Shown: positions 1 to 41,169 of the stretch, one piece after another
Position numbering within the stretch: the stretch's first letter is position 1
Layout: each line of letters begins with the position of its first letter
IMG/VR virus record: IMGVR_UViG_3300044640_002114
Span: 1-41,169 of that record
Origin: a virus
Direction: 5' to 3' (one strand)
Length of the DNA stretch: 41,169 nt
Position numbers and translations under genes: made by a program
Notes under the pieces: generated by a model
What the model saw: the letters and a program-made list of their open reading frames with translations, nothing else
What the model was told of the DNA's origin: nothing
The model's database searches: none

Positions 1-127
1 AAACGACAATCAGATCAGGTTTACCACAAGCAACATGGAGACAGTTAAACTATGGGGTTCAACCTACTAAGTCGACAACTGTTCAAATTACTGATTCTAT
101 CGGTATGCTTGAAAACTATTCTCAAGT
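1..127. repeat. Terminal direct repeat, left copy (assembly overlap)
   Basis: These 127 bases are identical to the last 127 bases of the window. Both copies lie inside the major capsid gene, in the same reading frame, so joining the ends restores one gene. A length of exactly 127 is a common maximum k-mer in short-read assemblers. I therefore read it as the overlap of a circular or circularly permuted genome, not as a biological terminal repeat. Confidence 0.93.
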
Positions 128-836
128 TGATAAGTCTCTTGCAGATTTAAACGGGAACTCAGCAGAATTTAGAATGTCGGAAGACATGGCTTTCATTGAA
201 GGCATGAACCAAGACTTTGCACAGACTCTTTTCTATGGTGACACGAAAGTTAATCCAGAGAAATTCATGGGATTAGCTCCACGCTTTTCTCAAAAATCAG
301 GTGCAGAAAACGGCGCGAACGTACTTCTTGGCGGAGGTTCGGGATCAACAAACACTTCAGTTTGGTTAATCGCTTGGGGCCCTAACACAATTCACGGAAT
401 CTATCCAAAAGGATCTAAAGCCGGAATCTTCTCAGAAGACAAAGGTCAACAAACAGTTTTAGACCCTAACGGCGGGATGTATGAAGCATATAGAAAGCAT
501 TACAAGTGGGATGCCGGTCTAGTTCTTCGTGACTGGAGATATGTTGTCCGTATCGCAAACATTGACGTAAATGCTTTAACTAAAAACGCTGCTTCAGGTG
601 CAGATCTTATCGACTTAATGGCGCAAGCTCTTGAGCAGATCCAAGATTTAACTAAAGGGAAGCCAGTATTCTACGTTAACAGAACAGTAAAATCTTTCTT
701 AAGACGTCAAATGATGAACAAGTCAAACGTACAATTAACTCTTCAAGATGTTGCCGGTAAATCGGTAATGATGTTCGACGGAGTTCCAGTAAGACGTTGT
801 GACAAACTTCTTTCAACTGAGTCAACTATTTCATAA
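1..836 (+). CDS. Major capsid protein, 3' part (split by contig ends)
   Basis: This is the main part of the phage head protein. The gene begins at 40886 and is interrupted by the contig junction. Joined across the 127-base overlap it encodes 330 residues, a usual size for an HK97-fold capsid protein of BPP-1-type podoviruses. The start MATLATNALTLLDHAKRLDP and the later 'LPTGHKTTIRSGLPQATWR' stretch are familiar from this family. The part here is open in frame from base 3 to the TAA at 834-836. It is followed by a GC-rich hairpin and then the cement protein gene. The scaffold gene lies just upstream of the 5' part. Identification rests on recalled family similarity plus position in a head gene cluster. 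Confidence 0.9.
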   Translation, partial: TTIRSGLPQATWRQLNYGVQPTKSTTVQITDSIGMLENYSQVDKSLADLNGNSAEFRMSEDMAFIEGMNQDFAQTLFYGDTKVNPEKFMGLAPRFSQKSGAENGANVLLGGGSGSTNTSVWLIAWGPNTIHGIYPKGSKAGIFSEDKGQQTVLDPNGGMYEAYRKHYKWDAGLVLRDWRYVVRIANIDVNALTKNAASGADLIDLMAQALEQIQDLTKGKPVFYVNRTVKSFLRRQMMNKSNVQLTLQDVAGKSVMMFDGVPVRRCDKLLSTESTIS

Positions 837-844
837 TTAAAATC

Positions 845-868
845 GGAGGGAGAAATCCCTCCTTAAAA
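845..868 (+). terminator. Hairpin after the capsid gene, weak terminator or processing site
   Basis: A perfect 6-bp stem, GGAGGG at 845-850 and CCCTCC at 857-862, encloses the loop AGAAAT, eight bases after the capsid stop. It is followed only by TTAAAACTTTT, so the U-tract is poor. It may stabilise the capsid message or reduce read-through. The same stem recurs at 1449-1464. Confidence 0.5.
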
Positions 869-884
869 CTTTTGGAGAATTAAA

Positions 885-1277
885 ATGATTAAAGATAAAT
901 TATTAGAACTTTCGGCGGCTCAAGCGGTAACAACTTCAGCAGCTTCAACAAACGTAATCAACCAAGGCGCTGGATCAGCTGTAGGCCCTGACGCTTATAT
1001 CGTTTGCCAAGTTAGAGCAGCGGTAACGGCTGCAGGTGCTGCGACTGTTAACTTCGTTATTCAAACTTCAGTTGATGAGAATTTCACTTCACCAATCGTT
1101 CTTTTTGATTCAGGTGCAATTGGAAAAGCTGCACTTGTAGCAAACTCAGAACCATTAAAAATTAAATTCCCTAACGTATCTAAACAATTCATTAGAGGAT
1201 TTTATACAGTTGGAACAGGCCCGTTAACTGCAGGCGCTTTCGATTTATTCATCGTTGATGAAGCGGACATTAAGTAA
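885..1277 (+). CDS. Bbp16-like capsid cement protein
   Basis: This 130-residue protein is predicted to decorate and stabilise the capsid shell from outside, as Bbp16 does in Bordetella phage BPP-1. It follows the major capsid gene directly, the usual place for this family. The sequence is rich in Ala, Val and Thr. It has a conserved-looking early segment (LLELSAAQAVTTSAASTNVI), a central 'VNFVIQTSVDENFTSP' segment and a C-terminal 'GFYTVGTGPLTAGAFDLFIV' segment, which suggests a beta-rich fold. The start is supported by TGGAG a few bases upstream. The gene sits between two GC-rich hairpins with the same stem sequence, which may set a separate transcript level for this abundant protein. Confidence 0.82.
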   Translation: MIKDKLLELSAAQAVTTSAASTNVINQGAGSAVGPDAYIVCQVRAAVTAAGAATVNFVIQTSVDENFTSPIVLFDSGAIGKAALVANSEPLKIKFPNVSKQFIRGFYTVGTGPLTAGAFDLFIVDEADIK

Positions 1278-1279
1278 TT

Positions 1280-1444
1280 ATGAAAATAAAACTTATTGCC
1301 AATAAAGAAAGTTATGGGTTCCTGGGAAAACTTTGGGCCAAAGGTGATGTTGTTGAAGTTGAAAAAGGGACTAAATATCCTGAAGATCACTTCGATTTAA
1401 TAACGCCTCCAGAGATCAAGAAACCAAAAAAAGAAGAAAAGTAA
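1280..1444 (+). CDS. Small hypothetical protein after the cement protein
   Basis: This 54-residue protein begins MKIKLIANKESYGFLGKLWA and ends in a charged tail KKPKKEEK. Its ATG is two bases after the cement protein stop, so it is probably translated together with it. The central 'KGDVVEVEKGTKYPEDHFDL' looks like the small head-completion or decoration-associated proteins often found here in tailed phages, but I cannot assign a family. A strong terminator follows within 30 bases, so this is the last gene of the capsid transcript block. Confidence 0.65.
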   Translation: MKIKLIANKESYGFLGKLWAKGDVVEVEKGTKYPEDHFDLITPPEIKKPKKEEK

Positions 1445-1448
1445 AAAG

Positions 1449-1472
1449 GGAGGGGCAACCCTCCTTTTTTTT
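1449..1472 (+). terminator. Rho-independent terminator after the capsid genes
   Basis: GGAGGG (1449-1454), the GNRA-type tetraloop GCAA, and CCCTCC (1459-1464) are followed by eight T. The upstream A-run can extend the stem. This is the strongest terminator signal in the late operon. It probably makes the downstream tail genes less expressed than the capsid genes. Confidence 0.85.
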
Positions 1473-1483
1473 AGGGAATGATT

Positions 1484-2074
1484 ATGTCGTCAATAGTTGA
1501 AATTTGTAACTTAGCACTTAATCATATCGGAGCTAAGTCTATAACCTCACTTGATGAGGCTTCAGAGAGCGCAAGAAAATGCAAGCTTGTCTATGAACCA
1601 TTAAGAGATTCAGTTCTTAGAGGATCGGCATGGAACTTTGCAACTGCAATAGAACAATTGGCCCCTTTAGATGAAGAGGTTCCAGGTTGGAATTTTCTCT
1701 ATACGGAACCGAATCGATGTTTGAAAATCAGAAAAATATTTAACGAAACAAGTTTATCAGATCCAAGGCCAGTAGATCACAAGTTGATGCTATCGCCTGA
1801 CACTAAGACAAAATCAATTGCAACAAATTTAGAGCTCGCTTGGTGCGAGTTCACATATAAAGTCACCGATCCCAATGTTTACGATCCACAATTCATTGAA
1901 GCTTTATCTTATAGAATTGGCGCTTCGTTGGCCCAATCTCTCGCAGGAAACATTCAGCTAGGACAAGCGTTGCTTCAAATGTCGATGTCTATTTCAGATA
2001 AGGCCGTGCTTGAAAATTCAAAAGAAGGATCGCAAACAAAGGCAAATTATTCAAGTCTTATAGAGGCAAGATAA
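1484..2074 (+). CDS. Tail tubular protein A-like head-tail adaptor
   Basis: This 196-residue protein is predicted to sit under the portal as the adaptor or gatekeeper ring of the short tail (T7 gp11-like role). The opening 'IVEICNLALNHIGAKSITSL' and the nearby 'CKLVYEPLRDSVLRGSAWNF' are characteristic of podovirus adaptor proteins. An ATG lies six bases earlier at 1478, but AGGGA at 1473-1477 is correctly spaced only for 1484. The gene directly precedes the nozzle gene with a two-base gap, matching the T7 gp11-gp12 order. It is the first gene after the capsid terminator. Confidence 0.8.
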   Translation: MSSIVEICNLALNHIGAKSITSLDEASESARKCKLVYEPLRDSVLRGSAWNFATAIEQLAPLDEEVPGWNFLYTEPNRCLKIRKIFNETSLSDPRPVDHKLMLSPDTKTKSIATNLELAWCEFTYKVTDPNVYDPQFIEALSYRIGASLAQSLAGNIQLGQALLQMSMSISDKAVLENSKEGSQTKANYSSLIEAR

Positions 2075-2076
2075 AA

Positions 2077-4374
2077 ATGGCAGTTTATACTATTCAACCA
2101 ACCTTCTCAGGTGGAGAGTTTTCACCTTCACTTTACTCCAGGGTAGACGTTCAAAAGTATTCCACCGGATTAAAGAAGCTTAAAAACTTTATCGTCCACC
2201 CTCATGGCGGAACTTCTAATCGTCCAGGAATGGAGTTTCTTCAGAAGGCTAAATATCCTAATAAAAAAACTAGACTTATACCTTTTGAATTTTCATTATC
2301 CCAGGCATATGTTTTAGAATTCGGCGAAGAATATGTTAGATTTAGAAGAGATGGCGGGTTGATCTTAACGCCGTTATCGGCAATATTCGAAGTCGCGACA
2401 CCCTATCAAGAGGAAGATCTAGCGGATATTAAGTTCACACAATCGGCCGATGTTTTATTTCTGTTCCATCCAAATTATCCAATTAAAAGATTAACCCGTT
2501 ATTCAGATAACGAATGGATCTTTGATGATTTTCCATTTATTAATGGGCCTTTTATGCCCGAAAAAAAAACGTCGACAATATCCTTCGTTTCGCCAGGAAT
2601 GGGTGGCTTTCCTGTTTCGACAGGTCTTCTCTTAAAGGGCTTTGCGTGTCCAATTACTACAGTAGAGAATTTTTTCCAAACAGGGCATCTAGGGAGCTTG
2701 ATTAAAATAAATCAATTTATTCAAAGCGGATCAATTACAAATACAATTACGGGGAATGTCTATGTCCCATCCACTCGCTTAATTGTTAAAGGAACCTGGA
2801 GACTCGCAACAAGGGGAACATGGGCCGGACAGCTTGCAGTGCTAAGATCAGTCCCAGGCTCATATGTAGGGTGGGAGATATTAAAAACATTTACTCACAA
2901 TTCAACCGATTTCAATATTGATGCCTTTGGATCGGAAGATGAAATATGTCACATGGCGATTGGAATGGATCTTTGGGGTGGAGGCACTTGTTATGCGGAT
3001 CTATCTTGCGATTCATTCAATACTGAAGGGGTTGTTAAGGTCACGAGTGTAACAAATGTAAATACAGCTAACATTGAAGTGATTTCTCCGGTTTTGGCAT
3101 ACAATGCGATAAATTCCTGGCAAGAGGGATCTTGGTCAACGCAAAGAGGGTTTCCTATTTGTGGCGGATTCTATCAAGACAGACTTGTTGCCGCTGCAAC
3201 TCCAAGCGAACTTCAAACTGTTTGGACTTCAAAAACAGGAAACTATTTTGACTTTGGCACAACTTCTCCACTCGAGGACACTGATAGCGTTTCGGTAAAT
3301 CTCCCATCAAGAAAGATGAATGCGATTAAAAACCTCATTCCATTATCTGAAATCTTAGCCTTCACTTCAGCTTCAGAGTGTGGAGTAGGAGAAACGGGAG
3401 GGGTTTTTAGTCCAACGACAGTTAAAACTAAAACTTACGGATACAGGGGATCAAGTGGAACAGATCCAGTAATCGTAGGCAATAGAGTCATTATGGTTCA
3501 ATCTATGGGCTCAGTTGTTCGCGACTTTGGTTATGACTTCCAGGCGGATGGGTTTACTGGAAATGATCTTTCAATTTTTTCTAATCACTTATTTAAAAAT
3601 TATGAAATTGTAGAAATGGCCTATCAACAAGAGCCGGATTCATTAGTTTGGGCCGTGCGATCAGATGGAAAGCTTCTGTCAATGACCTATATGAAAGAAC
3701 AAGATGTCGTTGCGTGGTCATGGCATGAAACTCAAGGATCAGTCGAATCTATTTGCACCATTCCTGGAGATGGCCAAAACGATCTTTATTTGGTTGTGAA
3801 TCGCGAAGGCGAAAGATTTGTTGAAAAGCTTTCAAAGAGAATCACCGGAACAGATGCAACTTATTCGACATTCCTGGATTCATTTTTAACTTATTCAGGT
3901 TCATTGACTACAACGATCACAGGGCTAGATCACTTAAACGGAAGGACTGTAAAAGCTCTTTCAGATGGAAGGGTCGTAAATAATTTAACAGTAACGGCCG
4001 GAGCGATCACGCTTCCAGTCGCCGCGAATGTTGTTCATGTTGGCCTATCATATGAATCAGACTTTCAGACTCTCGATGTCCAGGTTCCAATGGCCGATGG
4101 ATCGGGATATGGACGCCTTGTTAAAATTTCAGAAGTCTCATTTAATTTTTTAAATTCTCGCGGTGGATATATAGGGCCAGATGAAAACAACCTGGACGAG
4201 ATTATAGATTTATCTCCGCTCTATTTAACGGATCCAAAAGAATTATTCACTGGAGATTTTAAGCAAATGATTACATCCGGCTATGAACCAGGCGGATCAG
4301 TTTTCTTTAGGCAAGTTGATCCGTTGCCAGTAACAATTTTAGCAGTTCAACCAAAAACAACTATAGGGGGATAG
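2077..4374 (+). CDS. Tail tubular protein B-like nozzle protein
   Basis: This 765-residue structural protein forms the tail nozzle in related podoviruses (T7 gp12-like role). The N-terminus 'QPTFSGGEFSPSLYSRVDVQ', followed by 'GGTSNRPGMEFLQKAKYP' and 'LIPFEFSLSQAYVLEFGEEY', is typical of this family, in which the chain runs through beta-propeller-like and barrel domains. The segment 'GFPICGGFYQDRLVAAATP' near residue 360 is another recognisable family block. It lies between the adaptor and the gp13-like protein, in the order expected for a T7-like tail module. No truncation is visible. Confidence 0.85.
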   Translation: MAVYTIQPTFSGGEFSPSLYSRVDVQKYSTGLKKLKNFIVHPHGGTSNRPGMEFLQKAKYPNKKTRLIPFEFSLSQAYVLEFGEEYVRFRRDGGLILTPLSAIFEVATPYQEEDLADIKFTQSADVLFLFHPNYPIKRLTRYSDNEWIFDDFPFINGPFMPEKKTSTISFVSPGMGGFPVSTGLLLKGFACPITTVENFFQTGHLGSLIKINQFIQSGSITNTITGNVYVPSTRLIVKGTWRLATRGTWAGQLAVLRSVPGSYVGWEILKTFTHNSTDFNIDAFGSEDEICHMAIGMDLWGGGTCYADLSCDSFNTEGVVKVTSVTNVNTANIEVISPVLAYNAINSWQEGSWSTQRGFPICGGFYQDRLVAAATPSELQTVWTSKTGNYFDFGTTSPLEDTDSVSVNLPSRKMNAIKNLIPLSEILAFTSASECGVGETGGVFSPTTVKTKTYGYRGSSGTDPVIVGNRVIMVQSMGSVVRDFGYDFQADGFTGNDLSIFSNHLFKNYEIVEMAYQQEPDSLVWAVRSDGKLLSMTYMKEQDVVAWSWHETQGSVESICTIPGDGQNDLYLVVNREGERFVEKLSKRITGTDATYSTFLDSFLTYSGSLTTTITGLDHLNGRTVKALSDGRVVNNLTVTAGAITLPVAANVVHVGLSYESDFQTLDVQVPMADGSGYGRLVKISEVSFNFLNSRGGYIGPDENNLDEIIDLSPLYLTDPKELFTGDFKQMITSGYEPGGSVFFRQVDPLPVTILAVQPKTTIGG

Positions 4375-4845
4375 ATGAACTATTCAGATGGAGAGTTAGA
4401 AGTTAGGAAAACAATTAGAAGCGACATAGACGCACTAAAAGATAACTTAAGAGAACAAGATTTTAATGAAATGAAATTAATGGGAATCGAATCGATAGAG
4501 AATGCTTTGCTATTTGGCTTCGAATCTCCAGAGAGTGAATGTTTCACAGTGGTTTATCAGGGTAAAATTTCAGCTATGTTCGGGGTTGTTCCATCAGAAA
4601 ACGACGATGAAACCGCAACCATTTGGATGCTTTCAAGTAATGAGGTTAGAAAATTTCCAAAGAGATTTTTGAAGCTCGCCAAAGAATACATCGATGGACT
4701 TAGAAAGCAATATGAGACGCTTTGGAATTTTGTGCATCCTTCGAACACACTTAGCTTAAAGCTTTTAGAAATACTAAGGGCAGAGTTTAGATGGGGATTT
4801 AATAGCCCTAAAACGGACGAACCTTTTATTTTATTTTTAATCTAG
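4375..4845 (+). CDS. T7 gp13-like internal virion or assembly protein (DUF2833, GNAT-like)
   Basis: This 156-residue protein resembles the T7 gp13 / DUF2833 group, a degenerate acetyltransferase-like fold needed for correct assembly of internal proteins in T7. The pattern 'FTVVYQGKISAMFGVVP' (middle) followed by 'IWMLSSNEVRKFPKRFLKLA' and a C-terminal 'FGF/WGFNSP' type end fits that family. The ATG immediately follows the nozzle stop codon. No catalytic residues can be assigned. The position between nozzle and gp14-like protein supports the call more than any single motif. Confidence 0.72.
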   Translation: MNYSDGELEVRKTIRSDIDALKDNLREQDFNEMKLMGIESIENALLFGFESPESECFTVVYQGKISAMFGVVPSENDDETATIWMLSSNEVRKFPKRFLKLAKEYIDGLRKQYETLWNFVHPSNTLSLKLLEILRAEFRWGFNSPKTDEPFILFLI

Positions 4846-4857
4846 GAGTTTTTTAAA

Positions 4858-5385
4858 ATGTGTAGCGCAGAAGCAGCAATGGCCCCAATGAATGCACAAG
4901 CACAATATGCTCAAGGGAAACAAAATAAAGCCTATTATGATTACTTAGCGGAACAAACAAGAAAGCAATCTGAAGAGGTCGACAAGGCAACCGGTGAACA
5001 GGTTTCTGTTATTTCACAAGATGCAGGCAGGCAAACAAGTCAAGTCATCCAGGATTCAAATCAAACTATCGCGGCCCAAAAGGCGGCAATGGCAGCTAAT
5101 GGAGTCTATTCGGATTCCGCAACTTCAAACGATATTATTTCAGACACAATCGACAAAAGAGCCATTGATGAAGCTATGGTTAGATATAACGCCGATAGGG
5201 CAATTTGGCAGACTAGAAGATCAGCAATAAATCAAAAGATTGGCCTATCTTCCCAGGAGTCAGACTATCGAATCAAAGGGGCCAATGCAAAAGCTGCAGG
5301 AAAAATTGGAGCTTTTGGAACTTTGGTCGGGGGTGCTTACAGTGGGGCCGAAGGTGCTGCAAGGGCCGGAGCCGGCAAAGCTTAA
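4858..5385 (+). CDS. Internal virion protein B-like (T7 gp14-like)
   Basis: This 175-residue protein is rich in Ala, Gln and Ser and begins MCSAEAAMAPMNAQAQYAQG, as many gp14-like ejected proteins do. Such proteins leave the capsid during infection and form a channel in the outer membrane. The middle is predicted helical (Gln, Ala and Asp repeats) and the C-terminus is Gly/Ala-rich ('GAFGTLVGGAYSGAEGAARA'), compatible with membrane insertion. AGGAG lies well placed upstream of the ATG. It is followed by two larger internal-protein candidates, as in T7 (gp14-gp15-gp16). Confidence 0.7.
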   Translation: MCSAEAAMAPMNAQAQYAQGKQNKAYYDYLAEQTRKQSEEVDKATGEQVSVISQDAGRQTSQVIQDSNQTIAAQKAAMAANGVYSDSATSNDIISDTIDKRAIDEAMVRYNADRAIWQTRRSAINQKIGLSSQESDYRIKGANAKAAGKIGAFGTLVGGAYSGAEGAARAGAGKA

Positions 5386-5402
5386 ATTAAAAGGAAATAC
5401 AT

Positions 5403-7229
5403 ATGCCAAAAGTGCCAATAAGCGAAAATAGAATTCAAGCAAGATCAGTAAATGTTGAGGCCGTAAAGGTTGGAGCTCTATCTCAAGATGTTGTTGGAAA
5501 TAATGTATTTCAAGCAATGCAAGGGGCGAACGAGGTAATATCTAAGATTGGCCAGAGTGCAATTGATTATGGAGTCAGAGAGCAGGAAAAAGAAAATCAG
5601 AAAATGATTTTAAATAAAGCCAATGAAGCTATAAGAGAGATCGACAATCTCGCATATGATAGTTCTCAAGACGACACGGGAATTCCAAAGGGCCTACTAA
5701 ATAGAAAACTCGGGCAAGTAAAAGACGATTTAACAAACGAATATGACATTGGCGTTAATGATGTCTTAATGAAATATGGCGCCGACCTGGATGAAGATTC
5801 AAGAACAAAATTAAGTGCAAACATAATGGCCCACGCAAAGGGCTTGAGAGATAATGTAATCAGACATCAAGTAAAAGAAAAAGATGCTGACTATGAAAAC
5901 TCTTTTCAATCAAATTTAAAACTCCAAATAGGATCAGCAGCGAATGCGATAAATCCAGAAGCTTTAAATGAAATTGTAGACGGGATTGGTTTTAGTATTG
6001 AAACAAGTCTTAAGGCCAAAGGAATGGATCCAGCGTCTATTCAAATCGCAAAGCAAGAGGGAATTGACAAGGCCATCGGAAACAATATTTCTTCAAAGTT
6101 GGAAGTTGATCCCGCAACCGCAAAAGCAATTCTTTTAGATAATGAGTCGAAAGTTTCTCCAGAATTCTTTCAAAAAACTTTGCAAACAATAGATGGGAAG
6201 ATTTTTGAGGTTAAGAGATCGGGAATTTATAACGATGTCTTTTCAAAGATGAAGCTATCAAATGGCGAGCCGGATCTAGTTAGGATTGAAAAGGCGATTA
6301 AGTCATCAGGCCAATTCAAAAGCGAAGCAGAAAGAGAGCAAATGTTTTCTTATGCCAAAGCCAAGGCGATGGAAGACAATCAAAACAGAATGAGATACGA
6401 GCGCGACAACCTGGATCGATATCAAAATGAGATCATAGGACTTAAAAAGCAGGGCGGAACCTTAGACGATGCTTTAAAGATAGTTGGCAAATACGGCGGA
6501 GATAATTTAGACAAAAAAGAAAAAGAAGATATTGCAAAAAAACTTTTCACGGATCCATCGGCGAAGTCGGATCCATTTTTACTAGTTGAGTTTCATGAAA
6601 AGATTTTAAGCGGAAACGCTTCTAATTCAGAAATAAAGCAAGCTTTCGCAGACAACAAGATTACAGCATCCGACTTTGTTAGATTAAGCAAAGAATATCT
6701 TGGAAATAAAATCGGCGAAGATAGAAAAGATATGAAGATGGCATATGACGCCTTTAAAAATGAAGTCAATGCAAAGTTTTCAAAAAATGAAAAGGAAGAA
6801 AAGGCAGATGCCCTTTTAGTATTTAGGCAGAAAACAGAAGGCAAAACTCCAGAAGAGGCGAGACTAATTGGGAAACAGTTGCTTGAAAGCACAGTCATTA
6901 AAGAGGGCTTTCTTTGGGACACAAAAAAAGAAAATTTCAAAATAGAAAAAGAAAAGATCGATGCTAACAACGAAGCATGGGGAAAATTCTATCAAGACAT
7001 TGGCCAGAAAGAAGTCAATGCAATTGGTGGAGGCATTACCCGAAAAGAAAATCGTTCGTGGGGCATCGACGATGTAAATAAATTTGCCCAGGAATTCGGC
7101 GGAATTGATGCGATTAAGGTCGGAACACCGGTAAACAATGCGATCAGATCACTTACAGCTAAAGGAAAAATGGCAACGCCTGCAAATGTTAAAGCAGTTC
7201 TTGCGGTTTACAAGGATGGTAATTACTAA
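5403..7229 (+). CDS. Internal virion protein C-like (gp15 position), helical
   Basis: This 608-residue, Lys/Glu/Asp-rich, mostly helical protein has no motif I recognise. Its place between the gp14-like protein and a larger protein, plus long coiled-coil-like stretches, suggests an ejected core protein comparable in position to T7 gp15. AAGGAAAT precedes the ATG at a good distance. The stop overlaps the next ATG (TAATG), indicating translational coupling. The function is inferred from gene order only. Confidence 0.6.
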   Translation: MPKVPISENRIQARSVNVEAVKVGALSQDVVGNNVFQAMQGANEVISKIGQSAIDYGVREQEKENQKMILNKANEAIREIDNLAYDSSQDDTGIPKGLLNRKLGQVKDDLTNEYDIGVNDVLMKYGADLDEDSRTKLSANIMAHAKGLRDNVIRHQVKEKDADYENSFQSNLKLQIGSAANAINPEALNEIVDGIGFSIETSLKAKGMDPASIQIAKQEGIDKAIGNNISSKLEVDPATAKAILLDNESKVSPEFFQKTLQTIDGKIFEVKRSGIYNDVFSKMKLSNGEPDLVRIEKAIKSSGQFKSEAEREQMFSYAKAKAMEDNQNRMRYERDNLDRYQNEIIGLKKQGGTLDDALKIVGKYGGDNLDKKEKEDIAKKLFTDPSAKSDPFLLVEFHEKILSGNASNSEIKQAFADNKITASDFVRLSKEYLGNKIGEDRKDMKMAYDAFKNEVNAKFSKNEKEEKADALLVFRQKTEGKTPEEARLIGKQLLESTVIKEGFLWDTKKENFKIEKEKIDANNEAWGKFYQDIGQKEVNAIGGGITRKENRSWGIDDVNKFAQEFGGIDAIKVGTPVNNAIRSLTAKGKMATPANVKAVLAVYKDGNY

Positions 7230-9910
7230 TGGAAAACCTAACTAGCTTGCCAGGTGATAATGAGATCCAGGTTCCATTTGATCCATCGAGGGCGGAGTTA
7301 ATTCTTCCCGACAACGAAGATAAAATTGAATTAAAGCTTCCCGATGAGGTTAGTCCATTGGGAGAGACTTTCGATAAAGTGAGAGATCTTGATCCAATTA
7401 TTACGGCCCAAAAGGTTGAGCTTGCAAAAAGAATCAACGAGCCCGAATTATATGTCGACAAGAACTTTGAAAACTTAAAAAAAATAGACTTTGATCGTGG
7501 CGATGGATATTGGGCCGAATATCAAAAAAGAAATCCCATAGTTTCAGAGAAATTAAAAGATCCAAAAATCATGGCAATGGCCAAGAACGATATTGATAAA
7601 CTCGCGGACATCGAGAAAACAGTCCAGGATAAATCTTTTGCCAGTGACCTATGGAACGGATTGCAAAAAGGACTTGCAACAACAAATGCACAAATAGCAA
7701 GAATTCCTTCACTCGCTTATAATTTGGCGGCATTCCCTCAAAACGTAGCGGTCAAAGCAATTGGAAGGCCCGACCTCCAGGTAAGTGCACCCGATGCGGT
7801 AATGGATAACCCAATTGCAAATTTTTACGACAAACAGGCAAGCGCCTATAGTTCTAGCGATCAAAGCGAAAGTATCTCGGATCAAATATCCAAAGGGGAT
7901 TACAGGAATGCAGCTAAAAATTTAGCCGTTCAAGTTGTAACAAACTCACCTTCTCAAATGATTAGCATAATGCTTGGTTTAAGCGGGGCAGGCCTGGTTC
8001 CTGCATTGGCCGTTTCTGGAAGTATTCAGGGGGCAGGAACCTTAAAAGAGTCAATCGATAAAGGGGCAGATCCAACAAGTGCAACCCTCAATGCCGCCTA
8101 TCAAGGGACTTTTGAGGCGGGGATGGAGTCTCTTTCCTTTGGTACAATTGGCGCTTTAAAAAATTCTTTATCAAAGGCATTTGGCGAAGAGTCAGCTAGA
8201 AAAGTTATTCTTGAATTTGGGAAAGAGGTTGCATCCTCAATGGCATCCGAAGGTAAGGAAGAATTTTTAACACAAATAGCGCAGGACTTTAGTTCATATG
8301 CAACGGGCGTAGATACGGGCGCTTTAAATGGAACACTAGGCAGGGCCCTAGATGCAGGTTTAATTGGTGCTGCAAGTGGTGGAGCTATGAACGCGCCAAT
8401 TTCAGCAATCAACTCCAGAACTAGATTAATTGACATTAAAAAAACAGAAGTCTTCAAGAAGCAATATTCAGACTTAGGAAAAAAAATAGTTAACACGGAT
8501 TTATCTAAGAGCTCACCCGACACACAGGCAGAGATTTTAGCAAGCTTAACCGAAGGAACTCAAATTGAGCACGTCTATCTACCGGTTGAAGAGGCTCAAA
8601 AATATTTTCAATCAAAGGGATTAAGCCTTGAAGCGATTGGAAAAGAAGTAGGCATTGAAGGCGAAGTAAATGAAGCCATTGAAACCGGCGCCGATATAAA
8701 AATTCCATTGGCCAAATGGGCCAGTAAATTAGCAAGCACCGAACATTATGAAGCTCTTAAAGATGACATAAAATATTCTCCCGAAGATTTTACCTCGAGA
8801 CAAAACAAAGATCTTGGGAATGAAATATTTGATTTAATGAATGCCGAAGTTAATCAGGCAAACGAATCTCAAAAACTAACCGAAGAACAAAAAGCACAGT
8901 CGGAAATAGCTTTCAATGATCTTAAGACCGACTTAATAAATAGAGGCCAGGATGAATCACTCGCAGATAAAAATGCAAGAATTTACCAGGCATATGTCAC
9001 CACACGCGCGGCTTTAAGAGGAATCAGTGTCGAACAGTCACACAAAGAAATAAGGCCTGAAATAAGAAACGCGGGAAGCTTTAACGCAGAATCATATCAA
9101 AGAAACACAATTCCTGCCTTTGATTCACCTGATATTGTAGACGCCGACCAAGTTAGGGAAGAGTTAAAGAAAATGGGAATGCCTGAAGCCTACCAAAGCG
9201 ACGAGGCGATTAGCGCGATCAGATCGCAATTAGCATTTTTAAAGTCCGAAATATCACAGGCCGAAGCAGGAAAGAGAACATTTAGAGAGGGCGAGATTGG
9301 AGGCGATGTAAAAGTCGAGGCTCAAAAATCCACATTCCCTAAATGGTTTAGTGAAAACGGATTCAAAACTAAAAAAGAGTTCGAGAAATTTGTAAGCAAG
9401 GGCAACTCAAAAAATCTTTCTAAGGTTTTAGAAATTGCAATCAAGGGACTTAAAGAAGGTTATGGCGAAAGCTCACTTAATTTAATTCCTCCCAACCTGG
9501 ACTTTGTGGCGCTCGTCGATCCTGAATCTTTAGATGGATCAATAGAGACCGAAAGAATGATGGCCCAAAGAAAAGAAGGGAAGTTTTTCCAGACCGACAG
9601 AGAGATCAGAAACTATCTTGATTCAAAAGTTAAAGGAAAGGCAATTATCTTAAAGCGCGGCGAAGACATGGCCGCTTCAGAGATTGATACAGTCACAGGT
9701 CAATTAACAATAAACGCAGACAAATTAAAAACTCCAGAACAAATCGATCAGGTCATTTCTCAGTTCGGCGAAGCAAAGAAGGAGTCGATCACAGGGAAGA
9801 TTGAAACTAAGATTGATGGAGAGACGATCGAAGTCGACGCCAAGAAAGCAATAAATGCTTTGGCCAAGAAACTTTATAATCTCGAAAGACTATCGGAATG
9901 CTCGAGGTAA
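7229..9910 (+). CDS. Large internal virion protein with hydrophobic segment
   Basis: This 893-residue protein is translationally coupled to the previous gene. After an acidic N-terminus it has a hydrophobic Gly/Ala-rich region around residues 245-300 ('MISIMLGLSGAGLVPALAVS' and following). A second Gly/Ala-rich stretch lies near residues 380-390. These are followed by long charged helical regions. Such a make-up is usual in podovirus ejection proteins that cross the host envelope. I see no lysozyme or transglycosylase active-site pattern. The stop codon is separated from the next, in-frame gene by one codon. Confidence 0.6.
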   Translation: MENLTSLPGDNEIQVPFDPSRAELILPDNEDKIELKLPDEVSPLGETFDKVRDLDPIITAQKVELAKRINEPELYVDKNFENLKKIDFDRGDGYWAEYQKRNPIVSEKLKDPKIMAMAKNDIDKLADIEKTVQDKSFASDLWNGLQKGLATTNAQIARIPSLAYNLAAFPQNVAVKAIGRPDLQVSAPDAVMDNPIANFYDKQASAYSSSDQSESISDQISKGDYRNAAKNLAVQVVTNSPSQMISIMLGLSGAGLVPALAVSGSIQGAGTLKESIDKGADPTSATLNAAYQGTFEAGMESLSFGTIGALKNSLSKAFGEESARKVILEFGKEVASSMASEGKEEFLTQIAQDFSSYATGVDTGALNGTLGRALDAGLIGAASGGAMNAPISAINSRTRLIDIKKTEVFKKQYSDLGKKIVNTDLSKSSPDTQAEILASLTEGTQIEHVYLPVEEAQKYFQSKGLSLEAIGKEVGIEGEVNEAIETGADIKIPLAKWASKLASTEHYEALKDDIKYSPEDFTSRQNKDLGNEIFDLMNAEVNQANESQKLTEEQKAQSEIAFNDLKTDLINRGQDESLADKNARIYQAYVTTRAALRGISVEQSHKEIRPEIRNAGSFNAESYQRNTIPAFDSPDIVDADQVREELKKMGMPEAYQSDEAISAIRSQLAFLKSEISQAEAGKRTFREGEIGGDVKVEAQKSTFPKWFSENGFKTKKEFEKFVSKGNSKNLSKVLEIAIKGLKEGYGESSLNLIPPNLDFVALVDPESLDGSIETERMMAQRKEGKFFQTDREIRNYLDSKVKGKAIILKRGEDMAASEIDTVTGQLTINADKLKTPEQIDQVISQFGEAKKESITGKIETKIDGETIEVDAKKAINALAKKLYNLERLSECSR

Positions 9911-9913
9911 AAG

Positions 9914-10165
9914 ATGTTATCAAAAGACATTCTTGAAGAATTATCCAAAGAAGGCGGACTTAAAAAAAAGAAGTCGCAAGCGGAAATAAATCAAGAGAGC
10001 ATCGATCAAAAGATGGCACAAATATTAGAGAAAAATAGATATATCGAAGATTCAATAGCAAGAATCAAAGATCAGATCACTAAAGGAAAAGAGTATAAAT
10101 TTGTTTTAAATAGAGACAAGGACGGGATGATTAAAGAAGTTATTGCCGTTCCAGTAGGAGTATAG
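9914..10165 (+). CDS. Small helical hypothetical protein
   Basis: This 83-residue protein is very rich in Lys, Glu and Ile and begins MLSKDILEELSKEGGLKKKK. The ATG lies one codon beyond, and in the same frame as, the stop of the preceding gene. GAGG, which overlaps that stop, makes a good ribosome-binding site, so separate initiation is the simplest reading. It is probably a virion-associated or assembly helper protein. No family is recognised. Confidence 0.6.
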   Translation: MLSKDILEELSKEGGLKKKKSQAEINQESIDQKMAQILEKNRYIEDSIARIKDQITKGKEYKFVLNRDKDGMIKEVIAVPVGV

Positions 10166-10167
10166 TT

Positions 10168-10575
10168 ATGAGTTTTTCAAATGCAGCAGAAACCGCAGTT
10201 TTAAATCAAATCTTTGTGGGAACAGCGCTCCCATGGGATGCAAATACTAACCTTTGGATCGCACTTCACACTGCAGATCCAGGTGAAGCAGGAACAGCGA
10301 TAACTTCAGAAGCTACATATGGAGCCTATGCAAGAATACCACTAGCGAGAGCAACCGACTTCACAGTTTCAGGAAACCAGGTTTCAAATGCAAATCTCGA
10401 ACAGTTTGCACAATGTACCTCTGGATCTAACACGATTACTTACGCATCTATAGTTGATACTGCTTCAGGTGCGGGAAATATTATTGTAAGGGCGGCGCTC
10501 AATACGGCGATTCCAGTTTCTACAGGAATTCAACCTCAATTTGCGGCGAATGGTTTAGTTTTTACCCTGGATTAA
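10168..10575 (+). CDS. Phage tail fibre-type small structural protein
   Basis: This 135-residue protein has the pattern of a widespread phage family. It has an N-terminal 'SFSNAAETAVLNQIFVGTA', then 'LWIALHTADPGEAGTAITSE', an Ala/Arg/Val-rich strand, 'NLEQFAQCTSGSNTITYASI' and a C-terminal 'GIQPQFAANGLVFTL'. The family is usually annotated as a tail fibre or virion-associated protein. It is small, beta-rich and without an enzyme motif. It starts a run of structural genes between the ejection proteins and the giant polyvalent protein. Confidence 0.7.
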   Translation: MSFSNAAETAVLNQIFVGTALPWDANTNLWIALHTADPGEAGTAITSEATYGAYARIPLARATDFTVSGNQVSNANLEQFAQCTSGSNTITYASIVDTASGAGNIIVRAALNTAIPVSTGIQPQFAANGLVFTLD

Positions 10576-10577
10576 TT

Positions 10578-10739
10578 GTGACAAATTCTGAAGCTGTAAA
10601 ATTAATGTCAGGAACCGCAAACGATAGGAGAGTTTTGCTAGATTATCTTTTAGATAAGATCGCAAACGGACAAGCATTGGGACAAGAGGAACTTTGTTGG
10701 CTTAGATTTGTACAGGAAAATGTAGACAATGACATTTAA
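10578..10739 (+). CDS. Small hypothetical protein, GTG start
   Basis: This 53-residue frame begins with GTG two bases after the previous stop and ends 11 bases inside the next gene. The sequence MTNSEAVKLMSGTANDRRVL followed by a helical 'DYLLDKIANGQALG' looks like a real small helical phage protein. The tight packing and lack of any other gene in this 150-base gap support it. The function is unknown. Confidence 0.55.
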   Translation: MTNSEAVKLMSGTANDRRVLLDYLLDKIANGQALGQEELCWLRFVQENVDNDI

Positions 10740-11583
10740 GAATTTAAAAGAAATTGTCGACGCAATAGAATCTGGGGCTCATCGCTATACGTTTTTCCGT
10801 AAAACCACAAGCGTAGGATATAACCCACCTTGTTGGATTGATTTATCAATGCTCCAGGGATCGCCAGGCCCAAATTATTACGCATCTACGCCCTTGGAGT
10901 TTAAGCCTTTATCGAGACTAAACGGAGGGATTTATCACGGCTCACCTGTTGCGCCCATGAAGAAATATGTCAAAACGATAAACTTCTCAAATGCTTTAAT
11001 CGACACCTGCTCGTTTATTCTTTTGGATTATCTCGGCTATTATCCTTTTATTGATGAGGCAGATACTACACTTCAGTTTTTAGACAATACCTCAACCTTG
11101 CCAAGATTCGAAGATGGGGAGGGGGTAAAGATCATGTGCGTATCACAAGCGGCGAGATCATCAAGTCAACAATTTACTTTAACTTATACAAACTCCCAAG
11201 GTGTGTCGGGCCGATCAGCGACGATGAATCAAAACTTAAATGCGGCTTCTTTAGGTTCAATATTATCGTCGGATAATGCGGTCGCTGCTACTTCGGCAAC
11301 GCCATTTTTTAAACTACAAGAGGGCGACACGGGCGTTAGGTCAATTGAAAGTGTCCAGATGTTAGGGCCAAATACAGGACTTATGACATTGGCCCTGGTT
11401 AAACCCATATGCACGAGTGTCATGGCAAATGGAAAAGATCCGAACGAAAAAAATTTTATAACAGATAGTGCTTTCATGCTTCCAGAAATTCACGACGATG
11501 CTTACCTAAATTTTATTATGGGTAACGGAGCTTTCTTCTCGACGTTTATTTTAAACGGATACATGGAAACTATTTTTAATTAA
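10729..11583 (+). CDS. Structural protein, first of two tandem paralogues
   Basis: This 284-residue protein shares a block order with the next gene: a 'LLDYLGYYPF' segment (next gene: 'LIDLLGFYRV'), 'LPRFEDGEGV' (next gene: 'LPRYTNGEGV'), 'LTYTNSQGVSGRSAT' (next gene: 'IGYTNSDGTAGRATP') and 'LQEGDTGVRSIESVQ' (next gene: 'LQAGDKGIRSIQTIQ'). The two are therefore diverged duplicates. Their place among tail and fibre genes suggests virion surface or tail-associated proteins. No signal peptide or enzyme motif is seen. The family is known to me only as uncharacterised phage structural proteins. Confidence 0.65.
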   Translation: MTFKNLKEIVDAIESGAHRYTFFRKTTSVGYNPPCWIDLSMLQGSPGPNYYASTPLEFKPLSRLNGGIYHGSPVAPMKKYVKTINFSNALIDTCSFILLDYLGYYPFIDEADTTLQFLDNTSTLPRFEDGEGVKIMCVSQAARSSSQQFTLTYTNSQGVSGRSATMNQNLNAASLGSILSSDNAVAATSATPFFKLQEGDTGVRSIESVQMLGPNTGLMTLALVKPICTSVMANGKDPNEKNFITDSAFMLPEIHDDAYLNFIMGNGAFFSTFILNGYMETIFN

Positions 11584-11592
11584 GGGGAATAT

Positions 11593-12489
11593 ATGGGCTT
11601 TTCATCTATGGATAACTTTATAAATGCGGTCAGTGTGAACGGACAGTTTAAGCGCATTGATTGGAACAAAAACTTTTTACCTTCAGCCGCAGCCGTAGCA
11701 GGTGAATGGCATTGCTTGGCGAGAGGCAACGGAAATCCAACAGCGGATTCAATTTATAACACTGGAACGAACTTAGCTTTTCAAGCCGTATCAGATTCAA
11801 CCGCAGGTGCAGGTGGCATTCAGCATGGAGGAAACGTCTCTCCTGCGACTAAACATATTGTAAACGCTTCTGCCTTTACTTCGGCGGCAACAGTGACTCC
11901 TTGTGTTTTAATGCTTATCGATCTTCTTGGTTTTTATCGTGTGACATCAGTGACAACTACAACTGCACAAGCAACGACGAATCCTGTTGGTTTACCAAGA
12001 TATACAAACGGAGAAGGTGTTCAAGCTTTCTTTTGGAATACGAACGCAACGGCTCTAGGTGCAGGTACTCCTAACTTATCTATCGGATACACTAACTCAG
12101 ACGGAACCGCAGGACGAGCGACTCCGACTGTTTTACCTGTTGGAAAAACGGGAGCAGCAAACGGAACGATTCTTTACAGTGGAACAGGGGTAGGTAAATA
12201 CGGCCCATTTATGCCATTACAGGCAGGTGATAAAGGGATACGTTCAATTCAAACAATTCAACACTCGACTTCGTATGTTTCAGGCGAATACGCTGTAGGA
12301 TTATGTAAACCGCTTTTAACTTTACCTATCACTACGTTAGGTGTGGCGAGTGAGCGTGATTTAATGAATCAGATTCCTAGCTTACCGCAAATTGTAGATG
12401 GGGCGAATCTGATTTGGTTAATGTATTCAGGTGCCGCGACTCCTGTTAACTCGTCGCTAATTGGACATCTCGATGTAGCTTGGAATTAA
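11593..12489 (+). CDS. Structural protein, second of two tandem paralogues
   Basis: This 298-residue protein is the diverged duplicate of the preceding gene. It is richer in Ala, Thr and Gly ('VTSVTTTTAQATTNPVGLPR'), a composition common in virion surface proteins. AGGGGA lies upstream of the ATG. The two copies differ most at the N-terminus and the last 60 residues, while the central 'GEGV...GYTNS...GRAT...GDKGIRSI' core is kept. Different ends on a common core could reflect different partners in a hetero-oligomer. Confidence 0.65.
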   Translation: MGFSSMDNFINAVSVNGQFKRIDWNKNFLPSAAAVAGEWHCLARGNGNPTADSIYNTGTNLAFQAVSDSTAGAGGIQHGGNVSPATKHIVNASAFTSAATVTPCVLMLIDLLGFYRVTSVTTTTAQATTNPVGLPRYTNGEGVQAFFWNTNATALGAGTPNLSIGYTNSDGTAGRATPTVLPVGKTGAANGTILYSGTGVGKYGPFMPLQAGDKGIRSIQTIQHSTSYVSGEYAVGLCKPLLTLPITTLGVASERDLMNQIPSLPQIVDGANLIWLMYSGAATPVNSSLIGHLDVAWN

Positions 12490-12492
12490 TAA

Positions 12493-13287
12493 ATGGGATT
12501 AATAGGGAACTATTCATTTCTTCATAAATCACCTGGAAATTTTATAGGTGGATCTCCATTATCACCTGTTTCATCTCTCAGGTCGAACTATGATAAAGCA
12601 GGATCTATTAGATCTAGCGAATATCACTTCGGTAAATTCTATGCGATTCCTCAAGGATATAGCACACCTTACGCTTATCTCATGCCAAGAGTTTACAACT
12701 TCATTTCAAGTTATACTTCTTCGAATGGTATGATCGAGGACAATGCTCTCTTGGCAGGTGGAAGAAATCTTGAAGCTCCGATGTCAGCGAATATTGTTTT
12801 AGTGAACGCTCAACTGGATCAGATTGTTACATTTATCGCAAGCTCTTTAATTTCAATATTCAAAACTAACGCACAGATTGATGCTTCAGTTAATTTGCTT
12901 GCGACTTCAAACTTAGCACTTTCTTCAAATGCAAATATTGGTGCGATCATAGATGCGCTTGCATCTTCAAGCACTTCAATAAATGCAAATGTCTTTTTAT
13001 CTGCGCTTGCCAATTTAAACGCAGAAGCGGGCGGAGCGGAACCTCTTTCACCAAGAGGATTAGCAGAGGCCATTTGGGGAACTTTATCAAACGAATACAC
13101 TGGAGAGCTTGGCACGTTTGGATATCAAATAGAGGCCCTTAAGTTAAAACTAAGCGAGCTTTATCAGATCAATGGCCTGGATCAAGATAATCCAATGACA
13201 GTCACAGAATCTAGTAGGGTTGCGGGAAGCATAACTCAGAATTTTACAGGGGATGGAATTAGTACAACAACAGTCACGAGAGTTTAA
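12493..13287 (+). CDS. Tail-associated structural protein with phage C-terminal module
   Basis: In this 264-residue protein the C-terminal third holds 'LAEAIWGTLSNEYTGELGT' and then 'GLDQDNPMTVTESSRVAGSI' with 'FTGDGISTTTVTR'. This pattern is seen at the end of many minor tail and virion proteins. The centre (residues about 95-175) is a low-complexity helix of Ala, Ser, Asn and Leu with repeating 'A(N/S)...(L/I)..(S/A)' units. The N-terminus is Tyr/Ser-rich. Its stop overlaps the next ATG. Confidence 0.6.
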   Translation: MGLIGNYSFLHKSPGNFIGGSPLSPVSSLRSNYDKAGSIRSSEYHFGKFYAIPQGYSTPYAYLMPRVYNFISSYTSSNGMIEDNALLAGGRNLEAPMSANIVLVNAQLDQIVTFIASSLISIFKTNAQIDASVNLLATSNLALSSNANIGAIIDALASSSTSINANVFLSALANLNAEAGGAEPLSPRGLAEAIWGTLSNEYTGELGTFGYQIEALKLKLSELYQINGLDQDNPMTVTESSRVAGSITQNFTGDGISTTTVTRV

Positions 13288-13529
13288 TGATAAGACCTAT
13301 TTCCGTTGCTACAAATGGATTTATTTCAAACTCTTTAAAGTCCCTATCTATTGCAAGTGATGGGATGCTTTTATCGACTGCGATCACTGTTCCTGAAATT
13401 GCTACGCCGAAGTTCATCTATTCCACAGATCACAATTTAGACAAAATAAAAAGAGTGCAAAAAATAATCAAGCAAGATGAAAGCGAGATTTTAGAGATCA
13501 TTTCATTCATTGCAAAAAGGATATTATGA
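13287..13529 (+). CDS. Small hypothetical protein
   Basis: This 80-residue protein is coupled by TAATG to the gene before and overlaps the giant gene after it by four bases (ATGA). It begins MIRPISVATNGFISNSLKSL, and the C-terminal half is charged and helical. Probably virion-associated from its context. No family is recognised. Confidence 0.55.
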   Translation: MIRPISVATNGFISNSLKSLSIASDGMLLSTAITVPEIATPKFIYSTDHNLDKIKRVQKIIKQDESEILEIISFIAKRIL

Positions 13530-16500
13530 GCTTATCAGATTGTTTCAAAAAACTAAAACTTAGCGAAGATGTTGTTAAAAGAATAAATAAAGATGTTAAA
13601 AAGTTTATTAAAAAAGGCATGGGTCAAAGCGAAGCCGAACAAACGGCCATCGATAGTGTTATCGAGGAAACCAAAAACGAACTTGAATCAGTAAAAGAAA
13701 AATTAGGAATTAAAGATTCTAAAATTGAAATTGTTGTTGATGAGGTTAGAAGCTTCGATCAATCAAGAAAATCTAAAAAAGAAACAGTCGATAATAATTT
13801 AATAACAATGAATAATATTAGCGAAGAAAACCTCAAGCAAGCTTTAGAGCTTGGCGGGTTGGCGATGCCTTCGCTTGGGATCACTAACAAGAATAATCCA
13901 TATTCATCTTTCGGGGAAATATCCCTTTTGGCTTCGCCTGACATACTAAACAGTGAAGGAGTTAAAACTTTTGATGCCGATGTTTATTCGCCAAGGTTCC
14001 CACAAACTAGAAATGAAGTTAACGAAAAGGCTATAAAAGCGCACGAGAAAAAACTTGGTTCGATGAGAAGTAAGGTCACTGACGAGTATTACGATACTTT
14101 TAATAGAGATGAGTTGGCGACAAGCGGACTTTATCATGTTGACAAGTCTTTATTGATTAGAGAAAAATACTTAGAGGAAAAATCAATAAAAGTTGAAATA
14201 CCTAGGATAGAATCAAATAAAGAGCTTGAAAATAAATATCCAGAACTTTACAAACTTATTGAAGAATCAGGCGATTTTTACACTGCGAAATACGGAAGAG
14301 AGGAAGGCAAGTCAGAAGAAAATTTAGAAAAGTTTAAAAAATTAATAACAGAGTACATAATCGAAGATTATAAGGAAACCTACCCAGAAGATCCAGAGCT
14401 TGCAAAAACCTTAGCGGATGATCTCATAAACGATCCTAATTATTTTGCAGGTAAAAGAGATTCTTTTGATGGATTTGGAATTTTTAGAAAATTTGAAAGC
14501 GCTATATCTGATAATAGAAGTGCCGGGAAGGTTGATAAGTATGAATATAAAAACATAATAGACCAAAAGATAAAAGATAATATTTCCGACTTTGAATCAT
14601 GGCTTCAGAAAAATTATGCGGATGTATTAGGAGAAAAGGCGCTTGCTAAATATTTTGGGCCAACAAACACTCGCGGATCAAGATGGAAATTAACTCCGCT
14701 CACGTTGGATAATGTTGTAAGTGAAATGAAAAAGAGCTCTATTAGGGGCGGCGAAAGCTTTATGTCGGGGCCCGGGACTGTTAGGGCGATGCTTGCAAAA
14801 GAATTCAAGTCTATTAAAAAAATCCAAGAAAATAGAGATCGCGTTGTTTCTAAAGCTGAAATGGAAAAGGCCAAGGTTAAGTTAGATGCTTTATATTCGG
14901 AGGCTACTAAAATGCTAGATCCGGGTGGATTCAACTCGGGATCAATTCTTGAAGATATAGCTAAAATGGGCTTTGCTAGGGTTGAAAAAGATCTTGGAAG
15001 AGAGATTAAGAATAAAGCAGCTATTCAAAAATATTTTACCGCCTTACAGGAGGCGCCGACAGAGTATTTCGAAGCCAAGGCAAAAAGAGCGGTAACTTTC
15101 GATGAATTTAAAGCTGCGGTTGTTCCAGAAAAAATAGATAAATCGATTGTGGATCAGTTAAAAAAAGCTGGATTGAAGATCTATTACTACAGCGGTGACT
15201 CAGATTCTCAAGATAGGGTTAGTAAAATTAATCAAGCAGGAAAAGAGAATAATATTTTTTTCCAGGGTGCAGACACAAGGCGCGGATCAATCGAATTCCG
15301 AAAAGAAGAAAAAATAATCACCCTCCATAAAGAGGCGGACAGATCAACCTTTTTGCACGAAATGGGACACTTATTCCTTCAGGACTTTTATGAACACGTC
15401 CTAAGCGGTGACGCTTCTAATAGGGCAATCAATGACTGGATGAAGCTATCCGCATGGCTTGATTATAATCCTGCGCAAACAGAACTAACAGTCGAGCAGC
15501 ATGAAAAATGGGCGAGAGGTTTCGAAGCTTATTTAATGGAAGGCAAAGCGCCAAGTAGAGGGCTTCAAAAAACCTTTAGCAGTTTCAGAAAATGGTTAAC
15601 TCGAATTTATAAATCGGTTGCATCTTTGGACGTCGAACTAAGCGACGATGTTAGGGAAATAATGGGGCGAATGCTTGCGACTGATGAAGAGATTACACTT
15701 GCTAGAAGAAAAACAGGACTTGAAATAAAAATCGACTTAACTGAGATCCCGAAAGAGGTCATCGGTAAGCTTGAAAGTATAAAGGCAATGGCCGAAGAAA
15801 AGGCATTTGCAATGCTCTTCAAAGAGCAAATGAGAGATATCACTCAAGAGCACAAAGACTTTATTAAGTCGAAAGCAAAAGAGGTCGCGGCCCAAGTTAA
15901 ATTTGAGATTGAAAACTCACCCGAAGGCCAAGAGATTTTAGATCTTCAAAAAATGTTAAAAACAAAAGACCTTAAAAAGAAGGCCGATGAATTTATCGCC
16001 GGCGATATCACCGAAGAGCAAAGCGTGGCATTTGAAATGCTTGCGGAGGATATGGGTTATTCTTCGGGCGATCACTTGGCAAAAGCAATGCTTCAAATGG
16101 TTCCAATTGCCGATCAGATTAAAGCTGAAGTTGAAAATAGAATGAAGGAATTTTCGGCGTCAACAGACCAAGACGTAATTCGCGAAAATGCAATGAGAGC
16201 AATCCATAACGAAAAAAGCATTGAGCTTCTCGGAATGGAAAAAGAAGTATTCAGAAAATTACTTTCAGAAGAAACAGAAAAAGAAAACCAGAAGATAATC
16301 GCCGCTATGGAGAAATACGACGACGAGACTCTTAGAAAGTGGTTAGACGCAAAAGAGAAATTAACAAGCAACAAAATAAATAAACTCCAGAAGGAAGTCA
16401 CTCGTCTAATGGATCGAGAGTTCGAAAGAAAAATCAGAGAGGATCAAAAGAAGTTAATCACTCAATGGTTAGCTGCCAAAGATGAGAATGTAAAAAAGGA

Positions 16501-19234
16501 AAAGCTTAAAGAGTTTAGAGAGTCAATAAACGAACTAAATAAAGTCATCGCCGGATATACCAGAAGAGAAGCGGAGCTTGTAAAAATTAAAGCAAGTGAG
16601 ATTTTAAATAGTAAATCTATAAAGGAAGCGTCTAAGTTCACACAATATTTTACGGCCGAAAGAAACGCCGCCCTTAGAGTTGCAAAGGCAGTATCGAAAA
16701 ACGATTGGGGCGAGGCAATTGTGGCTAAAAAAGAACAAATGCTTAATCATGCCCTGGCAAGAGAGTCTATAAGAATTAGCCGTGAAGTAAAAAGACATAG
16801 TAAATATTTAAACGATCAAAGGACTGCTTCAAGAGAAACATTTAAAAACGAAGATCACTTATTCCAGGCAAGTAAAATTCTTGAAAGATTTGGTTTCACG
16901 AGATCAGATTTTGATCCCAATTCGACAGGCGAAACACTTGCACAATGGGAAACGAAATATGAGCAAATGAATGCGGTCATAGCGGATTGGTTGCTCGATG
17001 AAAGAATTATTAAAAAGACAAATGAGCTTTCGATATCTGAATTAAGAGACGTAAGAAACGCGGTTCAAAACATTAAAAAAGTTGCAAATTTTGAAAATGA
17101 AATATCGGCGCTAGATGGCAAAAGAAAGATTGAAGAAATTGCAACAGAGTTAATTCAAGCTTCACAGAAAAACTTTAATCCTAAAGAAAGATTCAAAAAC
17201 AAATTTGAAGAAACCAAGATCGATAAGCTTAAGGGATTTGCGCGCCTTTATATGTTTTCTTTGAAAAAGGTTGAAAGTGTTATAGGCCCCCTTGATGCCT
17301 GGAGAGACAACGGCCCATGGGCGAGAATTTTTAAGGATAGCGTCTACAATGCAGCAAACGAAGAAAGCAGGATGATTCAGAATGCAACTAAGGAAATTTC
17401 AAAAAATTGGGATATTTATACTAAAAAAGAAAGAAAAGATATCTACAACAAAAAGATCTACATTCCTGAATGGAACATTTCAACAACGAAAGATAAGTTG
17501 CTTGCCATGGGCCACAACCTAGGAAACGAAGGGAACCGCGAGAGACTGTTTGCAACTAGACCTGTAGGCCTGGATCAATCAATCGCATGGGGCGAGGGAA
17601 TGGTTATGACTATTCTTCAAAGAGAGCTCGATGCAAAAGATTGGAAATTTATTCAATCTAATTGGGATCACCTAGAAACTTATTGGCCAAAGATTTCAGC
17701 ATTACATAAAAAACTAACCGGGTTCACACCTGGGAAAGTTGAACATTTAAAATTCTCGGTTGTTTTAAAGGATGGGACAAAACTTGATCTTGATGGGGGA
17801 TATTATCCACTCAAGTCAGATCCAAGAAATTCATTCAAAGATGAAGTGAGGGCCAATGCCGACGATCCTCTTTATAAAGAACAAAACATGGCCTGGAAAG
17901 CGGCAACTAAAAAAGGTCACACTAAAGAGCGTGTGAATGCACAATATCCAGTCAGCTTAGATCTAGGAATCATTAACAGACACCTTCAGGATGTGATTCA
18001 TGACTTGGCCTTTAGAGAAAATGTAATTGAATTAAACAAGCTAATTTCTCGCGAAGATATGCAAGCAGAAATGAAGGCAACATTAACGCCCGAAGGTTAT
18101 AAGACTATAAAAGAATATATTGGGGCAACTGCAGGCGGACAGGGCGGGGATCCGGTAAGTGCGATTGATAAGGTTGTTAAAGTCTTAAGACAAAACACAA
18201 CCAAAGCGGCGCTATTTTGGAAGGTTTCTGTTATATCTCAAAACTTTGCCAACGCCTTAATCTTTCCAAATGCCGTAGAAGGTTTTGGTTATGCAGATGC
18301 TTTCAAATCATATTTAAAATACGGGATCAGCGACTACACGATAAAATTATTTTCGGGCGAAGCGAAAGAAATCAGGGAAATGGTTTACTCAAAATCAGCA
18401 TTCATGAAAGATCGCGCCGACTCACCCGATTATTCTATCGAAGAAGTTCATAGTAAATTTTCAAAAAATGAAGTGAGTGAAATTTCTAAAATGGCCGGCG
18501 GGATGATGGCCTGGACAGATGAGTTCTCTAATATTCCAATGTGGCTAGGTGCTTACAATAAAGCAATCGACGAGGGTAAAGGCGAAAGCGATGCGGTTAG
18601 ATTTGCCGATAACTTAATCATGAGAGTTGCAGGTTCAAGTAGAAAATACGATGTCGCTTCTATTAGTAGAGGGACAGAGACGCAGAAAATTTTCTCAATG
18701 TTCTTTTCTTGGATGAACACCGAACACAATAGATGGATGAGAGAGATGGGAATTCTAAAGCGAGATAAAGACGTTTCTAGGGCCCTTGGATTTTTAGCAG
18801 GTCGCTTAGTTTTCCAGGTCATTGGTGCAGCTTTAATGTTTAGACTTCCAGATTTAGAAGACGAGGAAGAGGTTAAAAAATTTATTGCAAATATGACAAT
18901 CGGATTCCCTTTAGGTTTCTTTCCTGGGATCAGAGATGTTGCAACAGTTGCCAGTGATAAATTAATTGGCGTCAAGGGATTTGGCTATAACCCAAGTCCA
19001 GCATTTGCCGCCATCGATTATGGATTGGGGGGATTCGGTGCAATTGTAGATGCAGCGGAAGGGAACATTGATGAAAAAGTTGCTGCGGAAAAAGTTTCTA
19101 AAGCAGCAGCATATGGCTTCGGTTATCCAGACCAATTCAACCAATGGTTCTTTAATCTATACGATTATACTGAAGGAATGGAACCTAAGATCCAGGACAT
19201 CTATAGAAGAAGGCCTAAGGACGAAAGAAAATGA
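13526..19234 (+). CDS. Giant polyvalent ejected protein with zinc-protease motif
   Basis: This 1902-residue protein, the largest gene, is predicted to be packaged and injected with the DNA. The N-terminal third is charged and helical. Around residues 570-700 there is a metalloprotease-like domain. HEMGH at 611-615 is an HExxH zinc-binding motif, preceded by 'FFQG..TRRGSIEF', and followed about 45-55 residues later by 'HEKWARGFEAYL', whose Glu could be the third ligand. Residues about 750-1150 are long Lys/Glu coiled coils. Near 1702-1745, 'GTETQKIFSMFFSWMNTEHN' resembles the LPD38-type domain of large polyvalent proteins, followed by Gly/Phe-rich hydrophobic segments. It overlaps its neighbours by four bases on each side. 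It fills the position of a gp16-like ejection protein but has no lysozyme motif. Confidence 0.75.
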   Translation: MSLSDCFKKLKLSEDVVKRINKDVKKFIKKGMGQSEAEQTAIDSVIEETKNELESVKEKLGIKDSKIEIVVDEVRSFDQSRKSKKETVDNNLITMNNISEENLKQALELGGLAMPSLGITNKNNPYSSFGEISLLASPDILNSEGVKTFDADVYSPRFPQTRNEVNEKAIKAHEKKLGSMRSKVTDEYYDTFNRDELATSGLYHVDKSLLIREKYLEEKSIKVEIPRIESNKELENKYPELYKLIEESGDFYTAKYGREEGKSEENLEKFKKLITEYIIEDYKETYPEDPELAKTLADDLINDPNYFAGKRDSFDGFGIFRKFESAISDNRSAGKVDKYEYKNIIDQKIKDNISDFESWLQKNYADVLGEKALAKYFGPTNTRGSRWKLTPLTLDNVVSEMKKSSIRGGESFMSGPGTVRAMLAKEFKSIKKIQENRDRVVSKAEMEKAKVKLDALYSEATKMLDPGGFNSGSILEDIAKMGFARVEKDLGREIKNKAAIQKYFTALQEAPTEYFEAKAKRAVTFDEFKAAVVPEKIDKSIVDQLKKAGLKIYYYSGDSDSQDRVSKINQAGKENNIFFQGADTRRGSIEFRKEEKIITLHKEADRSTFLHEMGHLFLQDFYEHVLSGDASNRAINDWMKLSAWLDYNPAQTELTVEQHEKWARGFEAYLMEGKAPSRGLQKTFSSFRKWLTRIYKSVASLDVELSDDVREIMGRMLATDEEITLARRKTGLEIKIDLTEIPKEVIGKLESIKAMAEEKAFAMLFKEQMRDITQEHKDFIKSKAKEVAAQVKFEIENSPEGQEILDLQKMLKTKDLKKKADEFIAGDITEEQSVAFEMLAEDMGYSSGDHLAKAMLQMVPIADQIKAEVENRMKEFSASTDQDVIRENAMRAIHNEKSIELLGMEKEVFRKLLSEETEKENQKIIAAMEKYDDETLRKWLDAKEKLTSNKINKLQKEVTRLMDREFERKIREDQKKLITQWLAAKDENVKKEKLKEFRESINELNKVIAGYTRREAELVKIKASEILNSKSIKEASKFTQYFTAERNAALRVAKAVSKNDWGEAIVAKKEQMLNHALARESIRISREVKRHSKYLNDQRTASRETFKNEDHLFQASKILERFGFTRSDFDPNSTGETLAQWETKYEQMNAVIADWLLDERIIKKTNELSISELRDVRNAVQNIKKVANFENEISALDGKRKIEEIATELIQASQKNFNPKERFKNKFEETKIDKLKGFARLYMFSLKKVESVIGPLDAWRDNGPWARIFKDSVYNAANEESRMIQNATKEISKNWDIYTKKERKDIYNKKIYIPEWNISTTKDKLLAMGHNLGNEGNRERLFATRPVGLDQSIAWGEGMVMTILQRELDAKDWKFIQSNWDHLETYWPKISALHKKLTGFTPGKVEHLKFSVVLKDGTKLDLDGGYYPLKSDPRNSFKDEVRANADDPLYKEQNMAWKAATKKGHTKERVNAQYPVSLDLGIINRHLQDVIHDLAFRENVIELNKLISREDMQAEMKATLTPEGYKTIKEYIGATAGGQGGDPVSAIDKVVKVLRQNTTKAALFWKVSVISQNFANALIFPNAVEGFGYADAFKSYLKYGISDYTIKLFSGEAKEIREMVYSKSAFMKDRADSPDYSIEEVHSKFSKNEVSEISKMAGGMMAWTDEFSNIPMWLGAYNKAIDEGKGESDAVRFADNLIMRVAGSSRKYDVASISRGTETQKIFSMFFSWMNTEHNRWMREMGILKRDKDVSRALGFLAGRLVFQVIGAALMFRLPDLEDEEEVKKFIANMTIGFPLGFFPGIRDVATVASDKLIGVKGFGYNPSPAFAAIDYGLGGFGAIVDAAEGNIDEKVAAEKVSKAAAYGFGYPDQFNQWFFNLYDYTEGMEPKIQDIYRRRPKDERK

Positions 19235-20247
19235 CAGTAGCCTCACAAGCAATAAAAGTCACATATAATGGGAATGGTTCAACGACACTTTTTCCGATAA
19301 CTTTTGCATTCAACGACTCGAGTGAAATTGGCATTTATTACACGAATGCTCTAGGTGTGATGTCTAAGGTTACGACTAATTTCAATGTCGACTTAATCAA
19401 TAATAGAGTTGTCTATCCAGTAGACACGGAAATTACGCCCGCATTGATTACGGGAACGAAGTTAACTTTAATCAGAGAAACTGAAATAGTTCAAGAGTTA
19501 GAATTAGAAACACAGGGTTATTTTACAGCAGTTCAAGCCGAAGCAGCTTATGACAAAATTACCAGGATCGCTCAAGAGCTATCTGAAAAATTAAGTAGGT
19601 GCGTATCGTTCCCACTTAATGAAACACCAACAGAATTGGACACCGAAGCCTTTTTGTCCGCGATAGAAAATGCTAAGAATTTAGCAATAGCAGCGCAGGC
19701 GGCGGCGGAATTGGCCAGAACGGCGGCACAAGCGAGCTATGATTCTTTCGATGATAGATATCTAGGCGCTAAAACGAGCGATCCTTCTCTTGATAATGAT
19801 GGGGATGAATTGCAGGTTGGGGCCCTTTATTTCAATTCTACATTAAGTAAAATGAGGATATGGAACGGAGTTGTTTGGGAATCTTTTTCGGCAAGTTCAA
19901 CTTCAATAAAATACCCTTTATTAAACAATCAAACACTAACAAACGTCACAGGTCTTTCATTAGATAGTACAGTCGAGAAGTCAGCATTTTTTAAATTCGA
20001 GATAGAGCGAATAGGCGGCTCGGAATTTAGACAAACAATCGACGCGCAAGCCGTTTATCTTGGATCATCATGGACTTTAACATTTGGACTCTATTCAGGT
20101 TCGGAAATTGTTCAAGATTCTTTAATTAGTGATGAGAGCATTACACTCTCAATAGATTCTTCAGGTCAATTTCAATATTCAAGTGGAAATTTAACAGATC
20201 ATACAAGTACGGCCTTGAAGGCCTTTAAAATAAAAATGGAAGTTTAA
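19231..20247 (+). CDS. Tail fibre protein with T7-type N-terminal anchor
   Basis: This 338-residue protein's N-terminus, 'VTYNGNGSTTLFPITFAFND' and then 'YFTAVQAEAAYDKITRIAQE', matches the T7 gp17-like anchor domain that attaches fibres to the tail. An Ala-rich coiled coil follows (about residues 148-168). Next comes the short 'GDELQVGALYFNSTLSKMRIWNGVVW' motif common to phage fibre shafts (given here from about residue 190). The C-terminal 110 residues are beta-rich and probably form the knob. The start overlaps the previous stop (ATGA). Confidence 0.82.
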   Translation: MTVASQAIKVTYNGNGSTTLFPITFAFNDSSEIGIYYTNALGVMSKVTTNFNVDLINNRVVYPVDTEITPALITGTKLTLIRETEIVQELELETQGYFTAVQAEAAYDKITRIAQELSEKLSRCVSFPLNETPTELDTEAFLSAIENAKNLAIAAQAAAELARTAAQASYDSFDDRYLGAKTSDPSLDNDGDELQVGALYFNSTLSKMRIWNGVVWESFSASSTSIKYPLLNNQTLTNVTGLSLDSTVEKSAFFKFEIERIGGSEFRQTIDAQAVYLGSSWTLTFGLYSGSEIVQDSLISDESITLSIDSSGQFQYSSGNLTDHTSTALKAFKIKMEV

Positions 20248-20249
20248 CA

Positions 20250-21389
20250 ATGAAATTTATTTTATTATCACTTTTTTTAATCGTAAACGCCCACGCTCAA
20301 CAAAAAATAAAAGATTTAACTGTCAATGATTTAAAGGTTGTATCAACAACAAAGGGAAGCAAGCCTTGCCCGCTAATGACAGAGACACAAAGAAACGCAA
20401 TCACCGCTGACAATGGGAGATGCGTTTATAATACAACAACAAACAAGTTGAACATTTACAATGGCTCGGTTTGGAAAGTTGCAGGCGGAGGGGTCGATTC
20501 TTGGGCCACGTCAACAGCATATGCAGTAAATGATTTGGTAATCGAATCAAATAAAATTTACAAATGCTTAACCGCTCACACTTCTGGAACATTTGCAACG
20601 GACTTGGCAGCTTCTAGGTGGATTGAAGTTTCTTCGGTTGACTTAGGAAGTGTTTCGGGCGTGCTTCCAATAGAAAACGGAGGAACTGGATCTAGTTCTA
20701 AAAACTTTGTTGATCTCACTTCGATTCAGACTGTAAGCGGGAATAAGATCTTTTCAAACACAGGCTCCAGTTTGGGAGTTATGGTAACGCACGATGGATC
20801 ACAAGACTCTCTTTTTGTAGAGAATGTGGGTACAGGTCGCGCTCTAAATGTAAGTGGGAATAGCCAATTTTACGGAAGTGCCGCATTTAATGGATCTGGT
20901 ATTCATCCAGGCGCAGCTTTAACAATTTGGGGTCAAGATAAAGGTCTATTATTACCAGTTCTTGGTTTTTCAGATATTAGTACATTTGCTTCACCTGAAA
21001 AGGGAATGTTGGTTTATCATAACGATCTTGATTCGCTTTATACATATAACGGCTCAACTTGGGATTCTTATGTCAAGGAAGCGCAGGTAACTCCTGCTAC
21101 TGGCATATTGTACGGAACCCTAATTGATTGGAACGAGCTAAAGACCAAAGGCGGGCTTTATGTCAAAACACTTTCAACAAATACAACTTTCACATTTTCT
21201 AATATGACCGCAGGGCAAGTTATTAATGTGAGGTTGACAAATACTGCTTCAAACTGGTCAGTCACATGGCCAACAGTTAAATGGCCTGGAGGTGTCACCC
21301 CTACAATGACAACGGGTGCGAAGTCAGACATATATTCGTTTTTTTACGATGGAACTAATATATTTGGCGCCTCGGTTCAAAACTACTAA
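20250..21389 (+). CDS. Fibre-like protein with Sec signal peptide and CBM5/12-like domain
   Basis: This 379-residue protein begins with a clear Sec signal (MKFILLSLFLIVNAHA, cleavage likely after residue 16), which is unusual for a virion protein. Residues about 38-76 carry a 'MTETQRNAITADNGRCVYNT' module typical of surface proteins. Residues 84-127 ('WATSTAYAVNDLVIESNKIY' and on) match the CBM5/12-like chitin- or glycan-binding pattern seen in fibres. 'IENGGTGSSS' is a typical fibre linker. The C-terminal 'TFSNMTAGQVINVRLTNTAS' is a fibre end domain. It directly follows the anchor fibre. It could be an exported host-surface protein or a fibre component. The signal peptide favours export. Confidence 0.7.
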   Translation: MKFILLSLFLIVNAHAQQKIKDLTVNDLKVVSTTKGSKPCPLMTETQRNAITADNGRCVYNTTTNKLNIYNGSVWKVAGGGVDSWATSTAYAVNDLVIESNKIYKCLTAHTSGTFATDLAASRWIEVSSVDLGSVSGVLPIENGGTGSSSKNFVDLTSIQTVSGNKIFSNTGSSLGVMVTHDGSQDSLFVENVGTGRALNVSGNSQFYGSAAFNGSGIHPGAALTIWGQDKGLLLPVLGFSDISTFASPEKGMLVYHNDLDSLYTYNGSTWDSYVKEAQVTPATGILYGTLIDWNELKTKGGLYVKTLSTNTTFTFSNMTAGQVINVRLTNTASNWSVTWPTVKWPGGVTPTMTTGAKSDIYSFFYDGTNIFGASVQNY

Positions 21390-21399
21390 AGAGGTTAAC

Positions 21400-22098
21400 A
21401 TGAAACTAATAGGATTTTTACTATTCATTTCATCGAGTGCTTATGCCAGTCAACAAATCGGCTTTGCATTTTTATTTAAAACGCCAGCGGCTATTGCGCC
21501 AACTGTTTCAAGTATTGCACCCACGAGCGGAACAACTGCAGGTGGAACAAGTGTAACAATTACAGGAACGGGCTTTGTATCTGGAGCAACGGCAACAATT
21601 GGCGGAACAAGTTGCACTTCTCCAAGTGTCGCCTCGTCAACAACTTTAAACTGTATCACAGGGGCAAGATCGGCGGGATCGGTATCTGCCACAGTCACAA
21701 ATCCTAGCACACTATCAGGAACAGGCGGATCTTATACATATACAGCGCCATTGGTAGCAAATATGTATGTAGCTTATCAGAATACCTTCAGCACAAGAAC
21801 ATATATACACGTCCCGGTCAATCTCGTAGCAAATCCCGTGCCTGCGGTTGGAACTGTTAGGAATATCGTAAATCCCTGCTTTGCGCCGGGAGCAAATAAT
21901 GCAAGGACTGTATCCGCAAGGTATTATTGTGCGACATTCCCCTCATGGGTAGCAGACATAAACCCGACACAGTATGACTATAGTCTAAGTTCAAGCTGTA
22001 CAAGCACAAATCAATTGTCCATGTACATGTTAGGCGCAACAGTGAACGAGGCGGCAAATCAGGCCTTAATTAATAGCAACTGCATCCTTTTACCCTAG
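21400..22098 (+). CDS. Secreted protein with IPT/TIG domain
   Basis: This 232-residue protein begins with a signal peptide (MKLIGFLLFISSSAYAS) and then, at about residues 34-117, an IPT/TIG Ig-like domain ('PTVSSIAPTSGTTAGGTSVT', then 'GTGFVSGATATIGG', then 'ATVTNPSTLSGTGGSYTY'). The C-terminal half has four or more Cys ('NPCFAPGA', 'RYYCATFP', 'SSSCTSTN', 'NSNCILLP') that could form disulfides outside the cytoplasm. GAGG precedes the ATG. An upstream in-frame start exists at 21316, but it overlaps the previous gene and would bury the signal peptide. This is the second exported protein in a row within the late operon. It may alter the host surface or serve as an adhesin. Confidence 0.7.
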   Translation: MKLIGFLLFISSSAYASQQIGFAFLFKTPAAIAPTVSSIAPTSGTTAGGTSVTITGTGFVSGATATIGGTSCTSPSVASSTTLNCITGARSAGSVSATVTNPSTLSGTGGSYTYTAPLVANMYVAYQNTFSTRTYIHVPVNLVANPVPAVGTVRNIVNPCFAPGANNARTVSARYYCATFPSWVADINPTQYDYSLSSSCTSTNQLSMYMLGATVNEAANQALINSNCILLP

Positions 22099-22107
22099 GG
22101 ATATTTC

Positions 22108-22242
22108 ATGAAATATTTAATTTTGACATTATTGCTTTCATCGTGTGCACTTTTTGAACAAAAAACAGCGGAATCGTTTCAAACTCATTCATGCGTTCAC
22201 GTTGAAAAAGACTTATTTGAATGTAAGGAAGTTAGCAAATGA
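22108..22242 (+). CDS. Small lipoprotein, possible outer-membrane spanin
   Basis: This 44-residue protein begins MKYLILTLLLSSCALFEQKT. LSSC is a good lipobox, giving a mature lipoprotein of about 30 residues with two further Cys. Tiny lipoproteins in a late gene cluster next to membrane proteins are often the outer-membrane spanin subunit that fuses membranes at lysis. The stop overlaps the next start (ATGA). The spanin role is inferred from size, lipobox and neighbours. Confidence 0.6.
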   Translation: MKYLILTLLLSSCALFEQKTAESFQTHSCVHVEKDLFECKEVSK

Positions 22243-22412
22243 AGATTGGTGCGGAGTTGATTTTGTCGGGGATCTTGATTCCGGTTATTGCAACGGCATT
22301 CTTGTGGATCATAGACTTGCAAAAAGCAGATGCGATTCAAATGACAAAACTAGAACATTTGATCGAGATCACCGAAGAAATAAAAGCAGATGTTAAGGAA
22401 TTGAAAAAATGA
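22239..22412 (+). CDS. Single-TM small protein (holin or inner-membrane spanin candidate)
   Basis: This 57-residue protein has one hydrophobic segment at about residues 5-26 ('AELILSGILIPVIATAFLWI'). A charged, Lys/Glu-rich helical tail follows ('MTKLEHLIEITEEIKADVKE'). One membrane anchor plus a periplasmic coiled coil fits an inner-membrane spanin. A class III holin is the alternative. The start and stop both overlap neighbours by ATGA, which suggests tight translational coupling. Confidence 0.6.
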   Translation: MKIGAELILSGILIPVIATAFLWIIDLQKADAIQMTKLEHLIEITEEIKADVKELKK

Positions 22413-22576
22413 GTGATGGGTTATCCATCTTTTTCATTCTTTCGGTTGTTACAATTATTTTGCTCCTATCCAGTTTCGCCTCTCCGAACTCACTAAAGCA
22501 AATTGTCTTTATCTTATTTATGATTAATTCATTAGCGATTGTTTCAATCGTCGTTTATTTGCTTAACAAGGATTAA
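22409..22576 (+). CDS. Two-TM small protein, holin-like
   Basis: This 55-residue protein is almost wholly hydrophobic, with segments at about 6-24 ('SIFFILSVVTIILLLSSFA') and 31-52 ('QIVFILFMINSLAIVSIVVY') joined by a short turn. Two short TM helices and a tiny size are the hallmark of class II holins. It sits inside the small membrane-protein cluster with ATGA coupling. There is no sequence family I can name. Confidence 0.58.
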   Translation: MSDGLSIFFILSVVTIILLLSSFASPNSLKQIVFILFMINSLAIVSIVVYLLNKD

Positions 22577-22580
22577 TAAA

Positions 22581-22832
22581 ATGGAATTAGTATTAAATGG
22601 AATTGCTACTTATTTAATTAACATGGCAACTTCAAACCCAAAACTCGTTTCGGCTCTTGCTATCGCCTACATTGTGGGATTAGTTTTTAAGATTGTTCGC
22701 GAGGCAGTTGCTAAATTTGTAGCTGAATCGCCAAGCAAAGAAGACGATTTAAAGCTTGCCGAATTCGAAAAGAGCCAAGTTGCAAAAGCTTTATATTTCT
22801 TAGCAGATCTTTTAATTAGATTCAAAAAGTAA
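22581..22832 (+). CDS. Small membrane protein with amphipathic C-terminus
   Basis: This 83-residue protein has a hydrophobic segment around residues 19-33 ('VSALAIAYIVGLVFK'). An acidic linker and a second helical stretch ('VAKALYFLADLLIRF') follow. The ATG at 22581 has AAGGA upstream. An upstream in-frame extension lies inside the previous gene and is unlikely. Holin or antiholin is possible. Its TAATG overlap with the next gene indicates one lysis-type unit. Confidence 0.58.
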   Translation: MELVLNGIATYLINMATSNPKLVSALAIAYIVGLVFKIVREAVAKFVAESPSKEDDLKLAEFEKSQVAKALYFLADLLIRFKK

Positions 22833-23050
22833 TGACACAGTTATTATTTGGTGTTTTGCTCCAGGGTCTAAAGATCCTGGGGACACAACAAGCGACTAAA
22901 TATCATGACAGAGTTTTACAGCTTAGGAAAAGTTGGCTAGAGGAATATTCAAAGCCAAGATCAGAAAGAAGTAATTCTGACCTAGATGAGATTGAATTAG
23001 AGCTCGCCGTGATAGCCAAAACCTTTGCAGAATTGGGAGATATTAAGTGA
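22832..23050 (+). CDS. Small helical protein in the lysis-type cluster
   Basis: This 72-residue protein begins MTQLLFGVLLQGLKILGTQQ, a short hydrophobic or amphipathic start. A charged helix follows ('YHDRVLQLRKSWLEEYSKPR') and an acidic end. It could be a peripheral membrane protein or an inner-membrane spanin. It is coupled on both sides, and the next gene starts within its stop codon (GTGA). Confidence 0.55.
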   Translation: MTQLLFGVLLQGLKILGTQQATKYHDRVLQLRKSWLEEYSKPRSERSNSDLDEIELELAVIAKTFAELGDIK

Positions 23051-23334
23051 AAATTCTTTTGGCCCTAATTCTTTTAGTTTCATGTTCAACGACCGAGTCA
23101 GTTGTTCCAATTGAAAAAAGAAAATATGATCTTTGTGTCGATGGGAACGATAAGCCAACTTGCGATGGATTTTGCTACACGGATCGCGTGTGCACAAAAA
23201 GATTCTTAGGCATATGCCTCAAGAGAGAAATTAAGTTAATAGATAAATTTCCAATGAAGATAGAATCAAAGGAAATTTGCGACAAGCTTCTTAATATGAA
23301 CTTTATTTTGAATGTTCGAGGCGATACTATTTAG
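23047..23334 (+). CDS. Cys-rich lipoprotein, last late gene
   Basis: This 95-residue protein begins MKILLALILLVSCSTTESVV. LVSC is a lipobox. The mature part has seven more Cys (for example 'LCVDGNDKPTCDGFCYTDR' and 'VCTKRFLGICLKR'), so several disulfides are likely in the periplasm. GTG start. It is the last gene of the late operon and its end overlaps the end of the minus-strand gene by eight bases. It could be an outer-membrane spanin or a superinfection-exclusion lipoprotein. The sequence does not decide. Confidence 0.6.
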   Translation: MKILLALILLVSCSTTESVVPIEKRKYDLCVDGNDKPTCDGFCYTDRVCTKRFLGICLKREIKLIDKFPMKIESKEICDKLLNMNFILNVRGDTI

Positions 23335-23737
23335 ACTTCGGAACGCTAATCAAGATTATTGTCACCTCTTCCTTGGGATCCTTAGAGATTAACAAACCAG
23401 AACAAAAAATATTCTTCTGATCGCAGAAAACAGATGTCGTAGAAGTTATCTTTTCTTTCATGTGAAAACAGCTTATCGACCTAATTGGCTCCAGATGCCC
23501 AGGCACCTGACTTGTGGATGCCTCGCTTGCCGTACAAACCCAAGACTTCCCAGAAAACAAAAGTTCTTTGGCGTTGCCTATTTTTTTATTTGTCGTCTTT
23601 CCATTCATGCGAATAGTAAGATCCCATTTTATATGTTGATCTAAAACAGTTATATCTTCATCCGGCAATTTGAGTATTTTATTTTCACTAGCGAAAGAAG
23701 TGCTAAATAATAAAAATATAAATAGAATCTTAATCAT
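23327..23737 (-). CDS. Secreted protein beside the repressor (moron candidate)
   Basis: This 136-residue protein has a signal peptide (MIKILFIFLLFSTSFAS) followed by a soluble domain with four Cys ('KSWVCTAS', 'SISCFHMK', 'SVFCDQKNIFCSG'). An in-frame TTG six codons earlier (23755) is possible but would weaken the signal peptide. It lies directly downstream of the repressor on the same strand, so it would be expressed in the lysogen. That is the typical position of a lysogenic-conversion gene acting on the host envelope or excluding other phages. No family is recognised. Confidence 0.6.
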   Translation of the reverse strand: MIKILFIFLLFSTSFASENKILKLPDEDITVLDQHIKWDLTIRMNGKTTNKKIGNAKELLFSGKSWVCTASEASTSQVPGHLEPIRSISCFHMKEKITSTTSVFCDQKNIFCSGLLISKDPKEEVTIILISVPKSK

Positions 23738-23767
23738 AATTAACTTTCGGATCAATTAAGGAAAACA

Positions 23768-24067
23768 TTAATTTTTATATTTATCTATAATTGCCTCAAG
23801 TTCTTTTATTATCGAGTCCTTTAAAAAGTCGCTACTGTTTAATGGGGTGGAGAGTGAATTATCAATGAAAAACTCACTAGACTTCACTCCCAGGGCTAGG
23901 GCTATTTTTTCAAGAGATTCGGGATCGGGCCAATTAACTCCTTTTTCCCATCGGTTGTAACTTGCGGGGGTAGACTCGATCATTTCAGCAATTTGAACTT
24001 GAGTTAGGCCCTTAGACTTCCTAAGTCTTAAAAGGTTGGACGCCAAAATTTGTCTAATATATTCCAT
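23768..24067 (-). CDS. CI-type XRE repressor
   Basis: This 99-residue DNA-binding protein has an N-terminal helix-turn-helix at about residues 9-35 ('LLRLRKSKGLTQVQIAEMIE' with 'STPASYNRWEKG'). The 'SLEKIALALGV' helix follows, as in XRE/Cro/CI proteins. The short C-terminus has no protease or dimerisation domain of the lambda type. GTG at 24082 is an alternative start. ATG is preferred, although no clear Shine-Dalgarno is seen for either. It is divergent from Cro across a 90-base control region, so it is the probable lysogeny repressor. Confidence 0.78.
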   Translation of the reverse strand: MEYIRQILASNLLRLRKSKGLTQVQIAEMIESTPASYNRWEKGVNWPDPESLEKIALALGVKSSEFFIDNSLSTPLNSSDFLKDSIIKELEAIIDKYKN

Positions 24068-24099
24068 ATTTACAACTTGCACACTGTATAAAATACATA

Positions 24100-24112
24100 G
24101 CGTTAATTACGC
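24100..24112. promoter_or_regulatory. Candidate repressor/Cro operator
   Basis: GCGTTAATTACGC is a dyad with GCGT and ACGC arms around TAATT, lying between the divergent repressor and cro genes. The half-site AATTACG (24105-24111) recurs at 24134-24140 inside the spacer of the cro promoter. One factor could therefore bind both places and control both directions. Confidence 0.5.
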
Positions 24113-24125
24113 CATGGAGTATTAT

Positions 24126-24154
24126 TTGACTTAAATTACGTTTTGATATAAAAT
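24126..24154 (+). promoter_or_regulatory. Early promoter for cro, likely leaderless
   Basis: TTGACT (24126-24131) and TAAAAT (24149-24154) are separated by 17 bases. A start point about seven bases downstream falls on the cro ATG at 24161. No Shine-Dalgarno precedes that ATG (the six bases are CCCATC), so a leaderless message is likely. An AATTACG half-operator lies in the spacer. Confidence 0.65.
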
Positions 24155-24160
24155 CCCATC

Positions 24161-24394
24161 ATGGATAATAAAACAAAAACTAACTCGACCGCGCTTCATA
24201 TCTGGATTGCCGAAAATGGCGACAATAAAGCCAGAGAGTTGATATGCGCAAAATCTCACATGACGACTGCCACACTTTGCAGAATCTTAAAGGGGCATAT
24301 GCCAAAGTTTGAAATACGTTGGCGCGTCTATAAATTAACAGGGGTCAAGCTCTGTGAAGATGATGATTTTCCCGAGAGGCAAGAGGCCAGTTAG
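24161..24394 (+). CDS. Cro-like HTH regulator
   Basis: This 77-residue protein has a compact helical core ('ALHIWIAENGDNKARELICA' and 'TTATLCRILKGHMPKFEIRW') that reads as a Cro/XRE-type helix-turn-helix, plus an acidic C-terminus. It is the first gene of the early operon and divergent from the repressor, the classic Cro position. The ATG has no Shine-Dalgarno and probably lies at the mRNA 5' end. Confidence 0.68.
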   Translation: MDNKTKTNSTALHIWIAENGDNKARELICAKSHMTTATLCRILKGHMPKFEIRWRVYKLTGVKLCEDDDFPERQEAS

Positions 24395-24431
24395 GTAATT
24401 AAACTATCATAACTATACGCAGTGTCAATAG

Positions 24432-24477
24432 CGCCTATTTAGGGCGGGGGATTCCTATATCCAAAAATAGGCGGAGG
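24432..24477 (+). promoter_or_regulatory. 5' hairpin next to the exonuclease RBS
   Basis: CGCCTATTT (24432-24440) pairs perfectly with AAATAGGCG (24465-24473) around a 24-base loop. The last base of the 3' arm is the first G of GGAGG, the ribosome-binding site of the exonuclease gene (ATG 24482). Folding could limit ribosome access, or the stem could be a protein target. Function is inferred. Confidence 0.5.
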
Positions 24478-24481
24478 AACC

Positions 24482-25315
24482 ATGTCAAAGATACTAGAGA
24501 GCAATGAAAACTACCACGCAAATTTGGCCATTGGGTCTTCGACTCTTAAAAAAATCAATAATAAATCAATCCTTCATGCCTTTAGTGAGGACTTTATAAA
24601 GACGCCTTCAATGGTTTTAGGGAGTGCAATTCATTGTGCGATTTTGGAGCCCGAGAGGTTCGGAGTTGATTTTGCGATCTCTCCAGTGTGTGACAAAAGA
24701 ACGAAAGAGGGAAAAGAAATTTTTGCAGCATTCGAAGCTAGATCCCAGGGCAAAACAATAATATCTCCAGATCAAGCCGATGATGTCATCGCAATGAAAA
24801 ATGCGGTTATGTCCCATGAAATTGCAAGGATGATGTTAACAGGTGGAGAGGCGGAATATTCCTATTACTCCATCGATCAAAAAACAAACATAGCTAAAAA
24901 ATGCAGGCCGGACTACATAAAGAATGGATCCCTTATAGATCTTAAAACGACAACGGATGCAAGCTTTGAAGGCTTCGCAAGACAAGCGGGAAATTTAGGC
25001 TATCACCTACAAGCTGCTTATTATGTCGACGTCTACAATGAAGCGACTGGAAACAATGTCGATGAATTCTTTTTTGTTTGTGTCGAAAATACTGCACCTT
25101 TTGCAGTTGCAGTTTATAGAATGGATGCCCTCCAATTAGAGGCGGGCCGAGCGGCATATAAAAAGGCTCTTGATAAATTAGCAGATTTTTATTCTCGCGG
25201 TGGAAACCCAAGGGAGATGACAACCCTCAAGGGCTTTGGTTATCCAATGGCGATATTAGATCTTCAGATTCCTTTTTATATGCTTAATAAGATTTCAAAC
25301 GATGATGTCGCATAG
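24482..25315 (+). CDS. RecE-like PD-(D/E)XK exonuclease
   Basis: This 277-residue nuclease is predicted to resect double-stranded DNA 5' to 3' for phage recombination. 'GSAIHCAILEPERF' (H51) is the typical N-terminal block. Acidic residues follow at E125, D144 ('CRPDY') and D153-K155 ('LIDLKTT'), which form the PD-(D/E)XK site. The 'LGYHLQAAYY' motif (172-181) completes the family pattern. Length fits the DUF3799/RecE C-terminal nuclease group. GGAGG lies four bases before the ATG. Two genes downstream is a candidate annealing protein, making a two-component recombination unit. Confidence 0.82.
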   Translation: MSKILESNENYHANLAIGSSTLKKINNKSILHAFSEDFIKTPSMVLGSAIHCAILEPERFGVDFAISPVCDKRTKEGKEIFAAFEARSQGKTIISPDQADDVIAMKNAVMSHEIARMMLTGGEAEYSYYSIDQKTNIAKKCRPDYIKNGSLIDLKTTTDASFEGFARQAGNLGYHLQAAYYVDVYNEATGNNVDEFFFVCVENTAPFAVAVYRMDALQLEAGRAAYKKALDKLADFYSRGGNPREMTTLKGFGYPMAILDLQIPFYMLNKISNDDVA

Positions 25316-25323
25316 GAGGCGTT

Positions 25324-25470
25324 ATGGTTTTTAGAATTTGGGACATGAAAACTAATAGATTCACGGGAGAGCCATTTCCAGATGAAGCAAGTGCCAGGGC
25401 ATATATCTTTATCATGATTAAAATGGGCTCACTTAAAGAAGATTTAATAATTATTCCAACAGTTAATTAG
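25324..25470 (+). CDS. Small hypothetical protein between recombination genes
   Basis: This 48-residue frame begins MVFRIWDMKTNRFTGEPFPD and ends IIIPTVN. An excellent AGGAGG precedes the ATG and overlaps the end of the exonuclease gene. The 'RIWDMKTNRFTGEPFPDEASARAY' type start resembles small phage proteins placed within recombination clusters (motif quoted only up to residue 20 above). The function is unknown. Confidence 0.6.
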   Translation: MVFRIWDMKTNRFTGEPFPDEASARAYIFIMIKMGSLKEDLIIIPTVN

Positions 25471-25478
25471 GGGTGTCT

Positions 25479-26270
25479 ATGTCCAAAAATGATGTAATTG
25501 TTTCGACAAGTGATTTTAAAAGGGAAATGGGGATCTCAAGCGAAGATCTTCAAAGAGTTGTAAATCATCTTGAAATAGTAAAGGAAGCGGTTTCAAAAGT
25601 TCTTAAAGAGGGAATTGATTCGGATTATGCAATCGTTCCAGGAACACAGAAGAAAGCCCTATTGAAACCAGGCGCAGAGAAAATCATGCGCTTGTTTAAT
25701 TTGGGAGTTCGTTTCGTCCAGGTCGACAACGAGTTGGATAGATATGAAAACTTTGCCTTATATTCCTACAATGCTGAAGTCTACAATTTAAAAACAGGAA
25801 TCGTGATCGCATCATGCGAAGGAACGGCAAACTCTCAAGAGAAAAAATATAAAGAGAGGGCGGTTTATAAAAACAAAGTTTTCGCAGGAATGGAGCCGGT
25901 TCCAGTGTGTGACATATTAAACACACTTAAAAAGATGGCCCAAAAAAGGGCAATGGTTGGTGCGGTTATATTGGCAACTGGTGCCAGTGACTATTTCACA
26001 CAAGATGAAGATGAGATCGAATCTCAAGAGCCGGTTAAGAAGCCCGCTAAAAAAACAGATGTAAAGCAATTTTCTAGCGAGGCAAAAGATCCAGGCGAAT
26101 ATCTTGTGACAATTGGCAAGTTCGCAAAAGATGGCCCCGTTAAATTAAACACCATAGATAAAAAAGAGCTTGCCGATTATATGGAATGGACTGCTAAGAA
26201 CAATCCAAAGATCGATGGAAAGTTAAAAGAGTTTTTTGATACGGCGAGAGAGTATCTCTCAACAACATAG
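25479..26270 (+). CDS. Putative ssDNA-annealing recombination protein
   Basis: This 263-residue protein has two recognisable blocks. 'YAIVPGTQKKALLKPGAEKI' lies at about residues 52-71, and 'LKKMAQKRAMVGAVILATGA' lies at about 147-166, followed by SDYFTQD. Proteins with this pairing are common in phage recombination clusters, and the second block recalls the Rad52/Erf-like helix. A Lys/Pro linker follows ('EPVKKPAKKTDVK'), then an acidic C-terminal tail. An earlier GTG (25473) overlaps the AGGGG ribosome-binding site, so 25479 is preferred. Its position beside a RecE-like nuclease supports an annealing role. Direct family proof is lacking. Confidence 0.55.
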   Translation: MSKNDVIVSTSDFKREMGISSEDLQRVVNHLEIVKEAVSKVLKEGIDSDYAIVPGTQKKALLKPGAEKIMRLFNLGVRFVQVDNELDRYENFALYSYNAEVYNLKTGIVIASCEGTANSQEKKYKERAVYKNKVFAGMEPVPVCDILNTLKKMAQKRAMVGAVILATGASDYFTQDEDEIESQEPVKKPAKKTDVKQFSSEAKDPGEYLVTIGKFAKDGPVKLNTIDKKELADYMEWTAKNNPKIDGKLKEFFDTAREYLSTT

Positions 26271-26280
26271 GATGAACCAA

Positions 26281-26466
26281 ATGAGCCATGCAGAAGCAAG
26301 ACTTATAAAGCGAAGAGATAATCCAAGATATTTTGAAGCTATGATGTGTCACTGCGGAGAAAAGGAAAATCTTCTTAAGCATAAATTTACAGATGAAGTT
26401 CAATGCGTGGAATGCGTGAATAAAGAATTGAGAGCGGCGGAGTTAGAAGATGAAACTGAATCTTAA
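26281..26466 (+). CDS. Small zinc-ribbon protein
   Basis: This 61-residue protein carries CxC ('MCHCGEK') and CxxC ('VQCVEC') pairs about 20 residues apart, a likely zinc ribbon. A Glu-rich end follows. An ATG three codons upstream (26272) is possible, but AGGA is better spaced for 26281. It overlaps the next gene. Function unknown, possibly nucleic acid binding. Confidence 0.55.
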   Translation: MSHAEARLIKRRDNPRYFEAMMCHCGEKENLLKHKFTDEVQCVECVNKELRAAELEDETES

Positions 26467-26674
26467 ATTTTGGCTTCTATCTGACTTATTCCTGGAGGAC
26501 GAGAGCCTTATTTATTCATTTGAAGAAGTAGAAAATAGATCAAAAATTTTAAAACTTTTAAAAGAAAAGACCAATAAAAACGATGGCCCTAAACACACAA
26601 CAAGCCAAGAGTTAAACAACACGACCAAAACTCAAATGACCCCATCGGTCATCTGGGAAAAGGTTGTTAACTAA
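26450..26674 (+). CDS. Small hypothetical protein before the integrase
   Basis: This 74-residue protein begins MKLNLKFWLLSDLFLEDESL, with a polar Thr/Asn/Lys-rich C-terminus. It overlaps the previous gene by 17 bases. It could be an excisionase-type or regulatory protein by position, but I see no HTH. Its end lies about 90 bases before the preferred integrase start. Confidence 0.45.
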   Translation: MKLNLKFWLLSDLFLEDESLIYSFEEVENRSKILKLLKEKTNKNDGPKHTTSQELNNTTKTQMTPSVIWEKVVN

Positions 26675-26767
26675 TTGATTGATGAAAGCGTAATGAATAA
26701 TAGCATTAACTACAATACATTAACCCTCAAAAACAACACCGATAAAAAAGTGATGAGGGGTTTATTT

Positions 26768-28024
26768 ATGAGTAGTGTAATTGCGCCAATGCCTAATTCA
26801 AAATGCAGGCGATGCGGATTGGAGAATTTTGTCCCAAAGATTTTAGACAAGAAATTAAAAATCAAAGTCTACCTTTGCAAAGATTGTGATGAGATCGCTG
26901 AAAGTATCAGACTAAGAAGGTGTGTCCCAATTGGGATAGATGGCGAATCCGAACGCGTGGACATTCTCCACAATAGAATGGAGGAGAGGATTGATTCTCT
27001 TGATGAGGCCCTTCATATAGCGCGCTCAATTGATTATGACCTAAGAGATGGGCGATTCGACCCCGACAACTATAGGCCCAAGAAAATGGGCAACGCCTTC
27101 CATTTTAAGAGCATGATTAAAAATAAATATATTCCATATTGTGAAAATAAGTTTGGCGTGGGTGGCTTTGAAACTAAGCAAGTTATGATTAACCACCTTT
27201 TAAGATTTTTTGGCAACATGGACATTAGAAGTATAAAAAATTCCGTCATCAAAGAATATCAGTTAATTTACAAGTGTGGCGCCAGATCAAAAGACTTGAG
27301 CTTGCAAGAGTTGAAAGTGATCTTTGATTTTTTTGTCGAAGGTGGATATTTAAAAATGCCCCCAACTATTCCAAAGACTTCGCAATCCAGAGAAAGAACG
27401 GCGAGAGAATTTATTACAAAAGAAGAACAGTTAAAAATCATAAGCTACGTTGATGATGTTTATTATAGAAACATGATTGAAGTTTTATCAATCTACGCCT
27501 TACGACCTGGTGATCTAAGGGCAATTAAGTGGAGAGATTTAAACTTTTCAGAAAACACACTGACAATAAGAAATCACTTCTCCAAATCTAAGTTAAAAGC
27601 GGGAAGAAAATCAACAGAAGAAGAATTGGTTTTACCAATAACAGAAAGATTTATGGAGATTATCTCCAGTCTTCCAAGATCAATCAATGGCGATGATTTT
27701 CTTTTTAAAGCAAAGGACACCCTGGGAAGATTTGGAGTTGGCCCCGTAGGTGAAGCTAGGATGCGCATTCATTGGAATAGAGCCAATGCAATAGCTAACA
27801 GAAAAGACAAAATAAAAATCGTTCCCTTGTATGTTGGCACCAAGTCGACATCATTGACGTCATATGTAAACGAAGGGAACAGGGCGGAGGATTTACTTTC
27901 TTTGACAGGACACACGTCCGTTAAAACGCTCAAGAGATACGCCAAAGAAAGCGAAGAAAATAAACTTAAAAAAGTTAGAAATATATTAAGCAAGGTGAGT
28001 GAAAATCGCTCGATTGTTTTGTGA
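26768..28024 (+). CDS. int: Tyrosine integrase with N-terminal zinc ribbon
   Basis: This 418-residue site-specific recombinase integrates the phage at attP, which lies 69 bases downstream. Residues 13-40 form a C-x2-C...C-x2-C zinc ribbon ('KCRRCGLEN' and 'LCKDCDE'). A SAM-like core-binding domain follows. The catalytic domain has R246 ('YALRPGDLRAIKW'), H382 ('SLTGHTSVKT') and the nucleophile Y391 ('LKRYAKE'). The usual H-x-x-R box appears altered ('YVGTKSTSLTSYV'), a variant seen in some phage integrases. AGGGG sits seven bases before ATG 26768. An earlier TTG at 26675 would add 31 residues without a ribosome-binding site. Confidence 0.85.
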   Translation: MSSVIAPMPNSKCRRCGLENFVPKILDKKLKIKVYLCKDCDEIAESIRLRRCVPIGIDGESERVDILHNRMEERIDSLDEALHIARSIDYDLRDGRFDPDNYRPKKMGNAFHFKSMIKNKYIPYCENKFGVGGFETKQVMINHLLRFFGNMDIRSIKNSVIKEYQLIYKCGARSKDLSLQELKVIFDFFVEGGYLKMPPTIPKTSQSRERTAREFITKEEQLKIISYVDDVYYRNMIEVLSIYALRPGDLRAIKWRDLNFSENTLTIRNHFSKSKLKAGRKSTEEELVLPITERFMEIISSLPRSINGDDFLFKAKDTLGRFGVGPVGEARMRIHWNRANAIANRKDKIKIVPLYVGTKSTSLTSYVNEGNRAEDLLSLTGHTSVKTLKRYAKESEENKLKKVRNILSKVSENRSIVL

Positions 28025-28028
28025 AAAA

Positions 28029-28047
28029 GTGGGTAATGGGTGGGTAA
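28029..28047 (+). repeat. Integrase arm-type site pair, left
   Basis: Two copies of GTGGGTAA at 28029-28036 and 28040-28047 are spaced 11 bp (one helical turn), just after the integrase stop. A matching pair with the same spacing and orientation lies at 28206-28224 on the other side of the attP core. This is the layout expected for integrase arm-binding sites. Confidence 0.6.
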
Positions 28048-28092
28048 CGCCTTTTTTACCATATTTGAAAGTTGTTTATATTATTGAAATTA

Positions 28093-28143
28093 TGGTAGGC
28101 GGAATAGGGATCGAACCTACGACCACTTGGATGTCGACCAAGT
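28093..28143 (-). other. attP: attP core: 3' part of a tRNA-Val(GAC)-like gene
   Basis: The minus strand reads as the last two thirds of a tRNA. It has a 5-bp anticodon stem (CTTGG/CCAAG) with loop TCGACAT, variable loop TGGTC, T-arm GTAGG-TTCGATC-CCTAT, acceptor strand TCCGCCT, A73 and CCA. The loop matches the usual T-T-GAC-A-T of tRNA-Val(GAC) except for C at position 33. No D-arm or 5' acceptor follows, so it is a fragment that would restore the 3' end of a host tRNA gene on integration. It lies between integrase and two arm-site pairs. Confidence 0.82.
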
Positions 28144-28205
28144 TTTCGCCTGCCACGTCAGTCAATAATAATAAATATTTATCCACGCAAAACAGTAAAA
28201 AACCA

Positions 28206-28224
28206 CTGGGTAATTAGTGGGTAA
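28206..28224 (+). repeat. Integrase arm-type site pair, right
   Basis: CTGGGTAA at 28206-28213 and GTGGGTAA at 28217-28224 repeat the left pair, 177 bp away, with the same 11-bp pitch. The attP tRNA fragment lies in between. The last copy abuts the hairpin in front of the GIY-YIG gene. Confidence 0.6.
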
Positions 28225-28264
28225 AATCCTCGCTTAATTTATTTCGAATTAACGAGGGGATTTT
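28223..28264 (+). promoter_or_regulatory. Long hairpin containing the RBS of the GIY-YIG gene
   Basis: AAAATCC-TCG and TTAATT pair with AATTAA, CGA and GGATTTT, with small bulges. The 3' arm includes GAGGGG (28254-28259), the ribosome-binding site for ATG 28267. The structure could mask translation. It might also act as a terminator-like separator after attP, since it ends in TTTT. Confidence 0.5.
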
Positions 28265-28266
28265 AG

Positions 28267-28755
28267 ATGAAAAACTATATCTATATTATCAAGGTCGATG
28301 AATCAAAAACTCGTTCATTTATTAAAATTGGCTACACGAATAATCTTAAAAAAAGATTGTCATCAATCCAGATAGGCAATCCAAGAAAAATAGAACTCAT
28401 TAATCTTTTAGTAGTCAAAAAGGAAGAGGCTAGAGAAGTCGAAAAGACCCTACACCGATCCATTGAAACCCATTGGCTTAACGGCGAGTGGTTTACATAT
28501 GGCCAGAGTCAAAAGTTAATTTTGGAAGCTCAAATAACTAATCTTCAAAAAGCCGGAAAAGTAGCTTTGGAAAAAATCCCGCAAAAAAAGAAAACGGAAA
28601 GCGAACTCATGGAAGCCCTGGATAGTTATTTCCCATCACGCAAAAAAGCAAATTATGAAAAACAAAACATTATTTTATTGAACAGTGAGCAAATAGAAAA
28701 AGCTAGAGAAGTTATGAACAAAATGTTTGGCGCTATGGAGGCGATTAATGGCTAA
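28267..28755 (+). CDS. GIY-YIG superfamily (T5orf172/Mug113-type) nuclease
   Basis: This 162-residue protein's N-terminal 80 residues show the T5orf172 pattern. It has 'YIYIIKVD' (GIY-like strand), 'FIKIGYTNNLKKRLSSIQIG' (YIG-like strand with the Arg helix), 'EKTLHRS' and 'NGEWFTY'. Proteins of this type are probable nucleases, with roles in phage DNA processing or homing largely untested. The C-terminal half is Lys/Glu-rich and helical. Its ribosome-binding site lies inside a hairpin. The stop overlaps the next start by eight bases. Confidence 0.75.
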   Translation: MKNYIYIIKVDESKTRSFIKIGYTNNLKKRLSSIQIGNPRKIELINLLVVKKEEAREVEKTLHRSIETHWLNGEWFTYGQSQKLILEAQITNLQKAGKVALEKIPQKKKTESELMEALDSYFPSRKKANYEKQNIILLNSEQIEKAREVMNKMFGAMEAING

Positions 28756-29674
28756 AAGATTTACCGATTCAGAAAAATGGAATCATTCGTGGTTTAGAAA
28801 ACTATCACCTAAGCACAAATGCGCATGGGTTTATTTACTCGATAAGTGTGACCATGCAGGAATATGGATAGCAGACTTTGAAGCCATGGCATTTAATATT
28901 GGCGAAGAAATTAGCGAGCTTGAATTTTGCAAGATCTTTCATGAAAAAATTATAAAAGTCGAGCCGGATAAATTCATTGTTAACGCCTTTATTGATTTTC
29001 AATACGGGAAATTAAATCCAAACAACAAGGTTCATAAGAGCGTTATAGAGAAGTTAAGCAAGATTCAAGGAGCTATTAAGGAGTATGCAAGCCCCTTGCA
29101 AGGAGCTAAGGATAAAGACAAAGAAGAAGATAAAGTAAAAGAAAAAGAAAAAGCTAAAGAAACCTCAGAAATACCAAACGATATTTTGCAGTCCATAAAA
29201 ATCACGATGCAATATCCCGACGAGATCATCGAAGAAATTCGAAAAGATGCCTGGATAAAATATCAAGCCTCCGACAAGCCTGATAAAAATTGGAAAAGAT
29301 TTATTGCGAATTACATCGTCAACGAAAAAGAGGCGATTCGAAATTTGGCAATTGATCGCGGGAAGGTGATTAAAAAACAACCTGCAAATAATCAGGCCCG
29401 AGAAATGGCAAGCAAGATTTACAACCAAGTCCTGCGGAATGGAATACATGGGCTCAAGGAAACTTTGAAAAGTCTCACACCTCTTGAAATAAAAGCTTTG
29501 GAAAAATTTGGATTGGCTTCTGAAATTATAAATTGCCCTAGTGATTTTCAAGCAACGGAAATAAAAAACAGATTAAAAGCAGCGTGCGAAGAAGTAATCA
29601 AACTTCGGAGCGGTGAAGTCGATATTTCTTTTCCATCCCCTTCAGGAAATAATTTTTCAAAGGCGGGAGGTTGA
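28748..29674 (+). CDS. Phage replication initiation protein
   Basis: This 308-residue protein's N-terminus, 'KRFTDSEKWNHSWFRKLSPK' with 'CAWVYLLDKCDHAGIW', is typical of phage replication proteins with a winged-helix origin-binding domain. A charged linker (about residues 120-140, Lys/Glu repeats) separates it from a C-terminal helical region like the helicase-loading part of DnaD/O-type proteins. GGAGG sits six bases before the ATG. An upstream in-frame ATG (28727) lies deeper in the previous gene and lacks a site. It sits in the middle of the early operon. Confidence 0.72.
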   Translation: MAKRFTDSEKWNHSWFRKLSPKHKCAWVYLLDKCDHAGIWIADFEAMAFNIGEEISELEFCKIFHEKIIKVEPDKFIVNAFIDFQYGKLNPNNKVHKSVIEKLSKIQGAIKEYASPLQGAKDKDKEEDKVKEKEKAKETSEIPNDILQSIKITMQYPDEIIEEIRKDAWIKYQASDKPDKNWKRFIANYIVNEKEAIRNLAIDRGKVIKKQPANNQAREMASKIYNQVLRNGIHGLKETLKSLTPLEIKALEKFGLASEIINCPSDFQATEIKNRLKAACEEVIKLRSGEVDISFPSPSGNNFSKAGG

Positions 29675-29676
29675 AA

Positions 29677-30144
29677 ATGTTACAAAAAATCATAACAAAT
29701 TTGGTTCCATTATTTAGCGAATCGGAACTTGCACCCGATACGGAATTGAAAGTTAAACCCAAGACTTTTAGAAATTGCTTGGCCGATATTTTTAACGAAA
29801 TGATTTTCGATAGAAAGATTCCTTTAGCGAAAGTTCAAAGGGAAACAAACATTCCATTTCCAACTTTAGACGACTGGATCAAGGGAAGATCATGCCCGCT
29901 TGCCGACGATAACTTGATGGTTCTCACAAAATATTTAGACACAAATTTAGAATATCTTTGCTTTGGAATTGGTTGCGAGGACTCGCGACAAACACAATCC
30001 CAGAGAGTCGCGGACTTTTTCGGATGCGATCTTGAGACTGTTGAAATGATTATGGATGGAAGTTTAAAGAAGGATACAGACGCAGATAAGGAAGAATTAG
30101 AAAACATGGCAAAGGAGAGTATCGAATGGCAAATGAAAGCGTAG
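29677..30144 (+). CDS. XRE-type helix-turn-helix protein
   Basis: In this 155-residue protein, residues about 30-75 hold a helix-turn-helix pattern ('FRNCLADIFNEMIFDRKIPL', 'AKVQRETNIPFPTLDDWIKG'). A tail like 'LEYLCFGIGCED', common in phage XRE regulators, follows. GGGAGG is placed correctly for ATG 29677. A TTG two codons upstream overlaps the previous stop. It may be a second-stage regulator of early or late genes, as it follows the replication gene. Confidence 0.62.
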   Translation: MLQKIITNLVPLFSESELAPDTELKVKPKTFRNCLADIFNEMIFDRKIPLAKVQRETNIPFPTLDDWIKGRSCPLADDNLMVLTKYLDTNLEYLCFGIGCEDSRQTQSQRVADFFGCDLETVEMIMDGSLKKDTDADKEELENMAKESIEWQMKA

Positions 30145-30290
30145 ACATCAGAAGTCTACTGATAAGCAGAATTAGAGAATTAAGAGAGTTAAAAGCAACA
30201 ACCTCACAAGGCAGTTCACTGAGAAACATTGAGAGCCTGGAGTTATTTAATATCCAACTTTACTACTATATTTTTAATAAGGGGATCTAA
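30126..30290 (+). CDS. Small hypothetical protein
   Basis: This 54-residue protein begins MANESVDIRSLLISRIRELR and is helical and charged, ending in a Tyr-rich stretch (LYYYIFNKGI). It overlaps the previous gene by 19 bases and its stop overlaps the endolysin start (TAATG). No family is recognised. Confidence 0.5.
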   Translation: MANESVDIRSLLISRIRELRELKATTSQGSSLRNIESLELFNIQLYYYIFNKGI

Positions 30291-30934
30291 TGAAAAAATT
30301 TTTAATGTGGCTTTTAGGATTATTTAAAGCAGACACTCAAAAGCCCGTTGTCACAATTCCCAATAGTCCGGAAGCTCCGGATAGTTCAAACACAAAAAGC
30401 GAAATTAAAAAGGTTGCTTTAATCGTGGGCCATGGAAATGGCGATCCAGGCGCGCAAAGTAAAAATAAAAAAATAAACGAGTTTGATTACAATTCAGAAG
30501 TTGCAAAATATGTCTCTGAATCAAAGGATCATGGGAAAATTGTAAAGGTTTTTTATCGTGGGAAAAGCGGGATTGTTGGCGTGGCCCTTGAGGCAGTTGC
30601 TTGGGGTGCCGATCTTTCGGTGGAGCTTCACTTGAATTCCTTCAATAGTATCGCTCAAGGTTGCGAGGTTCTTGTTTTAAAAGGGGATAATGCCTCCGCT
30701 GAAATTGGAAGATCATTCGCTAAATCATTCACTGAGACATTTAAAAGAATGTTACGCAGAGAAAAGGGAATCAATTGGATATCGGGTAGTGACAGGGGCG
30801 GTGCAAGTCTTAAAGCAGTTTCTCCAATTAAAAGATCTATCCTGGTTGAGCCTTTGTTTGTTGATAATGATGCCGAATATCTCGAACCAAAAAGATATGC
30901 AGATTGGTTTATTGGTTGGCTTAAGAGTATCTAG
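30290..30934 (+). CDS. N-acetylmuramoyl-L-alanine amidase endolysin (Amidase_3)
   Basis: This 214-residue enzyme cleaves the amide bond between MurNAc and the peptide in peptidoglycan. Zinc ligands are visible as H48 ('VGHGNGDPGA'), E64 ('NEFDYN') and H114 ('VELHLNSF'), with the catalytic Glu at 187 ('ILVEPLF'). The N-terminus (MKKFLMWLLGLFKADTQKP) is a short hydrophobic segment followed by a Pro/Ser linker. It may be a membrane anchor or signal-anchor-release type start, which would permit Sec export without a classical holin. It sits in the early operon, far from the small membrane proteins at 22.1-23.3 kb. Confidence 0.85.
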   Translation: MKKFLMWLLGLFKADTQKPVVTIPNSPEAPDSSNTKSEIKKVALIVGHGNGDPGAQSKNKKINEFDYNSEVAKYVSESKDHGKIVKVFYRGKSGIVGVALEAVAWGADLSVELHLNSFNSIAQGCEVLVLKGDNASAEIGRSFAKSFTETFKRMLRREKGINWISGSDRGGASLKAVSPIKRSILVEPLFVDNDAEYLEPKRYADWFIGWLKSI

Positions 30935-31203
30935 TGAAATTTATTTCAAGTGATCCGTGCATTGCTTGCAATTATTTCCAGGTAAATAGTGTTTGCTTTC
31001 ATCACCTTTACACGAGAAAAGCGCACAGAGAACTTGAGAACGTAAAGTGGAACATGATTCCAGTATGTCAAAGATGTCACAATCTTTTTCACAACAAGGG
31101 AACGAAAGTCATGGCCGATAAATTTATCTCGGTGCACTTTTGGTTGGTTCGGAATGGTTGGGAGTTTTGTGAGATATCTAAAAAATGGTTTCATGAAAAG
31201 TGA
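30934..31203 (+). CDS. HNH-type zinc nuclease-like protein
   Basis: In this 89-residue protein, 'PCIACNYF' and 'PVCQRCHNLFHNKG' supply a zinc-binding frame. 'CFHHLYTRKAH' supplies the HH of an HNH-like beta-beta-alpha fold. Similar small proteins in phage recombination or replication regions are single-domain HNH nucleases. GTG start within the previous stop (TAGTG). The exact role (recombination junction processing or nicking) cannot be read from the sequence. Confidence 0.65.
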   Translation: MKFISSDPCIACNYFQVNSVCFHHLYTRKAHRELENVKWNMIPVCQRCHNLFHNKGTKVMADKFISVHFWLVRNGWEFCEISKKWFHEK

Positions 31204-31216
31204 TCGCGAGGTGTTT

Positions 31217-31318
31217 ATGGATTTAGTTGTCTTATGGGTTTGCAGTTTGGTCGCGCTTGCTTTTACGTTGCCCCTTTTATGGACGACTATTTTCCTAACA
31301 CTGGAGTATTTAAAATGA
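31217..31318 (+). CDS. 33-residue single-TM peptide
   Basis: A short frame, MDLVVLWVCSLVALAFTLPL followed by LWTTIFLTLEYLK, is almost entirely a membrane helix. GAGG precedes the ATG at good spacing, and its TGA overlaps the next ATG (ATGA). It lies two genes after the endolysin. It could be a tiny holin or a regulator peptide. Confidence 0.5.
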   Translation: MDLVVLWVCSLVALAFTLPLLWTTIFLTLEYLK

Positions 31319-31527
31319 GTGATCTTTATTTAATTGAAAAACATTATGACGACCTCGCCATGAATTATTACTCAGAAGCAGTTTGTGAAAGTTGCGAGGA
31401 TGAGAGCATTAAAGAAAGGGATCTTGAGTTTATCAAGGTAGGATCTAAAAAAAGTTTATTAGTTTGTAAATGTTGCAAGGAAGATCTTTGCGAGGATGAT
31501 GGCGATGAAAGTCCTGGACTTATTTAG
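31315..31527 (+). CDS. Small zinc-ribbon protein
   Basis: This 70-residue acidic protein has 'VCESCEDES' and 'LVCKCCKEDLCED', a probable zinc ribbon. The ATG at 31315 overlaps the stop of the TM peptide. A longer in-frame extension upstream is just a shadow of that peptide. Its end overlaps the methyltransferase start by about 20 bases. Function unknown. Confidence 0.55.
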   Translation: MSDLYLIEKHYDDLAMNYYSEAVCESCEDESIKERDLEFIKVGSKKSLLVCKCCKEDLCEDDGDESPGLI

Positions 31528-32254
31528 TGGTATCGGTGGATTTTCCTTAGGACTTGAAAGAGCGGGATTTGAAACAGTAGCATTTTGCGAGATCGACGAA
31601 TTTTGCCAAAAGGTTTTATCTAAAAACTTTCCAGGTAAAAAAATATTTAACGACATTAAGAAAATAACAAAGGAAGAGATAAATGGGCTTGGACAAATTG
31701 ACGTTGTATGTGGAGGATTCCCATGTCAACCATACAGCATTGCAGGTCAAAAAAAAGGTAGACAAGATGACCGCGATCTCTGGCCGGAAATGTTTAGAGT
31801 TATACAGGAATCAAAGCCCAATTGGGTCATTGGTGAAAATGTTGCTAACTTCATCGGCATGGAGTTCACCCGTTCGAAAATTGACTTGGAAAGTGAAGGC
31901 TACATCGTGCAACCATTTACTATTCCAGCTTGTGCCATCGGAGCTCAACATAGAAGAGATCGAGTTTGGATTATTGCCTACCTTGACAGCAATGGACTCA
32001 GCAGAAAAGCCAATGCCTCCGAGAAACAAAACAACAAAGGAAAGCGGGAAAGTGATGGGTGGGCAGAAACCTCCGTTGATTTCGGTTATTGGTGGGCCAA
32101 TCAATCCGACATGGGCCGAGCTATTCATGGGTTTTCCCGAGAATTGGACAAATATAGAAAGCATAGAATTAAAGCATTAGGAAACGCCGTTGTTCCAGTG
32201 ATTCCAGAAATAATTGGAAGGGCGATAATGGAAAGTGTGGGGAATAGAAAATGA
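31505..32254 (+). CDS. dcm: DNA cytosine-5 methyltransferase
   Basis: This 249-residue enzyme adds a methyl group to C5 of cytosine using S-adenosylmethionine. Motif I is 'DLFSGIGGFSLGL' (5-17). The catalytic loop is 'GGFPCQPYS' with C74, 'GENV' is at 110-113, 'QHRRDRVW' at 148-155, and the C-terminal 'ALGNAVVP' at 224-231. It is shorter than most family members, because the target-recognition region between 155 and 195 is very small. ATG 31505 is preferred on spacing from GAGG. It probably shields phage DNA from restriction. A second reading frame runs through most of the gene. Confidence 0.88.
   Translation: MKVLDLFSGIGGFSLGLERAGFETVAFCEIDEFCQKVLSKNFPGKKIFNDIKKITKEEINGLGQIDVVCGGFPCQPYSIAGQKKGRQDDRDLWPEMFRVIQESKPNWVIGENVANFIGMEFTRSKIDLESEGYIVQPFTIPACAIGAQHRRDRVWIIAYLDSNGLSRKANASEKQNNKGKRESDGWAETSVDFGYWWANQSDMGRAIHGFSRELDKYRKHRIKALGNAVVPVIPEIIGRAIMESVGNRK
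31683..32180 (+). CDS. Overlapping frame inside dcm, methyltransferase-associated protein
   Basis: This 165-residue frame lies entirely within dcm in another frame. It is not random. 'GSLVKMLLTSSAWSSPVRKL' is followed by 'TWKVKATSCNHLLFQLVPSE', 'EIEFGLLPTLTAMDS' and 'GGPINPTWAELFMGFPENWT'. I recognise this order of blocks from phage proteins annotated as methyltransferase-associated or C-terminal parts of cytosine methyltransferases. An internal ATG at 31767 is a possible shorter start (137 residues). The product may be a recognition or accessory subunit. Recognition is from memory and its expression is inferred. Confidence 0.5.
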   Translation: MGLDKLTLYVEDSHVNHTALQVKKKVDKMTAISGRKCLELYRNQSPIGSLVKMLLTSSAWSSPVRKLTWKVKATSCNHLLFQLVPSELNIEEIEFGLLPTLTAMDSAEKPMPPRNKTTKESGKVMGGQKPPLISVIGGPINPTWAELFMGFPENWTNIESIELKH

Positions 32255-32550
32255 ATCAAGATGAATTGGAAAAGATAAAGGCTACGGCATGGGATAAAGC
32301 TAGAAAGTATTTATCTGGAAACGATATATATATATTTAACTTAAGCCAAGATTCATTCTCTCAAGGCTTTGATGCAGGAGTCGAAGCGCTTCAAAAAGAA
32401 CTCGATGAGGCGGTGGAATTGATTAACGAAGCCTATCCCGAAATGTTGCTTTTAAAGTATAAAGCTGTTCAAGAAAAAGCAGAACCATATAAATATATAG
32501 AATGGCAGGATAGGGTCAATAAATTTCTAGCAAAAGTAAAGAGGGGTTGA
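32251..32550 (+). CDS. Small hypothetical protein after dcm
   Basis: This 99-residue protein is rich in Lys, Glu and Ala, begins MNQDELEKIKATAWDKARKY and is mostly helical. The start overlaps the dcm stop (ATGA), so they share translation. The middle 'QGFDAGVEALQKELDEAVEL' resembles coiled-coil phage accessory proteins. Function unknown. Confidence 0.55.
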   Translation: MNQDELEKIKATAWDKARKYLSGNDIYIFNLSQDSFSQGFDAGVEALQKELDEAVELINEAYPEMLLLKYKAVQEKAEPYKYIEWQDRVNKFLAKVKRG

Positions 32551-32551
32551 G

Positions 32552-33043
32552 ATGAGTGATTGCGAGTGTTGTTATTTTTATGCAAAATCTGGGAGTGCAA
32601 TACATTCTGTTAACTGTAAAAAGTCCGATCATGCCAATGTCGAAAATAGACTTGGCTTTGCAATGGTTGGCCTTGAAGAATTAAGGGCTAATTTATTAGC
32701 TATTGAGACAATGTTAGTTGAAAAAGATAAAGAGATTGAGATATTAAAAACCAAAATCAAAGCTCCCTCAAGGTGTTTTTCATGTGGAGAAACCTCTATG
32801 TGGGCAGAAGATATCGATTATAAACATCAACTAGAACTCTCTCAAAAGAGGGAGGTTGCGCTAAAAAAAGCAGTTGATTTTTATGCGGATAAAAACAATT
32901 GGCATGATAATGACTTGCTTGGTTGTCCACCAAGTATATTTGGAGACTCTCAGGCGGGCGATGAGTTTGGAGACTCGAAGCATTTAACTGTTGGCGGAAA
33001 AAGAGCAAGACAAGCACTAAAAGAAGTGGAGGGGTTGAGATGA
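32552..33043 (+). CDS. Cys-containing hypothetical protein, repeat family member 1
   Basis: In this 163-residue protein, two Cys pairs ('SDCECCYFY' with 'VNCKKSDH', and 'RCFSCGETS') suggest zinc binding. A coiled coil follows ('NLLAIETMLVEKDKEIEILK'). The C-terminal half has the motif 'LELSQKREVALKKAVDFYAD' and ends 'RARQALKEVEGLR'. Both C-terminal blocks recur in the next gene. GAGGGG precedes the ATG. Confidence 0.55.
   Translation: MSDCECCYFYAKSGSAIHSVNCKKSDHANVENRLGFAMVGLEELRANLLAIETMLVEKDKEIEILKTKIKAPSRCFSCGETSMWAEDIDYKHQLELSQKREVALKKAVDFYADKNNWHDNDLLGCPPSIFGDSQAGDEFGDSKHLTVGGKRARQALKEVEGLR
32828..32855 (+). repeat. 28-bp direct repeat, copy 1
   Basis: Twenty-eight bases starting CAACTAGAACTC recur without change at 33208-33235. 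They encode 'QLELSQKRE' in both neighbouring genes. A second shared block of 19 bases lies at 33014-33032 and 33349-33367, including the ribosome-binding site of the gene that follows each. Confidence 0.85.
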
Positions 33044-33378
33044 GTCACTTTAAAAAATCAAAATCGTATTTATTAAATTCATTAATGGAAACTATTTATT
33101 GGCAACAAAGAGCCTTTCACGACTATCAACAATGGGAGCGTGATAATTTTAATCAAATTACCGAAGTACAAGATTCTTTAGATTTACACATTGAAACAAT
33201 TGAAAAACAACTAGAACTCTCTCAAAAGAGGGAGGCGATACTCAAGAACTGCCTAAATTTTATTTCAAAAACAGACTCAAGCGACAGTGCTCCAGACGTT
33301 CTTTGGTTGTCAAATTGGAGAAATAGCAGAAAAGAAATGGCAGACAAAGCACTAAAAGAAGTGGAGGAGGTAAGGTGA
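33040..33378 (+). CDS. Hypothetical protein, repeat family member 2
   Basis: This 112-residue protein begins MSHFKKSKSYLLNSLMETIY. Its C-terminal half repeats the pattern of the preceding gene ('QLELSQKREAILKNCLNFIS', ending 'ALKEVEEVR') and includes a 28-bp stretch identical at DNA level. Overlaps at both ends (ATGA, GTGA) suggest coupled translation. The function is unknown. The pair looks like a recent duplication followed by exchange of N-termini. Confidence 0.55.
   Translation: MSHFKKSKSYLLNSLMETIYWQQRAFHDYQQWERDNFNQITEVQDSLDLHIETIEKQLELSQKREAILKNCLNFISKTDSSDSAPDVLWLSNWRNSRKEMADKALKEVEEVR
33208..33235 (+). repeat. 28-bp direct repeat, copy 2
   Basis: Identical to 32828-32855, 380 bp away in the same orientation. 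Recombination between the copies would fuse the two genes in frame, removing the ends of the first and the start of the second. Confidence 0.85.
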
Positions 33379-33533
33379 CACATTATAAAAAGAGTAGAGC
33401 GATTGTGAGAATCCTAAAAGTACAGAAATCCAAAGACAGGATAGCCCGAACAAAGGGCGCGCTCAAGCTCATGGTAAAAACTATGGCAATCACCACAATG
33501 ACTACAAATACAAAATGGTGGAAGCTTAATTGA
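33375..33533 (+). CDS. Small basic protein, degenerate third family member
   Basis: This 52-residue basic protein (MTHYKKSRAIVRILKVQKSK) starts with GTG overlapping the previous stop. The first eight residues match the start of the preceding protein (MSHFKKSK), and the upstream ribosome-binding segment is the shared 19-bp repeat. The rest has diverged. It is the last gene before the terminator at 33548 and may be a remnant of a third copy. Confidence 0.5.
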   Translation: MTHYKKSRAIVRILKVQKSKDRIARTKGALKLMVKTMAITTMTTNTKWWKLN

Positions 33534-33547
33534 GAAGTGACGAGTGT

Positions 33548-33571
33548 AAGTCTCTAGGACTTTCTTTTTTT
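33548..33571 (+). terminator. Terminator of the early operon
   Basis: AAGTC (33548-33552), loop TCTAG and GACTT (33558-33562) are followed by TCTTTTTTT. It ends the plus-strand early operon just where the convergent minus-strand pair ends, so it also protects that pair from read-through. Confidence 0.72.
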
Positions 33572-33778
33572 AACTATAGTCGATTTTATTATTGAAACCA
33601 TTTCCCGATTAGCTTCTTCAACTTCCTTATCTTCAGTGTGGACTTTCCACCAAGTTCCGTAGACGTGAGTTTTGTCTTCTTTCGTTATGTAAATAGTAAC
33701 TTCGCATAAGACTTGAAAATCACCAAGGCAATGATCCCAGAATTTAATACAATATTTTTCGCCTATTTTGAATTTCAT
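33554..33778 (-). CDS. Small hypothetical protein next to the phosphoesterase
   Basis: This 74-residue protein begins MKFKIGEKYCIKFWDHCLGD and has a beta-rich N-terminal half followed by a charged helix ('DKEVEEANREMVSIIKSTIV'). The ATG overlaps the TGA of the phosphoesterase gene (ATGA). An earlier in-frame ATG at 33796 lies inside that gene. The start 'GEKYxIKFWDHC' recalls small phage SH3-like proteins, but this is weak. Confidence 0.5.
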   Translation of the reverse strand: MKFKIGEKYCIKFWDHCLGDFQVLCEVTIYITKEDKTHVYGTWWKVHTEDKEVEEANREMVSIIKSTIVKKRKS

Positions 33779-34479
33779 ATCTTTGTTCCCGTCCATCTAT
33801 TATTAGAATCTAAAGACATTGGTATTAAGTAAGGCAGAGAGTTTTCAATAAATGTAACTCCAACAATAGGCCTTTTAACCTGGAGTTTATTGTAAGCAAA
33901 CGCAAGGGAAGTATCATCTATTAGGCATCCGCTTGTGATTGCAAAGTGTAATCCATTTCCTGCTGTCCAATACCTAAGTTCAAAGAGTGAATGATGATGT
34001 CCTTGGACGAGAGACATTCCGATTTGTTGAGAAGCGGCCAATACGTTTGCCGAAGCTCCATGTATAAATTTACATCTGTTTCCATTTGGAAGCTCAAGTA
34101 TGATCGACTCATGCCAACTCCAGTCATTTCCTACCCCCAGGGAATCGTTATAACTTCTTAGTAAATGTCGAGGCATTCCGTGATGCTTTGCTTTTCTATA
34201 AAACATGGATCCATGATTTGAGTGAAGCAATTCAAGCTTTGGAAAAAGCTCGTGTAGTGTGTCTATGTAGCCAAGGCCTAGAACAAGTTCCCTTCCCGCA
34301 CTATCCAGGTCAGGATCGGAATCGTGAAAGCTCATTGCGTGGAAGTCTAACTCATCCCCCAGGCAAATAACCCGAGTCGGTTGCAACTTAACTTTTAACT
34401 TATGAAGAAAGTCCAGGGCGTCTACATGGCAGTAAGGAAAGTGAAGGTCAGGAATTACAAGAATTCTACTGTTATCCAT
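33775..34479 (-). CDS. Calcineurin-like metallophosphoesterase
   Basis: This 234-residue enzyme is predicted to be a two-metal phosphoesterase. The five motifs are visible: 'DLH' (D11, H13), 'LGDELDFH' (D42), 'SNHG' (N88-H89, in place of GNHE), 'FIHGA' (H140) and 'QGHHH' (161-163). The substrate cannot be told. Phage members may act on nucleic acids, cyclic nucleotides or phosphoproteins. AAGGA lies upstream of the ATG. It is on the opposite strand from both flanking operons, which fits separate, perhaps lysogenic or constitutive, expression. Confidence 0.78.
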   Translation of the reverse strand: MDNSRILVIPDLHFPYCHVDALDFLHKLKVKLQPTRVICLGDELDFHAMSFHDSDPDLDSAGRELVLGLGYIDTLHELFPKLELLHSNHGSMFYRKAKHHGMPRHLLRSYNDSLGVGNDWSWHESIILELPNGNRCKFIHGASANVLAASQQIGMSLVQGHHHSLFELRYWTAGNGLHFAITSGCLIDDTSLAFAYNKLQVKRPIVGVTFIENSLPYLIPMSLDSNNRWTGTKI

Positions 34480-34574
34480 TATTAAACGTCCTTGTTTAAA
34501 AGAGATATTTCTAAGAGTGAAGGATCTTTAAAATAGTTTCAATTTAACCCATCTTTGATGAATCGAAGTGACTG

Positions 34575-34603
34575 TTAACCGAACAGCTTGACGTGATTAG
34601 AAT
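34575..34603 (+). promoter_or_regulatory. Late operon promoter, likely leaderless
   Basis: TTAACC (34575-34580) and TAGAAT (34598-34603) are 17 bases apart. The -10 ends six bases before ATG 34610, the same distance as at the cro promoter, and both have ATC just before the ATG. No Shine-Dalgarno precedes ATG 34610. An alternative TTGACG at 34588 lacks a well-spaced -10. The rest of 34480-34609 shows no gene. Confidence 0.5.
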
Positions 34604-34609
34604 TTAATC

Positions 34610-35023
34610 ATGAAGAGTATGGAGCTCACTGAAAAACAAATAGAGACGCAGATATTAGACTTCCTTTCTATAGCGAAGGGATGTTTATTTTTCAAGCATA
34701 ACAATACCGGAATCTTTGATCCTAAGACTAAGAAGTTTAGGACAGTTCAAAACAAATACATTCCAAAAGGCGCTTCAGATATTTACGGCTCATTCTACGG
34801 CCGGACTTTTTACATTGAAGTTAAGACTCCATCGGAGCACGCCTATATAACAAAGCACTATGAAGAAATAAAAAAGTACATAGGCCCATCAAGGAAAAAA
34901 AATCATATTAAAAATCAGATCCATTACTTAGAGCTTGCAAGAAAGAATCATTGCATAGCCTTTTTTGCATGCAGTTTAGATCAAGTTAAGGAAGCGCTAT
35001 CTAAAGTAGAGATAAGTAGATGA
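34610..35023 (+). CDS. VRR-NUC domain nuclease
   Basis: This 137-residue nuclease has a PD-(D/E)XK-type core: 'KGASDIYGSFYGRTFYIEVK', with D57, E70 and K72 as catalytic residues. It matches single-domain VRR-NUC proteins of phages, thought to cut branched DNA, so it may resolve replication intermediates before packaging. It opens the late operon, directly ahead of terminase. A second ATG three codons in is possible, but neither start has a clear ribosome-binding site. Confidence 0.78.
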   Translation: MKSMELTEKQIETQILDFLSIAKGCLFFKHNNTGIFDPKTKKFRTVQNKYIPKGASDIYGSFYGRTFYIEVKTPSEHAYITKHYEEIKKYIGPSRKKNHIKNQIHYLELARKNHCIAFFACSLDQVKEALSKVEISR

Positions 35024-35544
35024 GAGTAAAAATCCTTCAAGACAGCAGATACGAGATAGATGAAGACGGGAAGATTTTCAGTGTTCGAACCGGAAAAGAA
35101 ATAAAAACTCAAATAACTCGAGACGGATATTTAACTGTAAAGCTCGGAATGGTTGACGGGAAAAGGAAAAGAAGCAGGATTCATAGATTAATGATTACCT
35201 CGTTTCAGGGAATCGATAGGCCTCAAATGGAGGTTAATCATATAGATGGTAACAAAAGAAACAATCACATATCAAACTTGGAATGGTGTTCTCATCAGGA
35301 AAACATGAGGCATTCGGCGCTTCTAAAATTAAGAAGGGGCGGCAAAAGGGAAGATAATCCAAATTTTAAAATCACTGCAGAAATTGCACTTCAAATAAGA
35401 GAAGACAGATTAAGCGGAATGTCGGTCGACGAGGTTCGCAAGAAGCACAATGTAGGAAAGAAGGCGTATTATCAGGTCGTAAACGGCAAGCATTTCTCTG
35501 TCCTCGGAATGGATTCCATAACAAGGGGAAGTAAATGGCAATAG
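35020..35544 (+). CDS. NUMOD4-HNH homing endonuclease-like protein
   Basis: This 174-residue protein starts with a NUMOD4-like segment ('YEIDEDGKIFSVRTGKEIKT'). It then has an HNH core ('RIHRLMITSF', 'MEVNHIDGNKRNNHISNLEW') and a C-terminal helix-turn-helix that binds DNA ('MSVDEVRKKHNVGKKAYYQV'). This domain order is that of free-standing phage homing endonucleases. It overlaps the gene before by ATGA and the gene after by 10 bases, so it is cleanly inserted between the VRR-NUC and small terminase genes. Confidence 0.8.
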   Translation: MRVKILQDSRYEIDEDGKIFSVRTGKEIKTQITRDGYLTVKLGMVDGKRKRSRIHRLMITSFQGIDRPQMEVNHIDGNKRNNHISNLEWCSHQENMRHSALLKLRRGGKREDNPNFKITAEIALQIREDRLSGMSVDEVRKKHNVGKKAYYQVVNGKHFSVLGMDSITRGSKWQ

Positions 35545-35930
35545 GTAAAAAAACAGGCGGTCGAGTTGCCGGAACTGCAAACAAAAGAACCTATGACGCT
35601 AGGGCATTAGCTGAAAAAAAAGGCGTCGATCCTCTCGAAATTCTTTTAGATATAGCCTCAAATAATTGGGAGGCTTTAGGTTATGACAAGGCCTACATCA
35701 CAAAGGTAAATCTCGGCATTGAATATGAAGAAGCTGTAATAAGCCTTGAAGAAAGAAGTCGAGCGGCTAAAGAATCTGCCAAATATATTTATCCTCAACT
35801 TAAGTCCATTGAACACACTGGAAAAGATGGAACGGATCTATTTGCAAAGAGATTATTGGAAGCCCAGGCAAGAGTTAGCACGCTTGTGGGTGATTCCTCA
35901 GAAAAAGAAGTGATCGATGAACAACCTTAA
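35535..35930 (+). CDS. terS: Terminase small subunit-like protein
   Basis: This 131-residue protein's basic start 'GKKTGGRVAGTANKRTYDAR' is followed by 'VDPLEILLDIASNNWEALGY' and 'RAAKESAKYIYPQLKSIEHT'. This pattern is shared by small terminase-type proteins that recognise phage DNA for packaging. The acidic C-terminus (SSEKEVIDEQP) may contact TerL. Position ahead of HNH and TerL supports the call. It overlaps both neighbours. Confidence 0.68.
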   Translation: MAIGKKTGGRVAGTANKRTYDARALAEKKGVDPLEILLDIASNNWEALGYDKAYITKVNLGIEYEEAVISLEERSRAAKESAKYIYPQLKSIEHTGKDGTDLFAKRLLEAQARVSTLVGDSSEKEVIDEQP

Positions 35931-36360
35931 GGAACTCATTAAAGACTTCACTCCGGTCACTCCAGGAAACCCAAAGATTGAATCCATAAAGAACAATAAG
36001 GATAGATATACGGCCTTAAGTTTACTTCCAATGATGAAGTGGACTTGTAAATGGTGCTTTAAAAATAGAGTTAAAACGCATCGCCATCACTATTGTTCAA
36101 AAGATTGTTCAATCTCCGCTCAAATATTCTGTTATCCACAAGGCCCATTATCCAGATATTTCCTGCGAGTTAAGCAAAACGAAGAGTGCGCTTGTTGCGG
36201 TAAAACTTTTGGGAAAAAAGAGCGTGGCGAAGTCGATCACATTATTCCAATTTTTAAAGGTGGCCAGGCCCTTGGAACAGAAAATCTTCAACTGCTTTGC
36301 CAAGAGTGCCATTTAAGTAAAACGATTAACGAGAGAAAAAAAGATGGCCCTGATAATTAG
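35917..36360 (+). CDS. Terminase-associated HNH endonuclease
   Basis: In this 147-residue protein the N-terminal half has two Cys pairs ('WTCKWCFKN', 'HHYCSKDCSI'). The C-terminal half is a classical HNH nuclease with 'CACCGKTFG', 'GEVDHIIPIFKGG', 'LGTENLQLLC' and 'QECHLSK'. HNH proteins beside TerS and TerL are needed for DNA cleavage and packaging in several phages with cohesive ends (HK97 gp74 type). This may indicate a cos-type packaging strategy, though no cos site can be read here. Confidence 0.78.
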   Translation: MNNLKELIKDFTPVTPGNPKIESIKNNKDRYTALSLLPMMKWTCKWCFKNRVKTHRHHYCSKDCSISAQIFCYPQGPLSRYFLRVKQNEECACCGKTFGKKERGEVDHIIPIFKGGQALGTENLQLLCQECHLSKTINERKKDGPDN

Positions 36361-36541
36361 ATTAAAGAACAAAGACATGATCTCCCTGAAGCTTGAAGAT
36401 GGGAGAGTTATTCAAATAACAATCGATATTCACACTAAAAATAAACTCGTGACATATATCGAAGCCGACAAGTCTATAAGAATCGACCGCGTAAAATCCC
36501 CAAAGGAAGAAAGTGACGACAAGAGACATCCTAGCGAATGA
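36344..36541 (+). CDS. Small beta-rich protein, CsrA-like pattern
   Basis: This 65-residue protein has a pattern of short strands that resembles phage CsrA-like RNA-binding proteins: 'EDGRVIQITIDI', then 'KLVTYIEADKSIRIDRVK'. The final 'A-x-K-S-I-x-I-x-R' recalls the 'APKDVRVLRxE' strand of CsrA, but the N-terminus is not conserved. The gene overlaps HNH by 17 bases and TerL by 29. If real, it could regulate translation of late messages or host metabolism. The similarity is weak. Confidence 0.4.
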   Translation: MALIIRLKNKDMISLKLEDGRVIQITIDIHTKNKLVTYIEADKSIRIDRVKSPKEESDDKRHPSE

Positions 36542-37955
36542 CCTAGCACTTCTTTCAAAGAAGCCTTATGAGTTTGTTTTATACGCATTCCCATGGGGAG
36601 AGCCTGGAAGTGTTTTAGAAAAAAGCACAGGCCCCGATAAATGGCAAATAGATATCTTAAAGGCGCTTGGCGATGGACTCATTACAATTGAAGAGGCCAT
36701 AAAAATTGCCGTTGCTTCAGGTCATGGGATCGGAAAGTCCGCCCTTGTTTCCTGGATTATTTTATGGGCCATCTCAACAAAGGTCGACACACGCGGAGTC
36801 GTCACGGCTAACACAGACACACAGTTAAGAACTAAAACTTGGCCTGAGTTAACTAAGTGGTTCAACCTCTTTATCGCAAAAGATTTTTTTAAATTAACGG
36901 CAACGGCTATTTTTTCAAGCGATCCCGATCATGAAAAGACTTGGCGAATTGATGCGATCCCGTGGTCGAAGTCCAATCCCGAAGCCTTCGCAGGTCTTCA
37001 TAATGCAGGAAAAAGAATCCTTATAATATTTGATGAGGCATCTGCTATTGATGACATTATTTGGGAAGTTATGGAAGGGGCTTTGTCAGATGAGGGAACC
37101 GAGATAATTTGGTGCGCTTTCGGAAACCCAACAAGAAACGTGGGAAGATTCAGAGAATGCTTTAGAAGATATCGGCACCGATGGATAAATAGACAGGTCG
37201 ATTCATCCACAGTTAAGCAAACAAATAAAGCTCAGATTAAAAAATGGGTTGAAGATTACGGATGGGATTCAGACTTTGTTAAGGTTCGCGTCCGCGGAGA
37301 GTTTCCAAGTACAAGTGCCACGCAGTTTATTTCTTCAGCTTTAATTGATGAAGCAAGAGGAAAGAAAATCAACGGGCTCAATTTTCAATTTGCTCCAATT
37401 ATTATTTCTCTCGACTCCGCCTGGAATGGTGATGAGATCGTTATCTTTATGCGACAAGGATTATTTTCCAAGATGCTCGCAACCTATAGAGGACTCCAGG
37501 ACGATTTTAAATTGGCCGGCTATTTGGCCCAATTCGAAGATCAGTTTAATGCAGATGCGGTCTTTATAGACTTTGGTTATGGGACTGGAGTCGCAAGCGC
37601 AGGCAAAACAATGGGAAGAAATTGGACTCTCGTTCCTTTTGGCGGAGGTTCATCGAAGCCTGGATTTAAAAACAAGCGCGCAGAAATGTACGGCGATATT
37701 AAAGAATGGCTTAAAGCGGGCGGATGCTTGCCAGATGATCCCGTTCTTGCGGAGGAACTCGCCTCTCCAGAGTATGAAATTCTGTTATCGGGTGAGGTTT
37801 TATTGGAATCTAAAAAGGATATGCAAGCTAGAGGCGTTCCATCTCCAAATAGGGCCGATGCTTTAGCACTTACTTTTGCGTTCCCGGTTCTTAAAAAGAT
37901 CAGGGGATCGAATAAAAGAGAGTTCACAAAGAATGATTATAATCCATTGGGGTAA
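36513..37955 (+). CDS. terL: Terminase large subunit
   Basis: This 480-residue packaging motor has an ATPase domain with Walker A 'GHGIGKS' (70-76) and Walker B 'ILIIFDEAS' with D174 and E175. A C-terminal RNase H-like nuclease has acidic residues at D301 ('ISLDSAW'), D353 ('VFIDFGYG') and D449 ('NRADALAL'). It cuts concatemeric DNA and pumps it into the prohead. GTG start with AGGA a few bases before. An ATG start is not available nearby. Confidence 0.92.
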   Translation: MTTRDILANDLALLSKKPYEFVLYAFPWGEPGSVLEKSTGPDKWQIDILKALGDGLITIEEAIKIAVASGHGIGKSALVSWIILWAISTKVDTRGVVTANTDTQLRTKTWPELTKWFNLFIAKDFFKLTATAIFSSDPDHEKTWRIDAIPWSKSNPEAFAGLHNAGKRILIIFDEASAIDDIIWEVMEGALSDEGTEIIWCAFGNPTRNVGRFRECFRRYRHRWINRQVDSSTVKQTNKAQIKKWVEDYGWDSDFVKVRVRGEFPSTSATQFISSALIDEARGKKINGLNFQFAPIIISLDSAWNGDEIVIFMRQGLFSKMLATYRGLQDDFKLAGYLAQFEDQFNADAVFIDFGYGTGVASAGKTMGRNWTLVPFGGGSSKPGFKNKRAEMYGDIKEWLKAGGCLPDDPVLAEELASPEYEILLSGEVLLESKKDMQARGVPSPNRADALALTFAFPVLKKIRGSNKREFTKNDYNPLG

Positions 37956-37961
37956 GAAATT

Positions 37962-38297
37962 ATGTGCAGTTCAAAACCATTAGAAGTTGCAGCTATGGCA
38001 GTTGCTCCCGCGGTTGCGGTTCCATATTTCATGCAAAAAAGACAGATGGATAAAATGGCATCTCAACAACAAGATCAGATTAACGCCCAAAATGCCAGGG
38101 ATGCGGAACTTAAAAAAGAAGCGGACGCCTTAGGCCCGGCAGCAAAGGCCATCGACTTAACTAGAAAAGGTTCGGCCTATGAAGACCTTAAGAAAAATAA
38201 GATCGCTATGCAAGCGGGAATCTTGGGGACTGTAAAGACAAGTCAGCTTTCTTCAGCGCCAACCGCAACAACTCAAAAAACAACATTAGGGACATAG
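37962..38297 (+). CDS. Hypothetical protein between TerL and portal
   Basis: This 111-residue protein begins MCSSKPLEVAAMAVAPAVAV, an Ala-rich possibly membrane-active N-terminus. A helical Gln/Lys/Ala-rich middle follows ('QQQDQINAQNARDAELKKEA'). Podoviruses of this group usually keep one small gene here, and its Ala/Gln/Ser make-up resembles the gp14-like protein at 4858, which also starts MCS. It may be a virion component. Its stop directly adjoins the portal ATG. Confidence 0.55.
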   Translation: MCSSKPLEVAAMAVAPAVAVPYFMQKRQMDKMASQQQDQINAQNARDAELKKEADALGPAAKAIDLTRKGSAYEDLKKNKIAMQAGILGTVKTSQLSSAPTATTQKTTLGT

Positions 38298-39938
38298 ATG
38301 GATTGTCATAAAATATTTAAAGAACTTAAAGATGAAGCGCAGTCGTGGCATCCGGCATATAAGGACATCAAGACTTACGTTGCACCAACTAGGGGCTTTT
38401 TCGACGAACAACCAAACAGAGGGAAGTCGATCGATCATAAAAATCTTTTAGATTCTCATCCAACCTGGGCGATGAAAGTTTTGGCTTCAGGTATGACATC
38501 GGGCCTCACAAGTCCATCGCGCCCATGGTTCCGATTAGCTTTACCAGATCAAAAATTAATGAAGCAAAAGCACGTTAAGGAATATCTTGAAGAAGTTCAA
38601 AATGCTTTAATGTCCGCCTTCTCAAGATCAAATTTTTATGGAGTTTTAAACTCAGCATATGAGGAACTTGCTTCTTTTGGAACGGCTTCGTTTGCTATTG
38701 AGGAAGACTTCCAGGACTCAATAAGAGGGAAGAATTTTACTTGTGGAGAATATAGAATTGGCGTCGATGAAAATGGTAGGGCCAATCAATTTGCTCGCGA
38801 AATGTGGGCCACAGTTGGGCAAGTTGTAGCGGAATATGGGATTGAAAATGTTTCTCATAATACCGCAATGGCCTACAAAGATAAGAGAATGAATCAATGG
38901 GTGAAGGTTCACCACTTAATAGCTCCGAATCATGGCAGAGACGTAAATAAAAAAGACAATCTTAATATGCCCTTTTCTTCTTTTTATTGGGAAGAAACCC
39001 AAAGAAAAGGAGAGTATCTAAAAGTATCGGGCTATGAAGAATTCCCGATCATTTGCCCGCGTTGGAGTGTAACAACAACTTCAGATATCTATGGCAAATC
39101 TCCCGCATGGGAAGCCCTTGGCGATATTAAAATGCTTCAAAAGCTTCAAAGGAAAAAATTTGAGGCGCTTGATAAATTAATCGATCCGCCGGTTCAAGTT
39201 GATTCGACAGTGGATAACTTAACAGTCAATACACTTCCAGGTGGAGTCTCAAGAGTTAGTTCGGGCAGTCCAAACGGCGGAGTTCGTCCGGCCTATCAAA
39301 TTAATCCAGATCTTCAGTCAATTGAATTTTCCATCAATGCAACGAAAGAAGCTATCTCTAAATTCTTTTTTACGGATATGTTCCTTGCCATGCTTAATGA
39401 TGGACGTTCGGGAATAACGGCAACTGAAGTCATCGAGATTCATTCAGAAAAGCTTCTAATGTTAGGGCCTATCCTGGAAAGAATTGAGAATGAGATGCTT
39501 GATCCTTCAATCGATAGAACTTTCGCCATCCTTCAAAGAAATGGAATGCTTCCCGATCCACCTCCAGAATTAGAGGGAGTCGATATAAAAGTGGAGTACA
39601 TTTCTACGTTGGCCCAAGCTCAAAAGATGACGGGCATTACTTCAATTTCTCAAGTCGCACAGTTCATTGGAAATTTGGCAGCGGCAAATCCAGAAGTCTT
39701 AGACAACTTCGACTTTGATGAGGCCGTAAATGAATACGCCGAACTTTCGGGGGCTTCTCAGAAAATCATGAGATCAAAAGAAAATGTAAACAAATTAAGA
39801 CAATCAAGGGCAGATGCTCAGGCCCAAGCTCAACAAATGCAACAAACACAAGAAATGGTTGCAGGTGCAAAAGTTCTTTCAGATACGCAGGTTGGAAACA
39901 ATAGCGCCCTCGATCAGTTATTAGGATTGCAAAGATAA
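38298..39938 (+). CDS. Head-to-tail connector (portal) protein
   Basis: This 546-residue protein forms the dodecameric portal of T7-type heads. Family blocks visible include 'EAQSWHPAYKDIKTYVAPTR', 'SHPTWAMKVLASGMTSGLTS' with 'PSRPWFRLAL', and 'TTTSDIYGKSPAWEALGDIK'. Further on are 'ATEVIEIHSEKLLMLGPILE' and 'RNGMLPDPPPEL'. The C-terminus is Gln/Ala-rich and helical, as usual for the barrel or clip end. Length is typical. It is followed by the Bbp19-like gene with a TAATG overlap. Confidence 0.9.
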   Translation: MDCHKIFKELKDEAQSWHPAYKDIKTYVAPTRGFFDEQPNRGKSIDHKNLLDSHPTWAMKVLASGMTSGLTSPSRPWFRLALPDQKLMKQKHVKEYLEEVQNALMSAFSRSNFYGVLNSAYEELASFGTASFAIEEDFQDSIRGKNFTCGEYRIGVDENGRANQFAREMWATVGQVVAEYGIENVSHNTAMAYKDKRMNQWVKVHHLIAPNHGRDVNKKDNLNMPFSSFYWEETQRKGEYLKVSGYEEFPIICPRWSVTTTSDIYGKSPAWEALGDIKMLQKLQRKKFEALDKLIDPPVQVDSTVDNLTVNTLPGGVSRVSSGSPNGGVRPAYQINPDLQSIEFSINATKEAISKFFFTDMFLAMLNDGRSGITATEVIEIHSEKLLMLGPILERIENEMLDPSIDRTFAILQRNGMLPDPPPELEGVDIKVEYISTLAQAQKMTGITSISQVAQFIGNLAAANPEVLDNFDFDEAVNEYAELSGASQKIMRSKENVNKLRQSRADAQAQAQQMQQTQEMVAGAKVLSDTQVGNNSALDQLLGLQR

Positions 39939-40261
39939 TGAATGAGCTTTTAGAGAAAAAACAAAAAAAAGAAGAGATTTTAAAAAGAATCAAAGATCGC
40001 GAGGTCGAGGATCTTAAAAAACTCTTAAGCATTCCTGAAGGGCGTAGATATATTTGGAAATTAATGTCAAGCGCAGGAGTATTCAGGACATCATTCACAG
40101 GAAATTCAACAACCTTTTTTAATGAAGGCAAACGAGAAATAGGTCTTATGGTTATTAGCGAAGTCATGGCCGCATCGCCGACTGCTTTTGCACAGATGCA
40201 AAATGAATTCACTAATGAACAAAAGAAAATTTCTAAACAAATGGAGAAGATAGATGAGTGA
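39938..40261 (+). CDS. Bbp19-like phage protein
   Basis: This 107-residue protein matches the Bbp19 family of BPP-1-like podoviruses: 'LLSIPEGRRYIWKLMSSAGV' followed by 'FRTSFTGNSTTFFNEGKREI' and 'GLMVISEVMAASPTAF'. It lies between portal and scaffold in this group, and its role in head assembly is not established. The start overlaps the portal stop and the end overlaps the scaffold gene by eight bases. Confidence 0.82.
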   Translation: MNELLEKKQKKEEILKRIKDREVEDLKKLLSIPEGRRYIWKLMSSAGVFRTSFTGNSTTFFNEGKREIGLMVISEVMAASPTAFAQMQNEFTNEQKKISKQMEKIDE

Positions 40262-40871
40262 AGAGACACTGGTCGCCGAACAAATTAGCACTAATGAAGC
40301 GACTGCGGAAACAAAGGAAGAGACAAGTTTACTTGATGAAGCGATTAAAAGCGAAAGCGAGACTTCAGAAGTTAAAGACGAGAAGAAAGTTGAGGCGATC
40401 AAGGAAGAAACCCCAATCGAGTATGAAGACTTTAAGCTCCCTGAAGGAATTGTTATTGATGATGAGTATAAGAATGAATTCAAAAGCATTGCTAAAGAAT
40501 TAAAGCTTAACCAGGATCAAGCACAAAAACTCGTTGACCTTCAAACTAAATTCACAAGCGATTACTCTACAAAGGTAAATGAGCATTTCAAACTTCAAGT
40601 TGATACCTGGAAACAAGAATCAATTGCAGAGTTGGGTGCAAATTATAAGGACGAACTTAAAGTCGTTGCGAAAGCAATGAATAGTTTCGGCTCTCCGGAG
40701 TTGAGGACTCTTTTAAATGAGACCGGTCTCGGTAATCATAAAGAAGTGGTCAAGTTTTTCTTAAACATTGGAAAGAAAGTTTCAGAAGACAAGATCATCG
40801 ATAGCAATATTGGAAAAGAACGTACAGCAAAAAGCTTGGCGGAAAAACATTACCCGAACACGAAGTTATAA
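40254..40871 (+). CDS. Scaffold / capsid assembly protein
   Basis: This 205-residue, very acidic N-terminal protein (MSEETLVAEQISTNEATAET) has a C-terminal helical half ('LKLNQDQAQKLVDLQTKFTS'). That layout is the usual make-up of podovirus scaffolding proteins, which shape the prohead and leave it before packaging. It sits immediately before the capsid gene. No protease domain is present. Confidence 0.82.
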   Translation: MSEETLVAEQISTNEATAETKEETSLLDEAIKSESETSEVKDEKKVEAIKEETPIEYEDFKLPEGIVIDDEYKNEFKSIAKELKLNQDQAQKLVDLQTKFTSDYSTKVNEHFKLQVDTWKQESIAELGANYKDELKVVAKAMNSFGSPELRTLLNETGLGNHKEVVKFFLNIGKKVSEDKIIDSNIGKERTAKSLAEKHYPNTKL

Positions 40872-40885
40872 ATTAGGAGATAAAA

Positions 40886-41169
40886 ATGGCTACATTAGCA
40901 ACAAACGCACTTACACTTTTAGATCACGCGAAAAGACTTGATCCAGATGGAGCGATCGCAGACATCGCGGAAATTCTTGAGCAATCAAATGAAATCCTTA
41001 TGGATATGTCATTCATTGAAGGGAACCTTCCAACAGGTCACAAAACGACAATCAGATCAGGTTTACCACAAGCAACATGGAGACAGTTAAACTATGGGGT
41101 TCAACCTACTAAGTCGACAACTGTTCAAATTACTGATTCTATCGGTATGCTTGAAAACTATTCTCAAGT
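40886..41169 (+). CDS. Major capsid protein, 5' part (split by contig ends)
   Basis: This is the start of the capsid gene, with TAGGAGA well spaced before the ATG. It runs in frame off the right end and continues at base 128 on the left. The N-terminus MATLATNALTLLDHAKRLDP, then 'IADIAEILEQSNEILMDMSF', is typical of the capsid family of BPP-1-like phages. It makes up the first 94 or so residues of the 330-residue protein. Confidence 0.9.
   Translation, partial: MATLATNALTLLDHAKRLDPDGAIADIAEILEQSNEILMDMSFIEGNLPTGHKTTIRSGLPQATWRQLNYGVQPTKSTTVQITDSIGMLENYSQ
41043..41169. repeat. Terminal direct repeat, right copy (assembly overlap)
   Basis: Identical to bases 1-127. See the left copy. Removing one copy gives a circle of 41042 bases. 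Confidence 0.93.

Follow-up and report, generated by a model that had tools for sequence, protein, structure and literature searches.

Is a second protein encoded in another reading frame of this methyltransferase gene, and what could such a protein do? The window, meaning the whole 41,169-nucleotide stretch analysed here (IMG/VR record IMGVR_UViG_3300044640_002114, positions 1 to 41,169), comes from what is probably a temperate tailed phage, with genes for a major head protein, head-tail connector, terminase, tail proteins and an integrase. A preliminary description had placed a C5-cytosine methyltransferase at 31505-32254 and a second frame, open for 165 codons, at 31683-32180, and both ORFs were found at these positions. 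The methyltransferase frame is referred to as frame 0 and the second one as +1. The features of the locus are:

31505..32254, + strand: C5-cytosine methyltransferase, frame 0, 249 aa (PF00145, 1.8e-50; phrog_363, 7e-77)
31514..31543, + strand: motif I (LDLFSGIGGF), 5' of the overlap (translation, invariant columns)
31670..31674, + strand: AAGGA, ribosome-binding-like, 8 bases 5' of the internal ATG (a weak statistic taken alone)
31683..32180, + strand: +1 ORF, 165 aa, entirely nested in frame 0, proposed second subunit (phrog_1008, 2.2e-19; shuffles; relatives)
31712..31738, + strand: motif IV (GGFPCQPYS) with the catalytic cysteine, within the overlap (translation, invariant columns)
31835..31843, + strand: motif VI (ENV), within the overlap (translation, invariant columns)
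31878..31940, + strand: +1 residues 66-86, block LTWKVKATSCNHLLFQLVPS, confident beta hairpin (AlphaFold block means 74-87)
31946..31975, + strand: motif VIII (QHRRDRVWII), within the overlap (translation, invariant columns)
31965..31997, + strand: +1 block FGLLPTLTAMD, LPTP-type element (alignments)
31985..32137, + strand: frame-0 residues 161-211, mostly disordered, site expected for the recognition domain and motif IX (AlphaFold)
32103..32150, + strand: +1 block NPTWAELFMGFPENWT, motif IX-like segment (hhalign 97%, E=9e-11; M.HhaI collinearity)
32174..32197, + strand: motif X (ALGNAVVP), frame 0 (translation, invariant columns)

Frame 0 was identified as a C5-cytosine DNA methyltransferase by the ordered motifs I, IV (PCQ), VI (ENV), VIII and X; its gene has an alternative start at 31496. 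The AlphaFold model (77 sequences) has a catalytic core with pLDDT 97-98, and Foldseek matched the model to M.HaeIII and M.HhaI. In M.HhaI-type enzymes the interval between motifs VIII and X contains the variable region and motif IX, which jointly form the small DNA-reading domain (PMC3404938). The window methyltransferase does not hold these two elements between VIII and X in one chain: the stretch of ~50 residues that separates the two motifs (residues 161-210) had pLDDT values of about 43-57 by block, and no match to motif IX was found in frame 0 of the window gene when both frames were scored. Of the core motifs, frame 0 has I-VIII and X.

The +1 protein matches phrog_1008 (2.2e-19) and phrog_26627, with no Pfam match. 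All three sequence blocks quoted for it in the preliminary description are present, and their relation to the enzyme, given there as an overlap with motifs VI to X, could be refined: the first block lies between VI and VIII, the second on the end of VIII, and the third where motif IX is expected. The LPTP-type element occurs as a single copy in the window ORF and is repeated in many of the aligned relatives. The AlphaFold model is poor overall (62.7); it shows a confident hairpin (residues 66-86) as well as a helix spanning residues 142-149, and Foldseek gave nothing usable in the PDB and no fold match. No credible family was found for the +1 family in a PDB-sequence profile search or in Pfam and NCBIfam scans. 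Among 78 members of the family, PADLOC gave weak matches to methyltransferase models in three, and no Pfam match to a nuclease was found. Ribosome-binding-like sites of five bases were detected in 62% of loci against a background of 31%, a weak statistic.

Several properties of the overlap strongly support, at the level of sequence, a second protein encoded in the shifted frame, with dual coding of about 500 bases. When the synonymous codons of the window gene were shuffled among themselves, keeping the frame-0 protein, +1 was free of stops in 0.1% of shuffles, and in each of 15 relatives (16 genes with the window) this happened in at most 0.1%. Disrupting stops, which the preliminary description had proposed to look for in the +1 ORF of close relatives, were searched for there and none were found. 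All 19 loci retrieved through the +1 protein matched it in a frame shifted by +1 relative to a methyltransferase ORF. Selection on +1 was removed by fetching loci with methyltransferase proteins alone (6 + 80 = 86), and all 86 relatives had, in the same relative frame, a +1 ORF that matched the profile. In 84 loci that were outside the profile construction, with 40 shuffles each, the real +1 proteins averaged 158 bits, compared with 50 for the shuffles, and exceeded all 40 shuffles in 84/84 loci, although the loci are related and such counts are not independent events.

Contrasts drawn within a gene depend less on the kinship of loci. Normalised codon entropy at conserved residues was 0.94 before the overlap, 0.76 within it and 0.95 after it (p=2.5e-7). 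In 120 viral loci selected solely by the frame-0 pattern EP[DN]VGRVA[DNH]GxP, in which any GTN codon was allowed for the two valines, both codons were GTG in 120/120 and 120/120 loci, while GTG accounted for 135 of 446 valine codons in the non-overlapping part close to the start of these genes. The use of GTG at both sites fixes a tryptophan at two +1 positions. A two-way test of the motif IX stretch showed that +1 is the more conserved frame (0.68 vs 0.52 for frame 0) and that frame 0 is also partly constrained. The idea that the frame-0 stretch EPxVGRVAxGxPxRVDR is a mere shadow of +1 was consequently kept only in part. Each frame is conserved beyond what the other imposes, as in a same-strand overlapping gene pair. 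The shuffles, the codon entropy and the GTG fixation establish dual coding as far as sequence allows, and the suggestion of true dual coding over roughly 500 bases was thus borne out by stop avoidance, by synonymous constraint confined to the overlap and by +1 conservation beyond the demands of frame 0.

The segment absent from frame 0 appears to be located at the end of the +1 protein. By hhalign profile-profile comparison, its C-terminus (NPTWAELFMGFPENWT) aligned with a segment that actinophage-type methyltransferases encode in frame (97%, E=9e-11, 23 columns). The collinear part of M.HhaI is residues 274-307, which cover motifs IX-X and end in YKQFGNSVV. This homology, together with the collinearity, indicates that motif IX forms the end of the +1 protein; taken alone, the motif IX segment scored only 5.3 bits in the M.HhaI alignment, behind a strong core match.

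When both frames were scored at each locus, 99/101 window-type loci had motif IX in +1 only, the exceptions being L007, where it is in both frames after a frame break, and L084, which is cut by the contig end. The motif was in frame 0 only in 47/47 actinophage-type loci, and a canonical motif IX was in frame 0 in 78/82 streptococcal-type loci. A DNA pattern for WVEWLMG[FY]P retrieved 119 loci from bacterial genomes, of which 113 read it only in +1, overlapping the methyltransferase ORF, and the remaining six were frame-broken, split or in-frame cases; since this set and the actinophage-type set were fetched by motif IX itself, they show its position and not its frequency. The pattern FVEWMMGLP in viral contigs was in the methyltransferase ORF in 47 loci and in +1 in about 60. 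In the split variants L110, L247, L256 and mycobacteriophage Peaches gp77/gp76, frame 0 ends after motif VIII and both motifs IX and X are on the +1 ORF. These comparisons demonstrate, as read from the genes, that motif IX has been exchanged between frames among relatives.

The split variants (Peaches gp76 being the +1 member), whose +1 ORF overlaps the methyltransferase only in part, are also the only exceptions found to the lack of stand-alone +1 homologues. The absence of homologues outside dcm overlaps, which the preliminary description had regarded as evidence against a second gene, was therefore nearly complete. If the +1 product is a subunit that works only with this enzyme, stand-alone copies are not expected, and their absence was not counted against dual coding.

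We consider it probable that the two polypeptides of the nested frames form one methyltransferase of the alpha/beta kind, like M.EcoHK31I, with motif IX and probably recognition coming from +1. Frame 0 would provide the core, the cofactor site (motifs I-VIII) and motif X, with neither an ordered recognition domain nor motif IX. Initiation at the internal ATG at 31683, behind AAGGA, would yield a separate +1 protein of 165 aa, whose C-terminus would be the missing motif IX and whose middle part would probably supply or complete target recognition. Both products would then associate into one active methyltransferase, which could modify phage or host DNA. Dual coding and the division of motifs between the frames are demonstrated in the genes; from these we infer that the +1 ORF is translated, that its product binds the frame-0 protein and that it takes part in recognition. 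The preliminary proposal that frame 0 lacks a proper recognition region, which the second frame completes, is supported as a mechanism by the predicted disorder in the AlphaFold model and by the motif IX homology. The points against a two-chain enzyme are the poor +1 model with no fold match, the low score of the M.HhaI segment, the partial conservation of frame 0 in the motif IX stretch, and the presence in other types of a frame-0 motif IX beside a constrained +1 ORF.

Two-polypeptide methyltransferases are an already known kind of enzyme. M.EcoHK31I of E. coli (YGGCCR; Lee, Kam and Shaw 1995, cited after PMC3404938) is a C5-methyltransferase of two polypeptides, of which the large one has motifs I-VIII and X and the small one only IX (PMC3404938). 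The window gene has the same division of motifs. M.EcoHK31I is part of a bacterial restriction-modification system, whereas the window gene belongs to a phage, with no restriction enzyme identified next to it; the predicted recognition domain of M.EcoHK31I is on the large subunit, while the corresponding region of window frame 0 is present but mostly predicted to be disordered. The small M.EcoHK31I ORF reportedly lies nested in the large one, in another frame. M.AquI consists of alpha and beta subunits split within the variable region, the small one having motifs IX and X and half of that region (PMC3404938). Like the enzyme proposed here, it is a single methyltransferase assembled from the products of two neighbouring ORFs, and L110 and Peaches gp77/gp76 look similar to it; unlike M.AquI, the window keeps motif X in frame 0 and its small ORF is fully nested.

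Homologues of +1 nested in dcm in the same frame are found in PHROG 1008 ('DNA methyltransferase') and among the internal genes of Paenibacillus larvae phages Lily and Diva, annotated singly as hypothetical or methyltransferase; neither a function nor a dual-coding test was found for them in the literature searched. Out-of-frame coding of a second protein within a phage methylase gene is also known from ShiLan, a mobile insertion in the methylase genes of actinophages that encodes an HNH nuclease (PMC11855218). A homing element of this type was rejected for the present locus, which has no insertion and no nuclease family match, and where the overlap spans the conserved catalytic core.

Constrained +1 ORFs were also found in methyltransferases that have their own motif IX. 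In 82 complete M.HhaI-like genes of the streptococcal type (L472, L475 and L476-L555), the +1 ORF had a median of 160 open codons vs 63 expected from shuffles, and was longer than 95% of shuffles in 81 of the 82. Synonymous entropy was 0.44 inside it and 0.71-0.73 outside (p=2.8e-10). Distant pairs had a +1 identity of 0.50 vs 0.30 expected. This ORF usually starts from a conserved ATG at gene position 152, with GGAG upstream, and has about 110-130 codons. Homology of the streptococcal-type and window-type +1 proteins, proposed from a profile match (97%, E=8e-11), was dropped, as synonymously shuffled controls scored higher (98%, E about 1e-13) and the likeness is explained by frame-0 homology. 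In the actinophage-type loci the +1 ORF is constrained without a motif IX, real sequences exceeding all shuffles in 46/47. Motif IX is thus not the sole function of such ORFs in general. We tentatively suggest that a nested +1 gene could be a general and old feature of phage C5-methyltransferases, even complete ones, with a primary role other than motif IX, and that the window arrangement could have arisen when motif IX moved between frames. If so, the +1 protein may control or retarget its enzyme.

The presence of these ORFs beside a frame-0 motif IX, and the failure of the rest of the +1 protein to match any known family, would also fit a genuine protein whose task has nothing to do with methylation, such as counter-defence or host takeover, overprinted for space or co-inheritance and with motif IX as a minor part. 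We regard this as unlikely, since the +1 ORF was found only with C5-methyltransferases, its C-terminus and the motif IX of the enzyme itself trade frames, and the +1 ORFs of the split variants carry motif X too. With ribosomal frameshifting, +1 would instead encode a different C-terminus for the methyltransferase: slipping into this frame beyond motif VIII would join the core, the LPTP block and motif IX in a single chain. Such a product would be without motif X, and the conserved +1 sequence starts far upstream, over motifs IV-VIII, where a frameshift product has no need of it. The internal ATG with AAGGA in the window, and the strongly conserved ATG with GGAG in streptococcal phages, also argue for a separate start, making frameshifting very improbable.

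The reading in which +1 conservation is a by-product of frame-0 conservation or base composition draws on the roughly 50 bits that synonymously shuffled genes average against the +1 profile, and it fully accounts for the likeness between streptococcal-type and window-type +1 proteins. For the window family it is contradicted by the real sequences, which score above every shuffle in all 84 loci, and by synonymous codons that are restricted within the overlap and freer outside, so that we give it hardly any credence.

The nested pair of the proposed two-chain enzyme is present in hundreds of other phage and prophage genes. Single cases had already been annotated, in Paenibacillus phage Lily as the 'g62 internal gene' and in E. 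coli phage K1ind1 as a pair of overlapping genes both called 'DNA methyltransferase'. Relatives of the window gene from E. coli phages include K1ind1 gp32/gp33 and one in BASEL phage Bas73, and the gene is also carried by Lacticaseibacillus phage. Within the literature searched, it is new that such genes are spread over phages and prophages from many phyla, that dual coding is demonstrated for them, that their frame arrangements form a series, and that a constrained +1 ORF also lies within the complete methyltransferases of streptococcal phages. Long same-strand overlaps with both frames conserved are rare and difficult to prove, and the hundreds of loci available here permit clean tests; one enzyme made from two frames of one DNA stretch would be directly assayable by methylation. 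The results suggest that for many phage methyltransferases the single annotated protein is only half of the enzyme, which is relevant to their expression and typing. The in-frame, nested and split arrangements form a natural series for a protein segment moving between reading frames.

Some individual loci deviate from these arrangements. Frame breaks in L007 and L159 shift motif IX from the +1 ORF to the methyltransferase ORF, which thereby loses motif X, the L007 break being near a CA repeat; they represent either sequencing errors or natural frame switching. In L195, from a Synergistaceae MAG, an insert after motif III contains an HTH-like stretch and an HNH-like motif, and the methyltransferase continues in +1, so that this is probably a mobile insertion in a dual-coded gene.

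In the window, an ORF of 89 aa just upstream of the methyltransferase (30934-31203) has a CxxC...HH...CxxCH pattern like that of HNH nucleases, with no Pfam match at 0.001. A small ORF in another frame (31318-31527), with two zinc-ribbon-like CxxC pairs, overlaps the start of the methyltransferase gene. The ORF at 30290-30934 encodes an N-acetylmuramoyl-L-alanine amidase (Amidase_3, 1.5e-15), a likely lysis enzyme.
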